A stretch of 64,000 bases of DNA from Methylotuvimicrobium buryatense 5G (lineage in GTDB: Bacteria > Pseudomonadota > Gammaproteobacteria > Methylococcales > Methylomonadaceae), in the NCBI RefSeq assembly GCF_000341735.1, contig NZ_KB455575.1:2171286-2235285 (forward strand), written 5' to 3'. Shown here in pieces: positions 1 through 64,000 of the stretch; the stretch's first letter is position 1; the number at the start of each line of letters is the position of its first letter. A model generated the notes under the pieces. The model was not told the DNA's origin and did not search any database. It was given only the letters and a program-made list of their open reading frames with translations. The position numbers were made by a program, and so were the translations under genes.

Positions 1-1156
1 AAGCCGTAAGTCCTGCCTTGATCTCATTGGCGATCGTGCGCCATAAACGCCAATGGGTAATCGAACGATCACCGTCCATTGTGGTGGCCGCCCGGCCGAA
101 TCGGCGCTGCGCTATTTTTTGAGTCACTGCAGCAAACAGTAACTTGCCGTGCAAATATAAATCCGCCAGCTTGCTGTCTTTTCGGGCGCGTAGCCGGTCG
201 ATATCGAGCAAGCTCTTTAGCCGCTTTATGACCAGCTCCACTTGCCAGCGAACCCGGTAGAGCTCAGCGATTGATTTCGTGTCGAGCAGCGCTTCGGGGA
301 GCGAAGTAAAAATCAACACCCAGCCGCTCAGCATCAAGGTCTTTTGGCTCGCCGTGCGACCTTTATCACGCGCGCGTTGTTTCGCTTTGCGGCGTGCTTG
401 CGCCGCCTGTTCCGGCGGTAACGGCATCGCATGCACCACGCCTTCAATACGTTTGTCTTGATGGCACAGATAAACGGGTATCGCACCCGGCTGACCATTC
501 AAATCGCGTATGCGCTGTTCCCAATCGATTTTAACACCTTTCGGTTCGTTGCACCGTTCGTAAAGGGTCATGCTGTGTGGATTGTAGCGCAGTACGACGT
601 GGCCGCCGCGATCAATGAGCGGGACTAAAGACTTCGGTTGGTTGTAGCCTCGATCAACCAACGCGACATCACCTGCAGTCAACTGATAGTGATCCAAGCT
701 CTCGCCGACTTTATCGGTCGTGACGTTGACCTCGCGAAGTGTCAAGCTCATCAAGTCGATCGCCACATGCAAGCGATACGTTGTTTCTTTCGCGCCGGGT
801 TCTTGCACGGTCGAACCGTCAATCACAATGAAATTCAAGGAGCCATTGTTGATCTGTTTATCCAATCCGAACACACGCTTCAGTAACGACTTGATCCACA
901 CCACGCAGGCCGCCAGTCGCTTGGTCACCGCCGTGTCGCTCAAATAGCCTTGAAGCTTGGCAACTTCGCCGGCACAGCTGCGCAACGACAAGTCCTGTCC
1001 GCAATACAACAGGACTAACTGCAATAATTGCAACGGTGATCGGATTTTCCGTGCCCGTGCAAACGCCTGTAATTCATAGGCCTGCTCCTGGAAATCTGCC
1101 GGGAGCTCTTGCAAAAATTCATCAAAAGGCGTATCTGTTAGCTGTGGCTGCTTCAT
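1..1156 (-). CDS. IS4-family transposase, 3' end cut by window edge
   Basis: Reverse-strand reading frame open from an ATG at 1156 to the window edge (385 codons visible, no stop reached). It encodes a DDE transposase of the IS4 superfamily: the first Asp is in IDGST, the second in VDRGYN, and the Y(2)R(3)E(6)K signature is seen as YRVRWQVELVIKRLK. The Asp-Asp-Glu residues bind the metals that catalyse strand cutting and transfer. The N-terminal 80 or so residues are the usual helical DNA-binding part. The protein appears intact as far as it can be seen; the left end of the element lies outside the window. It is not related to the MFS operon downstream on the other strand. Confidence 0.9.
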   Translation of the reverse strand, partial: MKQPQLTDTPFDEFLQELPADFQEQAYELQAFARARKIRSPLQLLQLVLLYCGQDLSLRSCAGEVAKLQGYLSDTAVTKRLAACVVWIKSLLKRVFGLDKQINNGSLNFIVIDGSTVQEPGAKETTYRLHVAIDLMSLTLREVNVTTDKVGESLDHYQLTAGDVALVDRGYNQPKSLVPLIDRGGHVVLRYNPHSMTLYERCNEPKGVKIDWEQRIRDLNGQPGAIPVYLCHQDKRIEGVVHAMPLPPEQAAQARRKAKQRARDKGRTASQKTLMLSGWVLIFTSLPEALLDTKSIAELYRVRWQVELVIKRLKSLLDIDRLRARKDSKLADLYLHGKLLFAAVTQKIAQRRFGRAATTMDGDRSITHWRLWRTIANEIKAGLTA

Positions 1157-1239
1157 AGGGATTTTCACTTTCGTCGGTAAAAATACTCTATGTTGTGGCC
1201 ACACTTTTATTTTTCAACTACAAATCAACGTTTTATGCC

Positions 1240-1310
1240 TTAAGTTGGCGTCTATGCTTTGACGCCCCCCCCCCGATGCCGAATTTTGATCTACGATGAG
1301 TATTATTTTA
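1240..1310. repeat. half copy of palindromic repeat, with C10 tract
   Basis: The segment reads as the right half of the repeat found complete at 11774-12036: TTTGACG, a C-rich stretch, then GCCGAATTTTGATCTACGAT and GAGTAT. The C run is ten bases long (1265-1274), longer than in other copies. The matching left half is not present between here and the transposase, which suggests the insertion sequence entered such a repeat. 1157-1377 holds no gene. Confidence 0.6.
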
Positions 1311-1377
1311 TAACCGAAGAATGTTAAAGCCAGGTTTACAGACCCAAAGGCCTAGACTGAAATGAAAAAGGTTTTTC

Positions 1378-2805
1378 ATGCCCGGATTTTTTTCTAAACA
1401 ACGTATAACCGCCTCTCCCGACTACAACCGCTGGCTGGTACCGCCCGCCGCTTTGTCGGTGCACTTGTGCATCGGCCAAGCTTATGCATTCAGCGTATTT
1501 AACGAACCTTTGACTCGGGTGATCGGCGGTTCGGCTTCCGCGCCGGACGACTGGAAATTAACCGAGCTGGGCTGGATTTTCAGTCTGGCCATCGTGTTTC
1601 TGGGAATATCGGCCGCATTCGGCGGTAAGTGGCTCGAAAAAGTCGGGCCGCGCTTGACGATGTTCGTGGCCGCATGCTGTTTCGGCGGCGGTTTTTTGAT
1701 TTCGGCATTAGGCGTTTTTCTACATCAAATCTGGCTACTTTATTTAGGCTATGGCGTCATCGGAGGCATCGGCCTCGGTTTAGGCTATGTCTCGCCGGTT
1801 TCGACCTTGATCAAATGGTTTCCCGACCGGCGCGGCATGGCAACCGGCATGGCGATCATGGGTTTCGGCGGCGGCGCGATGATCGGCGCGCCGCTTTCAG
1901 TGTTACTGATGGATCATTTCCAATCGACCGTATCGGTCGGCGTGATCGAAACATTCTTGACGATGGGCGGTTTATATTTCATATCGATGACGATCGGCGC
2001 ATTGACGATTCGCACGCCGCCGGAAGATTGGCGACCCGAAGGCTGGAAACCGCCAGTACTGCGTAACAAGATGATCACGCATCGCCATGTCCATATCGAT
2101 CAGGCCTTGAAAACGCCGCAATTCTATTTGCTGTGGCTGGTTTTGTGTTTGAATGTGACGGCAGGTATCGGCGTTTTGGGGCAGGCTTCGGTGATGATTC
2201 AGGAAATATTCAAGGGACTCGTCACGCCGGCGGCCGCGGCCGGTTTCGTCGGTTTGTTAAGTCTATTCAACATGGGCGGACGTTTTTTCTGGTCCACCGT
2301 GTCCGACTATATCGGGCGCAAGAGCACTTATTTTGTATTTTTTGCCGTCGGCGCAGGGCTTTATGCGGCTGTTCCTTCGGTCGGCATGACCGGAAACATT
2401 GCCTTGTTCATTCTACTTTACGCGGTTATTTTGAGCATGTACGGCGGTGGTTTTTCATCGATTCCCGCTTATTTGGCCGATATTTTCGGTACGCGTTATG
2501 TCGGCGGCATTCACGGCCGACTTCTAACCGCATGGTCGACGGCCGGCGTGTTGGGCCCGGTTTTGGTCAACTATATCCGAGAATTTCAGATCGCCCAGGG
2601 CATCGCAAAAACCGATGCCTATAACGTCACGATGTATATCATGGCGGGCATCTTACTCTTGGGCTTTTTCTGTAATTTATTGATCAAGCCGGTACATGAA
2701 AAGCATTATATGCAACACGATGAATTCGACGAACTGGACGGCGCTTATCCGCTCGATGAATATCGGAACACGAACCCTTCAACATTAACGAAAACCGCTT
2801 CGTGA
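1378..2805 (+). CDS. OFA-family MFS transporter (oxalate/formate antiporter type)
   Basis: 475-residue inner-membrane protein with about twelve hydrophobic segments. The N-terminus (NRWLVPPAALSVHLCIGQAYAFSVF) and the loop DRRGMATG near residue 148 are typical of the oxalate/formate antiporter (OFA) branch of the major facilitator superfamily. Members exchange small carboxylates or act as monocarboxylate carriers; the substrate cannot be read from sequence. The immediately following 42-residue protein is a known companion of this family, which strengthens the call. The ATG at 1378 lies at the N-terminus expected for the family and has a purine-rich stretch shortly upstream. Confidence 0.85.
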   Translation: MPGFFSKQRITASPDYNRWLVPPAALSVHLCIGQAYAFSVFNEPLTRVIGGSASAPDDWKLTELGWIFSLAIVFLGISAAFGGKWLEKVGPRLTMFVAACCFGGGFLISALGVFLHQIWLLYLGYGVIGGIGLGLGYVSPVSTLIKWFPDRRGMATGMAIMGFGGGAMIGAPLSVLLMDHFQSTVSVGVIETFLTMGGLYFISMTIGALTIRTPPEDWRPEGWKPPVLRNKMITHRHVHIDQALKTPQFYLLWLVLCLNVTAGIGVLGQASVMIQEIFKGLVTPAAAAGFVGLLSLFNMGGRFFWSTVSDYIGRKSTYFVFFAVGAGLYAAVPSVGMTGNIALFILLYAVILSMYGGGFSSIPAYLADIFGTRYVGGIHGRLLTAWSTAGVLGPVLVNYIREFQIAQGIAKTDAYNVTMYIMAGILLLGFFCNLLIKPVHEKHYMQHDEFDELDGAYPLDEYRNTNPSTLTKTAS

Positions 2806-2812
2806 GCCGCCG

Positions 2813-2941
2813 ATGAAAAACAGCAAACCTTTTAAACCCGGCCAATGGGTTCTGTTGCTAGTATACTGGCTTTATGTCGCCATTCCTTTAGCTTGGGGTA
2901 TTTGGTCGACTTTGCGTAAAGCGATGGTTTTGTTTAATTAA
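2813..2941 (+). CDS. MFS transporter small subunit-like protein (42 aa)
   Basis: Short reading frame starting 7 bases after the stop of the OFA transporter. It encodes 42 residues: a charged start (MKNSKPFKPGQW), then one membrane segment (VLLLVYWLYVAIPLAWGIW), then STLRKAMVLFN. Tiny one-helix proteins of this kind, with a Trp-rich helix and W-GIW-TL-KA ending, are annotated as MFS transporter small subunit next to OFA genes in many proteobacteria. The role is not established; it may stabilise or regulate the transporter. Spacing indicates translational coupling. It is too short for usual gene-finding cut-offs. Confidence 0.75.
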   Translation: MKNSKPFKPGQWVLLLVYWLYVAIPLAWGIWSTLRKAMVLFN

Positions 2942-3002
2942 CCTGAGTTCGGGTTAAGAAACCGAGCATTTGATAAACCCACGGATCACCAGGAAACCCG
3001 AC

Positions 3003-3572
3003 ATGAAAAAACATTTATTTAAATCCACCCTGCTAATTATACTTTTGAGTGCAGCAACCCTAGTACCGGCTACGACTTATGCGCAAAAACCGGATTGGCA
3101 GGATTCCGGCAAACCTCAGAAATCTAAAGACAATTTCAAGAAGGGCGATAAACGTCAACACGATCAGCCGCGCGGCGGTGGCGATAAGCGCCAATCCGGA
3201 ACTGAACGCCATAGCGCCGGCTCGTCCCGTCAAGACAGAGGAGCCGACATCAGACAGGGTGATTATTTCGGCGACCGGCAGCGCATTATAATCCGCGATT
3301 ATTACTCCGAACAATTCCGTAGAGGTCACTGTCCTCCAGGGCTCGCAAAGAAAAACAACGGTTGCCTGCCGCCGGGTCAAGCCAAAAAATGGCAAGTCGG
3401 CCGGCCACTGCCACGAAATGTCGTTTTCCATGATCTACCGCCGGCTGTCGCTTTGGAGCTCGGCCCTCCTCCCACCGGTCACCGGTTTGTCCGTGTGGCA
3501 TCGGACATTTTAATGGTTACAACCGGCACGGGCATGGTAATCGATGCGATTCAAGATTTGGGCGGATTTTAA
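3003..3572 (+). CDS. CigR-like (RcnB/anti-virulence regulator family) exported protein
   Basis: 189-residue protein from the ATG at 3003 (preceded by CAGGAAACCC). Residues 1-28 form a signal peptide ending ATTYAQ. The middle (about 30-85) is low-complexity and rich in Lys, Gln, Gly and Arg. The C-terminal half holds the conserved block: YYSEQFRRGHCPPGLAKK, NNGCLPPGQAKKW, then LPPAVALELGPPP and a final hydrophobic segment (ASDILMVTTGTGMVIDAI). This pattern matches the CigR family related to RcnB, periplasmic or membrane-associated proteins. CigR is known as an effector/anti-virulence protein in Salmonella; in free-living bacteria the role is unknown. A longer start at 2970 is possible but would place extra residues before the signal peptide. 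Confidence 0.75.
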   Translation: MKKHLFKSTLLIILLSAATLVPATTYAQKPDWQDSGKPQKSKDNFKKGDKRQHDQPRGGGDKRQSGTERHSAGSSRQDRGADIRQGDYFGDRQRIIIRDYYSEQFRRGHCPPGLAKKNNGCLPPGQAKKWQVGRPLPRNVVFHDLPPAVALELGPPPTGHRFVRVASDILMVTTGTGMVIDAIQDLGGF

Positions 3573-3584
3573 AAAGCTAATCGA

Positions 3585-4166
3585 ATGAAAAGAATTTGCG
3601 TCTACTGCGGGTCAAGATCCGGAAAACGACCCGAATATACTCTTGCCGCACATCTTCTCGCGAAGGAACTTGCGCTCCGTAGCATCGGTTTGGTTTACGG
3701 CGGCGCCCATATCGGGGTCATGGGACAACTTGCCGATGCCGTATTGGCGCAAAACGGAGAAGTCATCGGCGTGATTCCTCAAAACTTAGTGGATAAGGAA
3801 GTCGCTCACTACGGACTAACCGATTTGAAAATTGTCGGATCAATGCATGAACGAAAGGCATTGATGGCCGACCTTGCCGACGGCTTTATCGCTTTGCCTG
3901 GCGGACTAGGTACACTGGAGGAATTATTTGAGATACTGACTTGGGCGCAACTGGGCTTGCATCGAAAACCCTGCGGCCTGCTCAATATCGACGGCTACTA
4001 CGACGGCTTGGTTTCATTTTTGGATCATGCCGTTGACGAACAATTCGTCAAACCGGTCGACCGGTCGATGCTGTTGATTGAAAAGCATCCAAAACAATTA
4101 TTGGATGCCTTTTCAACCTATCGAGCGCCGTCGGTCGAGCAATGGCTTGGCCGGGAGGCCACGTAA
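3585..4166 (+). CDS. LOG family protein, nucleotide phosphoribohydrolase
   Basis: 193-residue cytoplasmic protein of the LOG/YvdD family (Rossmann fold, TIGR00730 type). The N-terminus RICVYCGSRSG, the block MHERKALM and the PGGLGTLEE motif near residue 105 form the active site that hydrolyses nucleoside 5'-monophosphates to base and ribose 5-phosphate; some members activate cytokinins. Length equals that of family members. It starts 12 bases after the CigR-like gene and may be cotranscribed with it. Physiological substrate in bacteria is uncertain. Confidence 0.88.
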   Translation: MKRICVYCGSRSGKRPEYTLAAHLLAKELALRSIGLVYGGAHIGVMGQLADAVLAQNGEVIGVIPQNLVDKEVAHYGLTDLKIVGSMHERKALMADLADGFIALPGGLGTLEELFEILTWAQLGLHRKPCGLLNIDGYYDGLVSFLDHAVDEQFVKPVDRSMLLIEKHPKQLLDAFSTYRAPSVEQWLGREAT

Positions 4167-4291
4167 AGATTGCATCCCTTTTGATTGAAAAACCGTCTAA
4201 GAATAAAAAGCAACGGTTCCAGTTAAGTTATTTTTTGCATATTCCTAAGCAAACTGAAACGGCTTTCTTGCTCTCAGATTAGTAAGAAAAA

Positions 4292-4624
4292 CTATTTGAA
4301 GTAATCCCAAGGATACTCGGGTTTCAAAATTGGACGAAAACCGGCCGGCAATGGAAACGGAGCGGAAAGAAACTCATAAACGCCCACCAAGGTACGCGTA
4401 ACCGTCATGCCCAAGCCGATAGCCAATCCCATCGGTATTCCGATTGCAGGACCCTGAGCCTGGCTCTCCTTGACCATGTTCCCCGGAATCTCGAGCACTC
4501 CGGTCGTCATCCCGGCTAATCCACGCAACGATTTGTCGGCTGCGGAATAAGCATTCGCGTATTGCGCAGAAAACATCATAAAAACTGTGAAAAAAACGAT
4601 GACATATTGCCTTGGAATTTTCAT
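4292..4624 (-). CDS. TIGR04073-type exosortase system-associated small protein
   Basis: 110-residue exported protein with a signal peptide (residues 1-25, ending YANAYS). The mature part has KSLRGLAGMTTGVLEIPGNM, a glycine-rich hydrophobic stretch, then TRTLVGVYEFLSAPFPLP and an aromatic end PEYPWDYFK. This layout matches the TIGR04073 family, small proteins found mostly in genomes with an exosortase/PEP-CTERM system. The ATG at 4624 has an AGGAGGGG-like ribosome site just upstream (complement of cccctcctt). Function unknown. It converges with the LOG gene; the 125-bp gap shows no clear terminator. Confidence 0.75.
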   Translation of the reverse strand: MKIPRQYVIVFFTVFMMFSAQYANAYSAADKSLRGLAGMTTGVLEIPGNMVKESQAQGPAIGIPMGLAIGLGMTVTRTLVGVYEFLSAPFPLPAGFRPILKPEYPWDYFK

Positions 4625-4723
4625 ATCCCCTCCTTATACAACATTTAAATTAAATAAATCCTATTGAATAACAGCATTGTTAATTCAGCCTTAACAGGCC
4701 AATACTGCAGCGAGAAATCAACA

Positions 4724-5191
4724 TTATTGTTGCGATTGCAAATAGTTTTGCAATCCGATTCTATCGATTAACCCCAATTGCTGTTCCAGCCAATGCGTAT
4801 GATCGTCCTCTGTGTCCTTTAGCATGCCTTCCAAAATTTCTCGGGTCTGATAATCTTGCGCCGATTCGCAAAAGGCGATGACCGACCGCAATGAGGTAAT
4901 GACCTTTAATTCCAATTCAAGATCGTTTTTCAGCATATCCGAGACATTCGCACCTACCTTTAGAGGCTCGCGCTTCGATAAATCCGGCGTGCCTTCCAAA
5001 AATAAAATGCGCTTGATTAATGCGTCGGCATGGGCAGTCTCATCTTGCACTTCATGAGCAATGCGTTCGTAGAGTTTACCGAACCCCCAATTTTCATACA
5101 TACGAGAATGAATAAAATATTGATCGATTGCCGTCAATTCGCCGGCCAATAATTCGTTCAAGCGCTCGATAACTTGACTATTACCTTTCAT
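4724..5191 (-). CDS. bfr: bacterioferritin, subunit lacking the heme-ligand Met
   Basis: 155-residue ferritin-like four-helix protein starting at MKGNSQVIERLN; the start is fixed by AAGGAGCTACAG before the ATG at 5191. Compared with E. coli Bfr, ferroxidase ligands Glu18, Glu51, His54 and Glu94 are all present, and the C-terminal pair appears as Glu128 and His131 after a one-residue insertion. The heme-binding Met52 is replaced by Thr (DETAHAD in place of DEMKHAD). This is the class of bacterioferritin subunit (as in two-subunit Neisseria-type bacterioferritins) that oxidises and stores iron but cannot itself ligate heme, and often co-assembles with a heme-binding partner encoded elsewhere. 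No partner gene is adjacent here. Confidence 0.88.
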   Translation of the reverse strand: MKGNSQVIERLNELLAGELTAIDQYFIHSRMYENWGFGKLYERIAHEVQDETAHADALIKRILFLEGTPDLSKREPLKVGANVSDMLKNDLELELKVITSLRSVIAFCESAQDYQTREILEGMLKDTEDDHTHWLEQQLGLIDRIGLQNYLQSQQ

Positions 5192-5371
5192 CTGTAGCTC
5201 CTTAATTCGTAACACATTGAACCGATGCAACAACTTAAACGGTTATGATAATGTCACAGGATAATACACTTACCGAAATAGTGTACACATAAATTAAAGC
5301 CGATCGTTTTAGATCTGCTTCGTGAACATTACGGTTAGATGATTTATTTAAGGTAGAAAACAATAGACAAT

Positions 5372-5405
5372 AAAAAAGGCCTACGACCAAAGATCGTAAG
5401 CCTTT
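5372..5405 (-). terminator. rho-independent terminator of the gltX-tRNA operon
   Basis: On the minus strand AAAGGCTTACGA and TCGTAGGCCTTT form a 12-bp stem with a short loop, followed by a run of six T. It lies just after the last tRNA gene of the minus-strand operon. Confidence 0.8.
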
Positions 5406-5411
5406 AATAAG

Positions 5412-5487
5412 TGGCGTCCCCAGGGGGGTTCGAACCCCCGTTACCGCCGTGAAAGGGCGGTGTCCTAGGCCACTAGACGATGGGGAC
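5412..5487 (-). tRNA. tRNA-Glu(UUC), copy 2
   Basis: 76-nt cloverleaf with encoded CCA end. Acceptor GTCCCCA pairs with TGGGGAC; the T arm has GGTTCGAACCC; the anticodon loop CTTTCAC gives anticodon UUC. It is identical in sequence to the copy at 5541-5616 and lies last in the operon before a terminator. Confidence 0.95.
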
Positions 5488-5540
5488 TAAAACGGATCGG
5501 TATTTTATCAGAACCGATATCTGAACTTTTTTGTGCGAAA

Positions 5541-5616
5541 TGGCGTCCCCAGGGGGGTTCGAACCCCCGTTACCGCCGTGAAAGGGCGGTGTCCTAGGCC
5601 ACTAGACGATGGGGAC
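5541..5616 (-). tRNA. tRNA-Glu(UUC), copy 1
   Basis: 76-nt tRNA with encoded CCA, anticodon UUC in the loop CTTTCAC between a five-pair CCGCC/GGCGG stem. It is a tandem duplicate of 5412-5487, separated by 53 bases. It sits downstream of gltX, whose product charges it. Confidence 0.95.
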
Positions 5617-5634
5617 TTAAGACGCTAATTCAAT

Positions 5635-5710
5635 TGGTGGAGCCAAGCGGGATCGAACCGCTGACCTCAACACTGCCAGTGTTGCGCTCTCCCAGCTGAG
5701 CTATGGCCCC
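5635..5710 (-). tRNA. tRNA-Ala(GGC)
   Basis: 76-nt tRNA with encoded CCA. Acceptor GGGGCCA pairs with TGGCTCC with G-U pairs; the anticodon loop CTGGCAG gives GGC, reading Ala codons GCC/GCU. It lies 47 bases downstream of gltX on the same strand and ahead of the two tRNA-Glu genes. Confidence 0.95.
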
Positions 5711-5757
5711 TCACTTGAGTCCGCATATTCTACAGGAATTTAAATTCTTGTCCAGCT

Positions 5758-7161
5758 TTAATTTAAAGACTTAATAAAATCCACGGCACGAACTAATCGC
5801 GCCAGTGTTTTTTCGCGCCCCAACAACGCCAATGTCATATCGATCGGGGGCGACACCGAAGTCCCGCAAACCGCTACTCGCAGGGGCTGCGCGACTTTTC
5901 CCAAATTCAGCCCCAAGGTCTCGGCTAAATTGACGACAATTTGATGCAAAACCTCTCCCTGCCAATTATCCAGTCCGCTAAATTGATCATGCAACTGCTG
6001 CAAAACATCAGCACTCTCCGATTTGAAATTCTTTTTTGCAGCCTTTTCGTCGTATTCATCGAAGTCCTTGTAGAAATAGCGACTGATCGTCGCCATTTCG
6101 ACCAGGGTTTTACAACGCTCTTTCTGAACTTTGACTAACTCAACCAAATCCGGTCCGTCGGTAGGGTCGATACCCTGCTCGCCCATGTGCCAACTCAAAT
6201 GCCGTGCGACATGAGCCGGATCAGAGTTCATGATGTATTGATGATTGAGCCACAATAACTTTTCCGGATTGAATGACGATGCCGACACATTGACGTCTTT
6301 TAGTTCGAAATACTCGATCATTTCGTCCAGGCTAAAAATTTCCTGATCGCCATGCGACCAACCCAACCGAACCAGATAGTTCAATAGCGCTTCGGGTAAA
6401 TAACCTTCATCCCTGTACTGCATCACGCTGACCGCGCCATGGCGTTTGGACAGTCTCGCGCCATCCGCGCCCAATATCATCGGCAGATGTGCATATTCCG
6501 GAATCGGGGCACCCAACGCCTTCAATATATTCATCTGTCTCGGCGTATTGTTTATGTGGTCGTCACCGCGAATCACATGCGTCACTCCCATATCCATATC
6601 ATCGACGACGACACTGAGATTGTATGTCGGCGATCCGTCGGAGCGTGCGATGATCAAATCGTCTAATTCTTTGTTCGAAACGACAATATCGCCTTTCACC
6701 AAATCCCTGATAACCACCTCGCCATCACTCGGATTCCTAAATCGAACCACCGGCATGACGCCTTCAGACACGCCCGGAGTTTCCCGGCATTTGCCGTTAT
6801 AACGAGGCTTTTCCTTATTCGCCATCTGCTCATTACGCAGCTGTTCCAGCTCTTCTTTACTGCAATAGCAATAGTAGGCATCACCCTGGTCGAGCAGTTG
6901 CTGTATGACGGCTTTGTAACGTTCGAACCGGTGCGTCTGATAGAAAGGTCCTTCGTCGTACTCCAAGCCTAACCAAGTCATTCCTTCCAAAATCGCATTA
7001 ACCGATTCTTGCGTCGAACGCTCCAGATCGGTATCTTCGATCCTCAAAATAAAACGGCCCCCGTGCTTACGGGAATACAACCAAGAAAAAAGCGCGGTCC
7101 GCGCGCCGCCGATATGAAGATAACCCGTTGGACTCGGGGCAAATCGTGTTTTTGTCGTCAT
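5758..7161 (-). CDS. gltX: glutamate--tRNA ligase
   Basis: 467-residue class I aminoacyl-tRNA synthetase that charges tRNA-Glu with glutamate in the cytoplasm. The HIGH-type motif is at the N-terminus ([18 protein letters not shown]), the KMSKS-type loop is LSKRHG near residue 237, and the all-helical anticodon-binding part occupies the last 140 residues. The [10 protein letters not shown] stretch near residue 97 carries Cys residues of the zinc-type site seen in E. coli-like enzymes. It begins 3 bases after the Sel1-repeat gene and is followed by tRNA-Ala and two tRNA-Glu genes, one of which encodes its own substrate class. Confidence 0.97.
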
Positions 7162-7164
7162 TTG

Positions 7165-7638
7165 TTACTTATTCGTTTTCAATAAAATCTTTTTTGCATA
7201 TTCATTTGGAATTTGCTTGGAAGCTCGCAGGCGTATTGCCTGGTAGTTAAAACCCACACTACCCTTCGGCGCCTCATTTTTACCCAGAATAGCCAACGAA
7301 GCGCCATGGCCTTTTGCCGCTGCTTTTTCATACCATTGCGTGGCTTTTTTGACATCTTGTGGCATGCCTAAACCTCTATCGTACATTGCAGCAACTACGA
7401 CTTCTGCTTCGAGCAGACCTTGCTCAGCCGCCTTAAGCATCCACCCGGCGGCTTGTTGCTCATCGACTTCAAAACCATCCCGACCCAATAAATATAAAGC
7501 GCCCATTTTAGCTTGCGCAAGCGCATCGCCCTGTTCAGCCGAAGCCTGAACAGATGATTTAGCACCGACCTCTTCAGCATGAACCATTCCTATCTCGGCT
7601 AAAGCCAACAGACAAGCTATCGTTGTTATTTTAATCAT
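7165..7638 (-). CDS. Sel1-repeat periplasmic protein
   Basis: 157-residue protein from ATG at 7638, preceded by GAGGTTAGAGGA. Residues 1-22 are a signal peptide (LLALAEIGMVHAEE). Two Sel1-like repeats follow: AKMGALYLLGRDGFEVDEQQAAGWMLKAAEQG and the block ending GMPQDVKKATQWYEKAAAKGHG. Such repeats form helical scaffolds for protein-protein contacts. It is the first gene of the operon with gltX (3-base gap). A specific partner cannot be named; the link with tRNA charging is probably positional only. Confidence 0.8.
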   Translation of the reverse strand: MIKITTIACLLALAEIGMVHAEEVGAKSSVQASAEQGDALAQAKMGALYLLGRDGFEVDEQQAAGWMLKAAEQGLLEAEVVVAAMYDRGLGMPQDVKKATQWYEKAAAKGHGASLAILGKNEAPKGSVGFNYQAIRLRASKQIPNEYAKKILLKTNK

Positions 7639-7945
7639 TCCTCTAACCTCATGCATCGATTAACGACTGAGTTGCTGACAAAGTGCTTCCGGCAACAAAT
7701 GTTTTACTTTTCGACACGCCGAAACCAAACAACTCTAAGAATAAGTATTATTTCACGACATAGCCCTGAGAGGAATTAATCATTCAGTAAATTCAAAATT
7801 CTGCACTCTTCTTGGAAAGAATTTACAATTCTTATACCATTGAGCGAGCCTTATCTCACGACTCACAATTGACCATTATTAGCTATTTGTCTTGAATAGC
7901 TATTTATTCGAGAATACACTTTGAGAAGCAATCTGCGTAACTTAA

Positions 7946-8935
7946 ATGATCGACCTTTACCGACTAAACGATATTCGTTTCCTTTACGTTGACAAGGTAG
8001 CTCTCACACTGCCTTCGCTTAGTGTCAAAACCGGTAAAATCACTGCATTGATCGGCCCTAACGGTTGCGGGAAAAGCACCTTACTGAATATATTGGCTTT
8101 TTTAGATTCGCCACAGCAAGGCAGCATCGCCTTTAAGGGAAAAACCGTTCGTTCAAAGAAACAACTGCAAGCATTAAGAAAGCGTGTTGGGCTACTAACC
8201 CAAAAACCATATATGCTTCGAGGTACGGTAGCTGATAATCTAAAACTTGCGCTAAAATTACACGGCGTACCGAAACCGCTTTGGCAAAACAAAATTAACG
8301 AGACTCTCAATCGTCTCGATGCCATTCATTTACTCAACCAGCAAGCCAATGCGCTGTCGGGTGGAGAACTGCAAAAAGCGGCTCTTGCACGCGCACTGAT
8401 TAACGATCCCGAGGTTTTGTTATTAGATGAACCTTTCAGTTATTTAGATGAAGCCGCGAATGTCATGCTTGAGAAATTCATCCAAGATTACAGCACCCCC
8501 ACTCGTAACTTGATTTTTAGCACCCATAACCGACTGCAAGGCTTAGCGCTGGCCGACGAAGTCATAACGCTCATTAACGGCAGCCAGGTTCAAACGCCGT
8601 TACTGAATTTGTTTCATGGTCATCTGGACAATCATATTTTTAATACGGGTAAACTGAGTGTCGTTTTAACCGGGGACATCGAAGGATGTCGGCACATTTC
8701 GATCGATCCGCATGAAATTGTCTTGTCCAAAGAACCTTTTTGTTCCAGTATTCGCAACCAATATCCGGGACGTGTCACATCGATTGCGGAGGAAATGGGC
8801 AAGGTGAGAGTCAATGTTTCAGCCGGCGAAATTTTTCAAGCTCTAATTACCTTCGAAGCGTTACATGATTTAAAGTTGCAATTGGGAGATGAAGTTTGGG
8901 TTAATTTTAAGTCGAATTCGATCGTAACATTCTGA
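7946..8935 (+). CDS. ABC transporter ATP-binding protein, tungstate/molybdate-like
   Basis: 329-residue ATPase subunit. Walker A is GPNGCGKST (residues 37-45), the signature LSGGELQKAALARALI is near 138, and Walker B is LLLDEPF followed by SYLDEA. About 100 residues follow the nucleotide-binding domain, and the end (PGRVTSIAEEMGKVRVNVSAGEIFQALIT) resembles a TOBE/molybdopterin-type ligand-binding domain as in tungstate and molybdate importers (TupC/ModC). No membrane subunit is encoded nearby: the next gene is a substrate-binding protein after a repeat fragment. So the partner permease is either elsewhere or lost. ATP hydrolysis function is secure; substrate is inference. Confidence 0.8.
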   Translation: MIDLYRLNDIRFLYVDKVALTLPSLSVKTGKITALIGPNGCGKSTLLNILAFLDSPQQGSIAFKGKTVRSKKQLQALRKRVGLLTQKPYMLRGTVADNLKLALKLHGVPKPLWQNKINETLNRLDAIHLLNQQANALSGGELQKAALARALINDPEVLLLDEPFSYLDEAANVMLEKFIQDYSTPTRNLIFSTHNRLQGLALADEVITLINGSQVQTPLLNLFHGHLDNHIFNTGKLSVVLTGDIEGCRHISIDPHEIVLSKEPFCSSIRNQYPGRVTSIAEEMGKVRVNVSAGEIFQALITFEALHDLKLQLGDEVWVNFKSNSIVTF

Positions 8936-8965
8936 GGTAAATATGCTTTTACATTTCTTATCTCA

Positions 8966-9033
8966 TAAGCGAGTTGCCGAATTCTCAAAAAAGCTCATAG
9001 CTCCAGGATGTTATTTGCCACGAAATCCTTAAC
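8966..9033. repeat. half copy of B-type palindromic repeat end
   Basis: GCGAGTTGCCGAATTCTC through GCTCATAGCTCCAGGATG to ACGAAATCCTTAA matches the right-hand arm of the element ending near 15137, in the same orientation. The left arm is absent. 8936-9124 has no gene. Confidence 0.6.
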
Positions 9034-9160
9034 CATAAATACCTCCTAATTAAACGACGGCTATAGCAAAGCATAAACGCCATAGCCCGCTCACTAACCG
9101 GATGCCAAATAAAATGCGTCCTTATTGACTCTTTACATTTTTTATTTTTCATCAGCAGCA

Positions 9161-10144
9161 GTGACGACAACAGATTTGACGAAACACCTATCCCGCCGGC
9201 ACTTCATTCGATGCCTTACCGCACTGAGCCTATCACCCTGGCTTCCCGGCTGTGAATCATTGTTTGCTCGACGAATTGCGATTGCCGCTCATGCTTGGCC
9301 CGGTTATGAATTCCTGTTTCTAGCCCAGCGCGAAAAATGGTTGGATAGCTCCTTAGTCGATTTGATGGAAACAACCTCTGCAACCGAATCATTAAGCGCA
9401 CTGATCGAAGGCAAGATTGACGGTGCAGCATTGACACTGGACGAAGTTTTAACGACACGCGCATCCGGCTTGCCGCTTACCGTGGTTTTGGTATTTAACA
9501 TTTCAGCTGGTGCGGATATGCTGCTAGCTAGACCATACATAGTAAAATCAGCCGATCTCAAGGGGCAGCGCATCGGCTTTGAAAAAGGCACGGTCGGCTC
9601 GCTATTGCTTCACAAAGCACTTGATGCCGCGGGCTTGTCAATGGCTGAAATCACAGCGGTTCCCTTGACAATCGACGCCCATTTTCAGGCCTGGCAACAG
9701 CAAAAAGTCGACGCCCTAGTCACATACGATCCGATTGCCAGCCGTTTGTTACGCGAAGGTGCAATCAAGCTTTTCGACAGTCGAAAAATTCCTGACACTA
9801 TTTTTGATGTGTTGGCTTTTCGAACCGATCGTTTAGACTTTAGTCGATCACCAGCCATTCGCCATTTGGTCTCCGCCCATCTTAAGGCGTTTGAGCATTT
9901 GACCAAAAACCCACAAGATGCTGCATACCGAATGGCACCGCGCTTTAAATTATCGCCTGCTCAAGTGCTTGGCACATATAAGGGTTTAGTCATTCCCGAT
10001 CGAAGCAACAATCGACGCTTACTGGAAGGGTCGTCTCCAATTCTGCTAGACAGCGCACGCAACCTTAGCATCTTCATGTACGAATCGGGAAAACTACCGC
10101 ACGAGAACGACTTAACCGATTTGATTGACCCAAGCTACTTATGA
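9161..10144 (+). CDS. NMT1/THI5-like ABC substrate-binding protein (lipoprotein)
   Basis: Substrate-binding protein of the SsuA/NMT1/THI5 type. After a short charged start (KHLSRRHFIRCL) comes a hydrophobic segment and a lipobox-like LPGC, so it is probably exported and lipid-anchored; SRRHFIR also resembles a twin-arginine motif. The mature part reads IAIAAHAWPGYEFLFLAQREKW, ALIEGKIDGAALTLDEVL and LKGQRIGFEKGTVGSLLLHKAL, typical of the periplasmic-binding fold of this family. No ATG is available at the start; a GTG at 9161 or a TTG at 9125 could serve, and neither has a strong ribosome site. It may work with the ATPase upstream, but no permease is present. Confidence 0.75.
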   Translation: MTTTDLTKHLSRRHFIRCLTALSLSPWLPGCESLFARRIAIAAHAWPGYEFLFLAQREKWLDSSLVDLMETTSATESLSALIEGKIDGAALTLDEVLTTRASGLPLTVVLVFNISAGADMLLARPYIVKSADLKGQRIGFEKGTVGSLLLHKALDAAGLSMAEITAVPLTIDAHFQAWQQQKVDALVTYDPIASRLLREGAIKLFDSRKIPDTIFDVLAFRTDRLDFSRSPAIRHLVSAHLKAFEHLTKNPQDAAYRMAPRFKLSPAQVLGTYKGLVIPDRSNNRRLLEGSSPILLDSARNLSIFMYESGKLPHENDLTDLIDPSYL

Positions 10145-11155
10145 TTAAAAGCGAACTACCCGACCGTCCTCGGCCGATTGCAGCGCACCGACAATAATCC
10201 GGCAATTGGTCTTTGCGTCTTCAAGCGAGAGCGAGGGTGCCTTACCTGTCAAAACGCAATCACTGAAGTGTTCGATTTCCAAACGGAAATGATCGGCGAT
10301 TGGGAGTATCTCCTCAGATTGGCGCCCCCCTTCCGTCCACCAGGAAATGATCGGAATGTCGCCCGGATTTTGCCAAACGCCATGACACTTCAAACCGCCT
10401 TTTGTGCCGACAACTTCGTACTCGCAGCGCCGCGCGCGCTCAAAACTGAAATCGAAATGCGCGTATTTGCCGTCGCCAAAATCGAGCACACCGCTACACG
10501 CGGTATCCGCGCCGCTTTCGATATATTTGGCAACGGCAGTGACCGACTCCGGCATTCCATCGAAAAACAGCCTGAGCGAATGAATCGCATAACAGCCTAT
10601 ATCCCACATCGCCCCGCCGCCCTGATCGATACTATCTGCGATCCGATACCTTCTGGCCGGTTTCATCATGAACGAAAAACTCGCACGCACCGTTTTAACC
10701 TCGCCGATCTCTCCGGAACGTAGAATATCCAAGGCCCGCGCATGCTGCGGATGAAAACGGTACATAAAGCCCTCCATGACCGTCACGTTATGGCGACGCG
10801 CAGCAGTTTCTATCGCTTCGATATCCGAAACTTTCAACGCCATCGGCTTTTCGCACAATACATGCTTGCCCTTCTCGATCGCGCGCAAGGCCCATTCGGC
10901 ATGCTCGCGATTCGCCATCGGCAAATAAACCGCTTCGATTTCATCGTCATCGAGAATCGCTTCAGGGCTATCGTAAGCGCGAACACTTTGCTGATGCGGC
11001 GCATATTTCGCCAAGGTTTCCGCCGCGGCGCCGGGACGGCGACTGCCGATCGCGACCAATTCGGCATTGCTCGCATCGACGATCGCCGGCATCAGCCGCT
11101 CGTTGACCCGTGCCGCGCCTAAGATACCCCAACGCAATTTTTTGTGTTCGTTCAT
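10145..11155 (-). CDS. Gfo/Idh/MocA-family NAD(P)-dependent oxidoreductase
   Basis: 336-residue cytoplasmic dehydrogenase. The N-terminal Rossmann domain has GILGAARVNERL (residues 10-21) for dinucleotide binding and the family's EKP motif at 102-104 (CEKPMALK). The C-terminal alpha/beta domain supplies the substrate site, with GGGAMWDIGCYAI near residue 175. Members act on sugars, inositol or trans-1,2-dihydrobenzenediol-like compounds; the substrate here cannot be told. Its stop abuts the stop of the convergent substrate-binding protein gene (10144/10145). Confidence 0.9.
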   Translation of the reverse strand: MNEHKKLRWGILGAARVNERLMPAIVDASNAELVAIGSRRPGAAAETLAKYAPHQQSVRAYDSPEAILDDDEIEAVYLPMANREHAEWALRAIEKGKHVLCEKPMALKVSDIEAIETAARRHNVTVMEGFMYRFHPQHARALDILRSGEIGEVKTVRASFSFMMKPARRYRIADSIDQGGGAMWDIGCYAIHSLRLFFDGMPESVTAVAKYIESGADTACSGVLDFGDGKYAHFDFSFERARRCEYEVVGTKGGLKCHGVWQNPGDIPIISWWTEGGRQSEEILPIADHFRLEIEHFSDCVLTGKAPSLSLEDAKTNCRIIVGALQSAEDGRVVRF

Positions 11156-11170
11156 GATTCTCCTCCGTGT

Positions 11171-11671
11171 TTACTTATCAATTTTCAACCATTCCGCCAA
11201 TGCGGTCTTGATTGTTTCGGTTCTAATTTGGTGGCGATCGCCATCAAAATGCATTTCGGCAATTTCGGCAATTGCACCACGCCGCTGCCAAGCAATGTAA
11301 ACCGTGCCAACCGGTTTCACCGAAGTGCCGCCACCAGGCCCGGCAATACCGGTTACCGCAATTGCCCAATCGGCCTGACTGTGATTCAATGCGCCCCCTG
11401 TCATCTCGCTCGCAGTCTCGACGCTGACCGCGCCATGATTTTCGATCGTCTCGGCCCGGACGCCCAGCATTTGTAATTTGGCGGCATTGCTGTAAGTCAC
11501 GAAGCCTCGGTCGAACCAAGCCGAACTGCCCGGTATTTCGGTAATCGCTTGCGCAATGCCGCCGCCGGTACAGGATTCGGCGGTTGCCAGCAGCCAACCG
11601 CGTTCCTTTAGGCTAAACCCTACCAAGCGAGCCAATGCGGTGATTTCGTTCTCTGTATTTAATGGGACCAA
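11171..11671 (-). CDS. pncC: nicotinamide-nucleotide amidohydrolase (CinA C-terminal type)
   Basis: 166-residue single-domain CinA-C protein. It hydrolyses nicotinamide mononucleotide to nicotinate mononucleotide and ammonia, feeding pyridine-nucleotide recycling. Family motifs seen are ATAESCTGG (30-38), SAWFDRGFVTYSNAAK, and AVTGIAGPGGGT. The only in-frame start before the domain is a TTG at 11671, with a stop a few codons upstream. The gene lies back to back with mutS, echoing the common mutS-cinA-recA neighbourhood, although recA is not here. Confidence 0.88.
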   Translation of the reverse strand: MVPLNTENEITALARLVGFSLKERGWLLATAESCTGGGIAQAITEIPGSSAWFDRGFVTYSNAAKLQMLGVRAETIENHGAVSVETASEMTGGALNHSQADWAIAVTGIAGPGGGTSVKPVGTVYIAWQRRGAIAEIAEMHFDGDRHQIRTETIKTALAEWLKIDK

Positions 11672-11690
11672 TGGGGCAAGACCTAATCAA

Positions 11691-11749
11691 TTTAAGGATA
11701 TCGTGACGAATAACTTTCTGAAACCATGGCTTTGTCGCGGGTTCGGTTA
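11691..11749. repeat. half copy of B-type palindromic repeat end
   Basis: TTTAAGGATATCGTGACGAA through TGGCTTTGTCGCGGGTTCGG matches the left arm of B-type elements (compare 34300-34360 and 18539-18590). It runs straight into the A-type element that begins at 11774. Confidence 0.6.
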
Positions 11750-11773
11750 GCCTGCATTAAAAAATAAGAAAGT

Positions 11774-12036
11774 TATACCTTTCGCACTTCAAATTTCGGC
11801 AGTGCCTAAGGAGGTGCCGGGGTGCTCGGTCGATTTTTGCTCCTGCAAAATCGACATTCACGCCATCCATGGCGCTCGCAAAGGCTTTGCCAGCATGGAT
11901 GCTGGCATAGAGCATGGATGTATTCACCCAGCCCCTAAATGCCATAGCCCATCGGTCATGGTTAATAGTCTTACTAATTTAGGGGCTGGGTACTTTGACG
12001 GGCCCCCGGTGCCGAATTTTGATCTACGATGAGTAT
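11774..12036. repeat. A-type palindromic repeat with nested C module
   Basis: Left end TATACCTTTCGCACTTCAAA TTTCGGCA and right end GTGCCGAATTTTGATCTACG ATGAGTATA are inexact inverted arms. The middle carries a direct-repeat-like GCATGGATGCTGGCATAG stretch and a complete C module (11927-11990). It lies 35 bases ahead of mutS, so part of it may be in the mutS leader. Confidence 0.75.
11927..11990. repeat. C module: 64-bp perfect-arm hairpin
   Basis: CCCAGCCCCTAAAT (11927-11940) and ATTTAGGGGCTGGG (11977-11990) are perfect 14-bp inverted arms around a 36-bp centre. A near-identical copy is at 15002-15065, and diverged ones are at 15147-15209, 34374-34440 and 42123-42186. Confidence 0.85.
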
Positions 12037-12070
12037 ATCTATGACTCAATCCTAAGATAAAATAATATCT

Positions 12071-14638
12071 ATGAGTATAAAACAAACCAGCAACCAACAC
12101 ACCCCGATGATGCAGCAATATCTGCGCATCAAGGCCGAACATCCCGACACGCTCGTTTTTTACCGGATGGGCGATTTTTATGAACTTTTTTTCGACGATG
12201 CAAAAAAAGCCGCCCAGATTCTCGATATTACGCTGACGCAGCGCGGCCAGTCGGCCGGTGCGCCGATTCCGATGGCAGGCATTCCGTATCATGCCGCCGA
12301 AGGCTACATCGCGAAATTGTTGCGCCACAGCGAATCGGTCGCGATTTGCGAACAAATCGGCGATCCGGCGACTTCGAAAGGACCCGTTGAACGAAAAGTG
12401 GTACGCATCGTCACACCCGGCACCGTTACCGACGAAGCCTTGCTCGAAGACCGCAAGGATAATTTGCTGGTGGCCCTGCATGTTGCCGATTCCAAATTCG
12501 GTATCGCCGCTTTAGATGTGACCAGCGGACGCTTTGTATTGCAACAACTGGATTCGGCCGACACGATGTTGAGCGAAATCGAACGTCTGGACCCGGCCGA
12601 GCTATTGGTCAGCGAAGATATCGCTCTTCTACAGGCTTTGAAGCAGCGCAAAGGCATTTGCAAGCGCCCGCCTTGGCATTTTGAGCCTGACAGTGCGCGT
12701 CAACTGGTATTGAATCAATTCAACACGCACGATCTATCAGGCTTCGGTTGCGAAAATATGCCGATGGCTATTGCCGCGGCCGGCTGTCTGTTGCAATACG
12801 TCAAAGACACGCAACAAAGCGCCCTGCCCCATATTCAAGGCATTCGGGTCGAAAACAATTCCGACGGCATTCAACTCGACGCCGCTAGCCGCCGCAATCT
12901 GGAACTGGACACGCATCCGACAGGCGAGCTGCGCTACACCTTATTCGGCGTACTCGACAAAACCGTCACCGCGATGGGCAGTCGTTGTCTGCGCCGCTGG
13001 ATCAACCGACCGCTCAGAGACCAAGCCATTCTGCAAAGCCGATATTCGGCAATCGAATCGCTATTGTCCGAACGGCTTTTAGATGCCGTTCGCAATCAAT
13101 TGAATGCGGTCGGCGACATCGAGCGTATCAGTTCTCGCATCGCACTCAAGTCAGCCAGGCCGCGCGATTTGATCGTGTTACGCAATACGCTGGCCGTTTT
13201 ACCGACATTGCAGCCCTTGCTATCGAACACCGACAGTCCGGAGCTGATGCGTCTGGCCGAGCAAATCGCCGAACAACCTGAGTTATCGGCGCTGTTGCAA
13301 CGAGCCATTATCGACAACCCGCCTGTTCTAATTCGCGACGGCGGCGTCATTGCCCCCGGCTACCATGCCGAACTCGATGATCTGCGCAACTTAAGCCGCA
13401 ATGCCGATCAATTTCTGCTCGATATGGAGGAGCGCGAAAAAACCGCGACCGGCATTAGCGGCCTAAAAGTCAATTACAATCGCGTGCATGGTTACTATAT
13501 CGAGATTTCAAGATTACATGCCGAGAAAGTTCCGGCACACTACCACCGTAAACAAACGCTGAAAGGCGTCGAGCGCTACATTACCGAGGAATTAAAAACC
13601 TTCGAAGATAAAGTTCTGAGTGCGAAAGAAAAATCGCTGGCATTCGAAAAATTGTTATACGATCAATTGCTGAACACGCTCGGCGAGTCATTAACCGATC
13701 TGCAGCAATGCGCGCAAGGACTCGCCGAACTGGATGTGCTGGCGGCATTTGCCGAACGCTCCGAAACATTGAATTTGACTCGTCCGCAATTGACCGACAA
13801 GCCCGGCATCGATATCGAAGGCGGACGACATCCGGTCGTCGAGCAAGTCTCCGACATTCCGTTCGTCGCAAACGATCTTAAACTATCGCCTCAGCGCCGC
13901 ATGCTCATCATCACCGGCCCGAATATGGGCGGTAAATCGACTTATATGCGCCAGGCGGCTTTGATCGTACTGATCGCTCATATCGGTTGTTATGTTCCGG
14001 CCAAGGCCGCAACGATCGGCCCGGTCGATAAGATTTTCACCCGCATCGGCGCTTCGGACGACTTGGCCGGCGGACGCTCGACTTTCATGGTCGAAATGTC
14101 GGAAACAGCCAACATTCTGCATAACGCAACCGAACAAAGTTTGATATTGATGGACGAAATCGGCCGCGGAACCAGTACTTTTGACGGTTTATCTTTGGCT
14201 TGGGCTTGCGCCGATCATTTGGCAAAAGTCACAAAGGCATATACCTTATTCGCGACGCACTATTTCGAGTTGACGACTCTAGCGGACGAGCAAAAACCGA
14301 TCCATAACGTCCATCTCGACGCGATCGAGTACGGCGACAAAATCGTGTTTCTGCATGCTGTCAAGGAAGGCCCGGCGAGCCAAAGTTACGGGCTGCAAGT
14401 CGCCTCACTGGCCGGTGTTCCGGCAACAGTGATCGACAAAGCCAAATTGAAATTGCAGCATCTGGAAAACAACACCTATTATCAAAACCAAACTGAATCG
14501 GGCAATCAGCAATTGGATTTATTCGCGACCCAAGAATGCCATCCGGCAGTCTGTTTGATCGAGGAGTTAGACCCGGACAACCTAAGCCCGAGGCAAGCCT
14601 TGGATACGCTGTATCGTTTGAAAAAGATGGTGGAGTGA
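12071..14638 (+). CDS. mutS: DNA mismatch repair protein MutS
   Basis: 855-residue mismatch-recognition ATPase that starts post-replicative repair with MutL. The N-terminal mismatch-reading motif is [11 protein letters not shown] near residue 35 (Phe-X-Glu). The clamp and lever domains span the middle, and the ATPase has Walker [10 protein letters not shown] (616-624), Walker [16 protein letters not shown] and the signature around ATHYFELT. Length matches the E. coli protein. The last 35 residues include the conserved [16 protein letters not shown] tail. Palindromic repeats sit immediately before the start and after the stop. Confidence 0.98.
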
Positions 14639-14702
14639 TTTTAGACTCGGGCGATAACGTAAACCCAGTGAACATGGAAGGCCGATAAGCATTACATCTA
14701 TT

Positions 14703-14876
14703 TATACCTTTCGCACTTCAAATTTCGGCAGTGCCTAAGGAGGCCCCGGGGTATTCAGTCCCTCACCTAACGCTAGGTGAGAGATCAGCATGGAGCTGAC
14801 ATAGAGCCTACAGGGACGTTTCACGGCGTTCTTTGACGGGCACCCCGGCGCCGAAATTTGATTAGCAAAGGGTATA
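14703..14876. repeat. A-type palindromic repeat
   Basis: Left end TATACCTTTCGCACTTCAAA as at 11774; right end has the variant GCCGAAATTTGATTAGCAAA GGGTATAT, also seen at 18752-18790. The centre is short and has CACGGCGTTCTTTGACGGG. The whole 14639-15236 gap between mutS and the multicopper oxidase consists of such repeats and holds no gene. Confidence 0.75.
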
Positions 14877-14907
14877 TTTACGACCACCTCCTACATAGAA
14901 TTTGGTC

Positions 14908-15137
14908 ATAAATAACTTCCCTATTTTAGTGGGTTCGGTAACTCGATTGGCAGTTGTCGGCGGCAGGGAAAGCCGCCGTCAAGCCTACAAGGACGTATTC
15001 ACCCAGCCCCTAAATTCCATAGCCCATCGGTCATGGTTAATAGTCTTACTAATTTAGGGGCTGGGTCCTGCCAGGCGAGTTACCGAACCCTCAACAAAGC
15101 TCATAACTCCAGAAAGTTATTTTTAGCGAAATCCATA
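14908..15137. repeat. B-type palindromic repeat with nested C module
   Basis: Outer arms GGGTTCGGTAACTCG and CGAGTTACCGAACCC are exact inverted copies, extended outward by imperfect arms. Inside are GCCGCCGTCAAGCCTAC and the C hairpin 15002-15065, inserted after GACGTATTCA. So the C module here sits inside a B element, whereas at 11774-12036 it sits inside an A element. Confidence 0.8.
15002..15065. repeat. C module copy 2
   Basis: CCCAGCCCCTAAAT and ATTTAGGGGCTGGG arms with a 36-bp centre that matches 11927-11990 except for a base in the first arm's flank (ATTCC for ATGCC). Confidence 0.85.
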
Positions 15138-15146
15138 GACGTTCCA

Positions 15147-15209
15147 GCCAGCACCTAAATTCCATAGCCCATTGACTATCATTAACTCTTAGATAATTTA
15201 GGTACGGGC
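15147..15209. repeat. C module copy 3, diverged
   Basis: CCAGCACCTAAATTCCATAG and AATTTAGGTACGGG form imperfect arms; the centre CCCATTGACTATCATTAACT is a diverged form of the other copies. It lies 30 bases beyond the 3' end of the multicopper oxidase gene and could act as its transcript-end hairpin. Confidence 0.65.
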
Positions 15210-15236
15210 CTTTGACTGATATAAACCGAACTTAGG

Positions 15237-16865
15237 TTATTTAATTAAGAAATCCCGCATCATCCCCATATCTTCATGCTCGAGATTATGGCAGTGATAC
15301 ATGAATAGTCCTTTAAAGTCATTAAATGGTTTCAATACGGTCACTTTCTCGCCGGGCATCACCAGCACCGTATCCTTCCAACCACCCCAGACCAATCCAC
15401 CGGCAATCGTTCGGTGCGCTTCTCTCGATTTCGGGTTGACTTGGCGTTTGATGATTTGAAATTGTTCGCCGTGTAAATGCATTGGATGAGGCATCGGCAT
15501 ACCGCTCATGCCGCTGTAGCCATTGTCGAATTCGATGACTTGCAAACTATTGACAGGAATGATTTCATCGTCGCGGACATCGTCCATTTTGTAGGAACGC
15601 CCATTCAATAACGCCGACATGTGCCGCATCGACAATCTAATGGTTCTTGGGTCTTTGTTATTCGCAGCATCGCGAACATTCAACTTAGGTATCGTGGATA
15701 AGCGCTCAGGTAAACTCTGCGACGATTTACCGGCTTTAATCACTTTAACGTTAAATAAAGAATATTCACTACCCGACGGCAGATCGGAAGAGTGCATCAT
15801 GCCCATACCCCCGCCCATCATGCCGCGCCGTCCTCCGCCCATCATTCCGCGACCGCCACCCATCATGCCCATGCCGCCATGACCGTGTGTCGCAATATCG
15901 AACGACAAGCTGCGCATGCTTATCTCAGAACCCACCGAACGACCGCTGAAATCGGCCCAAAGCTCGATTCTTTCGCCTGGAGCCAACATCACATAGGAAT
16001 ACTGCTTCGGCCTTTCCAGCAATCCGCCGTCGGTACCGATCACAGTCATTTTACTGCCGTCCGACCAGGCCAGTTTATAGATCCGAGAATTCGATCCGTT
16101 CAGCAACCGGAACCGATAGGCCTGTCCCGCGACAGGCAACACATAATCGGGCCGGCCGTTGACAAAAATCCGATCGCCGAGAAAGCCCTGCATGCGTTGC
16201 ATCATGTGGTCGCTGTAGACGAGCTGATTATTCTTATCGAAGCTTCTGTCTTGGATAACCAACGGCAGATCAAATTCGCCCTTGGGCAAATTCAAAGCCC
16301 GTTCTTCATCGTCATGCACAATAAACAAGCCGGCAAGCCCCGAATAGACTTGTCGGGCGGTGACGCTATGGGTGTGAGCGTGATACCAGTAGGTTCCGGC
16401 ACGATTCAGAATTTCGAATTCATAGATATAAGATTCGCCGTGACTGACCGCGTACATCGGATTTCCGTCCATGTTGGCCGGCACATGCAGTCCGTGCCAA
16501 TGCAAAATCGAATGCGCCGGTAAATTGTTATTCAAATGAATTCTGACTTTTTGGCCTTTTTTCAGACGAATCGTCGGCGCAAGATAAGTATCGGGATGAT
16601 TTTTTATCGATGTAGACGGACCTTTGAGTACTTTAGCCCGCACTTTCCAAACTCGAGTTTCAGGCCCTTCGAAGACAGAAACCTGCGCGATATCCTGCGT
16701 CAGTTCAATTTCGACATCGGGATGAAAATTCGCGGAAGGGGTATTGACCGCTTTAAAGGCTCCGGCCGATTGCGCCCAAGAGGGGTAAGTCGCCGCACCG
16801 GCTGCCGCAAATGCGGCATATTTTAACCATTGTCGACGTTGTTGATTGATCGGAGAGTTCATCAT
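15237..16865 (-). CDS. Tat-exported multicopper oxidase, CopA-like with Met-rich loop
   Basis: About 542-residue periplasmic copper oxidase. The N-terminus has a twin-arginine signal (QQRRQWLKYAAFAAAGAA). Type 1/2/3 copper ligands are visible: HWHGLH (122-127), HAH (162-164), HPMHLHG (about 460) and HCHNLEHEDMGMM (about 524-536). Between domains 2 and 3 lies a Met/Gly/His-rich loop (about 327-358, repeats of GMMGGG), a likely copper-binding insert as in copper-tolerance oxidases of the CopA/CueO type. It probably oxidises Cu(I) and protects the periplasm. Start: two adjacent ATGs at 16865 and 16862 follow GAGGTGCAG; either is possible. Repeats flank the gene on both sides. Confidence 0.9.
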   Translation of the reverse strand: MMNSPINQQRRQWLKYAAFAAAGAATYPSWAQSAGAFKAVNTPSANFHPDVEIELTQDIAQVSVFEGPETRVWKVRAKVLKGPSTSIKNHPDTYLAPTIRLKKGQKVRIHLNNNLPAHSILHWHGLHVPANMDGNPMYAVSHGESYIYEFEILNRAGTYWYHAHTHSVTARQVYSGLAGLFIVHDDEERALNLPKGEFDLPLVIQDRSFDKNNQLVYSDHMMQRMQGFLGDRIFVNGRPDYVLPVAGQAYRFRLLNGSNSRIYKLAWSDGSKMTVIGTDGGLLERPKQYSYVMLAPGERIELWADFSGRSVGSEISMRSLSFDIATHGHGGMGMMGGGRGMMGGGRRGMMGGGMGMMHSSDLPSGSEYSLFNVKVIKAGKSSQSLPERLSTIPKLNVRDAANNKDPRTIRLSMRHMSALLNGRSYKMDDVRDDEIIPVNSLQVIEFDNGYSGMSGMPMPHPMHLHGEQFQIIKRQVNPKSREAHRTIAGGLVWGGWKDTVLVMPGEKVTVLKPFNDFKGLFMYHCHNLEHEDMGMMRDFLIK

Positions 16866-16983
16866 CTGCACCTCATGGACTTATAATTTGTTAGTATATT
16901 AGCAAATTATAAAATAATAGCAATTTAGACACGTCTATCGAAGCGCATTGCCATAAAAGCCGAAAAAATAGCCGCACGAAATA

Positions 16984-17140
16984 TATACCTTCCGCACTTT
17001 AAATTTCGGCAGTGTCTGAGGAGGCACCGGGGTGTGCGGCAAAGGCTTTGCCAGCATGGAGCTAGCATAGAGCCTACAGGGATGTATTCACGGCGTCCTT
17101 TGACGGACACCTTGGCGCCGAATTTTGATCTACGATGGGA
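16984..17140. repeat. A-type palindromic repeat
   Basis: Left end TATACCTTCCGCACTTTAAA, right end GGCGCCGAATTTTGATCTAC, centre with TTGCCAGCATGGAGCTAGCA and CACGGCGTCCTTTGACGG. It lies upstream of the multicopper oxidase. 16866-17637 contains repeats and no gene. Confidence 0.75.
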
Positions 17141-17262
17141 ACATTATAGAGCATAATCTGCCTAGCACACCCACTGTGCATCCATGAGGCGGTGCTACAC
17201 TTTAATGCCCGACAGTCGACAGTTATAAAATACACGTTTCAAGCGCATCCACAACCTAGCCG

Positions 17263-17637
17263 GATTATTCCAGCAATTCCCAATTTGGAGATCAAAAAGG
17301 GTGTGGGGTATGCTTGGCGAGGATGTCGGCAGCAGGGCAGATTTTTGCTCCTCGGCAATTGCTCCTGCATTGCCCTACTACACGCCATCCTTGGCGTAAT
17401 GCAAAATCTGCATTCACGCCATCCTTAGCGCTTGCAGATTTTTGCTCCTCGGCAATTGCTCCTGCATTGCCCTACTACACGCCATCCTTGGCGTAATGCA
17501 AAATCTGCATTCACGCCATCCTTGGCGTTCGAGCTGCCGCCAAGCCCCCATGGATGGGTTTACGGCGTTCCTCGACAGGCATACCCCACACCCTAAAATC
17601 GGCGATACTGCTCAAACTGGGAATTGCTGGGATTATT
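17263..17637. repeat. 375-bp element with long inverted ends and internal duplication
   Basis: The ends are imperfect inverted copies: CAGCAATTCCCAATTTG near 17271 against the complement of CAAACTGGGAATTGCTG near 17613, then GGGTGTGGGGTATGC (about 17299-17313) against GCATACCCCACACCC (about 17579-17593). Between them lies a 97-bp tandem duplication (17338-17531). The element ends exactly at the dsbC stop codon and may supply a transcript-end structure. Confidence 0.75.
17338..17531 (+). repeat. 97-bp direct tandem repeat, two copies
   Basis: Both copies start CAGATTTTTGCTCCTCGGCA and end near CATTCACGCCATCCT; copies begin at 17338 and 17435 and are almost identical. Each copy contains internal inverted pieces (GCAATTGCTCCTGCATTGC and GGCGTAATGCAAAATCTGC). 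Confidence 0.85.
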
Positions 17638-18357
17638 CTATAAACCTTTTTCTTCTCGCAATACTTCAACCAGTTGTTTGGCCGGTAAATAACCCGGATA
17701 TACAGAACCTTGTTCGGTGACGATCATCGGCGTTCCGCGCGCTTCGAAATCGTTACCGAGCTTCATATGCGCATCGACCGGATTGGTACAGGTCTTGGCT
17801 TCGAGGGTTTTCCCTTGTTTGGCTTTGGTCAAAGCATCATTACGATCTTCCGCACACCATACCGAAACAGCTTTAGCATAGGAATCCGACCCCTTCCCTG
17901 CTCTCGGATAAAACAAGTATTGAACCGTAATGCCTTCGGCCATATATTGATCGATCTCGGAATGCAGTTTCCGACAATAACCGCAATCGATATCGGTAAA
18001 AATAAAAACTTTATGCTGACCTAATTTCGGCTTGAACACGATCATTTGATCTTGTCCCAACTTTTCCAACGTATTCTTTCGCGTATTAGCTATTTTAGCT
18101 TCGGTCAAATCGGTTCTAGATTCCAGGTCGATCAAGCGCCCTTGTAATAAATATTTACCGTCATCGGAGACATAAAAGATGGTTGCGCCCGCCGTGACTT
18201 CATAAACTCCCTTCACTTCGGAAGGTTTTATCAATTCGGGGGTGAAATTTGGCATCGACTTTTTCAAAGCCGCTTTGATGGCCGCTTCATCGGCTTGAAC
18301 AACGTTCATGCCTAAAGCCAAGCCAAGCAATACCACTGTTTTAAGTATTTGTTTCAT
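17638..18357 (-). CDS. dsbC: thiol:disulfide interchange protein DsbC
   Basis: 239-residue periplasmic disulfide isomerase. Residues 1-22 are a signal peptide ending VVQA. An N-terminal dimerisation domain (about 23-85) is followed by a thioredoxin fold with active site CGYC (Cys125, Cys128) in FTDIDCGYCRKLH, and a second cysteine pair (VWCAEDR ... AKTCTNP). The cis-proline is in RGTPMIVTEQG. It reshuffles wrong disulfides and is kept reduced by DsbD. Flanked on both sides by palindromic repeats. Confidence 0.95.
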   Translation of the reverse strand: MKQILKTVVLLGLALGMNVVQADEAAIKAALKKSMPNFTPELIKPSEVKGVYEVTAGATIFYVSDDGKYLLQGRLIDLESRTDLTEAKIANTRKNTLEKLGQDQMIVFKPKLGQHKVFIFTDIDCGYCRKLHSEIDQYMAEGITVQYLFYPRAGKGSDSYAKAVSVWCAEDRNDALTKAKQGKTLEAKTCTNPVDAHMKLGNDFEARGTPMIVTEQGSVYPGYLPAKQLVEVLREEKGL

Positions 18358-18538
18358 AACGTTTCCATATATTCAGAATGACTAATGCGTTTGTAGGACT
18401 GTCTACCGAGTGCTTTGTTCATTACCCTATGAAAAATAGAAGTCACTATTCAGCAGTTTTCTATTGGCTTGATGTTGACTGTTGATTTATGCAGACAACC
18501 TGTTAAATCAACAGCCTAAATTATTAACGTACTTTAGG

Positions 18539-18790
18539 ACTTCGTGACAAATAAGTTACTGGAACTGTGAGCTTATAGCGGGTTCGGTATACCCTTTGCT
18601 AGTCAAATTTCGGCATCGGGGTGCCCGTCAAAGGACGCCGTGAATACGTCCATGTAGGCTCTATGACAGCATCCATGCTGCCAAAGCCTTTGCCGAACAC
18701 CCCGACGCCTCCATACGCTAATGCCGAAGTTTGAAGTGCGATAGGTATAACTCGTTTATCAGGCCAAAATTTGACTAGCAAAGGGTATAC
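18539..18790. repeat. composite B-half plus inverted A-type repeat
   Basis: 18539-18590 matches a B-type left arm (TTCGTGACAAATAAGTTACT GGAACTGTG). It joins an A-type element in inverted orientation: CAAATTTCGGCATCGGGGTG, GACGCCGTGAATACGTCCAT and ATGCCGAAGTTTGAAGTGCG. A further end TTTGACTAGCAAAGGGTATA closes it at 18790. 18358-18811 holds no gene. Confidence 0.7.
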
Positions 18791-18811
18791 ATTAAGCTTT
18801 AAGCGGCTTTT

Positions 18812-20164
18812 TCATTGAAACAAACGTTCTAAATCCAAAAATAGAGCCAATACCATCAACGACAGTAGCAACAAAATACCGACCTGTTGTAACGCAACCT
18901 GGAATTTTTCCGAGACGGGACTGCCTTTAATCGCTTCTATCGCAAAAAACAACAAATGACCGCCATCTAAAACCGGAATCGGCAATAAATTAAGCACGCC
19001 AAGACTAATGCTAACTTTCGCTAAGAAAGACAGGAATTCGACAAACCCTCGCTCTGCGGAAAGGCCCGCAAACTGGGCGATACTAATTGGGCCGCTGAGA
19101 TTTTTCACAGAAGCATTACCGAGAATCATCTGACCCATCATTTTGAGTGTTGCGGTACTAAAAAAAATGGTTCTCGAAACAGCCCCCGTCAGAGCCGGCC
19201 AAAGCGGCAAATCATTGCGTACTTGCAACGACGCCATCAAGTCTTCAGGAATTTCAACGGCCGCACCGATTTTACCAACGGTTATGTCGTTTTCGACCAC
19301 TTTTTGAGGCGTTATTTCGAGACTCAATTGCACGCCTTGTCTTTCAATAGTCAGGGCAATGGCAGTTCCGGGCCGGTCCTGCACATACTCGACCCATTGC
19401 ATCCAAGTATTGATCGCCTCACCATTCGCGGCGACGATCAAATCACCGGGCTGTAATCCGGCATCGGCTGCCGGCATGGCTTCCAACACTCGTCCGACGA
19501 CCGGTCTGAGCTGCGGCATCCAAGGCTTGAGACCTAATTTATCGTAAAGTTTATCCGGCTCCCTACGCAATTCTTCAGGAAGGTTAATAAGCCGCGAATG
19601 CTGCTGTTCATCAATGTTTTTTACCGTAACATCGACACTTTCTCGACCGGTCATGGCAGCCGAGAAAATCGACTCAATAACCTCCGCCCAAGTCGCAGTG
19701 TTCTTTTGATTGACCGCTACGATCTCCTCTCCTTCGAGCAAACCGGCTTCGGCGGCAAGCGTATCCGGCTCAACATGACCGATAATCGGACGTAAGCCGG
19801 TTTCACCGATGAACAATACGATCCAGAAAAACAGCACGGCTAGCATTAAATTGAATAATGGTCCGGCCGCGACAATCGCCGACCGCGCCCACAATGGCTG
19901 ACGGTTGAATGCGAAAGGCAAATCTTCGTCGGCCACCTTGCCTTCGCGTTCGTCAACCATTTTGACATAGCCGCCTAGAGGTATTGCCGAGATGGCATAT
20001 TCGGTCGACGCAGGCGATTTCTGATAAGACCATATGACCTTGCCGAACCCGACCGAAAACTTTAGCACTTTGACGCCGGTTTTACGCGCGACCCAAAAAT
20101 GACCGAATTCATGAAACGAAACCAGAATACCGATCGCGACAATAAAATAAAACAGCGTACTCAT
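18812..20164 (-). CDS. rseP: RIP metalloprotease RseP
   Basis: 450-residue inner-membrane site-2 protease that cuts anti-sigma factor RseA within the membrane during envelope stress. The zinc site HEFGH is at 18-22 and the second motif LDGGH near 399. Two PDZ domains lie between (about 125-200 and 210-290), and hydrophobic segments at both ends and around 97-118 form the membrane core. It is the last gene of the minus-strand cluster from rpsB; the usual next gene, bamA, is replaced by repeats and dsbC. Confidence 0.97.
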   Translation of the reverse strand: MSTLFYFIVAIGILVSFHEFGHFWVARKTGVKVLKFSVGFGKVIWSYQKSPASTEYAISAIPLGGYVKMVDEREGKVADEDLPFAFNRQPLWARSAIVAAGPLFNLMLAVLFFWIVLFIGETGLRPIIGHVEPDTLAAEAGLLEGEEIVAVNQKNTATWAEVIESIFSAAMTGRESVDVTVKNIDEQQHSRLINLPEELRREPDKLYDKLGLKPWMPQLRPVVGRVLEAMPAADAGLQPGDLIVAANGEAINTWMQWVEYVQDRPGTAIALTIERQGVQLSLEITPQKVVENDITVGKIGAAVEIPEDLMASLQVRNDLPLWPALTGAVSRTIFFSTATLKMMGQMILGNASVKNLSGPISIAQFAGLSAERGFVEFLSFLAKVSISLGVLNLLPIPVLDGGHLLFFAIEAIKGSPVSEKFQVALQQVGILLLLSLMVLALFLDLERLFQ

Positions 20165-20172
20165 TAATCCGG

Positions 20173-21357
20173 TTAATGCTTAAGTTCTTCGACGATACGC
20201 TCAGCCACTTCCCGGGCTTTGCTATCGGCAGCCAAAACAATATCCAGCGTATCCGCCGGATCGGCTTCGAATTGACACATGCTCCGTTCAATGATGAAAG
20301 GAATGTCGGTAAAACGAACTTTCTCGTCTAAAAAGGCAGCAACCGCGATTTCATTGGCTGCATTTAACACAGCCGGCATGATCCCGCCTGCCTCGACGGC
20401 TTCGATAGCCAAGCGCAAACAAGGGAAACGCTGAAGATCGGGCTGTTCGAAATCCATATGTTTAACGTCGAATATATTAAGCGGTGCAGCACCGGAGTCG
20501 AAGCGTTCCGGCCACGCCATCGCATGCGCAATGGGTATTCGCATATCGGGATTACCCATTTGCGCCAACACAGTGCCGTCGACATAATCGACCATCGAAT
20601 GAATCACGCTTTGCGGATGGATCACCACCTGAATTTTGTCCGGCGACATATTGAATAATAAACAGGCTTCAATCAATTCAAGCCCTTTATTCATCATCGT
20701 CGCAGAATCAACCGAAATCTTGCGCCCCATATCCCAATTGGGATGCGCGACGGCTTGATCCGGAGTAACATCAACCAACTCTTCTACCGGCTTAGTTCTG
20801 AACGGGCCGCCCGAGGCAGTCAACAAAATACGCCTCGCTTCCTTGGCTTCTTGACCCGCACAGTAATCAGCCGGCATGCATTGAAAAATCGCATTATGCT
20901 CGCTATCGATCGGCAGCAAATGCGCGCCGGACTCGGAGACTGCTTTCATAAAAATATCGCCGGACATCACCAACGCTTCTTTATTTGCCAGCAATACGGT
21001 TTTACCGGCTTTAGCAGCTGCCAAAGTTGGTAATAAACCAGCCGCGCCGACGATTGCCGCCATTACCGAATCGACACTATCCAATGTGGCCACTTGCTGC
21101 AACGATTCGGCTCCCGATAATACCTTAATATCGGATACCGGCGATGTAGCAATGCGCTCTGCAAATTGTTTAGCCTTATCTTCATCAACCACGACAACAT
21201 AGCCAGGACGATGGACGATGCATTGATCGTACAATAAATCGATATTATTGTTCGCGGTCAGCGCAACGACTCTATACCGATTCGGATGACGAGCCGCGAC
21301 ATCCAACGTGCTGACACCGATGGAACCGGTTGCTCCCAGTATGCAAATACCTTTCAT
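20173..21357 (-). CDS. dxr: 1-deoxy-D-xylulose 5-phosphate reductoisomerase
   Basis: 394-residue NADPH enzyme of the MEP pathway; converts DXP to 2-C-methyl-D-erythritol 4-phosphate for isoprenoids such as ubiquinone, undecaprenol and carotenoids/hopanoids. Seen are the N-terminal [13 protein letters not shown], the NKEALV block, [11 protein letters not shown] with metal and substrate ligands, and SASGGPFR-like [12 protein letters not shown]. Start ATG at 21357 overlaps the cdsA stop by one base (TAATG), indicating translational coupling. Confidence 0.97.
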
Positions 21358-22226
21358 TAAAATAACTCTCTAATCAGCAGAATACCGGCATAGAAAAACG
21401 GAATAGCGGCCACCAAGCTATCGATCCTATCTAACAAACCACCATGTCCCGGCAAGATAGAGCCTGTATCCTTAACGCCCTGCTGCCGTTTTACCAGACT
21501 AAAAAATAGATCGCCGTATATCGAAATCAAAACGGTCAAGACCGACAACAAAACAAAGTCAGAGCCGATCATCAAATTAAACCCGAATACCAAACTCAAA
21601 ACGATTGCACTGACAACGGCGCTTCCCAAGGCACCATAAAATCCCGCCATGGTTTTGCCCGGACTGATTTCGGGAGCTAGCTTGGTAGCGCCGAATTTTT
21701 TGCCGACAAAATAGGCCGTAATATCGGCAATCCAAATCAGCAGCAGAAAATACATCACCATATCGGCGCCGTAAAATGCGCGCATACGATATAAAAACAT
21801 CCACGCAAAAAACAGAATCAACCAGCCGGTCAAGCCCTTATAAACAGTTTTTAATTCAAGTTTCAGTAACGCATCCGACGCATTCCTGATCAGAAACATC
21901 ACCACTACCCAAAATAAAACCGGTAAAATAACCAGCCATTCCAATAAACCGGACTGCGCCCTAACTTCCGGCCAATCGAAAATTTGCGCCAATACTTCCA
22001 GAAAATAAGTCCAAAAGTAAACACCGCCCATCGGCAGAATGAGTAGGGCAAGAAATAAAATCCGCATCAATGGACTGTCAATACCGGTTAAGCCTGTCCA
22101 CTCCCATGCGGCAACCAACATAACCAGGGCAACAACCAGAGTGAAATAAGGTATTGGCAATAAATAAACGGCCAACACGACCAATGGCGCAAGAATCAGA
22201 GCCGTAATAATTCGCTGTAGTAACAT
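21357..22226 (-). CDS. cdsA: phosphatidate cytidylyltransferase
   Basis: 289-residue multi-pass inner-membrane protein that makes CDP-diacylglycerol from phosphatidate and CTP, the branch point of phospholipid synthesis. The C-terminal family signature is visible as [29 protein letters not shown]; about eight hydrophobic segments precede it. It sits between uppS and dxr and overlaps dxr by one base. Confidence 0.96.
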
Positions 22227-22253
22227 TTTATAATTATTTTCAAGTCAATTGAG

Positions 22254-23018
22254 TTAGAGGGTAACCGCTTTATTGAGGATTTGCTCGCCGGTATGCCCGA
22301 AACGCCTTTGCCGAGTTCTAAAGCTTACGATAGCTTCCTCCAGCGATTGCCGATTAAAGTCGGGCCATAAGGTCGGCGTGAAATATAGTTCGGTATAAGC
22401 TAACTGCCAGAGCAAAAAATTACTGACCCGTTGTTCACCACCGGTTCTGATGAATAAATCCGGTTCGGGCAAATCGGCGGTTGATAGATGTTGAGCGATT
22501 AGTGTCTCATCGATTTCTTGCCCGTCGAGTTCGCCGCTTTTAATTTTTACAGCTATTTTTTTAAACGCTTCAGACATATCCCACCGCCCACCGTAATTGG
22601 CCGCAATCACCAAAGTCAAACCACTATTATCGCGGGTTTGAGCCTCGCCTTCGGTAATTTTAGCCTGCAATTTTTCGGAAAAAGCCTTTCGTTCGCCGAT
22701 AAACCTTAAACGAATGTTGTTCCGATGCAACTTATTAACCTCTCTTTGCAAGGTCGAAATAAACAAGTTCATCAACATCGACACTTCGGACTCCGGCCGA
22801 CGCCAATTTTCGCTGCTGAAAGCGAATAATGACAATACTTCGATATTCGCTTCGGCGCAATACTCAACAATGGCTCTAACCGCCTTGACACCGGCTTGAT
22901 GCCCCATTGCACGAGGCATATGCCTTTGTTGCGCCCAACGCCCGTTACCATCCATGATGATTGCGATATGGCGAGGGTTTGGGTTCAAGTCCGGAAGCGT
23001 TTCGAGTTCTGCAGACAT
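22254..23018 (-). CDS. uppS: undecaprenyl diphosphate synthase
   Basis: 254-residue cis-prenyltransferase that builds the C55 carrier lipid for peptidoglycan and O-antigen. Motifs HIAIIMDGNGRWAQ, LSLFAFSSENWRRP and DLFIRTGGEQRVSNFLLWQ contain the catalytic Asp and the Arg residues for diphosphate binding. The ATG at 23018 is chosen because GGAG lies eight bases upstream. Next to cdsA and frr in the core cluster. Confidence 0.96.
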   Translation of the reverse strand: MSAELETLPDLNPNPRHIAIIMDGNGRWAQQRHMPRAMGHQAGVKAVRAIVEYCAEANIEVLSLFAFSSENWRRPESEVSMLMNLFISTLQREVNKLHRNNIRLRFIGERKAFSEKLQAKITEGEAQTRDNSGLTLVIAANYGGRWDMSEAFKKIAVKIKSGELDGQEIDETLIAQHLSTADLPEPDLFIRTGGEQRVSNFLLWQLAYTELYFTPTLWPDFNRQSLEEAIVSFRTRQRRFGHTGEQILNKAVTL

Positions 23019-23030
23019 CAATCTACTCCA

Positions 23031-23588
23031 TTAAATAGACATTAAGTCCGCTTCTTTTTCTTCCAAGTGCTTCTCTATTTCTTTGATGTATTGGTCGGTC
23101 AACTTTTGAATTTTATCTTCGGCCGCGCGAGCTTCATCCTCGGATATCATTTTTTCTTTTAACGCGTCTTTGATATCGGAATTGGCATCGCGGCGAATAT
23201 TTCGTATCGCTACTCGTCCATTCTCGGCTTCTTGTTTTACGACCTTGACCAGATCGCGGCGACGCTCCTCGGTTAACGGCGGTAACGGGATACGAATCAC
23301 ATTACCATTCGAGGAAGGGTTAAGTCCTAAGTCGGAAGCCATTATCGCTTTTTCGACGGCCTTAACCATGGTTTTCTCCCATGGTGTAACCGTCAAAGTC
23401 CGAGAGTCCTCGGTCGCTACGTTCGCTACCTGAGAAAGCGGTGTATCGACACCATAATACGGAACAGTAATTTGATCCAATAGGCTCGGATGCGCCCGGC
23501 CTGTTCTGATTTTGGTAAATTCGTGCCTCAGCGCTTCGACACTTTTGCCCATTCGCTTAGCCGCATCTTGTTGAATATCGCTTATCAT
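23031..23588 (-). CDS. frr: ribosome recycling factor
   Basis: 185-residue two-domain protein that splits post-termination ribosomes with [16 protein letters not shown]-like [22 protein letters not shown] and the C-terminal helix ending [15 protein letters not shown] are characteristic. Its ATG overlaps the pyrH stop by four bases (ATGA). Confidence 0.97.
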
Positions 23589-24313
23589 GCTTGTGTTCCT
23601 CGTTCAATCAGTGAGCCGATATCTTCGCCCTGCATCAGCCGCATTATTGCGCCTTGTTCAAAAATATTCATCACGCGCATCGGCAAGTTGTTATCCCGGC
23701 ACAATACCAATGCTGTGGCATCCATGACGTTTAAGCGTTGATCCAACGCTTCGTCATAGGTCAATCGCGGATAAAATCGAGCATCCTTGACCTTTTCGGG
23801 ATCGGCCGAATAAACACCCTTAACCTTGGTTGCCTTAATCATCAACTGAGCATTGATCTCAATCGCCCGCAGACTGGCTGCCGAATCCGTAGTAAAAAAC
23901 GGATTTCCGGTTCCAGCCGCAAATATCACAACCCGACCTTTTTCCAGATGCCTAACTGCTCTGCGGCGAATAAAATCTTCGCACACTTGATTAATCTTTA
24001 ATGCGGACATCACTCGCACTTGCATGCCTAAATATTCCAAAGCATCCTGCATCGCCAACGCATTGATTACCGTAGCAAGCATGCCCATTTGATCGCCGGT
24101 CACTCGATCGAGGCCCTCGGAAGCTTTTTGCGCGCCGCGCAAAATATTGCCGCCCCCGACAACTAGCCCAACCTGTATCCCAGCATCACATAACTCTTTA
24201 ATTTCGCCGGCCAAGCGCTTCAGGATATCGGCATCGATACTGCCGCCCTTTTCGCTCATTAAAGCTTCACCGCTTAGTTTCAATAAAATTCGCTGGCAGA
24301 TTAAATTTGTCAT
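23585..24313 (-). CDS. pyrH: uridylate kinase
   Basis: 242-residue UMP kinase of the amino-acid kinase fold. [22 protein letters not shown] and the UMP/ATP site [16 protein letters not shown] are intact. It makes UDP for nucleic acid and envelope precursors; GTP-activated and UTP-inhibited in proteobacteria. Overlaps frr by four bases. Confidence 0.97.
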
Positions 24314-24490
24314 TATTGATTTTCAAGTTAGGGAATAGTTAATTTTAGTAAACCTTTCCCGCATCTAAGCCCGCCTTCAATTTCCATAGCAATAACGAGG
24401 CGTGGCTTGCATTCCTATTTCGAAAATAACCGATGCGAGAAAGGATACTTCCGAATTAACGTTTCATAATCCACTCGGAGTATAAAAACG

Positions 24491-24513
24491 AATCCCCGGA
24501 TAAACCGGGGATT
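24491..24513 (-). terminator. terminator-like hairpin after tsf
   Basis: On the minus strand AATCCCCGG and CCGGGGATT form a 9-bp stem with a 5-base loop, followed by CGTTTTTATA. It lies 4 bases past the tsf stop and before the 177-bp gap to pyrH, so pyrH probably has its own promoter in addition to readthrough. Confidence 0.8.
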
Positions 24514-24516
24514 GAA

Positions 24517-25398
24517 TTATGAGCCTCTGACTTGCGCCATGACTTCTTCGGCAAAATTTTCTTCTTTTTTCTCGATACCCTCACCAACTTCGAATCGGGT
24601 AAAGCGAATAACGGCATTACCTTTGGACTTAACCAATTCGCCGACAGTGACTTTGTCATCTTTAACGAAAGGCTGACCCAATAAGGTAACTTCGGCAAGA
24701 AACTTTTTGATTCTTCCACTCACCATTTTTTCGATAATCTCGGCCGGCTTACCACTTTCCAAAGCTTGCGCGGAAAAAATTTCTTTTTCTTTCTCAATCG
24801 CTTCCTGAGAAACTTGATCTTCTGAAACGCAAGCCGGATTGATTGCCGCAACGTGCATCGCAATGTCCTTACCTAATGCGTCATCGGCTTTTTGCAACGC
24901 GACTAATACGCCGATCTTACTGCCGTGCAAGTAACAAGCAGCACCGCCGTCGGTCAAATTGTATTTTTCAAAACGTCTAATCGCGATATTTTCACCCAGT
25001 TTTGATATCAGTTCGCGGCGAACCTCGTCGATCGTCTTGCCGTTTGGCAGTTTCAGGTCCAACACTTGCTCGGGTGTTTGCACATCCGCGTTTAAGATAG
25101 CGTCGGTAACATTGTTGACGAAATTGACGAAATCGTCACCCTTCGCAACGAAATCAGTTTCGCAATTGATGTCGGCTATCGCCGCTGTTTTAGCATCATC
25201 GCTGACTTTTACGCCCACCACGCCTTCCGCTGCGGTACGTCCGGATTTTTTATCGGCTTTTGCTAAACCGGCTTTACGCATATTTTCGATAGCGATATCC
25301 AGATCGCCGTTTGCTTCGACCAATGCTTTTTTGCATTCCATCATACCGGAACCGGTTCTTTCCCGCAGTTCCTTAACCATTGCAGCTGATATGCTCAT
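24517..25398 (-). CDS. tsf: elongation factor Ts
   Basis: 293-residue guanine-nucleotide exchange factor for EF-Tu. The N-terminal UBA-like domain has VKELRERTGSGMMECKKALVE, and the EF-Tu-contacting TDFVAKGDDF motif is near residue 80. Length is in the usual range. Follows rpsB after a 115-bp gap carrying a hairpin. Confidence 0.97.
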   Translation of the reverse strand: MSISAAMVKELRERTGSGMMECKKALVEANGDLDIAIENMRKAGLAKADKKSGRTAAEGVVGVKVSDDAKTAAIADINCETDFVAKGDDFVNFVNNVTDAILNADVQTPEQVLDLKLPNGKTIDEVRRELISKLGENIAIRRFEKYNLTDGGAACYLHGSKIGVLVALQKADDALGKDIAMHVAAINPACVSEDQVSQEAIEKEKEIFSAQALESGKPAEIIEKMVSGRIKKFLAEVTLLGQPFVKDDKVTVGELVKSKGNAVIRFTRFEVGEGIEKKEENFAEEVMAQVRGS

Positions 25399-25427
25399 TT
25401 CTCGTTTTTCCTCTTTATTCTTAACTA

Positions 25428-25455
25428 TAAAAAACGCCTCCTGTTAGGAGGCGCT
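25428..25455 (-). terminator. attenuator/terminator hairpin between rpsB and tsf
   Basis: On the minus strand CGCCTCC, loop TAACA, GGAGGCG, then TTTTTTATAG. It has the form of a rho-independent terminator but sits between two normally cotranscribed genes, so it may reduce tsf expression relative to rpsB. Confidence 0.8.
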
Positions 25456-25513
25456 TTTCAGTTCAATGCGCCATTGCATTCGAAGAGCTAATTGCCCTTC
25501 ACCGCACCGGCGC

Positions 25514-26266
25514 TTACTCTGCGCTTGCTTCGACCTCTGATTCCTCAACAAAATCATCAGCCTGAGCCGATAAGCTCAATGTCGCGGATTTTGCTTCCAA
25601 CACTGCATCCGCTACGGACTCGCAGTAAAGTTTAACCGCTCGAATGGAATCGTCATTCCCCGGTATGATGTAATCAACGCTTTCAGGAGAATTGTTCGAA
25701 TCGACGATACCTACTACAGGAATGCCCAGTTTTTTCGCTTCGCCGATCGCGTTTTTCTCATAGCCGACATCCAAGATGAACAATACGTCGGGCACGCCTT
25801 TCATATCCTTAATGCCGCCCAAGCTGCGTTCGAGCTTTTCCAATTCACGCTCCATACCGAGCGCTTCTTTTTTGCTAAATTTATGATATAGCGTTCCGTC
25901 CGCCTTCATCGCTTCCAATTCTTTCAGACGATTGATCGATTTTTTGATCGTTTTGAAATTTGTCAGCATGCCGCCCAACCAACGATGATCGACGTACGGC
26001 ATTCCGCAACGCTTCGCTTCTTCGGCGACTGCTTTACGGGCTGCTTTTTTGGTGCCGACAAACAGGATAGTACCTTTGTTTGCGGACATTTGACCCAGAT
26101 AGTTCATTGCATCGTTAAACAATGGAAGCGATTTCTCGAGGTTGATAATATGAATCTTGTTACGGGCCCCAAACAGGTAATTAGCCATCTTGGGATTCCA
26201 GTAACGAGTTTGATGTCCGAAATGAACACCTGCTTCCAACATTTGACGCATTGACACTGCTGCCAT
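25514..26266 (-). CDS. rpsB: 30S ribosomal protein S2
   Basis: 250-residue S2 protein. Starts [22 protein letters not shown] after MAAVS; RNA-binding and coiled-coil stretch near 105-140. C-terminal acidic tail ([14 protein letters not shown]) is typical. The ATG at 26266 is preceded by AGGAGAAAAAA. First gene of the minus-strand cluster, divergent from map. Confidence 0.98.
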
Positions 26267-26421
26267 TTTTTTCTCCTAAGGATTATGTGAAACTTAACGT
26301 TTCGTTGGGTTACGCCTCCGCCTGCCCGCCTTGACAACCCCTCCTTCAAATTAATCAAGAAAGGCACCCTACCAAGCGTGTCGACAAACGTGAGTATTTA
26401 AAACACAAAAATGAACTTGCC

Positions 26422-26450
26422 TTTATATCATAATTAGATTTCAACAACAA
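26422..26450 (-). promoter_or_regulatory. candidate sigma-70 promoter for rpsB-tsf
   Basis: On the minus strand TTGTTG (26445-26450), a 17-base spacer and TATAAA (26422-26427) give a plausible -35/-10 pair about 155 bases upstream of rpsB. No other good pair was noticed in the 26267-26595 gap, which otherwise holds no gene. The long leader would leave room for S2 autoregulation, known in E. coli. Confidence 0.4.
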
Positions 26451-26595
26451 TTAATTCTCTGCTAAACTGGCAGAACTTCTTCTCTCTCCCAAGTCTTTCA
26501 ATTACTGCAACCTCCAACACTTATCAACTCCTTAACGAGTTTGTTCAATCAAACCCGTTATACTAGCTTCCTTGCCAACAAACAGCCGTCAAATC

Positions 26596-27360
26596 ATGGG
26601 TATCATCATAAAAACACCAAGTGAAATCGATAAAATGCGCGTCGCCGGCAAGCTCGCCGCCGAAGTACTGGAAATGATCGAACCGCATGTTGTACCGGGC
26701 GTCACCACCGATGAGCTTAATCAGATTTGCCACGACTATATTGTCGACGTTCAACATGCAATCCCGGCACCGCTTAATTACCACGGATTCCCTAAATCGA
26801 TATGCACTTCAATCAACCAGCAAGTGTGCCACGGCATACCTGGCAATAAAAAATTAAAAAGTGGCGATATCGTGAATATCGACATCACAGTCATCAAAGA
26901 CAACTATCACGGCGACACCAGCAAAATGTTTTGCGTAGGCGAAGTAAGCCCTCATGCCAAGCGCCTTGTTAAAATGACTCAAGAAGCACTATACCGGGGT
27001 ATCGAACAGGTCATACCAGGCGCAACCTTAGGCGATATCGGTCACGCAATACAAAAATTCGCCGAATCCAATCGATTTTCCGTCGTACGAGAATTTTGCG
27101 GTCACGGCATAGGCCAAAAATTTCATGAAGAACCGCAAGTGCTGCACTACGGCAAACCGGGAGAAGGCATTTTACTTGAAGCCGGCATGATTATCACGAT
27201 AGAACCAATGCTTAATCTAGGCAAGCGTCACGTTAAGGTATTAGCGGACGGCTGGACTGCGGTTACCAAAGACCACAGCCTATCGGCGCAGTGGGAGCAT
27301 ACTATCCTAGTCACTGACCACGGCCACGAAATCCTGACATTGAGACAGGAGGAAATGTGA
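26596..27360 (+). CDS. map: methionine aminopeptidase, type I
   Basis: 254-residue enzyme that removes initiator Met from nascent proteins. Starts MGIIIKTPSEIDKMRVAGKL. Metal ligands are in VNIDITVIKDNYHGD, GHGIGQKFHEEP and ITIEPML. Start ATG at 26596 fits the family N-terminus better than an upstream TTG at 26572. Divergent from rpsB, as in many gammaproteobacteria, and its stop overlaps the glnD start. Confidence 0.96.
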   Translation: MGIIIKTPSEIDKMRVAGKLAAEVLEMIEPHVVPGVTTDELNQICHDYIVDVQHAIPAPLNYHGFPKSICTSINQQVCHGIPGNKKLKSGDIVNIDITVIKDNYHGDTSKMFCVGEVSPHAKRLVKMTQEALYRGIEQVIPGATLGDIGHAIQKFAESNRFSVVREFCGHGIGQKFHEEPQVLHYGKPGEGILLEAGMIITIEPMLNLGKRHVKVLADGWTAVTKDHSLSAQWEHTILVTDHGHEILTLRQEEM

Positions 27361-29993
27361 CAGAAACCTTAGCCCATACCCGCTATTTTACGCAATCCGA
27401 TTATATTGCCGCTTTTAAACAGCTCATTAAATCGAAAAACCTGGAGTTTAAGCAGGCATTTAACCCCCAAGAACCGGTCACGCCTTTGCTGGTTGCCAAA
27501 GCCGAATTCGTAGACGACATCCTCATTAGCGGCTGGAATCATTTTCTCGGCGGATTCGCCGATCAATTAAGCTTGATCGCTGTAGGAGGATATGGGAGAA
27601 AAGAATTGTTTCCCTTTTCAGACATCGATATCGTCGTCTTATTAGATAAGCAGGCTTCTGCGGAAACCCAAGCAGTGCTGGGGCAATTCGGTAATTTCCT
27701 TTGGGATATCGGTTTAAAACCAGGCTTGAGCGTACGTACAGTCGAAGAATGCATTCAATCCTGCACCGACGACCAAACCATCATGACCAGCTTAATGGAA
27801 ACCAGGCTATTGTGCGGCAATCCGAACTTGTGCGCAAAAGTGCTTGAACCGATAAATAACGGTGAGATATGGCCGTCAAACCGTTTTTTTGCAGCCAAAA
27901 TGCAGGAACAGGAGCATCGCTACTTTAAGTTTCACGACACCGCTTACAATCTCGAACCCAACATCAAGGAAGGCCCCGGCGGACTTCGCGATATGCAGGT
28001 TATTGCCTGGGTTTTTAAACGCCATTACGGCTCCTCAACTCTGAAGGAATTGATTAAATACGGCTTCTTGCCCGAATCCGAATATGAAGAACTGGTCACT
28101 GCACGTAACGTACTCTGGCGTATCCGTTACGCGCTTCATCTATTGACCGGTCGTTGCGAGGATCGCCTGCTATTCGACTTTCAACGAGACGTGGCCGAAC
28201 AATTCGGATTCAAAGGCATCGACCCGAATCAATCCGTCGAAGAATTCATGCAGCATTACTATAAAACCGTAGTCGGCTTAGAACGACTCAACGAAATGTT
28301 GCTGCAATTATTTCACGAGCGCTTCATCGGCGGCGAAACCACCTATCAACAAATTCAAACCAAAACCGCTAAACTCATCGCCATTAACGGCTACCTGGAA
28401 GCCGAAACGGAAAGTTTTTTCGAGGACAACCCACTGGCATTATTGGAAATCTTCCTAGTACTCCAACAAAACCCTTCGCTAAAAGGCATCCGATCAAAAA
28501 CGATTCGCTTAATCCGTAAAAGCCTGCACTTAATCGACGATCAATTTAGAACTAACAAGCACGCCAATCATCTATTCATCGAGATCTTACGCCAACCGCG
28601 AGGCATCACGCACGAACTTCGGCGAATGAATCGTTATGGCGTACTCGCCGCTTACCTGCCCAGCTTCGCCCACATCGTCGCCAGAATGCAGTACGACTTA
28701 TTCCACATTTATACCGTGGACGAACACACCTTGTTCGTGATTCGCAATTTACGACGCTTTTCGTTGGAAAAACACACCCACGAACTGCCTTTTTGCAACG
28801 ACATTTTTTTGACGATCCCGAAACCCGAACTGCTTTATATCGCGGCGTTGTTTCATGATATAGCAAAAGGCAAAGGCGGCGATCATTCGCAAGTTGGCGA
28901 AGAAATCGCCCAAGCATTTTGCCTGCAGCACGACCTGTCCAGGCACGATACCAAACTGGTTACTTGGCTAGTTCGCAATCATTTGATCATGTCGATGACC
29001 GCCCAGCGCAAGGACATCAGCGACCCCGACATCATTCATGAATTCGCCACCCAAGTCGGTAGCACCGAATATTTAAATCATCTGTATTTATTGACTGTTG
29101 CCGACATACGCGCCACTAATCCGGAACTATGGAACTCTTGGAAAGACGCATTATTGAAAGAACTCCATAGCGCAACTTACAACGCCTTGCGCCGCGGCCT
29201 CAAGAACCCGATCAATATCAGCGACAGACTCGAGGAAAATAAAACCGAAGCCTGGGAAGAACTGCTGAAATTAGGCATCTCGGAAGCGACTATTCACGAG
29301 TCATGGAAACATGTCGGCGATGAATACTTTCTTAGATATACCGCCGAAGAAATCGCTTGGCAAACGATTGCGATTGCATCCTGCGACGAACAAGATCTGC
29401 CGCTGGTGTTATTACGCCCTCAAACTCAACGAGGCAGTGCGGAAGTCTTTATATACACTCGCAACGAAGACTTTATCTTTTCAATCAGCACCGAGACCCT
29501 CGATCAACTCGGCCTTACGATCCTCGACGCAAGGATCGTTACCACCAGCGACCAATATGTATTGAACAGCTTCCAAGTCCTCGAACAATCAGGCAACCCG
29601 ATCAAGGATTTACACCGAGAAGTGCATATTTGCACAGCGCTCCGTAAAAACTTAAAAGAACACCACATCAACAAACAAAAAAACATTCGGCGCCAATCGA
29701 GACAAGCCCGGCATTTTCCGATACCAACAACGATTACCTTTCACGAGGATCCGCAACGACGCTTTACGGTCATGGAACTCATTACAACAGACCATGCGGG
29801 GCTACTATCAAAAATCGGACATGTGTTCAACGATCACAACATTCAACTGCACGACGCCAAAATCACTACGATAGGCAGCCGAGCAGAAGACATGTTTTAT
29901 TTTACCGACTATCAATCCAACCCAATTCAAGACCACGAAACATTACAAAATTTGGAGCAAGCCATTCAATCCGCATTACGCGACCATCTATAG
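27357..29993 (+). CDS. glnD: [PII] uridylyltransferase/uridylyl-removing enzyme
   Basis: 878-residue nitrogen sensor that uridylylates PII at low glutamine and removes UMP at high glutamine. Domains in order: nucleotidyltransferase with GGYGRKELFPFSDIDIVVLL (about 76-95), helical linker, HD hydrolase with HDIAKGKGGDH (about 499-509), and two C-terminal ACT domains (from about 695 and 800; second begins TVMELITTDHAGLLSKIG). The GTG start overlaps the map stop (ATGTGA) and follows AGGAGG. With the glutamate synthase gene 5 kb away, it is part of the cell's nitrogen control but not in the same operon. Confidence 0.97.
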   Translation: MTETLAHTRYFTQSDYIAAFKQLIKSKNLEFKQAFNPQEPVTPLLVAKAEFVDDILISGWNHFLGGFADQLSLIAVGGYGRKELFPFSDIDIVVLLDKQASAETQAVLGQFGNFLWDIGLKPGLSVRTVEECIQSCTDDQTIMTSLMETRLLCGNPNLCAKVLEPINNGEIWPSNRFFAAKMQEQEHRYFKFHDTAYNLEPNIKEGPGGLRDMQVIAWVFKRHYGSSTLKELIKYGFLPESEYEELVTARNVLWRIRYALHLLTGRCEDRLLFDFQRDVAEQFGFKGIDPNQSVEEFMQHYYKTVVGLERLNEMLLQLFHERFIGGETTYQQIQTKTAKLIAINGYLEAETESFFEDNPLALLEIFLVLQQNPSLKGIRSKTIRLIRKSLHLIDDQFRTNKHANHLFIEILRQPRGITHELRRMNRYGVLAAYLPSFAHIVARMQYDLFHIYTVDEHTLFVIRNLRRFSLEKHTHELPFCNDIFLTIPKPELLYIAALFHDIAKGKGGDHSQVGEEIAQAFCLQHDLSRHDTKLVTWLVRNHLIMSMTAQRKDISDPDIIHEFATQVGSTEYLNHLYLLTVADIRATNPELWNSWKDALLKELHSATYNALRRGLKNPINISDRLEENKTEAWEELLKLGISEATIHESWKHVGDEYFLRYTAEEIAWQTIAIASCDEQDLPLVLLRPQTQRGSAEVFIYTRNEDFIFSISTETLDQLGLTILDARIVTTSDQYVLNSFQVLEQSGNPIKDLHREVHICTALRKNLKEHHINKQKNIRRQSRQARHFPIPTTITFHEDPQRRFTVMELITTDHAGLLSKIGHVFNDHNIQLHDAKITTIGSRAEDMFYFTDYQSNPIQDHETLQNLEQAIQSALRDHL

Positions 29994-30265
29994 ACCTAGA
30001 TAAAGCATTTCACCATGAAGATCATGAAGAATAAAAAGTTAATTCAATGACTTGCTATTCATTTGTATAGAGCTTTCGCTCACCAACAAAATTAGCGAGA
30101 ATATTTAGGTAATTTCTTGAAATCCTTTATAAACTTCATGTGATTCATGGTTAGATTGCCGAATTTAGGATAACCCTTTCGTTAGTCGAATTCGGCTCCG
30201 GAAATACCCAGTAAAGTCGCTAGCCGGACGAATTTCGGATCCAAGCAAAATCCCCCTGCTATAGA

Positions 30266-30664
30266 TCATAAAGACGACATCGTAACCTCGTTCGAAGCCA
30301 GTCGATTTTCGATAAAACGAATAAGATTCTCATAACCGTCACCTTCAAGATCCTTATATCGCATACCGATTTCGCAACGATCGCTCGCTATCCGGCGGGA
30401 AAACTCAACATTACAACGCGCCTTTACCTGCAAAGGTCGATCGCCGGTAAGCGGCAAATCCAACCAAGCATTTAACTCCACCGGGCGACCGTTTCGGATG
30501 TAACATCCGCCCGGAGTCATCAAATTCCGCTGCAGAATACTGCATTGAATCGAGAATCCGTCACTAGAAGTATCAATCGCCAATACTTTAAGACGCACAC
30601 CTTCTTCGTTGGTAACCACAACAGGCAAATGCGCAGCAACACGAGGATAAATTTTCTTTTCCAT
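30266..30664 (-). CDS. PilZ-domain protein (putative c-di-GMP receptor)
   Basis: 132-residue protein that is essentially one PilZ domain. The N-terminal KKIYPRV is a weak form of the RxxxR motif, and IDTSSDGFSIQC is the DxSxxG-type motif. Domain end has CEIGMRYKDLEGDG followed by a helix. The missing first Arg (Lys present instead) may weaken c-di-GMP binding. ATG at 30664 chosen because CGGAG lies six bases upstream. Stand-alone; 30000-30265 upstream of its 3' end holds no gene. Confidence 0.75.
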   Translation of the reverse strand: MEKKIYPRVAAHLPVVVTNEEGVRLKVLAIDTSSDGFSIQCSILQRNLMTPGGCYIRNGRPVELNAWLDLPLTGDRPLQVKARCNVEFSRRIASDRCEIGMRYKDLEGDGYENLIRFIENRLASNEVTMSSL

Positions 30665-30925
30665 AGCCATCTCCGATCAACCAAATATTGTCATCGAAAT
30701 TCTAGTCTATATCTTTTTTTTTACCAGAATAAATATACAGTTGTCGTTTACACCTCATTTACTTAATAAGATTACTCAGCCGCGTAACAACCACTCTCAA
30801 CGGTATTCTCGAGTACACCAATCCGAATAACCCGCCCCCGTTATCAGAGAGTATTTCATGACCTACCGATATGAAATCGATCGAATCGAGGCCTTGACTT
30901 TAATCAACCTCTACGAAAGAATCTC

Positions 30926-30931
30926 CTGTAT
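30926..30931 (+). promoter_or_regulatory. candidate -10 box ahead of the second multicopper oxidase
   Basis: Perfect TATAAT in the 517-bp gap between the PilZ gene and the multicopper oxidase. No convincing -35 at 16-18 bases, though TTGACT is 31 bases upstream. The rest of 30665-31187 shows nothing clear. Confidence 0.2.
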
Positions 30932-31187
30932 AATTTTCAAACAGGTTATGTTCTTTATCACTTGAATACACGACCGGAAAAGCGTCTCATAAGCCAGAAA
31001 GCATCAAGCGTTACCGATAATGTCGGCAACCACGAGGCAGGAGCCGCCAGTAAACTGCAAGCTACATATAACAAACTCTATCTAAACGTTATCTAAACGT
31101 TTTTTCAGTCGATATGGAGTAAATAAACTTTCGCACTTTTTCCGAGTCACAGTGACTCGAATCATGTGTTTTTTCAGAGGCCTTCGC

Positions 31188-32933
31188 ATGCATAAAAACT
31201 TCCTTACCCTACTCTGCGGCGCCATGACGCTTATTGTTCCACTCGAACTACAAGCAGCTAATGATTTGCCGCCTTCCACTAAAATTGAATTAGGCGAATC
31301 AGAAGAAGTCTGTTCCGATTTCACTTCACCGAAATGGAGAGATGCTCAAGTCATCGACGGCGTTGCGATCCAAGAATCGAGACTTTGCAACCCCGACAAT
31401 CCGGCCGACATTGCAGCCTTTGTTAAAGGCACGAATAACATCAGCATGTCGACGTTAATGGATACTCAATTGGCCGCTGATGCGATCATCAAAACCAATG
31501 ACGTCGACGGCGACGGCGACCCCGACCATATCATCATAAAACTCGAAATCGTCGAATTAAACGGTCACTCTCCCGACAGTACCGAATTGACCACTCAATT
31601 CGACATTGCTCCGGGCGTACAACCCACCTTTTGGGTATTCGCTCCTAAAACACGCGACATGTCGACACTAAGCCTTTACGAGCCGCAAGCCAATCCTCTG
31701 CTCCGCGTACCTTCGCCAACTATACGCGTCGAAGAAGGCGACACCGTCTGGCTGGTTGTCGAGAACACACACCACATGCCGCATTCATTACATCTACACG
31801 GCGTAGATCACCCTTACATGGACCATAGCGGCAGCGGCAATGACGGCGTTGGACAAACCAGCGCAATGGATATTATGCCCGGCGAAAGTAAAACTTATGT
31901 CATCAAACCACGCCAGGCCGGCACTTTTTATTATCACTGCCATGTACAACCGCACACCCATATCCCAATGGGATTGCAAGGCCTTTTCATCGTAGAGGAA
32001 AACCGCCCCAACAACTGGGTGCAAACCTTCAATGTCGGTAATGGCCAAGTTCGACACCCGTCGGTAGCGGTTCAGGAAAAATATGCTCGCGAATACGACA
32101 TGCATTATCAGTCGGCGGACAAGGAATTGCATGAACTAGCTCGCTCGGCCAACGACCCGCGCCTACTCGCACAAAAACTGAACATGGAATACGACGTCAC
32201 CGAAGCGACCGACGACTATTTCATGCTGAACGGCCGCTCATTTCCTTATACGATCAGGGAATCTTTGGTTGAAATGCAGCCGAACGAAAAGGTCAAGCTT
32301 CGCGTCCTGAACGGCCATACCGAAGCACTGGGCCTTCACGTACATGGACATCGTCCTCGCGTTACGCATTACGACGGCATCGATAACGGCCCCGGCTCGT
32401 ATATCATGCGAGATGTTCATACGATGGTTCCCGCCCAGCGTCTCGATCTCGAGCTAGACGGCACAGACGACGGCTTACATAGCTTTGGCGAAGGCGTTTG
32501 GATGATGCATGATCATGTCGAAAAATCATTTACCACCAACGGTATCGGCGAAGGCGGCGATATTAGCTTGGTTGTTTACAAAGATTTTCTTGACGAAAAA
32601 GGGATTCCGAAAATGCAAGGCTGGACTCTGGCACCTTATTTCACGAAAGAATTTTGGCAAGGCAAATACCCGCTTTGGCAAGATTACGACAAGTGGCGCA
32701 GCTTAGGCCTGCCTGACGCTCGCGGCTATAAAGCCCCATTACCGTCTCCGCCGCAAATGATGCTTGAAGGTCCTTCAGACACTCGATCATCGGCGTCCAC
32801 AACAAATTCGGAAAAATCGTTTATCGGCGATTTATTATCCGGATTGGTTTTAGGCATTCTCGCTTATATGGCTATCGTGCGGCGCGAAGACATTTTCGCC
32901 TTGTATCACAAGCTAGCTAAAAAGCCGGCCTAA
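31188..32933 (+). CDS. membrane-anchored multicopper oxidase
   Basis: 581-residue copper oxidase with signal peptide (MHKNFLTLLCGAMTLIVPLELQAA) and a single C-terminal membrane segment (GDLLSGLVLGILAYMAIV) followed by a basic tail, so it is probably a periplasmic enzyme held to the inner membrane. Copper ligands are in HSLHLHG (about 199), YYHCHVQPHTHIPMG (about 247), LHVHGH (about 384) and MMHDHVEKSF (about 440). It differs from the Tat-type CopA-like oxidase at 15.2 kb: Sec signal, no Met-rich loop, tail anchor and a long N-terminal region with a DVDGDGDPDH acidic stretch that could bind calcium. Substrate unknown. Confidence 0.82.
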   Translation: MHKNFLTLLCGAMTLIVPLELQAANDLPPSTKIELGESEEVCSDFTSPKWRDAQVIDGVAIQESRLCNPDNPADIAAFVKGTNNISMSTLMDTQLAADAIIKTNDVDGDGDPDHIIIKLEIVELNGHSPDSTELTTQFDIAPGVQPTFWVFAPKTRDMSTLSLYEPQANPLLRVPSPTIRVEEGDTVWLVVENTHHMPHSLHLHGVDHPYMDHSGSGNDGVGQTSAMDIMPGESKTYVIKPRQAGTFYYHCHVQPHTHIPMGLQGLFIVEENRPNNWVQTFNVGNGQVRHPSVAVQEKYAREYDMHYQSADKELHELARSANDPRLLAQKLNMEYDVTEATDDYFMLNGRSFPYTIRESLVEMQPNEKVKLRVLNGHTEALGLHVHGHRPRVTHYDGIDNGPGSYIMRDVHTMVPAQRLDLELDGTDDGLHSFGEGVWMMHDHVEKSFTTNGIGEGGDISLVVYKDFLDEKGIPKMQGWTLAPYFTKEFWQGKYPLWQDYDKWRSLGLPDARGYKAPLPSPPQMMLEGPSDTRSSASTTNSEKSFIGDLLSGLVLGILAYMAIVRREDIFALYHKLAKKPA

Positions 32934-32942
32934 ATCCGGCCC

Positions 32943-32977
32943 ATATCGACCCGCGGAGCTATTCCGCTGGTCGATAT
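32943..32977. terminator. hairpin between convergent genes
   Basis: ATATCGACCCGCGGA and TCCGCTGGTCGATAT form a long, nearly perfect stem with a 5-base loop, located between the multicopper oxidase stop and the convergent hydroxylase gene. No T run follows on either strand, so a factor-dependent end or 3' stabiliser is as likely as a classical terminator. Confidence 0.5.
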
Positions 32978-33006
32978 CGCGGCCTCAACCCAAAAAAGAG
33001 TCGAAC

Positions 33007-34224
33007 CTAAATCGACTCACCCTTTGCCAATTTGGGCAACCTACCATCCAATCCCATCGCGGCTCGCATAACTTTTTTCTTGACCGGCACGACACGCTCG
33101 GCCAAACCCAAACCCAAATTGCGCAAAATCCTAACCGGCATGATCTCGTTGCTGAAAACCCGGTAAAAAACATCCATGACCGTCATCATTCTTAGATTGT
33201 CTGCACGCCTTGACTTTTCATAACGCTTCAATTCGGCAATATCGCCAATATCCCGACCCGATCGATGAGCATTGACCAACACCTCAGCCAACACCGCCGC
33301 ATCGAGCAAACCGATATTGACGCCTTGACCGGCCAATGGATTAATCATATGCGCAGCATCACCAACCAAAGCGATGCCGGGCCTCACATAACTCTGAGCG
33401 TGCTGCCGTTTCAACGGAAACGAAGCGGTACCCAAAACAGTATTGATTCTGCCAAGACAATCCGGAAACGCCTCGGTCAATTCGTTCAGCAATTGCTCGC
33501 AGGGCAAGGATTTTAATCGCTTGATTTCACCAGGAGAGTTATACCAAACCAGCGACCCGTATCGACCGGTTAACGGCAAAAAAGCCTGTGGACCGCTCGG
33601 CACGAATCGCTGCCAAGTAATATCCTGCTGGGGATAATCGGTTGCCACATAGATCACCAGCGCATGTTGTTTATAATCCCAACCGGTCACCCCAATCCCG
33701 GATACCTGTCGAACTTTGGAATTCCCGCCGTCGGCGCCGACTAAAACATTCGCCGTCAAAACCGTACCGTCATCCAGCTCAACCACCGAACGATGGCCTT
33801 CGTCATCCAAGCCATAATCGATGCGCTTAATACTAGCCGGACAAAATAAACTGACGTTATCAAATTCCTGCAAACGCTCCAACAAGGCCAATTGGGTTAC
33901 CCGATTTTCGACGATATACCCCAACTCGTTGTAATCAATGTCGTCACTGCAAAATTCGGTATCGCCGACGGTTTCCCATACTCGCATACGCCGGAAAGGG
34001 CAATAACGGCGATTCAAAACACCCTGCCACGCGCCGACCGCCTCCAAAATATGCCGCGAAGCGATACTCAACGCGGAAACCCTGAGATCATGGGACTGGT
34101 CTGAAGTAAACTCATTGGGGAATACATGCTCGATTACGGCGACCTTAAGACCGCTTCCGCCTAACCCGCAGGCCACTGCGGCCCCAACCATTCCCCCACC
34201 GACCACTACAACATCAAAATTCAT
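33007..34224 (-). CDS. UbiH/UbiF/UbiI-family FAD-dependent hydroxylase
   Basis: 405-residue flavoprotein monooxygenase. FAD-binding GGGMVGAAVACGL is at 9-21, the DG motif is VGADGGNSKVRQ, and the second FAD motif GDAAHMINPLAGQGVNIGLLDA is near residue 283. The family hydroxylates the ubiquinone ring in aerobic quinone synthesis (COQ6 superfamily). Which ring carbon it acts on cannot be decided from sequence alone. The gene converges with the multicopper oxidase; no other quinone gene is adjacent. Confidence 0.85.
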   Translation of the reverse strand: MNFDVVVVGGGMVGAAVACGLGGSGLKVAVIEHVFPNEFTSDQSHDLRVSALSIASRHILEAVGAWQGVLNRRYCPFRRMRVWETVGDTEFCSDDIDYNELGYIVENRVTQLALLERLQEFDNVSLFCPASIKRIDYGLDDEGHRSVVELDDGTVLTANVLVGADGGNSKVRQVSGIGVTGWDYKQHALVIYVATDYPQQDITWQRFVPSGPQAFLPLTGRYGSLVWYNSPGEIKRLKSLPCEQLLNELTEAFPDCLGRINTVLGTASFPLKRQHAQSYVRPGIALVGDAAHMINPLAGQGVNIGLLDAAVLAEVLVNAHRSGRDIGDIAELKRYEKSRRADNLRMMTVMDVFYRVFSNEIMPVRILRNLGLGLAERVVPVKKKVMRAAMGLDGRLPKLAKGESI

Positions 34225-34258
34225 TTTCTTATTTGGAACCCGTAGTTAACTATTTTCT

Positions 34259-34457
34259 AATATACCTATCGCACTTCAAATTTCGGCGATAATTAAGGAT
34301 TTCGTGATAAATAACGTCCTGGAACTATCAGCTTTGTCGAGGGTTCGGTAACTCGCTTGACAGGGCACCGTGAACCCAGCACCTAAATAAGCCATGATTT
34401 TGAATCATTGCCAATGACCTATGGAATTTAGGTGCTGGGCCTTTGACGGGCACCTAA
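34259..34457. repeat. composite A-end, B-arm and C-module repeat
   Basis: Starts with an A-type left end (TATACCTATCGCACTTCAAA), passes into a B arm (TTCGTGATAAATAACGTCCT; GGGTTCGGTAACTCGCTTGA), then a C-type hairpin CCCAGCACCTAAAT / ATTTAGGTGCTGGG with its centre in reversed orientation, and ends CTTTGACGGGCACCT. 34225-34690 holds no gene. Confidence 0.7.
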
Positions 34458-34690
34458 ATATATCGCGAAACCCCAACAATTGATTAAGACTATAACAATT
34501 TGCATCTAAATGACTTAAAATGCGACTCATGATATCATTTGCAGGTTTCTCTGAACGCAATTGCCTGCATTACTTATCGCATCGCCAATGCAAACCGCTC
34601 TTTTTGAAAAGTTTGACTTTAGCATGCATTGCGAGAAAAACGAACTACTAACGCTGTTGATCGCAGCATGACTGGAACGGGCTGGATATA

Positions 34691-37600
34691 ATGACTGAAA
34701 TTTCCCGAATAAACCTCAAAGAACCTTTGCTTTACGACGCCGATCTTTCCCAAGATAGCTGCGGCGTGGGTTTTATTACTCATAAACAAAGCAAACAGAC
34801 TCACGAGCTACTTGTCAAGGCGCATGAAGCACTATGCACGATTCCGCACCGCGGCGGCATGAGCGCAGAAGGCATCGGCGACGGAGCCGGGGTGAATGTC
34901 GACCTATCATTGAAGTTTTTTCGAAAAATCACCGGAAACAGTAACCTGCAACTCGGAGAATTTGGCGTCGCCAACTTTTTCTTTCCGGAAGATCACGAGC
35001 GTTACGATAGTTTCGCGATCGAATTGATCGAAAAACATCTAACTCGATTCGGCCTGCCGGTCATTACTTGGCGAAACATCCCGGTAGACAGCCAAGTCAT
35101 CAACGAAGCATCCAGAAAAGCGCAACTACCGATCAAGCAAGTAATTTTCGGGCGCCCGGAAGCTTTAAAGACAGCGACTCATAGCGAATTCGAACAACTG
35201 ATTCAAAGCGCATTGCTGGATATCGAAGCCGATGGCTTTACCCGCGACGAATTAACCGGTTTCTACCCGCTATCGATGAGCTCGAGAACCCAGGTTTACA
35301 AAGGCCGACTGAATTCTTTCGAAGTAATACCGTATTTTATCGACCTCTACGACGAAGATCATGAAATACACACCCTATTCTTCCATACTCGATTCTCGAC
35401 CAATACCGCTCCGGCAACGATGATGGCGCAACCGTTCCGCTACATGGCGCATAACGGCGAGTTAAACACCGACAAAAAAAACCGACTCAGTGAAAATGCG
35501 ATCGCGCGCCTACACAACAAACATATCGTTTTCCCGTGCGGACAATCAGACTCGGGCCGCCTCGATCAAACACTGACTCGCCGAATCAATGAAGACGAAC
35601 TCGATGTCGTCACGGCCGTGCTGGCGATGATGCCGCCTGCCTGGGAAAACGACACGACCCTGTCTCCTAAAGTTCGTGCGATGCTCGAGTATTTCAGTCT
35701 TTATGAAGAAAAAAATGACGGCCCCGCCGCCCTGATTTTCTGTGACGGCATACGCGTCGGCGCGCGTCTAGATCGTTTGGGGCTCAGACCTTTGCGCTCG
35801 GTTGAAACCGAAACCTATCTAGCCGTTATGTCGGAAGCCGGCCAAATCGACTTTCCGCCCAAAGACGTTATCAAACGTGGCCGTATCGAAGCCGGGGGCA
35901 TGGTTTATTTCGACCACAGCACCGGACAGATTTATAACAGCCATCAAGTCTTGGAAACACTCGCCGGACAGAAAGACTATGAAGCGATGCTCCGCGAACG
36001 CAGCCTGCATATCGGCGAACTGCCAAACGTCTCCTTCGATGAATTAACCCCGGTCAACAGCCAATTCAACATCGATCAACAACACACGGCTTATTCGCTA
36101 AATCAGGAAAGCTTTAAATTCCTGCTTGATCCGATGTTGAGTACCGGTCTTGAAAAAGTTTCCGCAATGGGCTACGGAATTGCTCCGAATGCGCTTTCCG
36201 ATGCCGAAGGCGGCATGTCCCGTTATTTCAGCCAGCGCTTCGCCCAAGTCACCAACCCGCCGCTCGATTCACTCCGTGAAAGCGACGGTATGACCTTGCG
36301 CGTAGCGCTCGGCGCCAAACCGACCTTTTCAGAGGGCAACAGCAAGCAATTAGTCATCGACTCGCCAATTCTGCAAAGAACGCATTTGGAACAAATCCGC
36401 AGGCAATCCAGTGTCAAGACCATCACATTGGACATGCTATTCACGCCGGACTTCGAAAACCCCAAAAATAACGAAGACCTTCTCGAGTCGGCGGTACGCG
36501 CCGTTTGTCAACAAATCGAACAAGCAGCCCGCGACAACACCGGCATCATCATTCTCAGCGACACCGGTATCGGCCGCGATAAGGCGGCGATTCCCGCCCT
36601 GCTGATGGTTGCCGCGGCGAATCAACACTTGGTCAAACAGGGACTGCGCTTCCACTCGTCACTAATTGCCGAAACAGGACAAGTCGCCAGCGCTCACGAC
36701 ATTGCAACAATACTCGGCTTCGGCGCTTCAGCAGTCTGCCCAATCAGCGCCTACAATCGTGTCATCAGCCAATTCACGCCCGATAAACAACAAAAAGCCC
36801 TGGATAATTTTAAAAAAGCGGCTGAAAAATCGCTGATGAAAACCATGGGCAAGTTCGGGCTCTGCACCGTGGAAAGCTATATAGGCGGCGAATTTTTCGA
36901 ATCGAATTATTTGGACACCAACGAGCCGCGCCTGCAACCGTATTTCCCGAATATCAACGCGCCGGTCGGTGGCGTGCGGTATGCCGACATTGCGAAAAGC
37001 GCGGCCGAATGGCATCGCAAAGCATTAAGTATCAAGGACGAAAAAGATATTCCTTTCATCGGTTTGTTCAAGGAACGGCAAGACGGCGCAGGCCATAGCT
37101 TCGGCAACCTTGCGGTCCGGGAATATATCAACATGACCGACGAGCCGATCTTGTATATTCCTCAGGACAAATCGCCGGAAGCCAGCGATACCGCTTATTT
37201 CGATTTCGGTTATGAAAAACGCACGCCCGAACAAATCGATAATTTCGGCATAACACCGGCTTATCGCAGTTTTGCCAAAAACCTATATCAAGAGCGCGAC
37301 AATCGCCCGGCCGCATTACGGGATATCATTGACCTACCGGCCGATATCAGCCAAGCGCAAAGCACGGCCGATTTCGACCGTATTTTGGGTAAGCAAAGCT
37401 TGCTCGGAAACAACAATTACATGATTCACGGCATCGCGGTTGAACGAATCGACGGGGTTAATTATTCAATAACCTTGCCTGAAAACAACAACGAAACGCG
37501 GCTGACAGCTCTTGCCGAACATTTCAAAAACCGTTTCGGCGATAGCGCCGCAACGATCAGCGTTACTAACAATGCCTGTGCAATCAAGCTCTCAGATAGC

Positions 37601-40174
37601 GACAATCCTTTCGGGCAATATTTGGCCAATATAAAAACGGCCCGTTCTCCGATAACATTGGCCGACGTTCAACCAGCTCATCAAATCACCGCCCGGCTCG
37701 CTTCGGGAGCGATGAGTCACGGTGCTCTGATCGCCGAAGCACACGAGGCTGTAGCGCAAGGCACCAACATTGCCGGCGCTCTCAGCAACTCCGGTGAAGG
37801 CGGCGAACACTCGAGCCGTTTCAACACGCTACGTTCGAGTAAAATCAAACAATTTGCATCGGGCCGCTTCGGCGTCTGGGCAGGTTATCTGGCCGATCCG
37901 AATATCGAAGAGATAGAAATTAAAATAGCGCAAGGGGCTAAACCCGGCGAAGGCGGTCAGCTGCCGGCACCCAAAGTGTCTGTCGAAATCGCGGCATTGC
38001 GCGGCGGCACGCCGCAAGTCGAGTTGGTCAGCCCGCCTCCGCATCACGACACCTATTCGATCGAAGACCTCGGTCAATTGATTCACGATGCCAAGGCGGC
38101 CCGCGTTCGCGTCGTCGTCAAACTCGTTTCGTCCGAAGGCATCGGAACAATTGCAGTTGGTGTCGCGAAAGCAGGCGCCGATGTCATCAATGTGGCCGGC
38201 AACACCGGCGGCACGGGAGCGGCTGCCGTCACGAGCCTGAAAAACACCGGTCGTTCTGCTGAAATCGGCATCGCCGAAGTCCATCAAGCCCTCGCCTTAA
38301 ACGGCTTAAGGGACAAAGTCATCTTACGCTGCAGCGCCGCGCATCAAAGCGGACTCGATGTCGTCAAATCTGCGATATTGGGCGGCGATTCCTTCGAATT
38401 CGGCACGACGGCTTTGATGATGCTGCGCTGCGTAATGGCCAAAAACTGCAACATAAAGTGTCCAGCCGGCTTGACCACGACGCATGAGGAGTTTAAGGGC
38501 GATCCGAGAGTACTGGCGCAATATTTCATGAATCTCGCGCATGAAGTCCGCGAAATTCTGGCGGTACTGGGCTATCACAGCCTTAGCGAAATTCGCGGCC
38601 AAACCGATTTATTGCATTTAATCAATCACCCGTCTATTGTCGGACAGCTCGATTTCACAAAACTACTGACCCAAGTGCCGGTCGTCAAAGTCGAAAAACC
38701 GATTTATCTCGAAGCGAACTTCAGCATCGACGACAAAATCATCGAGCAAGTTAAATCGTCGGTGATTTTAGGCAATCAGACGCAAATCGTTATAGAAGGA
38801 GATGACTTCAAACTCAGTAATCGCAATAAAACGGTCGGAGGCCAGACTGCAATCGATATCGAACGCATACTCGCTTACGATTTAAACGAAGAACAAGTCG
38901 CTCGTTCGAAAACGATTTATACCAACCAACACGGACGGCGATATCTTGCGCCAGACTCGGTCGTTGTAAAAACGACCGGCTCGGCCGGGCAAAGTTATGC
39001 CGCCTTCATGAATGACGGCATGCGCATGGAACATACCGGCACCTGTAACGACGGCGTCGGCAAATCGGCATGCGGCGGCACCTTAATCGTTGAATCTCCA
39101 GGCGGCGGGATCAAAACTCCCGGTAATAACGTACTGATCGGTAACTTTGCGCTGTTCGGCGCGACCGGCGGCAAAGCCTTTATCAACGGCGAGGCCGGCG
39201 ACCGTTTCGCAGTGCGAAATTCCGGCGCGATGGCAGTCGTCGAAGGCGTCGGCGATTTCGCCTGCGAATACATGACCAACGGTGCGGTACTGAATCTCGG
39301 CCACTTCGGCAAGGGCTTCTGTAACGGCATGTCCGGCGGTAATGCCTATCAATACGACCCTGAAAACCTGTTACCGAGGCTTTACGACAAGACTTCGGTC
39401 GAACTACACGACCTAGCCGAAGACACCGATAGAGCACGGGCGCATGAACAATTCATATTGTCCATGCTGGAACAACACGCCGATTATGCGAACTCCAGCA
39501 AGGCCAAAAATATTCTGAAAAATTGGAAAACCGAACGCAAACATTTCAAATTCACGATTCCGCTATGGTTATATAGAACACAGACAGCCGAGTTTTTAAG
39601 CCAAACCATGGATCGCAAAGCGATGATCGAAGAATTGGCGGTCTCCTACGCAACACGCCAAATCGAACAAATGAAATCGGCTTATCGGACAAAACAGCCA
39701 TTATTCGGCGGCGCGATTCCCGGTTACGGCGAAACCGACACCAACTTGACCTTTAGTCTGGTTAACAGTTACGCGGTCATTGATAAGGCATTCCGGATAG
39801 CCGGCGAGCAATTGAACTTCAAGTCCGCCACGCCGACACAAGAAGCCTTGGAAAAAGCGGCTTGGAAATTAATTGAGTCCCGTCCGCGTAAAATTCAGGA
39901 TGCGTTGGTTAAAGAGACTCGCGAAGCTTACAGTAATTACAGCGACGATCAACTGAGCTGGCTGTTGGCAAGCAAGCGCCTTACCGATTATAAAACCGCC
40001 TTGGCCAATCGTGATGTACAAAGCATCTACTCGATCGGCTCGACCGCTTGGATCATTGAGCAGGACACTATCAACCGCGATGCCTTGGCCGGCATTCCTG
40101 GTGTCGAACAATATCTTGCGGGACTGGTCGGTTCCAATATTATTCAGGAAATGATGGCTCCGGCTTCGGCATAA
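34691..40174 (+). CDS. gltB: glutamate synthase large subunit, long variant (1827 aa)
   Basis: Makes glutamate from glutamine and 2-oxoglutarate. After a short 23-residue leader, Cys24 (SQDSCGVGF) is the expected catalytic nucleophile of the class II amidotransferase domain. A central domain, an FMN/synthase domain (about 960-1340, with GAMSHGALIAEAH, SNSGEGGEHSSR and GQLPAPKVS-like KPGEGGQLPAPKVS) and a GXGXG beta-helix domain (about 1390-1635) follow. The iron-sulfur Cys are 1247, 1253 and 1257, spaced C-x5-C-x3-C instead of the common C-x5-C-x4-C. The protein is about 300 residues longer than E. coli GltB: extra sequence before the FMN domain and a 190-residue C-terminal extension. No gltD follows; a diflavin reductase does. 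Confidence 0.9.
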   Translation: MTEISRINLKEPLLYDADLSQDSCGVGFITHKQSKQTHELLVKAHEALCTIPHRGGMSAEGIGDGAGVNVDLSLKFFRKITGNSNLQLGEFGVANFFFPEDHERYDSFAIELIEKHLTRFGLPVITWRNIPVDSQVINEASRKAQLPIKQVIFGRPEALKTATHSEFEQLIQSALLDIEADGFTRDELTGFYPLSMSSRTQVYKGRLNSFEVIPYFIDLYDEDHEIHTLFFHTRFSTNTAPATMMAQPFRYMAHNGELNTDKKNRLSENAIARLHNKHIVFPCGQSDSGRLDQTLTRRINEDELDVVTAVLAMMPPAWENDTTLSPKVRAMLEYFSLYEEKNDGPAALIFCDGIRVGARLDRLGLRPLRSVETETYLAVMSEAGQIDFPPKDVIKRGRIEAGGMVYFDHSTGQIYNSHQVLETLAGQKDYEAMLRERSLHIGELPNVSFDELTPVNSQFNIDQQHTAYSLNQESFKFLLDPMLSTGLEKVSAMGYGIAPNALSDAEGGMSRYFSQRFAQVTNPPLDSLRESDGMTLRVALGAKPTFSEGNSKQLVIDSPILQRTHLEQIRRQSSVKTITLDMLFTPDFENPKNNEDLLESAVRAVCQQIEQAARDNTGIIILSDTGIGRDKAAIPALLMVAAANQHLVKQGLRFHSSLIAETGQVASAHDIATILGFGASAVCPISAYNRVISQFTPDKQQKALDNFKKAAEKSLMKTMGKFGLCTVESYIGGEFFESNYLDTNEPRLQPYFPNINAPVGGVRYADIAKSAAEWHRKALSIKDEKDIPFIGLFKERQDGAGHSFGNLAVREYINMTDEPILYIPQDKSPEASDTAYFDFGYEKRTPEQIDNFGITPAYRSFAKNLYQERDNRPAALRDIIDLPADISQAQSTADFDRILGKQSLLGNNNYMIHGIAVERIDGVNYSITLPENNNETRLTALAEHFKNRFGDSAATISVTNNACAIKLSDSDNPFGQYLANIKTARSPITLADVQPAHQITARLASGAMSHGALIAEAHEAVAQGTNIAGALSNSGEGGEHSSRFNTLRSSKIKQFASGRFGVWAGYLADPNIEEIEIKIAQGAKPGEGGQLPAPKVSVEIAALRGGTPQVELVSPPPHHDTYSIEDLGQLIHDAKAARVRVVVKLVSSEGIGTIAVGVAKAGADVINVAGNTGGTGAAAVTSLKNTGRSAEIGIAEVHQALALNGLRDKVILRCSAAHQSGLDVVKSAILGGDSFEFGTTALMMLRCVMAKNCNIKCPAGLTTTHEEFKGDPRVLAQYFMNLAHEVREILAVLGYHSLSEIRGQTDLLHLINHPSIVGQLDFTKLLTQVPVVKVEKPIYLEANFSIDDKIIEQVKSSVILGNQTQIVIEGDDFKLSNRNKTVGGQTAIDIERILAYDLNEEQVARSKTIYTNQHGRRYLAPDSVVVKTTGSAGQSYAAFMNDGMRMEHTGTCNDGVGKSACGGTLIVESPGGGIKTPGNNVLIGNFALFGATGGKAFINGEAGDRFAVRNSGAMAVVEGVGDFACEYMTNGAVLNLGHFGKGFCNGMSGGNAYQYDPENLLPRLYDKTSVELHDLAEDTDRARAHEQFILSMLEQHADYANSSKAKNILKNWKTERKHFKFTIPLWLYRTQTAEFLSQTMDRKAMIEELAVSYATRQIEQMKSAYRTKQPLFGGAIPGYGETDTNLTFSLVNSYAVIDKAFRIAGEQLNFKSATPTQEALEKAAWKLIESRPRKIQDALVKETREAYSNYSDDQLSWLLASKRLTDYKTALANRDVQSIYSIGSTAWIIEQDTINRDALAGIPGVEQYLAGLVGSNIIQEMMAPASA

Positions 40175-40195
40175 TTCAATCGCACTTTTTACCAG

Positions 40196-40234
40196 TACCG
40201 GCATAACCTGTGAGAAATCACGGGCATGCCGGTA
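40196..40234 (+). terminator. hairpin between gltB and the diflavin reductase gene
   Basis: TACCGGCAT and ATGCCGGTA form an outer 9-bp stem enclosing an inner GTGA-GAAA-TCAC hairpin. It is followed by TTACGTTCATT, without a strong T run, so it may be a weak terminator, a processing site or an RNA stabiliser within an operon. Confidence 0.55.
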
Positions 40235-40260
40235 TTACGTTCATTAATTTGTAACTAAAC

Positions 40261-42006
40261 ATGATGAAAACACCTCATATTCCACTCGATGCACCTTACA
40301 GCGACAGTCAACGAGCCTGGCTCAGTGGCTTTTTCGCGGGCATGCATACGCAAATGATACAAAGCGCCGGCAGCAAGAGCCAGGCCGACGCTCGCATCAT
40401 TCATATTCTTTACGGAACGCAAACCGGTAACTCCGAAGCCTTGGCAAACGATGCCGCCGCATCCGCAAAAGCCCACGGCTTAAAACCGATCGTCAAAAGC
40501 ATGGACGAAGTCGAATTGGATGCACTCGGCAAGATGGAATATCTCTTGATCATCACCAGCACTTACGGCGAAGGCGAAATGCCGGACAATGCGCAAATGC
40601 TTTGGGAAGCGATTTCGTCCGATGCGGCACCGTCGTTGCAGCACATGAAATATTCCGTACTGGCGCTCGGCGACACGAGTTACGATCAATTTTGCCAAGC
40701 CGGCATCGAATGGGATCAACGGCTTGCCGAACTCGGCGCCGAACGTATTTATGACAGGATCGACTGCGACGTCGACTTCGAGGAACCGGCCGAATTGTGG
40801 ATTTCAGAAGTGATCCCACATATGGCCGAGGGCGCCTCGACGACCATTATCGTCGACTCCGACGCAGCAATGGTCGAAGCGCCGAAATATAGCCGTAAAA
40901 ACCCGTTCCCGGCCAAATTACTCGTCAATCGTCTGTTGACCGCCCCCGAATCATCGAAAGAAACACGACATTATGAAATCTCGATCGCCGGTTCAGACCT
41001 AAGCTACGAAGCCGGAGACGCGTTGTGCGTATTCCCGACCAATTGCCCGGAACTCGTCAAAAACATCCTACAAACAATCAACTGTTCAGGCGAAGAAGAA
41101 GTCCCGGTCGATGGCGAATTAATGCCGCTTAACGAAGCGCTACGCGTTCATTTCGAAATCAAATTGCCATCCAAGGAACTGATCGATGAAATCGCTCGCC
41201 GCTCCGGCGATCAGGAATTGAATACGTTGCTTGAAGAAAACGATAAGGAAAAATTGACGAATTATCTCTGGGGCCGCGATATTCTAGACTTGTTGTTGCA
41301 ATCCCCGGACATGGATATCTCTGCGGCCGAATTCATCGCCTTGCTGAAACCGCTACAACACCGTGCCTATTCGATATCGTCGAGCAGTAAAAAACACCCG
41401 GATGCCGTACATCTAACCGTCGCCAGCGTCCGTTACCAAAGCCACGACCGCGAACACAAAGGCGTGTGTTCAACCTTCCTGGCCGATCTCGTCGATGAAA
41501 CGACCGATGTCCGCTGTTTTTTCACGCCGAACAAGGTATTCCGAGTCCCGGAAGATAACAGCCTGCCGATGATCATGGTCGGCCCCGGCACCGGCGTCGC
41601 ACCTTTCCGCGCATTCCTGCAGGAACGGGAAGTACGGCAAGCAACAGGTAAAAACTGGCTATTTTTCGGCGACCGTAATGCCGCGACAGACTTCATTTAT
41701 CGAGAAGAACTCGAAGCAATGCAAGCCTCCGGTCTATTGACACGGCTCGACCTGGCATTTTCCAGGGATCAGCAGGAAAAAATTTACGTTCAAGACCGAA
41801 TGCGCGAACACGGCGCGGAATTATTCGCTTGGCTCGAACAAGGCGGCTATTTCTTCGTCTGTGGCGATGCCTACCGCATGGCTAAGGATGTCGATAAAGC
41901 GTTACACGATGTGATCGCCGAACAGGGAAAAATGACCGAACAGCAGGCAGTCGATTATGTCAATCAATTGAAAAAGGATAAGCGCTACGTTCGGGACGTT
42001 TATTAA
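40261..42006 (+). CDS. CysJ-like NADPH diflavin reductase
   Basis: 581-residue soluble diflavin reductase. An N-terminal flavodoxin domain (about 46-190) begins ILYGTQTGNSEALA and has TSTYGEGEMPDNA and LALGDTSYDQFC. The FAD domain has RAYSISSSSK near 367 and GVCSTFLADL, and the NADPH domain has VGPGTGVAPFRAFLQERE near 440; it ends KRYVRDVY, like sulfite reductase alpha subunit (CysJ). It passes electrons from NADPH via FAD and FMN to a partner. No CysI hemoprotein is adjacent; its neighbour is the long GltB, 86 bases upstream on the same strand. Sulfite reduction or glutamate synthase reduction are both possible; the latter is inference from position. Confidence 0.85.
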   Translation: MMKTPHIPLDAPYSDSQRAWLSGFFAGMHTQMIQSAGSKSQADARIIHILYGTQTGNSEALANDAAASAKAHGLKPIVKSMDEVELDALGKMEYLLIITSTYGEGEMPDNAQMLWEAISSDAAPSLQHMKYSVLALGDTSYDQFCQAGIEWDQRLAELGAERIYDRIDCDVDFEEPAELWISEVIPHMAEGASTTIIVDSDAAMVEAPKYSRKNPFPAKLLVNRLLTAPESSKETRHYEISIAGSDLSYEAGDALCVFPTNCPELVKNILQTINCSGEEEVPVDGELMPLNEALRVHFEIKLPSKELIDEIARRSGDQELNTLLEENDKEKLTNYLWGRDILDLLLQSPDMDISAAEFIALLKPLQHRAYSISSSSKKHPDAVHLTVASVRYQSHDREHKGVCSTFLADLVDETTDVRCFFTPNKVFRVPEDNSLPMIMVGPGTGVAPFRAFLQEREVRQATGKNWLFFGDRNAATDFIYREELEAMQASGLLTRLDLAFSRDQQEKIYVQDRMREHGAELFAWLEQGGYFFVCGDAYRMAKDVDKALHDVIAEQGKMTEQQAVDYVNQLKKDKRYVRDVY

Positions 42007-42075
42007 TCCTGGTACACACGTAACCACTGTACACCAACGATTCCAAAGTCGAGGACTATTGATTGCCACACCCAT

Positions 42076-42225
42076 CGGAGATCAAAATTCTGCGCAGGGG
42101 CGCTCGTCAAAGAACGCCGCAAACCCAACACCTAAATTCCAGGCCAATCGGCTATTCAATTACTCAGATAATTTAGGCGCTGGGCTTTTAGAGCCTCCCC
42201 CGGTGCCGAATTTAGGTTTATCGCT
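42076..42225. repeat. composite repeat with C module
   Basis: GGGGCGCTCGTCAAAGAACG, then a C-type hairpin CCCAACACCTAAAT / ATTTAGGCGCTGGG (42123-42186), then CCCCCGGTGCCGAATTTAGG. A diverged A element containing a C module. 42007-42269 has no real gene; a short open frame here is repeat sequence. Confidence 0.65.
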
Positions 42226-42269
42226 CCCGATCGAAGCCTGCCTCAGGCTTCATCTAACAGGTTTGTTTC

Positions 42270-45074
42270 ATGAATGATTTTATTCCAGGTCAACGCTGGA
42301 TCAGCAACACCGAATCCGAATTGGGTTTAGGCATCGTCGTCGAATCCGAGTACAACCGAGTGACAATGCTCTTTTTGGCTACCGGCGAGCGCCGCGTGTA
42401 TGCGAAAGATAATGCCCCCCTGACGCGCGTCATTTTCAGCGAAGGCGATACCATCGAGTCTGCCGATTACAGTAAATTGACCGTGACCAAAGTCATCGAA
42501 CGCAATGGTCTGGTGACATATGTCGGTAAAACCGAGGAGAACCGGGAGATAAGCCTCGATGAAATGGAATTGAACCATCATATCCAATTCAATAAACCGC
42601 AAGATCGCTTGTTTACCGGGCAATTCGACCCGAGTGCTTGGTTTCAATTGCGTTATCAAACATGGCAGTACTGCCGCGAACATCAACAATCGCCGGTCAA
42701 AGGCCTACAAGGCGGACGGACGTCGCTGATCGCGCACCAATTATTCATCGCGCATGAAGCCGCCGGGCGCCCGACGCCTAGAATCATGCTTGCCGACGAA
42801 GTCGGCCTCGGCAAAACCATCGAAGCCGGATTGATTCTGCATCACCGACTCAATAACGGATTAAGCAATCGGGCCCTGATCATCGTACCCGAAAGCCTTC
42901 TTCATCAATGGCTAGTTGAAATGCTCAGGCGCTTTAATCTACGTTTCAGCATTCTCGACGAAGCGCGCTGCCTAGGTATCGAAAACATCGATATCGACTA
43001 TATCGGCGAATCCGAACCGTCGACTGAAAATCCGTTCAACACCGAACAATTGATACTCTGCAGCCAGGAGTTTTTCGCGCAACATCCGAAACGGCAACAA
43101 CAAGCGTTGGATGCCGGTTGGGATATGATCATCGTCGATGAAGCCCATCACTTGCAATGGAGCGAAAACTCGGCCAGCCCGGAATATTTATTCGTCGAAA
43201 ATCTCGCCGCATCGACGCCCGGATTGATTTTATTGACCGCGACACCGGAACAACTCGGCAAGGAAAGCCACTTCGCTCGATTGCGCCTGTTGGACCCGAA
43301 TCGATTCTATAGTTTCAGCGCCTTTCTCGAAGAAGAAACACACTTTCAACCCGTTGCCGAAGCCGCCAAATCGTTGCTGGCTAATCAAGCACTAACGCCG
43401 GACGAAAGAGCCCATTTAGCGCGCCTGGTCAAGCACGACCATGTCGATACTCTACTCAAAAACCTGGACGATCCGAAAAAATCACAGCTCGCACGCGAAG
43501 AACTAGTGAAGATTCTGCTCGACCATCACGGTACCGGCCGGATTTTGTTCAGAAATTCCCGGCAAACCGTGCAGGGCTTCCCTGACCGAGAACGTCAAGG
43601 GTACACTTTGAACGGAAGCTCAGAATCCTTGCAGGAAGACCCCCGTACACTTTGGCTCGTTGAAAAAATCAAAGCTTTAGCGGGTCAAAAAGCATTATTG
43701 ATTTGCCGGCATGCGCAAACCGCGATCGAACTCGAACACATTGTCGAAAAGCGCTTCGGCATCGCTGCGGCCGTCTTTCATGAAGGCATGTCGATCATCG
43801 AACGCGACCGCGCGGCGGCCTATTTCGCCGACCAAGAAAGCTCGGCTAGACTACTGATCTGTTCCGAAATCGGCAGCGAAGGCCGCAATTTTCAGTTTGT
43901 CCATCATTTGATCTTATTCGATCTACCGGACAATCCCGACCTGTTACAGCAACGCATCGGCCGCCTCGACCGCATCGGTCAACGTCACATCATCGAAATT
44001 CATGTACCCTATTTGACCGGCAGCCGCGAACATACCCTATTCCGCTGGTACGACGAAGGTTTGAACGCCTTCCGTCACAATACTTCGGCGGGACAACGCG
44101 TCGCCGAGCTTCTGCATGATGAACTGCACACCGCGCTCGAAAAATACGATAGCGAATCGCTCGACAAACTGATTGCCAAAACTCAAACCCTAGCGCAACA
44201 AATCGAAACCGAACTGCATAACGGCCGCGATTTGCTGCTCGAACTCAATTCCTGCCGTAAAGATGACGCTCAAGAACTGATCGATCGACTCAAGCAACAG
44301 GATAATGAAGGCTTGCTATGGCCTTATATGGAAGACGTCTTCGAATGTTACGGCGTCGATACCGAATTCCATTCGGCCGATTGCTACATTCTAAGACCCA
44401 GTGAACACCTGCGCATGGCGCATTTCCCCGGACTTTCCGAGGACGGCTTGACGGTTACCGTCAACCGCGACATTGCGCTGGCCCGCGAGGAACTGCAATT
44501 TTTAACCTGGGAACATCCGATGGTCGCCGCTGCGATGGATATGATTCTGTCCAGCGATACCGGTAATGCCGGTGTCAGTGTTGTCAAGCATAAAGACCAA
44601 AAAGCCGGCCGCTTCTTATTGGAATGCTTGTTCATCGTCGAATGCAGCGCCCCGCCCGAACTGCAAATAGGACGCTTTCTGCCGCATACACCTATTCGCA
44701 TCTTAATCGACCAAAACAAGGCCGACTTAACCGATACGATCGAACATATCGAGTTGATCGACTCTGGCAAAAAATTCGACAAAACACAGATCGTCGCTTT
44801 TTTGAACAGCCAACGAAAACACCTGACTACCCTGCTCGACATCGCCGAACAAAACGCCCAAGCGCAAATGAACCGGTTGATTACGGACAGTCAAAAAAAC
44901 ATGCTGGAGACGATGACCGGCGAAATCAAACGGTTGACTCGGCTAAAACTGGTCAATCCGTCGATTCGCGAAGATGAAATCGAATTCCAGAAAGAAACCG
45001 CGATGCTCTTGCACGAAAATATTCAAGACGCGCAATTAAGACTCGATGCGGTCAGATTTATCATTACTAGTTAA
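42270..45074 (+). CDS. rapA: RNA polymerase-associated ATPase RapA
   Basis: 934-residue Swi2/Snf2-type ATPase that binds RNA polymerase and helps it recycle after termination. The N-terminal tandem Tudor-like domains start FIPGQRWISNTESELGLGIV. Helicase lobe 1 has Walker A LADEVGLGKTIEAG (about 174-187) and DEAHHLQW (about 290); lobe 2 has GSEGRNFQFVHHLILFDLP and QRIGRLDRIGQ. Length and order match E. coli RapA (HepA). Stands alone between repeat sequences. Confidence 0.97.
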   Translation: MNDFIPGQRWISNTESELGLGIVVESEYNRVTMLFLATGERRVYAKDNAPLTRVIFSEGDTIESADYSKLTVTKVIERNGLVTYVGKTEENREISLDEMELNHHIQFNKPQDRLFTGQFDPSAWFQLRYQTWQYCREHQQSPVKGLQGGRTSLIAHQLFIAHEAAGRPTPRIMLADEVGLGKTIEAGLILHHRLNNGLSNRALIIVPESLLHQWLVEMLRRFNLRFSILDEARCLGIENIDIDYIGESEPSTENPFNTEQLILCSQEFFAQHPKRQQQALDAGWDMIIVDEAHHLQWSENSASPEYLFVENLAASTPGLILLTATPEQLGKESHFARLRLLDPNRFYSFSAFLEEETHFQPVAEAAKSLLANQALTPDERAHLARLVKHDHVDTLLKNLDDPKKSQLAREELVKILLDHHGTGRILFRNSRQTVQGFPDRERQGYTLNGSSESLQEDPRTLWLVEKIKALAGQKALLICRHAQTAIELEHIVEKRFGIAAAVFHEGMSIIERDRAAAYFADQESSARLLICSEIGSEGRNFQFVHHLILFDLPDNPDLLQQRIGRLDRIGQRHIIEIHVPYLTGSREHTLFRWYDEGLNAFRHNTSAGQRVAELLHDELHTALEKYDSESLDKLIAKTQTLAQQIETELHNGRDLLLELNSCRKDDAQELIDRLKQQDNEGLLWPYMEDVFECYGVDTEFHSADCYILRPSEHLRMAHFPGLSEDGLTVTVNRDIALAREELQFLTWEHPMVAAAMDMILSSDTGNAGVSVVKHKDQKAGRFLLECLFIVECSAPPELQIGRFLPHTPIRILIDQNKADLTDTIEHIELIDSGKKFDKTQIVAFLNSQRKHLTTLLDIAEQNAQAQMNRLITDSQKNMLETMTGEIKRLTRLKLVNPSIREDEIEFQKETAMLLHENIQDAQLRLDAVRFIITS

Positions 45075-45117
45075 AAAACACCATTCGTAATTATTCAGCA
45101 TAAGTCATGTATGAGAA

Positions 45118-45217
45118 GGTGTCAGGCATTAATTTATAAGGCTGTCTGCAACAGGACGTTGCAGTCAGAGCTTACAAGGATGTATTCACGCGTCCTTAGA
45201 AATCAATGTCTGACACC
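45118..45217. repeat. inverted repeat, about 100 bp
   Basis: Ends GGTGTCAGGCATTAATTT and AAATCAATGTCTGACACC are imperfect inverted copies. The centre has GCAACAGGACGTTGCAGTCA and the shared core ACAAGGATGTATTCACGCGT found in the other elements. The right end runs into the following gene's upstream region. Confidence 0.7.
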
Positions 45218-45253
45218 AACCTACCGCATGCGCTGAATAGTTACCACCATTCA

Positions 45254-45685
45254 ATGAAAAAAGTCACGATAGAAAATTACCGCACGGATAAATTCTATCT
45301 CCGCATCGTTAAGGCAACGGCGGAATTACTGACCGATCAAGGTTATGTTGCGCCGGTTCGGCTTTTCAAAAAAATGGAACTTTTGACGGAACAGGACATC
45401 GCCGCCTGGCGCCGGGGCCGATTGCCTTATTTGGAACAAGCCATACGCTGCAATCTTGCTCAAGCCAGCCGGATTCTACGAATACTGAGATTCCATGCAC
45501 ACGACCTTAATCTCAAACCCTCGAATACGGTGTATCTAAGCAAGCAACCAGACAACCGAATACCGCTCAAATTCACCAAGTACGGCGACAAAAAACTTGA
45601 GGAAGCCTACACCACACACCTGGTTTCGCCACGCTTGAAAGCGGCCGAGCAACCTGCCGAAACTATAGGGGTAACCAAGGAATAA
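45254..45685 (+). CDS. conserved protein of unknown function (143 aa)
   Basis: Protein of 143 residues from the ATG at 45254, the start that gives MKKVTIENYRTDKFYLRIV. It has VAPVRLFKKMELLTEQDIAAWRRGRLPYLEQAI, then NLAQASRILRILRFHAHDLNL and a basic C-terminal half ending in KLEEAYTTHLVSP. I recognise this layout as that of a recurring hypothetical family in proteobacteria and acidobacteria but know of no assigned function. Abundant Arg/Lys and no signal or membrane segment suggest a cytoplasmic, possibly nucleic-acid-binding protein. A start at 45206 is open but would lie inside the repeat end and is less likely. Confidence 0.65.
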   Translation: MKKVTIENYRTDKFYLRIVKATAELLTDQGYVAPVRLFKKMELLTEQDIAAWRRGRLPYLEQAIRCNLAQASRILRILRFHAHDLNLKPSNTVYLSKQPDNRIPLKFTKYGDKKLEEAYTTHLVSPRLKAAEQPAETIGVTKE

Positions 45686-45924
45686 CCGGCTGCGAGGAGC
45701 CAAGCATTAAAACTATGCAGGACTTTAAGCATAGAATCCTACACTAATCAAACCCTAAGGGCTTGCATTAACATTGACGGGATTACCATACCGTGCTCCA
45801 GCGATTGAGTGGTTTTGCCATCGCGCTAGATGTCCAACAACGTACCTCAAGGAGGTCAGTATAAGGGCGAGAGCTGGAGCTTGGGAAACAGCAAAAAATT
45901 GAACTAAATCTCACCTCGATCTAA

Positions 45925-46050
45925 CCTCTTTCCTCTTTCCTCTTTCCTCTTTCCTCTTTCCTCTTTCCTCTTTCCTCTTTCCTCTTTCCTCTTTCCTCTT
46001 TCCTCTTTCCTCTTTCCTCTTTCCTCTTTCCTCTTTCCTCTTTCCTCTTT
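45925..46050 (+). repeat. perfect heptamer microsatellite (CCTCTTT)18
   Basis: Eighteen uninterrupted copies of CCTCTTT (126 bp), beginning after TCTAA and ending 5 bases before the epmA stop codon on the opposite strand. It is downstream of epmA, not in its coding part. 45686-46055 otherwise holds GAGCTTGGGAAACAGC (also at 59060) and no gene. Confidence 0.97.
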
Positions 46051-46055
46051 TTCTA

Positions 46056-47039
46056 TCAAGCCCTATCGACCGAAAACGCCAAGACTTGCTCGATCGACTC
46101 GGCACCGATCATCACCATCACTAAACGATCCAAACCGATCGCCATCCCGGAGCAATCGGGCAAACCCGATTCGAGCGCCCGTAAGAAGCGCCGATCTTTG
46201 TCAACAGGCGGCAGCCCATTGCTGGCTCTAAAGTCGATTTCCTTATCGAAACGGGCCTCTTGCTCGTCGGCATTACACAATTCGTAAAAACCGTTACCCA
46301 ATTCCACGCCGTCGATAAAAATCTCGACACGGTCGGTTATTGCGGGATTATCGGCATTCAGGCGCGCGAGCGACGATTGACAGGCCGGAAATCCGTAAAC
46401 CATGCATAAACGGTCTTCTCCCAGATGAGGCTGCACGCAATGACTGAAAAGAAAATCCAGCCACAGCGCATGATCGTTTTCACAAATCGAAACGGCTTCA
46501 GGCAAGCCGGCGCGCTCGGCAAATTCCCGGTAAACGTAGGCCGAAAACGTTAGCGGATCGAGGCCGGTATATTTTAGAAAAATTTCTTGGTAATGAACGG
46601 TATGCGTTTGCTTAAGTGTTTTGAAAGGCTTCGCAACAACCTGAATCAACCGGTCGATTTCCGCCATTAATTGAAATAAATCGAAGCCGACTCGATACCA
46701 TTCGAGCAAGGTGAACTCGGGATTATGAAAACGGCCGGACTCGCCGTTTCTGAAAGCCTTACAGATTTGGTAAATCGAACCATAACCGGCTGCCAGCAAA
46801 CGCTTCATCGCGAATTCTGGGGAAGTCTGCAAATACAGCGTCTGCCGATTCGGATGAAAGCAAAATTCGGTACTGAAAAAGGCTAACTGCGGATCTGTGC
46901 CGATGCCATGGCAGAGCAGCGGCGTTTCGACCTCAAGGACTTCCAATTCGTCGAAGAACCGGCGAATCGCAGCCAGCATTCGCGCCCGCTGACGCAAATA
47001 CTCCAACGAACCGGTCGGTAGCCAATCGTCCTGCGTCAC
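46056..47039 (-). CDS. epmA: EF-P--(R)-beta-lysine ligase
   Basis: 327-residue class II lysyl-tRNA-synthetase-like enzyme without an anticodon-binding domain (GenX/PoxA/YjeA). It attaches (R)-beta-lysine to Lys34 of EF-P. Motif 2 region is FRNGESGRFHNPEFTLLEWYR and motif 3 region is SGMAIGLDRLVMV. The GTG start overlaps the efp stop (TAGTG), so translation is coupled to efp. The gene ends with tandem stops TGA TAG, followed by a heptamer array. All three genes of the modification pathway that matter here (efp, epmA, epmB) are neighbours. Confidence 0.95.
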   Translation of the reverse strand: MTQDDWLPTGSLEYLRQRARMLAAIRRFFDELEVLEVETPLLCHGIGTDPQLAFFSTEFCFHPNRQTLYLQTSPEFAMKRLLAAGYGSIYQICKAFRNGESGRFHNPEFTLLEWYRVGFDLFQLMAEIDRLIQVVAKPFKTLKQTHTVHYQEIFLKYTGLDPLTFSAYVYREFAERAGLPEAVSICENDHALWLDFLFSHCVQPHLGEDRLCMVYGFPACQSSLARLNADNPAITDRVEIFIDGVELGNGFYELCNADEQEARFDKEIDFRASNGLPPVDKDRRFLRALESGLPDCSGMAIGLDRLVMVMIGAESIEQVLAFSVDRA

Positions 47040-47608
47040 TATTCTTTGACGCGCGAGACATATTCGCCGGTGCGGGTATCGACTTTGATCACTTCACCTG
47101 TTTGCACGAATAACGGTACGCGAACGACCGCGCCGGTTTCCAATACGGCCGGTTTACCGCCGCCACCGGAGGTATCGCCGCGCACGCCCGGATCGGTTTC
47201 GGTAATCGCCAATTCGACAAAATTGGCCGGCATCATAGAAAGTGGGACGTCGTTCCATAGCGTCACGGTACACATATCCTGATCCTTGAGCCAAAGCCCG
47301 GCATCGCCGACGGCTTTTTCATCAGCCTGATACTGTTCGAACGTATCCGGAACCATGAAGTGGCGGAATTGACCGTCGTTATAGAGGTATTGCATCTCGA
47401 TATCGACCACATCGGCGCCTTCAAGCGACTCGCCCGATTTGAATGTTCTTTCGATGACTCGTCCGGTTTTCAGATTTCTAATCTTAACCCGATTGAATGC
47501 CTGGCCTTTACCCGGCTTGACGAATTCGTTTTCGATAATCGCTGCGGGATCACCGTCCAACATGACTTTCAATCCGGCTTTAAATTCATTGGTACTAAAT
47601 GTGGCCAT
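47039..47608 (-). CDS. efp: elongation factor P
   Basis: 189-residue translation factor that relieves ribosome stalling on proline stretches. The modified lysine is Lys34 in [15 protein letters not shown]. Three OB-like domains follow, ending with [14 protein letters not shown]. The ATG at 47608 is chosen since GAGG lies just upstream (complement of tcctc) and it gives the family N-terminus [10 protein letters not shown]. Overlaps epmA by one base; divergent from epmB, with 102 bases between starts. Confidence 0.97.
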
Positions 47609-47710
47609 ATTTTCCTCACGACTGCCAATTAAGAATAAAGAAATAATTAAAAATAAAAGCTCGCCATTATAATAGACGGCCGAACTGTTAGAAACTCGAA
47701 ATCGCATCCG

Positions 47711-48733
47711 ATGACCAAAAACCCTCCGTTTGTCCCGAAAATTTCCTGGCAACAAGAGCTTACCGAAGCCTTCACGACTTTCGAAACGCTTTGCGCTTTT
47801 TTGGAACTCGACCCAAAAAACTTACCGATATCGGAACAAGCCGCGAAGCAATTTGCACTGAAAGTACCGAAAAGCTTTGCCGAAAACATGCATAAGAACG
47901 ATCCCAACGATCCTTTATTGCTGCAAGTCCTGCCGATTCACGATGAAACCCTCGCCTACCCGGGCTTCAACGACGACCCGGTCGGCGATCTCATGGCTAC
48001 CCGCGAAAACCATATTTTGCACAAATATCAAGGCCGAGTTTTGATGATCAATACCGGAACCTGCGCGATCAACTGCCGATATTGCTTTCGCAGAAATTTT
48101 CCGTATGCCGATTACCAACTCGGACGCCAAAAGCAAAACCGGGCCATCGACTATATTGCCAACGACCCGAGTATTTCAGAAGTCATTCTCAGCGGCGGCG
48201 ACCCTTTGTTATTAAGCGATAGCCGTCTAGCCGAACTCATCGAGCAGCTAAATGCGATCGAACATCTAACCCGCATCCGCATTCATAGCCGCATCCCTAT
48301 CGTGCTGCCGTCGCGAATTACGGATGAATTAATCAAAACCCTGAATAACGCACGACCAAGCGTTACGATCGTCATGCACTGCAATCATGCCAACGAGATT
48401 AGCCCTGCCGTCGAGATCGCCTGCCGAAAACTTAAGCATGCCGACATGATGCTCTTCAATCAGGCTGTTTTGCTGAAAAACATCAACGATAACGCCGAAC
48501 AATTGTGTCGGCTTAGCGAAACCTTATTTCACAACGGCATCGTACCTTATTATTTGCATTGTCTCGACAAAGCAACCGGCACCGGACATTTTGAAGTTTC
48601 CGAAGCAGAAACTTTAGGCTTATACGAAGCCATGCAAAAATACCTACCGGGCTATCTAGTTCCGAAATTGGTGAGAGAAGTGGCTGGGGCACCATACAAA
48701 AAACCAATCGAAGCATCGGAACGTGTACTTTAA
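47711..48733 (+). CDS. epmB: EF-P beta-lysylation protein EpmB (lysine 2,3-aminomutase)
   Basis: 340-residue radical-SAM, PLP-dependent enzyme that converts (S)-alpha-lysine to (R)-beta-lysine for EpmA. The [4Fe-4S] motif C-x3-C-x2-C is at Cys118, Cys122, Cys125 ([11 protein letters not shown]). [12 protein letters not shown] follows. Length is that of YjeK, shorter than clostridial aminomutases. Stop TAA at 48731-48733 lies directly against the inverted end of a MITE-like element. Confidence 0.95.
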
Positions 48734-49109
48734 AATTTAGGCTATGTTCGCGTTATTAGTTGATACTTTTGAACTTAAACCCAACATGAACCCCAAGGAT
48801 TCGACTCTGAATAACTTTTTTTTTCAATATCGCGCCAATGGCTGAAAGGAGGGTACGGTTGCTCGATTGACAGGTGTCGGCAGCAGGGCAGATTTTTGCT
48901 CCTGCAAAATCTGCATTCATACCATCCATGGCAATCAGATTCCGCCGTCAAGCCTACATGGACGTATTCACGGCGTCCTGTCAAGCGAGTAATCGTACCC
49001 TCTTCCACGCTCAGCGTATTGGAAAGCAATCATTGACTATTTCCTAAGTGGTTTATTTAGTAGGAAAGAGAATCGTTTCAACTGCTAACGCGAACATAGC
49101 CAAAATTTA
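48734..49109. mobile_element. MITE-like element with nested palindrome
   Basis: Ends AAATTTAGGCTATGTTCGCG (left) and CGCGAACATAGCCAAAATTT (right) are near-perfect inverted copies, extended inward by TTATTAGTTGA / TCAACTGCTAA. Inside sits a complete B-type palindrome (48849-49002) with arms GAGGGTACGGTTGCTCGATT and AATCGTACCCTC, close kin to 53213-53366. No open frame of note. The layout (about 375 bp, terminal inverted repeats, non-coding) is that of a miniature inverted-repeat element. The gap 48734-49173 has no gene. Confidence 0.65.
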
Positions 49110-49197
49110 CAGGGACGAAGTGCGGATAATTTCTCAACGAAAAAAAACATAGAGTCTACAATGTAACAGCTTAATGAATTGTCAAAAGTCAGATACG

Positions 49198-50715
49198 ATG
49201 AAAAAATCTGAATCACTTCCTTTTACGTTGGAACAAGACGCGGTAGCCGATTGGTTAAGTCGACTCGACGTAAAAGATTCCATTGCCTCAGGCGCAACGC
49301 TTTATGCGGCATTAAAAAAAATACCGCATATTCGATTCGGCGATAAAGATCTGCTGGCCGTACTCGATACCTTAACCCCGTCGGTCTTACATATTTCCGA
49401 TAATTTGATCGCATCATTATTACCATCGATCATTGCCGAAGGCTCGGTGAACCCAAAATCCCGCAAACTTGCCAGACTCAGTAGTCAATTGTTACGTAGC
49501 CACTGCCTTGCCTACTGCCATGCATCTACGGCCCAATCCTTAAACGAAAAACGCAAGGCTCATGCCATCTTTACGGCCATGCAAATCGCCGGACTGACAA
49601 TGCGAACCAATACATTGTTTTCGGAGCGGAATTCCTCGACGCTTTGGCAAAAGACGGGAAAACTCTATCGAATCGCACGCAATGAACAATTAATCCCTAT
49701 TTCGTTATCGAGCAAAATTCCGGCATTTAAAGTGCATAAATCGATATCGTCGGTGTTAAAACGCAATCTGTTGTTCGCATTATTCGACCCTTACCCTGCA
49801 CCAGCGCAACGCATCATCGCTTATTTCGATCTCGCCGATCGCATTGCCGATTTAGTAGCGTTCGAAAAATCACTGAACCCGTCTTATAACTTTTACTGGG
49901 ACGGTTGCGATAAAACCTTGCATCAAGACATTCCTGATATCCCTGGCGAAAACGGCCTTATTTTCAACACCGAGGAGGTTGCGCAGCATCTTTCAGGCCT
50001 AGCACCGGAAATGGAGGGGCAAGACGATTTATATTTCACGTTACGTCAAAAAATTAGCGGCTACCAAGATATTCTCGATTCGGTGATACTATCAAAGCCC
50101 ACAGCTTATTGTTATACCGTCGGTATGACGGCAATAAGCGAACGGCTGAAGCACCTTGAAAGGATTTTTAAGATCCATCGATTGAGCGGCCCAATGGACA
50201 AAGCCGAGGCGCTGAGCAAAATGGAACTAATCCCGATGGAAAGTGAATTCAAAATGCTAAGCCCTCGCCAGCTGCATCTATCGCAAGAAAGCGGCAAAAG
50301 CATTAAAGTTGAATGGATTAATATACAACAGACGAAGTTTACGCAGTACCTCCTAGGTCATGCAAAGAACGAACGACTCACCGCCGGCCAACCGATTTTC
50401 CTCTACAATCAACAAGAAATACCTTGCATCGGCATAATCCGAAAAACAATCAAAAGCTCATCCCCTATACAACAGATGTTGATAGAAACATTACCGGGGG
50501 AAGCCAATTCCGTTCAATTCCGCATTCAAACAACGACTATCGAAGCCTTATTGGTCGATTCGCCGTCAAAAACCGAAACCGTCTTATTGCCGCCCGGCAA
50601 ATATTCGACAGGAGACGAATTGGTCCGGGTCGAACAACTCGACAAACGTTATTATCTCAACAAGCTGATCGAAGCCGGGGAACATTTCATGCATTATCGG
50701 ATCGTTTCCGATTAG
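49198..50715 (+). CDS. uncharacterised protein (505 aa)
   Basis: Soluble-looking 505-residue protein with no signal peptide or membrane segment. It starts with an amphipathic helical half (to about 330) with a leucine-rich DLADRIADLVAFEKSLNPSYNFYWDG section. A beta-rich C-terminal part (about 355-505) follows: LSPRQLHLSQESGKSIKVEWINIQQ, ERLTAGQPIFLYNQQEIPCIGIIRKTI. The helical-then-beta layout loosely recalls proteins with a C-terminal PilZ-like barrel, but the RxxxR/DxSxxG motifs are not seen, so this is only a suggestion. Starts at 49198 and 49174 are both open. Its 3' end overlaps the convergent nucleotidase gene by 29 bases. Confidence 0.6.
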   Translation: MKKSESLPFTLEQDAVADWLSRLDVKDSIASGATLYAALKKIPHIRFGDKDLLAVLDTLTPSVLHISDNLIASLLPSIIAEGSVNPKSRKLARLSSQLLRSHCLAYCHASTAQSLNEKRKAHAIFTAMQIAGLTMRTNTLFSERNSSTLWQKTGKLYRIARNEQLIPISLSSKIPAFKVHKSISSVLKRNLLFALFDPYPAPAQRIIAYFDLADRIADLVAFEKSLNPSYNFYWDGCDKTLHQDIPDIPGENGLIFNTEEVAQHLSGLAPEMEGQDDLYFTLRQKISGYQDILDSVILSKPTAYCYTVGMTAISERLKHLERIFKIHRLSGPMDKAEALSKMELIPMESEFKMLSPRQLHLSQESGKSIKVEWINIQQTKFTQYLLGHAKNERLTAGQPIFLYNQQEIPCIGIIRKTIKSSSPIQQMLIETLPGEANSVQFRIQTTTIEALLVDSPSKTETVLLPPGKYSTGDELVRVEQLDKRYYLNKLIEAGEHFMHYRIVSD

Positions 50716-51613
50716 CGACACCGTGCGGCACATGAGCAGCGGCAACATGCCGTGCAGCCGATTCGCAATGGCCTTGCTGATCGTCGAAAAAGATATCCGC
50801 ACCGAAAGCGTCCAAGAAAGGGCCTTTCGGCATGCCGCCTAAAAATAAAGCCTCATCGATTCTGATACCCCAAAGTCTAAGCGTCCTAACCACCCGTTCG
50901 TGAGCCGGTGCGCCTCTCGCGGTTACTAAAGCCGTTCGAATCGGGACGGCATCCGGATCGAACTGAGCCTGGATACGATGCAGAGTACTCAAAAACTCCT
51001 TGAAAGGGCCGCCGGGCAGTGGATTTTTGGCTTGACTGCATTCGTTTTCGGTAAATGCGCTTAGACCGCGCTCTTGATAGATACGCTCGGAATCGTCCGA
51101 AAACAATACCGAATCGCCGTCGAATGCGATACGCAATTGATCATGAGACTTTTTCAGCGAAGAACCCGACAATATCGTCGCGGCCGCATAACCGGCCGCC
51201 AAGGCGTTAGCGACGTCGACCGCATTCGACGAAAGAAACAAATGCGCGCCGAATGCACGAATATATTCGTAAGGCGAAACACCGCTGGTAAACGCCGCGC
51301 GGGAAATATCGAGCTTATGATGCGCGATCGAATTAAAAATTCTAAGACCGGTATCGGCACTGTTGTGAGACAACAAGATCACTTCGACGATCGGGCCGCT
51401 TTTGCTGATGGCGTTCAACGCTAGAAACTTCTTGACCAGTTCATAACCGAAACCGGGCTCCAAAATCTCATCCTCATGCTCGATCTGGTAACGGCAAAAA
51501 GCCTCTTTACCTTCCGTTTCGAAGATCCGATGCGACTCGTCCAAGTTGAACAAAGCCCGGGATGAAACCGCAACAACCAGTTTTTGATGCGTGATCTCGA
51601 TCGGCGCCGTCAT
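50687..51613 (-). CDS. 5'-nucleotidase (NT5C1-type)
   Basis: 308-residue cytosolic 5'-nucleotidase of the PF06189 type, removing phosphate from nucleoside monophosphates. It has AVSSRALFNLDESHRIF (N-terminal motif), SGVSPYEYIRAFGAHLFLSSN, AFDGDSVLFSDDSERIYQ with the catalytic-type acidic residues, and ALVTARGAPAHERVVRTLR near the end. ATG or nearby start at 51613 gives MTAPIEITHQKLVVAVSSRALF. It converges with the unknown 505-residue gene, with a 29-base overlap of the 3' ends. A B-type repeat lies just before it. Confidence 0.85.
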   Translation of the reverse strand: MTAPIEITHQKLVVAVSSRALFNLDESHRIFETEGKEAFCRYQIEHEDEILEPGFGYELVKKFLALNAISKSGPIVEVILLSHNSADTGLRIFNSIAHHKLDISRAAFTSGVSPYEYIRAFGAHLFLSSNAVDVANALAAGYAAATILSGSSLKKSHDQLRIAFDGDSVLFSDDSERIYQERGLSAFTENECSQAKNPLPGGPFKEFLSTLHRIQAQFDPDAVPIRTALVTARGAPAHERVVRTLRLWGIRIDEALFLGGMPKGPFLDAFGADIFFDDQQGHCESAARHVAAAHVPHGVANRKRSDNA

Positions 51614-51626
51614 ATCATCGGCACTT

Positions 51627-51808
51627 AGGAACGAGCATGAAATAACTTCGATAACTGTTGGAAGGGGTTCGGTGGCTCGCTTGACAGGTGTCGGCGGCCG
51701 GAATAGCCGCCGTCAAGCCTACATGGACGTATTCACGGAGTCCTGTCAAGCGAGTCACCGAACCGCCACAATGCGTAATGCTTGTAGAAGTTATTTTGTA
51801 CATATTCC
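51627..51808. repeat. B-type palindromic repeat
   Basis: Outer arms AGGAACGAGCATGAAATAAC / GTTATTTTGTACATATTCCT and inner arms GGTTCGGTGGCTCGCTTGAC AGG / CCTGTCAAGCGAGTCACCGA ACC; centre GCCGCCGTCAAGCCTACATG GACGTATTCACGG. Nearly the same as 54864-55049. It fills the gap between nucleotidase and the small lipoprotein gene. Confidence 0.8.
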
Positions 51809-52150
51809 TTATTTTTTACTGGTATTAAAGGTATACGACCTAACAATGCCGTTATTGTCGAAGCGAATGACCAAATCCTCGGTTTCGGCCGGCCCGAATA
51901 AAGAATATTTATATTTTCCGTACGTCCAAGTGTGACGACCGTCTTCCATGCCCATCCGCCATGGCTGACCAAACATTTCCCGTACTTGATTTTGAGTCGT
52001 CTCGCCGATTTTCAGATCCATCACCCGCGATGCGGCAAAATCCTTACCGACCGTAGCGCAACCGGAAAGCCCCGCGACACCTATCGAACCAGCAAACAAC
52101 ATGAGGCTTAAATTCAAAGCCCGTAAAGAAGATAAACCAACAATATTCAT
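51809..52150 (-). CDS. BamE/OmlA-like small lipoprotein
   Basis: 113-residue lipoprotein: hydrophobic signal and lipobox LSGC with Cys31 as lipid-bearing residue. The mature part has VMDLKIGETTQNQVREMFGQPWRMG and HTWTYGKYKYSLFGPAE, the pattern of the SmpA/OmlA/BamE fold, in which a helix pair packs on a small sheet. Because it is short and alone, it is probably a paralogue and not the BAM component itself. ATG at 52150 follows AGGATC. 52151-52521 holds no gene that I can support. Confidence 0.75.
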   Translation of the reverse strand: MNIVGLSSLRALNLSLMLFAGSIGVAGLSGCATVGKDFAASRVMDLKIGETTQNQVREMFGQPWRMGMEDGRHTWTYGKYKYSLFGPAETEDLVIRFDNNGIVRSYTFNTSKK

Positions 52151-52521
52151 AGCAATTGATCCTAGTCGATTAAACAATTTGATAAAAACAGCATGGAAAA
52201 GCCATCATTCGACACGATTCCAACGCGAGAGTCGTATTTGAATATTGAGCTATATTAACTGTTTACAAGGGTTTTATGCATCTTATTTATACACGCCCCT
52301 AAAAACCGCGTTCAAACACCATGAAACGGCGGCCGCTCAAAAGCTGTAAACAGGCACTCGCGGAAATGTCGAAAAAATTCGCCCAGCGATAATGAAAAAG
52401 CTTTCATCACCCCGGAAAAGAATTTGCTTGGGTTAGCGAGGAGGCACTTTCATAGTAAAATGAATTAGGCGTTAAAAAAAAGGTCTGAAACTAGCATCAA
52501 TAAACACCGTGAGCCCAGGCT

Positions 52522-53067
52522 ATGAAATGGTTTATCCTCTTTTCCGCACTCTTCTTATCGGGATGTTCCAGCCTGCCCGTGGCGATACAAAAAGCACCGG
52601 TACCAGACATTCAATATACCGAAACCATCGATCGCATCGACACCTATAAAAATTATCGAGTACGCTGGGGCGGCACAATTATCCAAGTCGACAACGAGGA
52701 AAATCTTAGTCGACTACAGATTCTTCATTACCCGTTGGACAGATTCGGAAGACCGCAAACCGACCAAGAAGCCTCAGGCCGATTCATCCTGGAAACTCCC
52801 GAATTTTACGATCCTGCCGTTTACCGTAAAAACACCCAAATCACCGCCGCCGGCACTCTGAAAGGCAGCGACACGCTTAAAATCGGCAACAAATCACTGA
52901 ATGTGCCCGTCGTTGAAATCCAAACGGTTCATCGTTGGCCCGAACGCACGCAAAGAGATTGCCGTACCGATTTCGGAGCAGGCTTCGGTTACGGACCTTA
53001 CCCCTGGGGCTTTTATCCTTATGGATACTACCGCTACCATCCTCGTTTTTATTATCCGTGGTATTAA
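52522..53067 (+). CDS. Slp-family outer-membrane lipoprotein
   Basis: 181-residue lipoprotein with lipobox LFLSGC (Cys15). The body matches the Slp family (starvation-inducible lipoprotein): YRVRWGGTIIQVDNEEN, LQILHYPLDRFGRP and SGRFILETPEFYDPAVY, then GTLKGSDTLKIGNKSLNVPVVEI. The last 35 residues are rich in Tyr, Pro, Gly and Phe (YGPYPWGFYPYGYYRYHP). Faces the periplasm from the outer membrane; role unknown, linked to stationary phase and acid stress in enterics. Confidence 0.88.
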   Translation: MKWFILFSALFLSGCSSLPVAIQKAPVPDIQYTETIDRIDTYKNYRVRWGGTIIQVDNEENLSRLQILHYPLDRFGRPQTDQEASGRFILETPEFYDPAVYRKNTQITAAGTLKGSDTLKIGNKSLNVPVVEIQTVHRWPERTQRDCRTDFGAGFGYGPYPWGFYPYGYYRYHPRFYYPWY

Positions 53068-53212
53068 TCCCAATTTCGGCATAAACGCTTAATGCACCGG
53101 GAAATAAATTTACCATGTGTTTCATGGTTAAACTGCCTAATTTACTGTGAAAGTTCGTAGATTGAGACTCTTTATCTAATTTTTCGATATGTAACACAAT
53201 GCCAACTCCGAA

Positions 53213-53366
53213 GAGGGTGCGGTTGCTCGATCGACAGGCGTCGGCGGCAGGGCAGATTTTTGCTCCTGCAAAATCTGCATTCATGCCATCCCTGGCAATC
53301 AGATTCCGCCGTCGAGCCTACATGGACGTATTCACGGCGTCCTGTCGGGCGAGTAACCGCACCCTC
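53213..53366. repeat. B-type palindromic repeat
   Basis: Arms GAGGGTGCGGTTGCTCGATC / GGGCGAGTAACCGCACCCTC. The centre has GCAGATTTTTGCTCCTGCAA and AATCTGCATTCATGCC, closely matching the core nested in the MITE-like element (48849-49002). Lies between Slp and the convergent MFS gene. Confidence 0.8.
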
Positions 53367-53424
53367 CCACGCCCTCGCACTTTCATTTACTGGGGCGATT
53401 GCCTGGCTTTCATGAACGTTAGGA

Positions 53425-54762
53425 TTATAAAACACACTCCCTGTCCGCTTTCTCGGCGGCGGCACGCCCGTTTGCCTCACTGACTTGTCGACTGAAATAC
53501 AAAGCCGCGCCAAATAGTACGATACAAAACAAAATCGCGCTTTTCAGCCCGACCAAAATCTGCAACAAACCGATTGCCATCAAGCCGAACATGCCGGCCA
53601 ACTTCATCGATAAGCCCCAAAAGCCGAAATACTCGGCGGAACGCGACAACGGCGAGAACAAGCCGATCAGAGTTCGAGTCGACGATTGGCAAGACCCCAG
53701 ACTCAACCCCGCGACACTACCGACGAATAAAAAAACATATTGCGCTTGCCAAGCGACATTGAACTGAGACTGCATCATTTCAGTAAACACAGGCGTCAGA
53801 TAAATCATTGCGATAGCCGATATCCACAATATCAAAGTCAGTCGATAAGTAAACAACGCACCCAACTTATCTTGTATGAAACCGAAAGCCACCGCCCCTA
53901 ACGCTGCGGTAATCTGCACAATAATGAACATCCAAGTTCTGACCTCCTCGTCCCAACCGATAATTTGCGCGCCGTAGATGAATGCATACGTAATGATGAT
54001 ATATATACCGCTCATCGCGAAAAAAATCGACACCAACATTACCGCTAGGTCGCGGTGATCCTTGATATGTTCAACCGTATTGCGAACTCGGCCGATACCA
54101 ATACGGAAATATCCCGTTCCGGGCGGTAACGAACAAGGCACGCCACGCTCCTTGACCCATAAAAAAGTCGGAATCGCCGCAACCAAAAAAAATACGGCCG
54201 CCCAAGGGCCCACCCAACGAATGCTTTCAAAATTTTCGGCGCTAACTTCACCCAGCACCAACAACACAAAAATCGCCGAAACCATACCGCCGACATAACC
54301 AAGCGCCCAACCGAAACCGGAAATTTTACCCAAATCATCCGGCGGGCCGAGGTCGGGCAAAAATGCCGCAATAAATGCTTCGCCGATTGAATATGCGAAA
54401 TTGGAAATAATCAACAATAATACGCCCAACCACGCCAAACCCGGTTCGACAAAATAAAGCGCTGCCGTACTGAACACAGTCAATAAGTAACTACCGAATA
54501 AAAAACGTTTCTTATTGGCTGTGTAATCCATAACCGCGCCTGCTATGGGCGAAAAAATCACGACGCCCAAATAACCGATCGCCAAAGACACACTCCAAAG
54601 CAGATTACCAAGCCGGTAATCGGGTGCATCGCCGACGATCACTCGCGTAAATAAATCGCCGAAGACGACCGTTACAATCAGCAAGGTATAAGCCTGATTT
54701 GCAAAATCGAACATCGCCCAACCGAATATTTCTTTATTCGACGCTCTAACACGTGGATTCAT
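53425..54762 (-). CDS. UMF1-family MFS transporter (Atg22-like)
   Basis: 445-residue inner-membrane protein with about twelve hydrophobic segments. The N-terminus KEIFGWAMFDFANQAYTLLIVTVVFGDLF is the hallmark of the UMF1/Atg22-like branch of the major facilitator superfamily. Substrate is unknown; the yeast Atg22 relative exports amino acids from the vacuole. ATG at 54762 follows CAGGAATAAGGCA. Flanked on both sides by B-type repeats. Confidence 0.85.
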   Translation of the reverse strand: MNPRVRASNKEIFGWAMFDFANQAYTLLIVTVVFGDLFTRVIVGDAPDYRLGNLLWSVSLAIGYLGVVIFSPIAGAVMDYTANKKRFLFGSYLLTVFSTAALYFVEPGLAWLGVLLLIISNFAYSIGEAFIAAFLPDLGPPDDLGKISGFGWALGYVGGMVSAIFVLLVLGEVSAENFESIRWVGPWAAVFFLVAAIPTFLWVKERGVPCSLPPGTGYFRIGIGRVRNTVEHIKDHRDLAVMLVSIFFAMSGIYIIITYAFIYGAQIIGWDEEVRTWMFIIVQITAALGAVAFGFIQDKLGALFTYRLTLILWISAIAMIYLTPVFTEMMQSQFNVAWQAQYVFLFVGSVAGLSLGSCQSSTRTLIGLFSPLSRSAEYFGFWGLSMKLAGMFGLMAIGLLQILVGLKSAILFCIVLFGAALYFSRQVSEANGRAAAEKADRECVL

Positions 54763-54863
54763 TGCCTTATTCCTGACTTGAAATGACTGACTTTGAGAAA
54801 TTCTGAGTGATTCCCGTAAAACCGACATTATAGACTCGGAAAATAAATTGATTTGTAAGTATT

Positions 54864-55049
54864 AAGGAACGAGCATGAAATAACTTAGACAACTGTCGGA
54901 AGGGGGTTTGGTGACTCGCTTGACAGGTGTCGGCGGCAGGGATAGCCACCGTCAAGCCTACAGGGACGTATTCACGGCGTCCTGTCAAGCGAGTCACCAA
55001 ACCGCCACAAAGCCTACTACTTGTATAAGTTATTTTGTGCATATTCCTA
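54864..55049. repeat. B-type palindromic repeat
   Basis: Arms AAGGAACGAGCATGAAATAA / TTATTTTGTGCATATTCC and inner GGTTTGGTGACTCGCTTGAC / GTCAAGCGAGTCACCAAACC. Compensating changes in the two inner arms (GGTTTGG with CCAAACC here, GGTTCGG with CCGAACC at 51627) keep the pairing. Confidence 0.8.
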
Positions 55050-55187
55050 AGCTCCTTCGCTGTATCTCAAACTCCGGCTTGGGAACGAGCGAAAAACCTT
55101 TTTCGACAATGATGGTCGAAATGAAACACTTACTCCAAAAATCTTACTTTGCGAGTCCGAAACCCTAACAACATATTCGAGTAAATT

Positions 55188-55865
55188 ATGATGAATAAAA
55201 TACGAATAGGCCAAACCGTCCCACTTTTGCCTGTATCCGATTGGATACAGGGAAACCCCATTGATTTAACACAGCAAAACGGGCGCGTCGTACTGATCGA
55301 AGTCTTTCAACTCAATTGTCCCGGCTGCTTCCTCTATGGCTTGCCCCAGGCAATAGAAATGCATCGAAAATACTCCGATAAGGGCCTGACGGTCATCGGC
55401 ATATCAACGGCTTTCGAAGATTTCGATAAAAACACGCTGGACAACTTAAAGCTTTTGGTTAATCAACAACAGGTCATCGGGCATTCCTATCGCGTCTTAG
55501 CCGAACATGATTTGTTGGATGACGGCAAGCTGTCCTATCGGGTCCCATTTCCATTGGCGATGGACCGTTTGATCGAACGCCGGGCAAACTTCACCGACGA
55601 AGAAATTACCGAGTTCATAAATTCGCGTATTCCCGATTTCGAGCAACAAAGCGATCTGCAACGCGAGCAAATCCGGCAAAATGTAGCCTTTTATCTTGAA
55701 GGCCTTAAATACCGTGCCGAAACCTTCGAGCTTTTCGATCTGCAAGGCACGCCGTCCAGCATCCTGATCGACAAAGAAGGCAGGTTGGCCGAATGCTTGT
55801 TCGGACATGATCCCGAACTGGAATTCAGGATTCAAAAACTGCTTGAAGCAGAAATACAAAAATGA
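55188..55865 (+). CDS. thioredoxin-like redoxin-domain protein
   Basis: 225-residue thioredoxin-fold protein without a signal peptide. It has RVVLIEVFQLNCPGCFLYGLPQAIEMHRKY with the redox pair Cys44-Pro-Gly-Cys47, then GLTVIGISTAFEDFD as in TlpA/AhpC-TSA proteins, and the cis-Pro loop DLQGTPSSILIDKEGRL. A roughly 90-residue insertion between the strands is longer than in plain thioredoxins. Cytoplasmic thiol oxidoreductase or peroxidase-like role is likely; the partner is unknown. Confidence 0.78.
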   Translation: MMNKIRIGQTVPLLPVSDWIQGNPIDLTQQNGRVVLIEVFQLNCPGCFLYGLPQAIEMHRKYSDKGLTVIGISTAFEDFDKNTLDNLKLLVNQQQVIGHSYRVLAEHDLLDDGKLSYRVPFPLAMDRLIERRANFTDEEITEFINSRIPDFEQQSDLQREQIRQNVAFYLEGLKYRAETFELFDLQGTPSSILIDKEGRLAECLFGHDPELEFRIQKLLEAEIQK

Positions 55866-55954
55866 TGTTTTTTGCCATTCAGTTGGCAAAGAATTATCGA
55901 CGCATCAGAAGCCCTTATCGGACCAGTTCGCAACCAAACCAACCCGATCCGATC

Positions 55955-56022
55955 ATCGCGACGAAGGCGTCGCTCCCACAAAGGGTTTCCAAGCGCTTTG
56001 GGAGCGACGCCTTCGTCGCGAT
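55955..56022. repeat. REP-like palindrome
   Basis: ATCGCGACGAAGGCGTCGCT CCCACAAAG and CTTTGGGAGCGACGCCTTCG TCGCGAT are inverted arms around a 12-base loop. It is a classic gammaproteobacterial REP-type unit at the transcript end of the redoxin gene, unrelated to the A/B/C modules. Confidence 0.85.
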
Positions 56023-56101
56023 TTCGAAGCCCGGAGGGACAGTTATAAAGAAAAGATATCGAAGCCGCCCAGGCTAAATAAACTACACAACCAAAAAAGA
56101 T

Positions 56102-58498
56102 TCAAACATCCTCGAGCATCTTCAAGATCTGTTGGGCTTCTTCGATACCGATGAATTTTTCATCTTTGCCGACAGCCCGCTCGAGATGCTGTTTCGCCCG
56201 TTTGTGATCGCCTTGTTTGAAATACACCATACCCAACCGGTATTGAGCGATCGCCGACTCGGGTGCTAGCGCAGTGACTTTCAACAACAACTCTTTCGCT
56301 TGTTCGTAACTGCCTTGCTTATAGGCCAACACGGCGACCGTAAACAACATATCGGGATGACCCGTTTTCGCCAAAGGCGCGGCCAATTTAGCGGCACGAT
56401 CCAACGTTGCGCTATCGCCGCCCAGTTCGGTCAAATAACGGACCCAATTATTCAAAGCAACGGCCGAAGTCGGTTGCATACGGTAATTTTCCTCCAACAA
56501 GGCAAGCGCTTTATCATGAGCTCCGTCGCGGTGATAAAGCGCAACCAAATCGCCGGTCAACGTCGTCGATGCCGTTTTTTCGATGCCTTTTATCAAAACT
56601 TCGACCGCTTTGGTTTTATGGTTTTGATTGAGATAAATACCGGCCAAATTGCGGTACGGACTTTCCCACTCGGGCTTGATATCGATCGCCTTGTTGAATG
56701 CGGCGACCGCATCGTTCGCTTTGCCCGCCGCGGCCAACACGCCGCCCATCAAATTGTAAGCGACAAAATGCTCGGGTTGCCGCTTCACGGCTTCTTGAAG
56801 CTTGGCCAAAGCGCGGTCCGGCTTATTCAATTGCAGCTGGGTATTGACCAATTGCGTCAACGGTTCGATTGCATCGGGTTGATTGACCAACGCATCGGCA
56901 AAGCGCTCGACCGCCTTTTCGGAATTACCTTCGGCTTGGTATGACAAACCGGCCAGATAGTACCCCGTCGCTTCATCGGGAAAAGCTTGCTGCACGGCGT
57001 CCGATACTCGACGGGCTTGCTCCCATTGCCGTTGAGACAAATAAATCTTGAACAAAGCTTCCAATCCTTTTTTATGATTGGGATCGGCTTGCAACAGCGC
57101 GCCGATTTGCTGAACGGCTTTGCCGGGATTACCAGTAGTGAGCAACAATTCGGCCAATTCAAGCCTCGCATTCTCGTCGGCCGGCTGCAATTGCACGATT
57201 TTTTCAAGATTTTCCAGCGCCGGCACCGGATCTTGATTTAACCGATGAGCGGTGCTCAACAATTTCAATACGGCAACATCGTTCGAGCGGTCCGCCAACA
57301 CTTCACGAAAGTCTTGGATCGCGTCGGTCAAGCGGCTTTCGGCGAGCGCCAACTCGCCGCGCAAAATCAAGGCATCGCTTTGTTTGGGCTGTTTGTGCAA
57401 CACGAATTCGAGTAATTCGGCAGCTTGACTGTTTCGGCCGGTATTGGCGTAGAGCCTAGCCAAGCGATTTTCGGCATTGATGCCCTGAACGCCGGAAGAG
57501 TCGGCCTCGACTATCTCCAATAACGCTTGCTCGGCTTTATCGGTCAGATTTTGTGCCAGATACAAATTAACCAAGCCGAACTTCAACACAAAGTCGTCGG
57601 GATATTCTTCCAAGAGCGGAATCAATTCGGCTTCGGCGATTTCCGGCCCCCGCTTTTCGGTCAAGAAATCGAGCAGATTGACAATCGCTTGCCGATTGTC
57701 AGGCAAATCGATAACGGCATCGCGCAGTACGCTTTCAGCCTTGTCGAGTTGATTGTGCTCGATCAAAAACAAAGCCAATCGCTTACGGTGCAACAAGGGT
57801 TTCGGTTCGATTTTAATAATGTCTTCGAATGTTTTTTCGGCCTTGTCGAAAGCTTGAGTCTTGACGTATAGATTGACCAGCATCAAGAGTAACGAAGTAT
57901 CGTCGGAATTTTGATCGGCATAACCGCGTACAAACTCGATCGCTTGATCCAGTTTGCCCGATTTGGCCTTGAGCGACGCGAGCAGCAATACAGCCGGAAC
58001 GTCTCCCTGCCTTTTCGCGAGCGCGGCTTCCGCCTTAACGATCGCGGCATCGCTACTATTTTGCGCGGCCAAAATCCCAGCCTGCAAAACCAAGGCATCG
58101 GGACTCTCGGCATCGATAGCCAACGCCTGTTTCATCAATGTCTCGGCATCTTGGACTTGACCTGCCAACAGATAGATTTGTCCGAGTTTGACGCGGGCCT
58201 TCAAATGTTTCGGATCGGCATTGACGACCTGCCGGTAAAGGTCTGCGGCTTGTTGTACATTGCCCAACTTTACCGAAGTCTCGGCAGATTCGAACAAGGC
58301 TTCAACTTGATCCGGCTTGAATTCGAGCGCCTGTTCGAAAGCGGCAAGGGCTTGCTCGTAATCACCCGCTTTAAATAATTGCTTACCTTGTTCGAGATAT
58401 TCGTTCATTTGACGTTCGGTGTCGTCGCAGGCAGTCAAGGCTGCGGAAGAAAGGATGATAAAAAGAATGGAACGGTACTTTCGTATAAAAGACTTCAT
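56102..58498 (-). CDS. TPR-repeat lipoprotein
   Basis: 798-residue exported protein. Signal peptide and lipobox LTAC (ILFIILSSAALTAC) anchor it to a membrane. The remainder is a long array of tetratricopeptide repeats, e.g. EQGKQLFKAGDYEQALAAFEQALEFKPD and ATGYYLAGLSYQAEGNSEKAVERFADAL, some twenty units. Similar to TPR lipoproteins of the PrsT type found in PEP-CTERM genomes. Likely a periplasmic assembly scaffold. Same strand and next gene cluster after the coiled-coil/porin/TonB genes, but separated from them by 790 bp of repeats. Confidence 0.82.
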   Translation of the reverse strand: MKSFIRKYRSILFIILSSAALTACDDTERQMNEYLEQGKQLFKAGDYEQALAAFEQALEFKPDQVEALFESAETSVKLGNVQQAADLYRQVVNADPKHLKARVKLGQIYLLAGQVQDAETLMKQALAIDAESPDALVLQAGILAAQNSSDAAIVKAEAALAKRQGDVPAVLLLASLKAKSGKLDQAIEFVRGYADQNSDDTSLLLMLVNLYVKTQAFDKAEKTFEDIIKIEPKPLLHRKRLALFLIEHNQLDKAESVLRDAVIDLPDNRQAIVNLLDFLTEKRGPEIAEAELIPLLEEYPDDFVLKFGLVNLYLAQNLTDKAEQALLEIVEADSSGVQGINAENRLARLYANTGRNSQAAELLEFVLHKQPKQSDALILRGELALAESRLTDAIQDFREVLADRSNDVAVLKLLSTAHRLNQDPVPALENLEKIVQLQPADENARLELAELLLTTGNPGKAVQQIGALLQADPNHKKGLEALFKIYLSQRQWEQARRVSDAVQQAFPDEATGYYLAGLSYQAEGNSEKAVERFADALVNQPDAIEPLTQLVNTQLQLNKPDRALAKLQEAVKRQPEHFVAYNLMGGVLAAAGKANDAVAAFNKAIDIKPEWESPYRNLAGIYLNQNHKTKAVEVLIKGIEKTASTTLTGDLVALYHRDGAHDKALALLEENYRMQPTSAVALNNWVRYLTELGGDSATLDRAAKLAAPLAKTGHPDMLFTVAVLAYKQGSYEQAKELLLKVTALAPESAIAQYRLGMVYFKQGDHKRAKQHLERAVGKDEKFIGIEEAQQILKMLEDV

Positions 58499-58639
58499 GA
58501 ATAGTTTTTTGGTTCTGAAATTCGGGCACTCCTGATGGATTTTCCGATTGTAGTTTCTCCGCATTCTCCTAGTGCGGAAGCGGTTTGGAGAGATAATTGG
58601 TATAAGTTTTTGCTCCTTCCCAAGCTCTAGCTTGCACTG

Positions 58640-59280
58640 CCATTAAGATATCGAAACCCCTGTCATTCCGCCAAGGAGTGGCGGAATCCAGTGCCATGGA
58701 TGGCAAGCACTGAATACATCCGTGTAGTCTGGATGTCGGCAATCCATGCCGACATGACGGCTTAACATAATGACAGTGAGTTTTCTGGTTCCCACGGTCC
58801 TCCCTGAAAATCCATACGTTGGTTGCCGAGACAAGATCGGTATGCATTCCCACGGAGGACCGTCACTGTCATTAAGTTAAGGGAAACCCGTCATTCCGCC
58901 ACGGACTGGCGGAATCCAGTGCCATGGATGGCGGGCTTTTGAAGCACATTCGAGCCTGAATGCGGAAAATGCCAGCATTACTTATTCTTTGGCGGCTTAA
59001 CTTAATGGTAGTGACGGAGGACCGTGGGAATGAGGGAATACTTTCACAGTCTCTGGAGCTTGGGAAACAGCGGAACAACGCTTTCACTAAAGGTATTCTA
59101 TGTACAAAATGCCCTGCTGTCTTAGCCAATGAGACTTCGATGACTTTTATTGCGACCCGCCTTTGGCGGCTTCGATATCGCGATCTGGGGATCGCTCCCA
59201 CATCAGAGACCTCAAGTGCCACCCGGCAGGACGGGTTTTGCAAACCCGTCCGTAACATTTTGATATTGCTATCGTTAGCT
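58640..59280. repeat. patchwork of short inverted and direct repeats
   Basis: TGGCGGAATCCAGTGCCATG GATGGC occurs twice (near 58675 and 58906), each time after GTCATTCCGCCA. CCCACGGTCCTCC and GGAGGACCGTGGG also recur in both orientations (58792, 58853, 59013). GGACGGGTTT / AAACCCGTCC (59229-59251) is a tight hairpin with a 3-base loop. No gene in 58499-59289. Confidence 0.7.
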
Positions 59281-59289
59281 ATTCCTTCT

Positions 59290-60033
59290 TTAGCTGCCTT
59301 CCTCTTGACTTTGAATATCGTCAGGCTCTTGAATTTCTTCAGGTTTTGAATCTTGAGCGGATTCCTGCATTTCATCTACGATTTCTGTCTCTTCGTAAAC
59401 TTCTTCAGGCTCGGTCTTGCGCCTGTATTGTTGCTCGATCAATTTGTCTTCGTATTCCTGAATGATGTTTTCGAGTTCAACGCTTTTGAATTGAAAAACC
59501 GGCTCGGCCTGCACTAGTCGCGCCCAAAGACTTTGCCCGCCATAATCTTTGAGCATGTCTCGAGTTGCTTGATACATCTTGATATTTTTATTCTCGCAGG
59601 AATCCAGTTCCGAAACGGTAAATTCTTGGAGTTTTTGCAGCTCGGCATGCTCCAGGCTCAATTGGTTTTTGGACTGATTCAATACCTTATATTTTTCGAC
59701 AACTTCGACCAATTTCCCATGAGTTTGATCGAGCCGGCCGCGAACCGCTTCAATGGTACTTTTTTGCGTGTCCAGCTCGCCGCCCAGTTTTTCTTCACGA
59801 GAAACCGCCGCTTCATGCTGCTCTTTCAGCGTTTCGATCTCGGCGGCCAGCTTATCGTTTTCTGCTTTCAAGGCATCGCGCTCGGCGGTCATTTCGCGGA
59901 CCATCGCCTGCAGCTTGTTGATGACACGCGCGCTGCCGCCGTCGTCTCGCCTGGCTGCCTGAGCATAAACGGCATTCGATAACAATGAGGAAACAAACAA
60001 AACGGCCAAAAAATTTGAAATGATCTTGATCAT
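59290..60033 (-). CDS. periplasmic coiled-coil protein
   Basis: 247-residue exported protein. Signal peptide is MIKIISNFLAVLFVSSLLSNAVYAQA. Residues about 35-150 are a long coiled coil (VREMTAERDALKAENDKLAAEIETLKEQ). A short conserved middle, LDSCENKNIKMYQATRDMLKDYGGQSLWARLVQAEPVFQFKSVELENIIQEYEDKL, has a single Cys. The tail is very acidic (EEVYEETEIVDEMQESAQD). It lies 97 bases after the porin on the same strand (their frames overlap only if a longer start is taken), so the two are probably one operon. A periplasmic spacer or partner for the porin/TonB system is inference. Confidence 0.75.
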   Translation of the reverse strand: MIKIISNFLAVLFVSSLLSNAVYAQAARRDDGGSARVINKLQAMVREMTAERDALKAENDKLAAEIETLKEQHEAAVSREEKLGGELDTQKSTIEAVRGRLDQTHGKLVEVVEKYKVLNQSKNQLSLEHAELQKLQEFTVSELDSCENKNIKMYQATRDMLKDYGGQSLWARLVQAEPVFQFKSVELENIIQEYEDKLIEQQYRRKTEPEEVYEETEIVDEMQESAQDSKPEEIQEPDDIQSQEEGS

Positions 60034-60130
60034 AAGATTTGATGATATTCGGAAATTGATCACAATTGGCCGTCCGGACAGGACAAACATTGGCTCGCCT
60101 CTTCTATAGATTTCACGGCTCACCACAACC

Positions 60131-61894
60131 TTAAAACTTGGTGTTGATATCGATTTGGAAAACGTCGATACCATAAGGCGGCCCGGTTATCGCTTCTGCG
60201 GTTAGCCAGCGGCTAGTTAACCAAACATTGTTGAGCAGCGCATAGTTAGCCCCGAGAATCCAGCCTTTAGCATTCGTGCCGCCGAGGTGAAAGTCCGAAT
60301 CCGAAAAGGCATCGACTACCGCATCGCGTTCGACCCGTTTATAGGCGACAAAAGTACTCCAATTGCCTTTTTTATCGACTCTCAACCAACCCAAGTCGGC
60401 ACGTAATTGCCAAGCGGTAGTTTGTTCGTCCACTGCCCCGCTGCCCAAAGCGCCGCCTAATACTCTCGCGGCTGCCACTTTTTCGCTGTCGAAGCCGATG
60501 TTCTTTGCATAATCACCGGATAACGTTAAGTGAATCGGATCAAATAAGGCCATATCATAGCGTGCGGTAAAATTGACAATTTTAAACTCAGACGCTAAAC
60601 CAACCATACCGGGAAATTCGCTGGGTAAAGGATCATTAAATGCACCGTCACGACAGATTGTTGCCAGCGTATTACCGCCTTGCATGAATTCCGGCATCGA
60701 AGCGGTATTTTCACGAGAATTGACATCGCAGGTACCGGATGCGGTTGATGTATTCGGCCTGGCTGTGATATTTTTAAAATCATAATAAGCCAAAGCCATT
60801 CTCAGATTGTCTTTATTTTTAAATCCCCAGTCCAAACCAACCTGTCCGCCGAACAGCCATTTATCGTTATGACTGAATGGAGCTTCCTGCAGCGGAAAAG
60901 CCCCACCTGTCGCATAGAGTACTCGTGCGCCGTCACCTAAACCATTAGACAATCCTAAGTTGTATCGATAAGTCGCCGCAAAACCTTCGAATGACAAATC
61001 GGTATCCCAAACCAACTCGGAGCCACTGGTGAACTCCCCCCCTCCAACGAAAAAAGGATTTTTGATACGTCCGCCCATCAGAGAAAGCCAATTAAAACCG
61101 AAACTGTCGACATCGTCGTATTGAAGATAGGCCCGGTCGATGTTGAAGTCATAACGATCGCCTGTTTGCCCCATGGTTTGATTTGTTGAAACGGGATCTC
61201 TGAAATTACCGGTCGATAGACGGATTCCGGCTTCTAAACCTTCCGCGATATCGGCATCGATGCCCAACCGAAAGCGTTGCCGAAAGCGCTGATTGTTCGT
61301 CGTAGTATTTTCGATAAGGTCCAACCCCGCATTTCTGGCACCGCCCAGTTGATTGATTGCTTGTCCATTCGGATAAAAAGGGAAAATACTCAAGCCGCTG
61401 GCATTTTCATCGGCATAAAAAACCGGCTCATACCGCAAACGCAAATCCCCCGACAACTTAAATTTTCGAGTCCATTCCGGCAAGGCATCGGCCAAACCCC
61501 AACCTTCTTCCTTGGCCTTACTGATTACGTCACCGGTAACATCTTCGCGCAATTCCGCGCGGATCTCATCGCGAATTTGATCCTTGATAAAATCGGGAAT
61601 ATAGGAAACCCGGACTTCGTCGTCGGCGAGTTCGCCAACCGATGCCGCATTGCTTAGCGCCGCGGCGGTCCTTGCTTGCGATGCGATCTTCCCAGCTTCG
61701 GCTTCGGCTTCCTTGAACATCGTTTCAGCGGTTTCTTCGGTCAAAACGCCTTGTTTGACCAATTGCTTGATTAGGCTTTCGGTCGTGCTGCGCAGTTTCA
61801 GCAATTCCTCTTTTTCACCGGCCTGCACCGGCCCTAAAACGCTCAACAACACTAAGGCCGTGACAGCCTTTTTCTGTAACATTGTCTTTCCCAT
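60131..61894 (-). CDS. putative outer-membrane porin with periplasmic N-terminal helix
   Basis: 587-residue protein (583 if the second ATG at 61882 is used, which has GGGAAAG upstream). Signal peptide ends VQAGEK. About 40-145 is helical and rich in Ala/Glu (LRSTTESLIKQLVKQGVLTEETAETMFKEAEAEA), resembling the periplasmic oligomerisation part of a putative porin family. From about 150 on, alternating beta strands with aromatic girdles run to the end, which terminates in DVFQIDINTKF, a C-terminal Phe as in outer-membrane barrels. Its gene sits directly after tonB (9-base gap), suggesting functional linkage to the TonB/ExbBD energy system. Confidence 0.8.
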   Translation of the reverse strand: MGKTMLQKKAVTALVLLSVLGPVQAGEKEELLKLRSTTESLIKQLVKQGVLTEETAETMFKEAEAEAGKIASQARTAAALSNAASVGELADDEVRVSYIPDFIKDQIRDEIRAELREDVTGDVISKAKEEGWGLADALPEWTRKFKLSGDLRLRYEPVFYADENASGLSIFPFYPNGQAINQLGGARNAGLDLIENTTTNNQRFRQRFRLGIDADIAEGLEAGIRLSTGNFRDPVSTNQTMGQTGDRYDFNIDRAYLQYDDVDSFGFNWLSLMGGRIKNPFFVGGGEFTSGSELVWDTDLSFEGFAATYRYNLGLSNGLGDGARVLYATGGAFPLQEAPFSHNDKWLFGGQVGLDWGFKNKDNLRMALAYYDFKNITARPNTSTASGTCDVNSRENTASMPEFMQGGNTLATICRDGAFNDPLPSEFPGMVGLASEFKIVNFTARYDMALFDPIHLTLSGDYAKNIGFDSEKVAAARVLGGALGSGAVDEQTTAWQLRADLGWLRVDKKGNWSTFVAYKRVERDAVVDAFSDSDFHLGGTNAKGWILGANYALLNNVWLTSRWLTAEAITGPPYGIDVFQIDINTKF

Positions 61895-61903
61895 TAACTG
61901 AAG

Positions 61904-62557
61904 TTAAATGCGGTTCGTAATTCGAAATTTGATCGGCTGTTTCATCCCGGCCGGCGGGGCTTTATTGATTCGTTTCAACTTGGAGAGCGTCATTTGCAAC
62001 TTTTCGTCGATCCGAGCATCGTCACTGCCCCGGACCAATTCAAATCGAGTCACATTACCTTGCTTATCGACCCAGATACGAACCGTCGCCGTGTAACGCG
62101 TTCTACGTAAATCGTCGACCTCGGAAATCACCACTTGCATTTGATTCCTGATAATATTGCCGTACCAAGCGTTGGGATTGCCGCTCAACAATCCGCGCCC
62201 GCCTTTCCGTGCAGCCAAGCCAAAGCCGTCGGAACCGGCGCTGCCGTCAGCATCAAGTCCCAAACTATCGGCAGGCGGCGCATCGTCGACATCCGGGAGA
62301 TTTTCAGGCTCCGGATCAGGCTCCGGGATCTTTTCCTCGATCTTTTCCGGCTCGGGCGGCTTCTCAATTTTCGGTGGGGGCGGAGGAGGCGGCGGCGGCT
62401 TCAACAAGGTAATCGGCTGGATTTTTTTTTGCGGACGCTCGTCGCTGTCTTGCTTGAAATTGCTAATGCCGTAAATTATCAGAGCCACCAAAATCAAACC
62501 AATCACGCCGCCGATGATCTTCGGCAGATGCACCTTCCAGCTTTTGTGTTTACTCAT
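61904..62557 (-). CDS. TonB-like energy transducer
   Basis: 217-residue protein: one N-terminal membrane segment (IIGGVIGLILVALIIYGI), a Pro-rich spacer (nine consecutive Pro, then EPEKIEEKIPEPDPEPE), and a C-terminal TonB-type domain (YTATVRIWVDKQGNVTRFELVRGSDDARIDEKLQMTLSKLK). It transfers proton-motive force from ExbBD to an outer-membrane partner. Located between exbD-type and porin genes, in the order ExbB-ExbD-TonB-porin on the minus strand. The anchor His of E. coli TonB is not evident in the helix. Confidence 0.85.
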   Translation of the reverse strand: MSKHKSWKVHLPKIIGGVIGLILVALIIYGISNFKQDSDERPQKKIQPITLLKPPPPPPPPPKIEKPPEPEKIEEKIPEPDPEPENLPDVDDAPPADSLGLDADGSAGSDGFGLAARKGGRGLLSGNPNAWYGNIIRNQMQVVISEVDDLRRTRYTATVRIWVDKQGNVTRFELVRGSDDARIDEKLQMTLSKLKRINKAPPAGMKQPIKFRITNRI

Positions 62558-62564
62558 AACCGCG

Positions 62565-62969
62565 TTATTTGACTAGGTTCTGCGTCACCAGACCGATCTG
62601 CGTAATATCGATGCGGCCCATTAAAGCCAATACATCAACAACGTTCTGATATTGCACGGTCGCATCGCCTTTGATGATCACTGGCAATTCCGGATCAGCC
62701 GCACGGTACTGTTGTAGTAATGATTCCAACTGCTCCAACGTTACCGGATAGGTATCGAGAAAAATCGTACCGTCGGCCGTGATCGTGATTGCCTTGGTTT
62801 TCGGCTTGGCCAAACTCGGTGTATCACTGGCTTTCGGTAAATTGACGGTGATTCCTTGCACGGCGGCCGTGGTCATGATAATGAAGACGATTAACAACAC
62901 ATAGGCCAAATCCAACATGGACGTGACATTGATATCGTCGTAACTTTCCAGTTCTTCTTTGTAACGCAT
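62565..62969 (-). CDS. ExbD/TolR-family protein
   Basis: 134-residue inner-membrane protein with one segment near the N-terminus. The proton-relevant Asp is visible in NVTSMLDLAYVLLIVFIIMTTAAV (Asp20), followed by a periplasmic domain VNLPKASDTPSL ... ADGTIFLDTYPVTLEQLESLL. It forms the channel's stator with the ExbB-type protein encoded 76 bases upstream. Seven bases from the TonB-like gene, so cotranscribed. Confidence 0.88.
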   Translation of the reverse strand: MRYKEELESYDDINVTSMLDLAYVLLIVFIIMTTAAVQGITVNLPKASDTPSLAKPKTKAITITADGTIFLDTYPVTLEQLESLLQQYRAADPELPVIIKGDATVQYQNVVDVLALMGRIDITQIGLVTQNLVK

Positions 62970-63045
62970 AATAAATAACTCGTTCGTATTTGGTCAGAGC
63001 GAGACTAAAGATACTCGCTGCCTGGCAATTCAAGAGGTCCGCTGA

Positions 63046-64000
63046 TTAATCGGAGTAACGCTCGGAGAGTTTGGCCGTAAACTCGTCGACAAAAATATAC
63101 ATATCGGCGGAAATCAATTTAATACGGCTATTCAAATAGTTATAACCGAACAAACACGGAATCGCGACAACCAGACCCGCAACGGTTGTAGCCAATGCCG
63201 CTGCAATACCGGGTGCGATCGCATTGACGTTAACCTCGCCGCTTGCGGCGATTTCGCCGAAGGTCGCCATAACCCCGATTACGGTACCGAGCAGACCTAA
63301 AAACGGACCTCCGGAAATAGAAATTGTCAGTAACACCATCAGACTATTGAGTTTTTGCGTTTCTCGAATCAAACAAGATTCCATCGCTGCTCGAATCGAA
63401 TCCATGCCTTTATCGGTGACAAACGCCTCGGCAACATCGGCGCCGACACTCTTGGCAAGGCGATTGTGCAGTTCTTCTATACCGACATGATACAACCGGT
63501 AAACGGAAGACCCGGTAAAACGTTCATGCCCCCCGGTCAACGAAGCCAACAATGGCGAGGCATTGACCGCTTCGTCGTCCTCGGTATCTTCGTGGTTCAG
63601 CGCTTCCAATTCGGCAGTTTTCAACTTCATGAACTCGTCTTCGAAGTTTCTGTTTTCTTTATGATTTTTGATCAATACCAACGCCTTCGCGGCCATCACC
63701 AAAAAACTGATAACCAACATCACCGCCAATATTCCGATGATGATCCACCCATCGAGCGATACATGCTGCATCGTCGACATCACATGCGACCCACCGCCGC
63801 CTTCCGATTCCGGCGATAAATCTTCGCCGTACACCAATAACGGCGAAGCCTGCCCTTGCATCAATGCATCGAATTTGATCGCTTCTGCCGAACGCGGAGA
63901 CTTGTAAACACTTAATTGATCGATCGCGCCGACCAATCCGCGCGCGCCATAGGCATCGCCACCAATGGTAATATCGCCGTCAAAGCCGGGAACTATTATC
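63046..64000 (-). CDS. ExbB/TolQ/MotA-type proton channel with N-terminal periplasmic domain, partial
   Basis: Frame open to the window end (318 visible codons with stop). C-terminal two-thirds is an ExbB/TolQ-type channel: a segment DGWIIIGILAVMLVISFLVMAAKALV, a cytoplasmic loop, then SGGPFLGLLGTVIGVMATFGEIA and GIAAALATTVAGLVVAIPCLFGYNYL. Before the first segment are residues that fit the end of a LamG/concanavalin-like domain (GFDGDITIGGDAYGARGLVGAIDQLSVYK), so this is a fusion of a periplasmic carbohydrate-binding-like domain with ExbB. Its start lies outside the window. Works with the ExbD- and TonB-type proteins next to it. Confidence 0.82.
   Translation of the reverse strand, partial: IIVPGFDGDITIGGDAYGARGLVGAIDQLSVYKSPRSAEAIKFDALMQGQASPLLVYGEDLSPESEGGGGSHVMSTMQHVSLDGWIIIGILAVMLVISFLVMAAKALVLIKNHKENRNFEDEFMKLKTAELEALNHEDTEDDEAVNASPLLASLTGGHERFTGSSVYRLYHVGIEELHNRLAKSVGADVAEAFVTDKGMDSIRAAMESCLIRETQKLNSLMVLLTISISGGPFLGLLGTVIGVMATFGEIAASGEVNVNAIAPGIAAALATTVAGLVVAIPCLFGYNYLNSRIKLISADMYIFVDEFTAKLSERYSD

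Follow-up and report, generated by a model that had tools for sequence, protein, structure and literature searches.

Why would a TonB-ExbB-ExbD system be joined to a porin rather than to a TonB-dependent receptor? This question is raised by 64,000 nucleotides of DNA from Methylotuvimicrobium buryatense 5G (the window), near one end of which five genes are arranged on the minus strand in the order ExbB, ExbD, TonB, Porin_5 barrel and exported coiled-coil protein. A preliminary description of this DNA, made without database searches, had named these genes; all five ORFs were found as described, and profile searches provide the families. The relevant features are as follows.

63046..64000, leaving the window and running to about 64854, minus strand: ExbB-type channel (full ORF 602 amino acids)
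62565..62969, minus strand: ExbD/TolR-family protein, 134 amino acids (profile match)
61904..62557, minus strand: TonB-family protein, 217 amino acids (profile match)
60131..61894, minus strand: long-form Porin_5 outer-membrane protein, 587 amino acids (profile match and model)
61590..61615, minus strand: approximate codons of the porin segment EVRVSYIPD (sequence comparison)
59290..60174, minus strand: ORF of the exported coiled-coil protein, likely start near 60033 (ORF, relatives, signal peptide)
56102..58564, minus strand: PrsT-like TPR lipoprotein, a doubtful member (ORF, locus comparison)

The genes are separated by 76 (ExbB-ExbD), 7 (ExbD-TonB), 9 (TonB-porin) and approximately 97 (porin-coiled-coil) nucleotides. 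The ORF of the coiled-coil protein begins within the porin gene, and its likely start is placed by comparison with relatives and by the signal peptide. A receptor gene just outside the window had been proposed as evidence against a porin-directed system, and the stretch examined, which covers about 9 kb to one side and 20 kb to the other, contains no TonB-dependent receptor. The expectation that the five genes, including those for the porin and the coiled-coil protein, form one conserved unit is borne out in relatives. There are 86 long-porin loci with enough flanking sequence for scoring, and a script recovers the whole cassette at 76 of them; the other 10 are mostly threshold misses or lack the coiled-coil gene alone. 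Given this recurrence, the gene set at this locus is not a chance arrangement.

The full ExbB carries a signal peptide, a DUF2341 domain, a LamG (concanavalin-like) domain and the MotA/TolQ/ExbB channel, as judged by profile search. The DUF2341-LamG part lies beyond the window edge. ExbD matches its profile with 99 bits, and TonB matches TonB_2 above the cut-off (28.9 bits) and TonB_C below it. In its ExbB, ExbD and TonB_2/TonB_C domains the cassette resembles systems that serve TonB-dependent transporters. It differs from them in the periplasmic domain of ExbB, in the low TonB_C score, and in an outer-membrane partner that is predicted to be an unplugged 16-strand porin. The TonB proteins of these cassettes share a conserved central block, LGLDADGxAGSDGFGLAARxGG, and among the TonB proteins encoded by its genome the window TonB is the most divergent; no other has the GSDGFGL block. 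The motor does not group with Tol-Pal, as TolQ and TolR profiles score 118.6 and 85.7 against cut-offs of 221 and 127.3, and TolA, TolB and Pal are absent among the cassette neighbours.

The porin matches Porin_5 with 696 bits and no other family. It has a signal peptide, periplasmic helices, the sequence VRVxYIPD at residues 94-101 and a C-terminal Phe. An AlphaFold model places helices at residues 27-47, 53-82 and 101-130 ahead of a 16-strand barrel (145-586), in agreement with the terminal Phe and N-terminal periplasmic helix noted previously. The model contains no plug domain and is thus unlike the 22-strand barrel with N-terminal plug of a TonB-dependent transporter. All of the long porins, and none of the short Porin_5 proteins compared, contain a periplasmic VRVxYVPE segment. 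It sits at a position where a TonB box could be, and the window version (EVRVSYIPD) is a candidate contact site for TonB or for the coiled-coil rod. The broader proposal that all Porin_5 proteins go with TonB was rejected, since the short forms lack TonB linkage. The best structural match of the model is OmpM1 of Veillonella parvula (TM-score 0.75 by target length), which is likewise a 16-strand protein and serves as an outer-membrane attachment porin. This match covers the barrel; the two proteins share 14-15% identity, and their relation went undetected in a PDB sequence search. That search gave nothing useful for the porin, nor for TonB, where the match was a proline-rich tract.

The coiled-coil protein is predicted to form a single helix of 132 residues (82-213), approximately 200 angstroms long. 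Its hydrophobic periodicity is 3.5, and residues C193 and N197 (ORF numbering) are invariant. The TPR lipoprotein had been suggested as a further member. Many Methylococcaceae loci do have it after the coiled-coil gene, but none of the alpha, beta or other gamma loci mapped does. It can thus be no more than a clade-specific addition and is rejected as a core part.

Divergent from exbB, and located outside the window, are genes for a possible substrate-binding protein, a TpsB transporter and a TpsA filament of 3,439 residues. For this reason these genes, like the DUF2341-LamG part of ExbB, are missing from the preliminary description. TpsA has an N-terminal TPS domain (PF05860, 91.6 bits) and a C-terminal DUF3739 domain, and TpsB matches POTRA_2 (62.5 bits) and ShlB (58.3 bits). 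The pair therefore has the components of type Vb systems such as FhaB/FhaC, CdiA/CdiB and HMW1A/B, namely a TpsA with a TPS domain and a TpsB with POTRA and a ShlB/Omp85 barrel. The window system differs from these in its dedicated Ton motor, porin and rod, in DUF3739 and a C-terminal motif, and in a TpsB that apparently has no plug helix. The latter possibility is suggested by sequence length, since in most TpsB proteins of the DUF3739 class some 5-20 residues separate the likely signal peptide from the POTRA domain, which apparently leaves no room for the usual helix; in controls the distance is longer. DUF3739 goes unmentioned in the literature searched.

The C-terminal motif, SV(D/E)xxG(F/Y)G, is conserved in every DUF3739 TpsA examined. 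A relaxed pattern fits all 65 non-redundant DUF3739 ends, which is a description rather than a test because the pattern was made after the sequences had been seen. A narrower pattern is found at 45 of the 65 ends (20 are missed), with two matches in 121,549 other residues of the same proteins and none among control TpsA ends.

The association with TpsA is almost perfectly maintained across genomes. In a set of 398 genomes of Pseudomonadota, 20 carry DUF3739 and 20 carry the long Porin_5; these two groups, which represent 12 families, are identical. DUF2341, which is fused to the cassette ExbB, is found in 19 of these 20 genomes and in no others; in the remaining genome ExbB is cut by a contig end. 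None of the eight genomes whose sole Porin_5 match is short or partial carries DUF3739. Among 61 relatives, all 22 with a long porin have a TpsA (21 of about 3,360-3,650 amino acids and one 453-residue fragment), and wherever a genome has two cassettes it also encodes two giant TpsA proteins. Methylomonas sp. LW13, for instance, carries two cassettes (L052 and L113). Alpha, beta and gamma loci include single runs of TpsB-ExbB-ExbD-TonB-porin-coiled-coil, and at several loci the TpsB and coiled-coil genes share 4 bp. The arrangement is not invariant. At L030/L129, L122 and L149 the porin is adjacent to TpsA/TpsB and exbBD-tonB is absent from the stretch inspected, and four mapped loci (L140, L141, L143 and L150) lack a recognisable coiled-coil gene. 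The match in presence and absence also holds where parts are distant or on different contigs (G279, G054 and G057); in G279 the genes for TpsB, porin, coiled-coil protein and TpsA are together, and those for ExbB-ExbD-TonB are on a separate contig.

A probable counterpart is the PUMA3/Pdt cluster of Pseudomonas aeruginosa, comprising pdtA, phdA, pdtB, exbB2, exbD2, tonB4 and PA0696-PA0701, of which phdA-pdtB-exbB2D2-tonB4-PA0696-PA0701 share one promoter (PMC4971064). Its published order is TpsB-ExbB-ExbD-TonB-porin-next exported protein-YbjN-PpiC, and a Klebsiella locus (L132) and locus L136 match it gene for gene. Homologues of ExbBD and PA0696 are reported to accompany TPS genes in other genera (PMC2729926), and the same paper reports wild-type virulence in zebrafish embryos for mutants of PA0695 (the tonB homologue) and PA0696. 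The window genome has exbB-exbD-tonB-porin-coiled-coil in the same order, together with TpsA/TpsB. It differs in that TpsB/TpsA are divergent from exbB, a substrate-binding-like gene takes the place of phdA, the TPR lipoprotein follows, and VreAIR, YbjN, PpiC and LysR genes are not seen nearby. From gene order and published annotation, the pdtB-exbB2-exbD2-tonB4-PA0696 operon, published as uncharacterised, appears to be of the same kind as the window cassette. A TPS adhesin is also functionally linked to a Ton system in HxuABC of Haemophilus influenzae (PMC5422565). In that system TonB acts on a normal receptor, HxuC, whereas the window cassette has no receptor.

These observations indicate, with a probability of about 0.9, that the cassette and the DUF3739 TpsA function as partners. 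The best explanation is that the window genes encode one half of a DUF3739-type two-partner secretion system, namely its inner-membrane motor and the parts that span the envelope, as suggested by the fixed gene order, the near-perfect co-inheritance with TpsA, the form-specific porin segment and the TpsA C-terminal motif. The preliminary description had proposed an energised machine built on the five-gene unit, with TonB acting on the porin. The unit stands, and the action on the porin is so far unsupported; the constant partner, TpsA plus TpsB, was missed, and with such a partner TonB and a porin alone are unlikely to be the whole system. Perhaps TpsA exits through TpsB with its N-terminus first, while its C-terminal end (DUF3739, a flexible linker and the motif) remains in the periplasm. 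There the porin's periplasmic stalk would join the coiled-coil rod and TonB in a complex that holds it, and ExbB-ExbD would transmit the proton-motive force via the dedicated TonB so that the filament is pulled, held or released. Many of the operons also include a PpiC-type chaperone, which is in keeping with protein assembly. Such energised handling of the TpsA C-terminus is a tentative proposal to which we give slightly less than even odds. A more specific version, in which the TpsA motif and perhaps the porin VRVxYVPE segment act like TonB boxes, so that the dedicated TonB grips the periplasmic end of the giant filament and proton-motive force finishes, holds or releases it as a proton-powered class of type V secretion, is rather doubtful.

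The system is probably switched on by phosphate starvation. A Pho-box-like site (12 of 14 positions) lies 48 bp before exbB, and 25 of 50 relatives have one at 30-60 bp, compared with 3.3 in shuffled sequences; pstS of the same genome has a 13/14 Pho box. A scan for promoter plus terminator patterns performed no better than shuffles. The Pho-box-like promoters suggest phosphate-starvation control of the cassette, a feature that would be shared with PUMA3/Pdt, where PdtA and PA0696 rank with the most strongly increased proteins under phosphate limitation (PMC9769906). One possibility is an uptake machine, in which the filament and a secreted binding protein catch a nutrient that contains phosphate, which under phosphate starvation would enter through the porin once TonB has opened it. 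The exported protein beside TpsB weakly resembles PstS, and among the 61 relatives its distribution coincides exactly with that of the long porin (22 genomes). However, PF12849 does not match it, a PDB sequence search with it gave nothing useful, and profile comparison with PstS of the same genome reaches 41% probability over 69 columns, which makes the kinship a lead only. Moreover, the cassette has no inner-membrane transporter, a plug-less 16-strand barrel as modelled would need no known gating, and the constant tie to TpsA/TpsB and PpiC is left unexplained. Phosphate regulation fits an adhesin equally well, and we regard uptake as unlikely.

Alternatively, TonB might energise a cell-surface signalling receptor that controls the TPS genes, leaving the porin as a co-regulated bystander. 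The P. aeruginosa cluster is controlled by sigma-VreI (PMC2729926, PMC7035377), sigma/FecR/STN genes adjoin the cassette of a Methylosinus locus (L127), and L141 has genes for an ECF sigma factor, FecR and a TonB-dependent receptor with an STN domain on the same strand. Such genes are absent from the stretch examined at most Methylococcaceae loci and at the window cassette, where inspection by eye of the ORFs at window positions 55,000-64,000 and in about 20 kb beyond revealed no VreAIR-type genes. Signalling would also leave the conservation of long porin and rod unexplained, and it seems improbable. The surface gliding raised by the preliminary description is so far unsupported. ExbB/ExbD are related to gliding motors (PMC12505986), and one could picture the giant filament together with the porin, the rod and the TPR lipoprotein as a machine in which the Ton-type motor moves porin-anchored filaments along the cell envelope, in the manner of the Glt/Agl or Gld systems. 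However, matches to GltJ (15) and GltE (101) fall far below the cut-offs of 450 and 225, and a TonB-type coupler is foreign to those systems, making motility very improbable. Finally, the cassette and DUF3739 TPS genes adjoin each other and occur on plasmids in some loci, such that linkage alone could give co-occurrence of genes that are merely co-transferred and co-regulated and have separate functions. Because the presence/absence match is exact over 12 families and persists where the parts lie apart, we consider mere hitchhiking highly improbable.

The co-inheritance of Ton motor, porin and rod with a giant filament and its exporter suggests that the inner membrane may supply the energy for the DUF3739 branch of two-partner secretion. 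Published work describes type V translocation as energy-independent, and translocation of a TpsA has been reconstituted in liposomes (PMC5422565). The reconstituted protein belongs to a class other than DUF3739 TpsA. The question is open to direct testing, since the C-terminal motif, the porin segment and the rod offer small and specific targets. If the proposal is true, a dedicated proton-driven motor would challenge the energy-free view for the DUF3739 TpsA class, a function would be assigned to the uncharacterised exbB2-exbD2-tonB4-PA0696 operon, and TonB would gain an outer-membrane target besides plugged receptors.

The cassette at the high-coordinate end of the window contains the five genes named in the preliminary description (ExbB, ExbD, TonB, porin and coiled-coil protein), all found on the minus strand of this 5.07 Mb genome. 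The ExbB gene extends past the window edge and encodes a 602-amino-acid fusion of DUF2341, LamG and ExbB channel domains, and the porin belongs to the Porin_5 family (PF16930, 696 bits). The cassette TonB gives the lowest TonB_C match of the eight TonBs in the genome and is the only one carrying a GSDGFGL block. On the opposite strand, past the TPR lipoprotein gene, there is a peroxiredoxin-like gene (AhpC/TSA, window 55188-55865) that is retained in the close relatives L010-L013. Coordinates in fetched locus L009 convert to window coordinates by adding 58,714.

Genes beyond the window edge
L009:6620-8125, about window 65334-66839, divergent from exbB: exported protein, 501 aa
about window 66964-68553, divergent from exbB: TpsB, outer-membrane transporter of two-partner secretion (TPS)
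about window 68559-78878, divergent from exbB: TpsA, 3,439 aa, secreted filament with TPS domain and C-terminal DUF3739
L044:12318-14369, about window 79033-81084, after TpsA: PKD-repeat exported protein

No TonB-dependent receptor was seen among the ORFs examined around this cassette. The close relatives of the organism are Methylococcales methanotrophs. The cassette form of the porin (long Porin_5) occurs in 22 of 61 relatives, and exactly the same 22 carry the 501-amino-acid protein, which is weakly PstS-like.

There are 20 genomes with DUF3739 and 20 with long Porin_5 among 398 evenly drawn Pseudomonadota genomes, and they are the identical genomes, from 12 families. DUF2341 is found in 19 genomes, every one within this set; in the 20th (G290) ExbB is truncated by a contig end. 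The chance of identical sets would be about 4e-34 if they were independent, and the true value is larger because the genomes are related. Simple descent is nevertheless an insufficient explanation, since three families (f12, f13 and f15) each mix positive and negative genomes. Short Porin_5, in contrast to the long form, shows no linkage to DUF3739 in the 398 genomes. We consider the cassette to be a functional partner of DUF3739 TpsA, with a probability of about 0.9.

The preliminary description counted a lack of conservation of the porin and coiled-coil genes beside exbBD-tonB in related genomes as refuting its reading; neighbourhood maps of relatives instead show a constant order (ExbB-ExbD-TonB-porin-coiled-coil). 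In all, 116 non-redundant long-porin loci were mapped, 86 of them with sufficient flank; a script finds all five genes in 76 of these 86 and TPS genes within the fetched stretch in 78. Three loci (L131, L138, L147) went uncounted when TonB was missed by the script's distance or score limits, and four (L140, L141, L143, L150) lack a recognisable coiled-coil gene. In L030, L122 and L149 exbBD-tonB is absent nearby; the long porin of L030/L129 and L122 adjoins TpsA/TpsB with no exbBD-tonB in the fetched stretch, and the genome of L149 (G279) groups ExbB-ExbD-TonB on a separate contig. The phylum sample adds 18 genomes consistent with the cassette and TpsA/TpsB arrangement, and plasmids of Klebsiella, Methylosinus and Aquabacterium carry the set plus TpsA/TpsB.

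Several loci have individual features. Other same-strand genes replace the coiled-coil gene downstream of the porin in L141:3090-9046 (also L140 and L143). They comprise a short ORF that looks Phd-like on visual inspection and genes for an ECF sigma factor, a regulator of the FecR type and an STN-domain TonB-dependent receptor. Tandem ExbD genes occur at L128:10342-11158 and L144:11219-12034. A conjugative Klebsiella plasmid (L132, NZ_CP084804.1) holds an entire cluster like Pdt of Pseudomonas aeruginosa, and on a second Klebsiella plasmid (L125, NZ_CP065459.1) the TpsB frame is broken into two.

The porin is predicted to form a 16-strand barrel with three periplasmic helices and no plug domain (AlphaFold, 51 sequences; mean pLDDT 76.7, pTM 0.70). 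Among solved structures its fold is most like that of OmpM1, an attachment porin, and next like those of MOMP, AlgE and general porins. In long porins, a VRVxYVPE segment and a subsequent helix stand between the initial helices and the barrel; short porins lack them. This segment resembles a TonB box in its position after a variable linker, and TonB may contact it. The coiled-coil protein is predicted to be a single 132-residue helix (pLDDT >95 over most of its length) with a hydrophobic period of 3.5 residues. At 1.5 angstrom per residue this rod would be about 200 angstrom long, which roughly matches the periplasmic width; its low pTM (0.37) is expected for a lone rod.

The TpsA proteins share a C-terminal motif, SV(D/E)(V/I/L)(L/V/I)G(F/Y)G or a closely similar sequence, in 65/65 non-redundant DUF3739 C-ends, a descriptive count given that the pattern was drawn up after viewing the sequences. 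It follows a low-complexity linker and frequently forms the final residues. A narrower pattern matches 45/65 C-ends and only twice in the 121,549 remaining residues of the same proteins; it has no match in control ORFs, which include other TpsAs of relatives and a cassette-type locus with a variant motif (L171). In one clade (L026, L031, L034, L109, L118 and others) the C-end is extended by a two-cysteine tail (GYGDCSVADVREGKPGCGG), reminiscent of the cysteine-hook anchors of other TpsA proteins. The POTRA domain begins soon after the signal peptide in cassette-class TpsBs, whereas four control TpsBs that were identified have longer N-termini. Should cassette-class TpsBs lack the plug helix, TpsA may remain in their pore.

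In the reading that we favour, a dedicated Ton motor would engage the periplasmic end of the TpsA filament and so act on it, with the porin as the outer-membrane part and the rod as the periplasm-spanning part. We put such energised handling of the TpsA C-terminus forward tentatively, at somewhat under even odds. Rival explanations are that the cassette serves import, that its Ton genes serve signalling, that it forms a motility machine, or that it merely hitchhikes with the TPS genes.

A Pho-box-like site (CCGTCATAATCGTGTCAT) lies 48 bp upstream of the exbB start (about window 64903-64920). Of 50 relatives, which are not independent as some are closely related, 25 have such a site (>=9/14) at 30-60 bp upstream, versus 3.3 in shuffled sequence; the pstS gene of this genome has a 13/14 site. 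In P. aeruginosa, phosphate limitation strongly raises PdtA and PA0696 (PMC9769906), and a single promoter transcribes phdA-pdtB-exbB2D2-tonB4-PA0696-PA0701 (PMC4971064).

Judging from gene order and published annotation, the window system appears to be of the Pdt kind. PA0696 is described as a putative porin and exbB2-exbD2-tonB4 as a TonB system "still uncharacterised" (PMC7035377). A published report on that cluster ties ExbBD and PA0696 homologues to TPS in other genera, and records no phenotype in zebrafish for mutants of the tonB homologue PA0695 or of PA0696 (PMC2729926). Beyond this published work, the present analysis contributes the exactness of the co-occurrence, the ExbB fusion, the segment in the porin and the rod; it further contributes the motif at the C-terminus of TpsA, the N-terminus of TpsB and the promoter site conserved in relatives.
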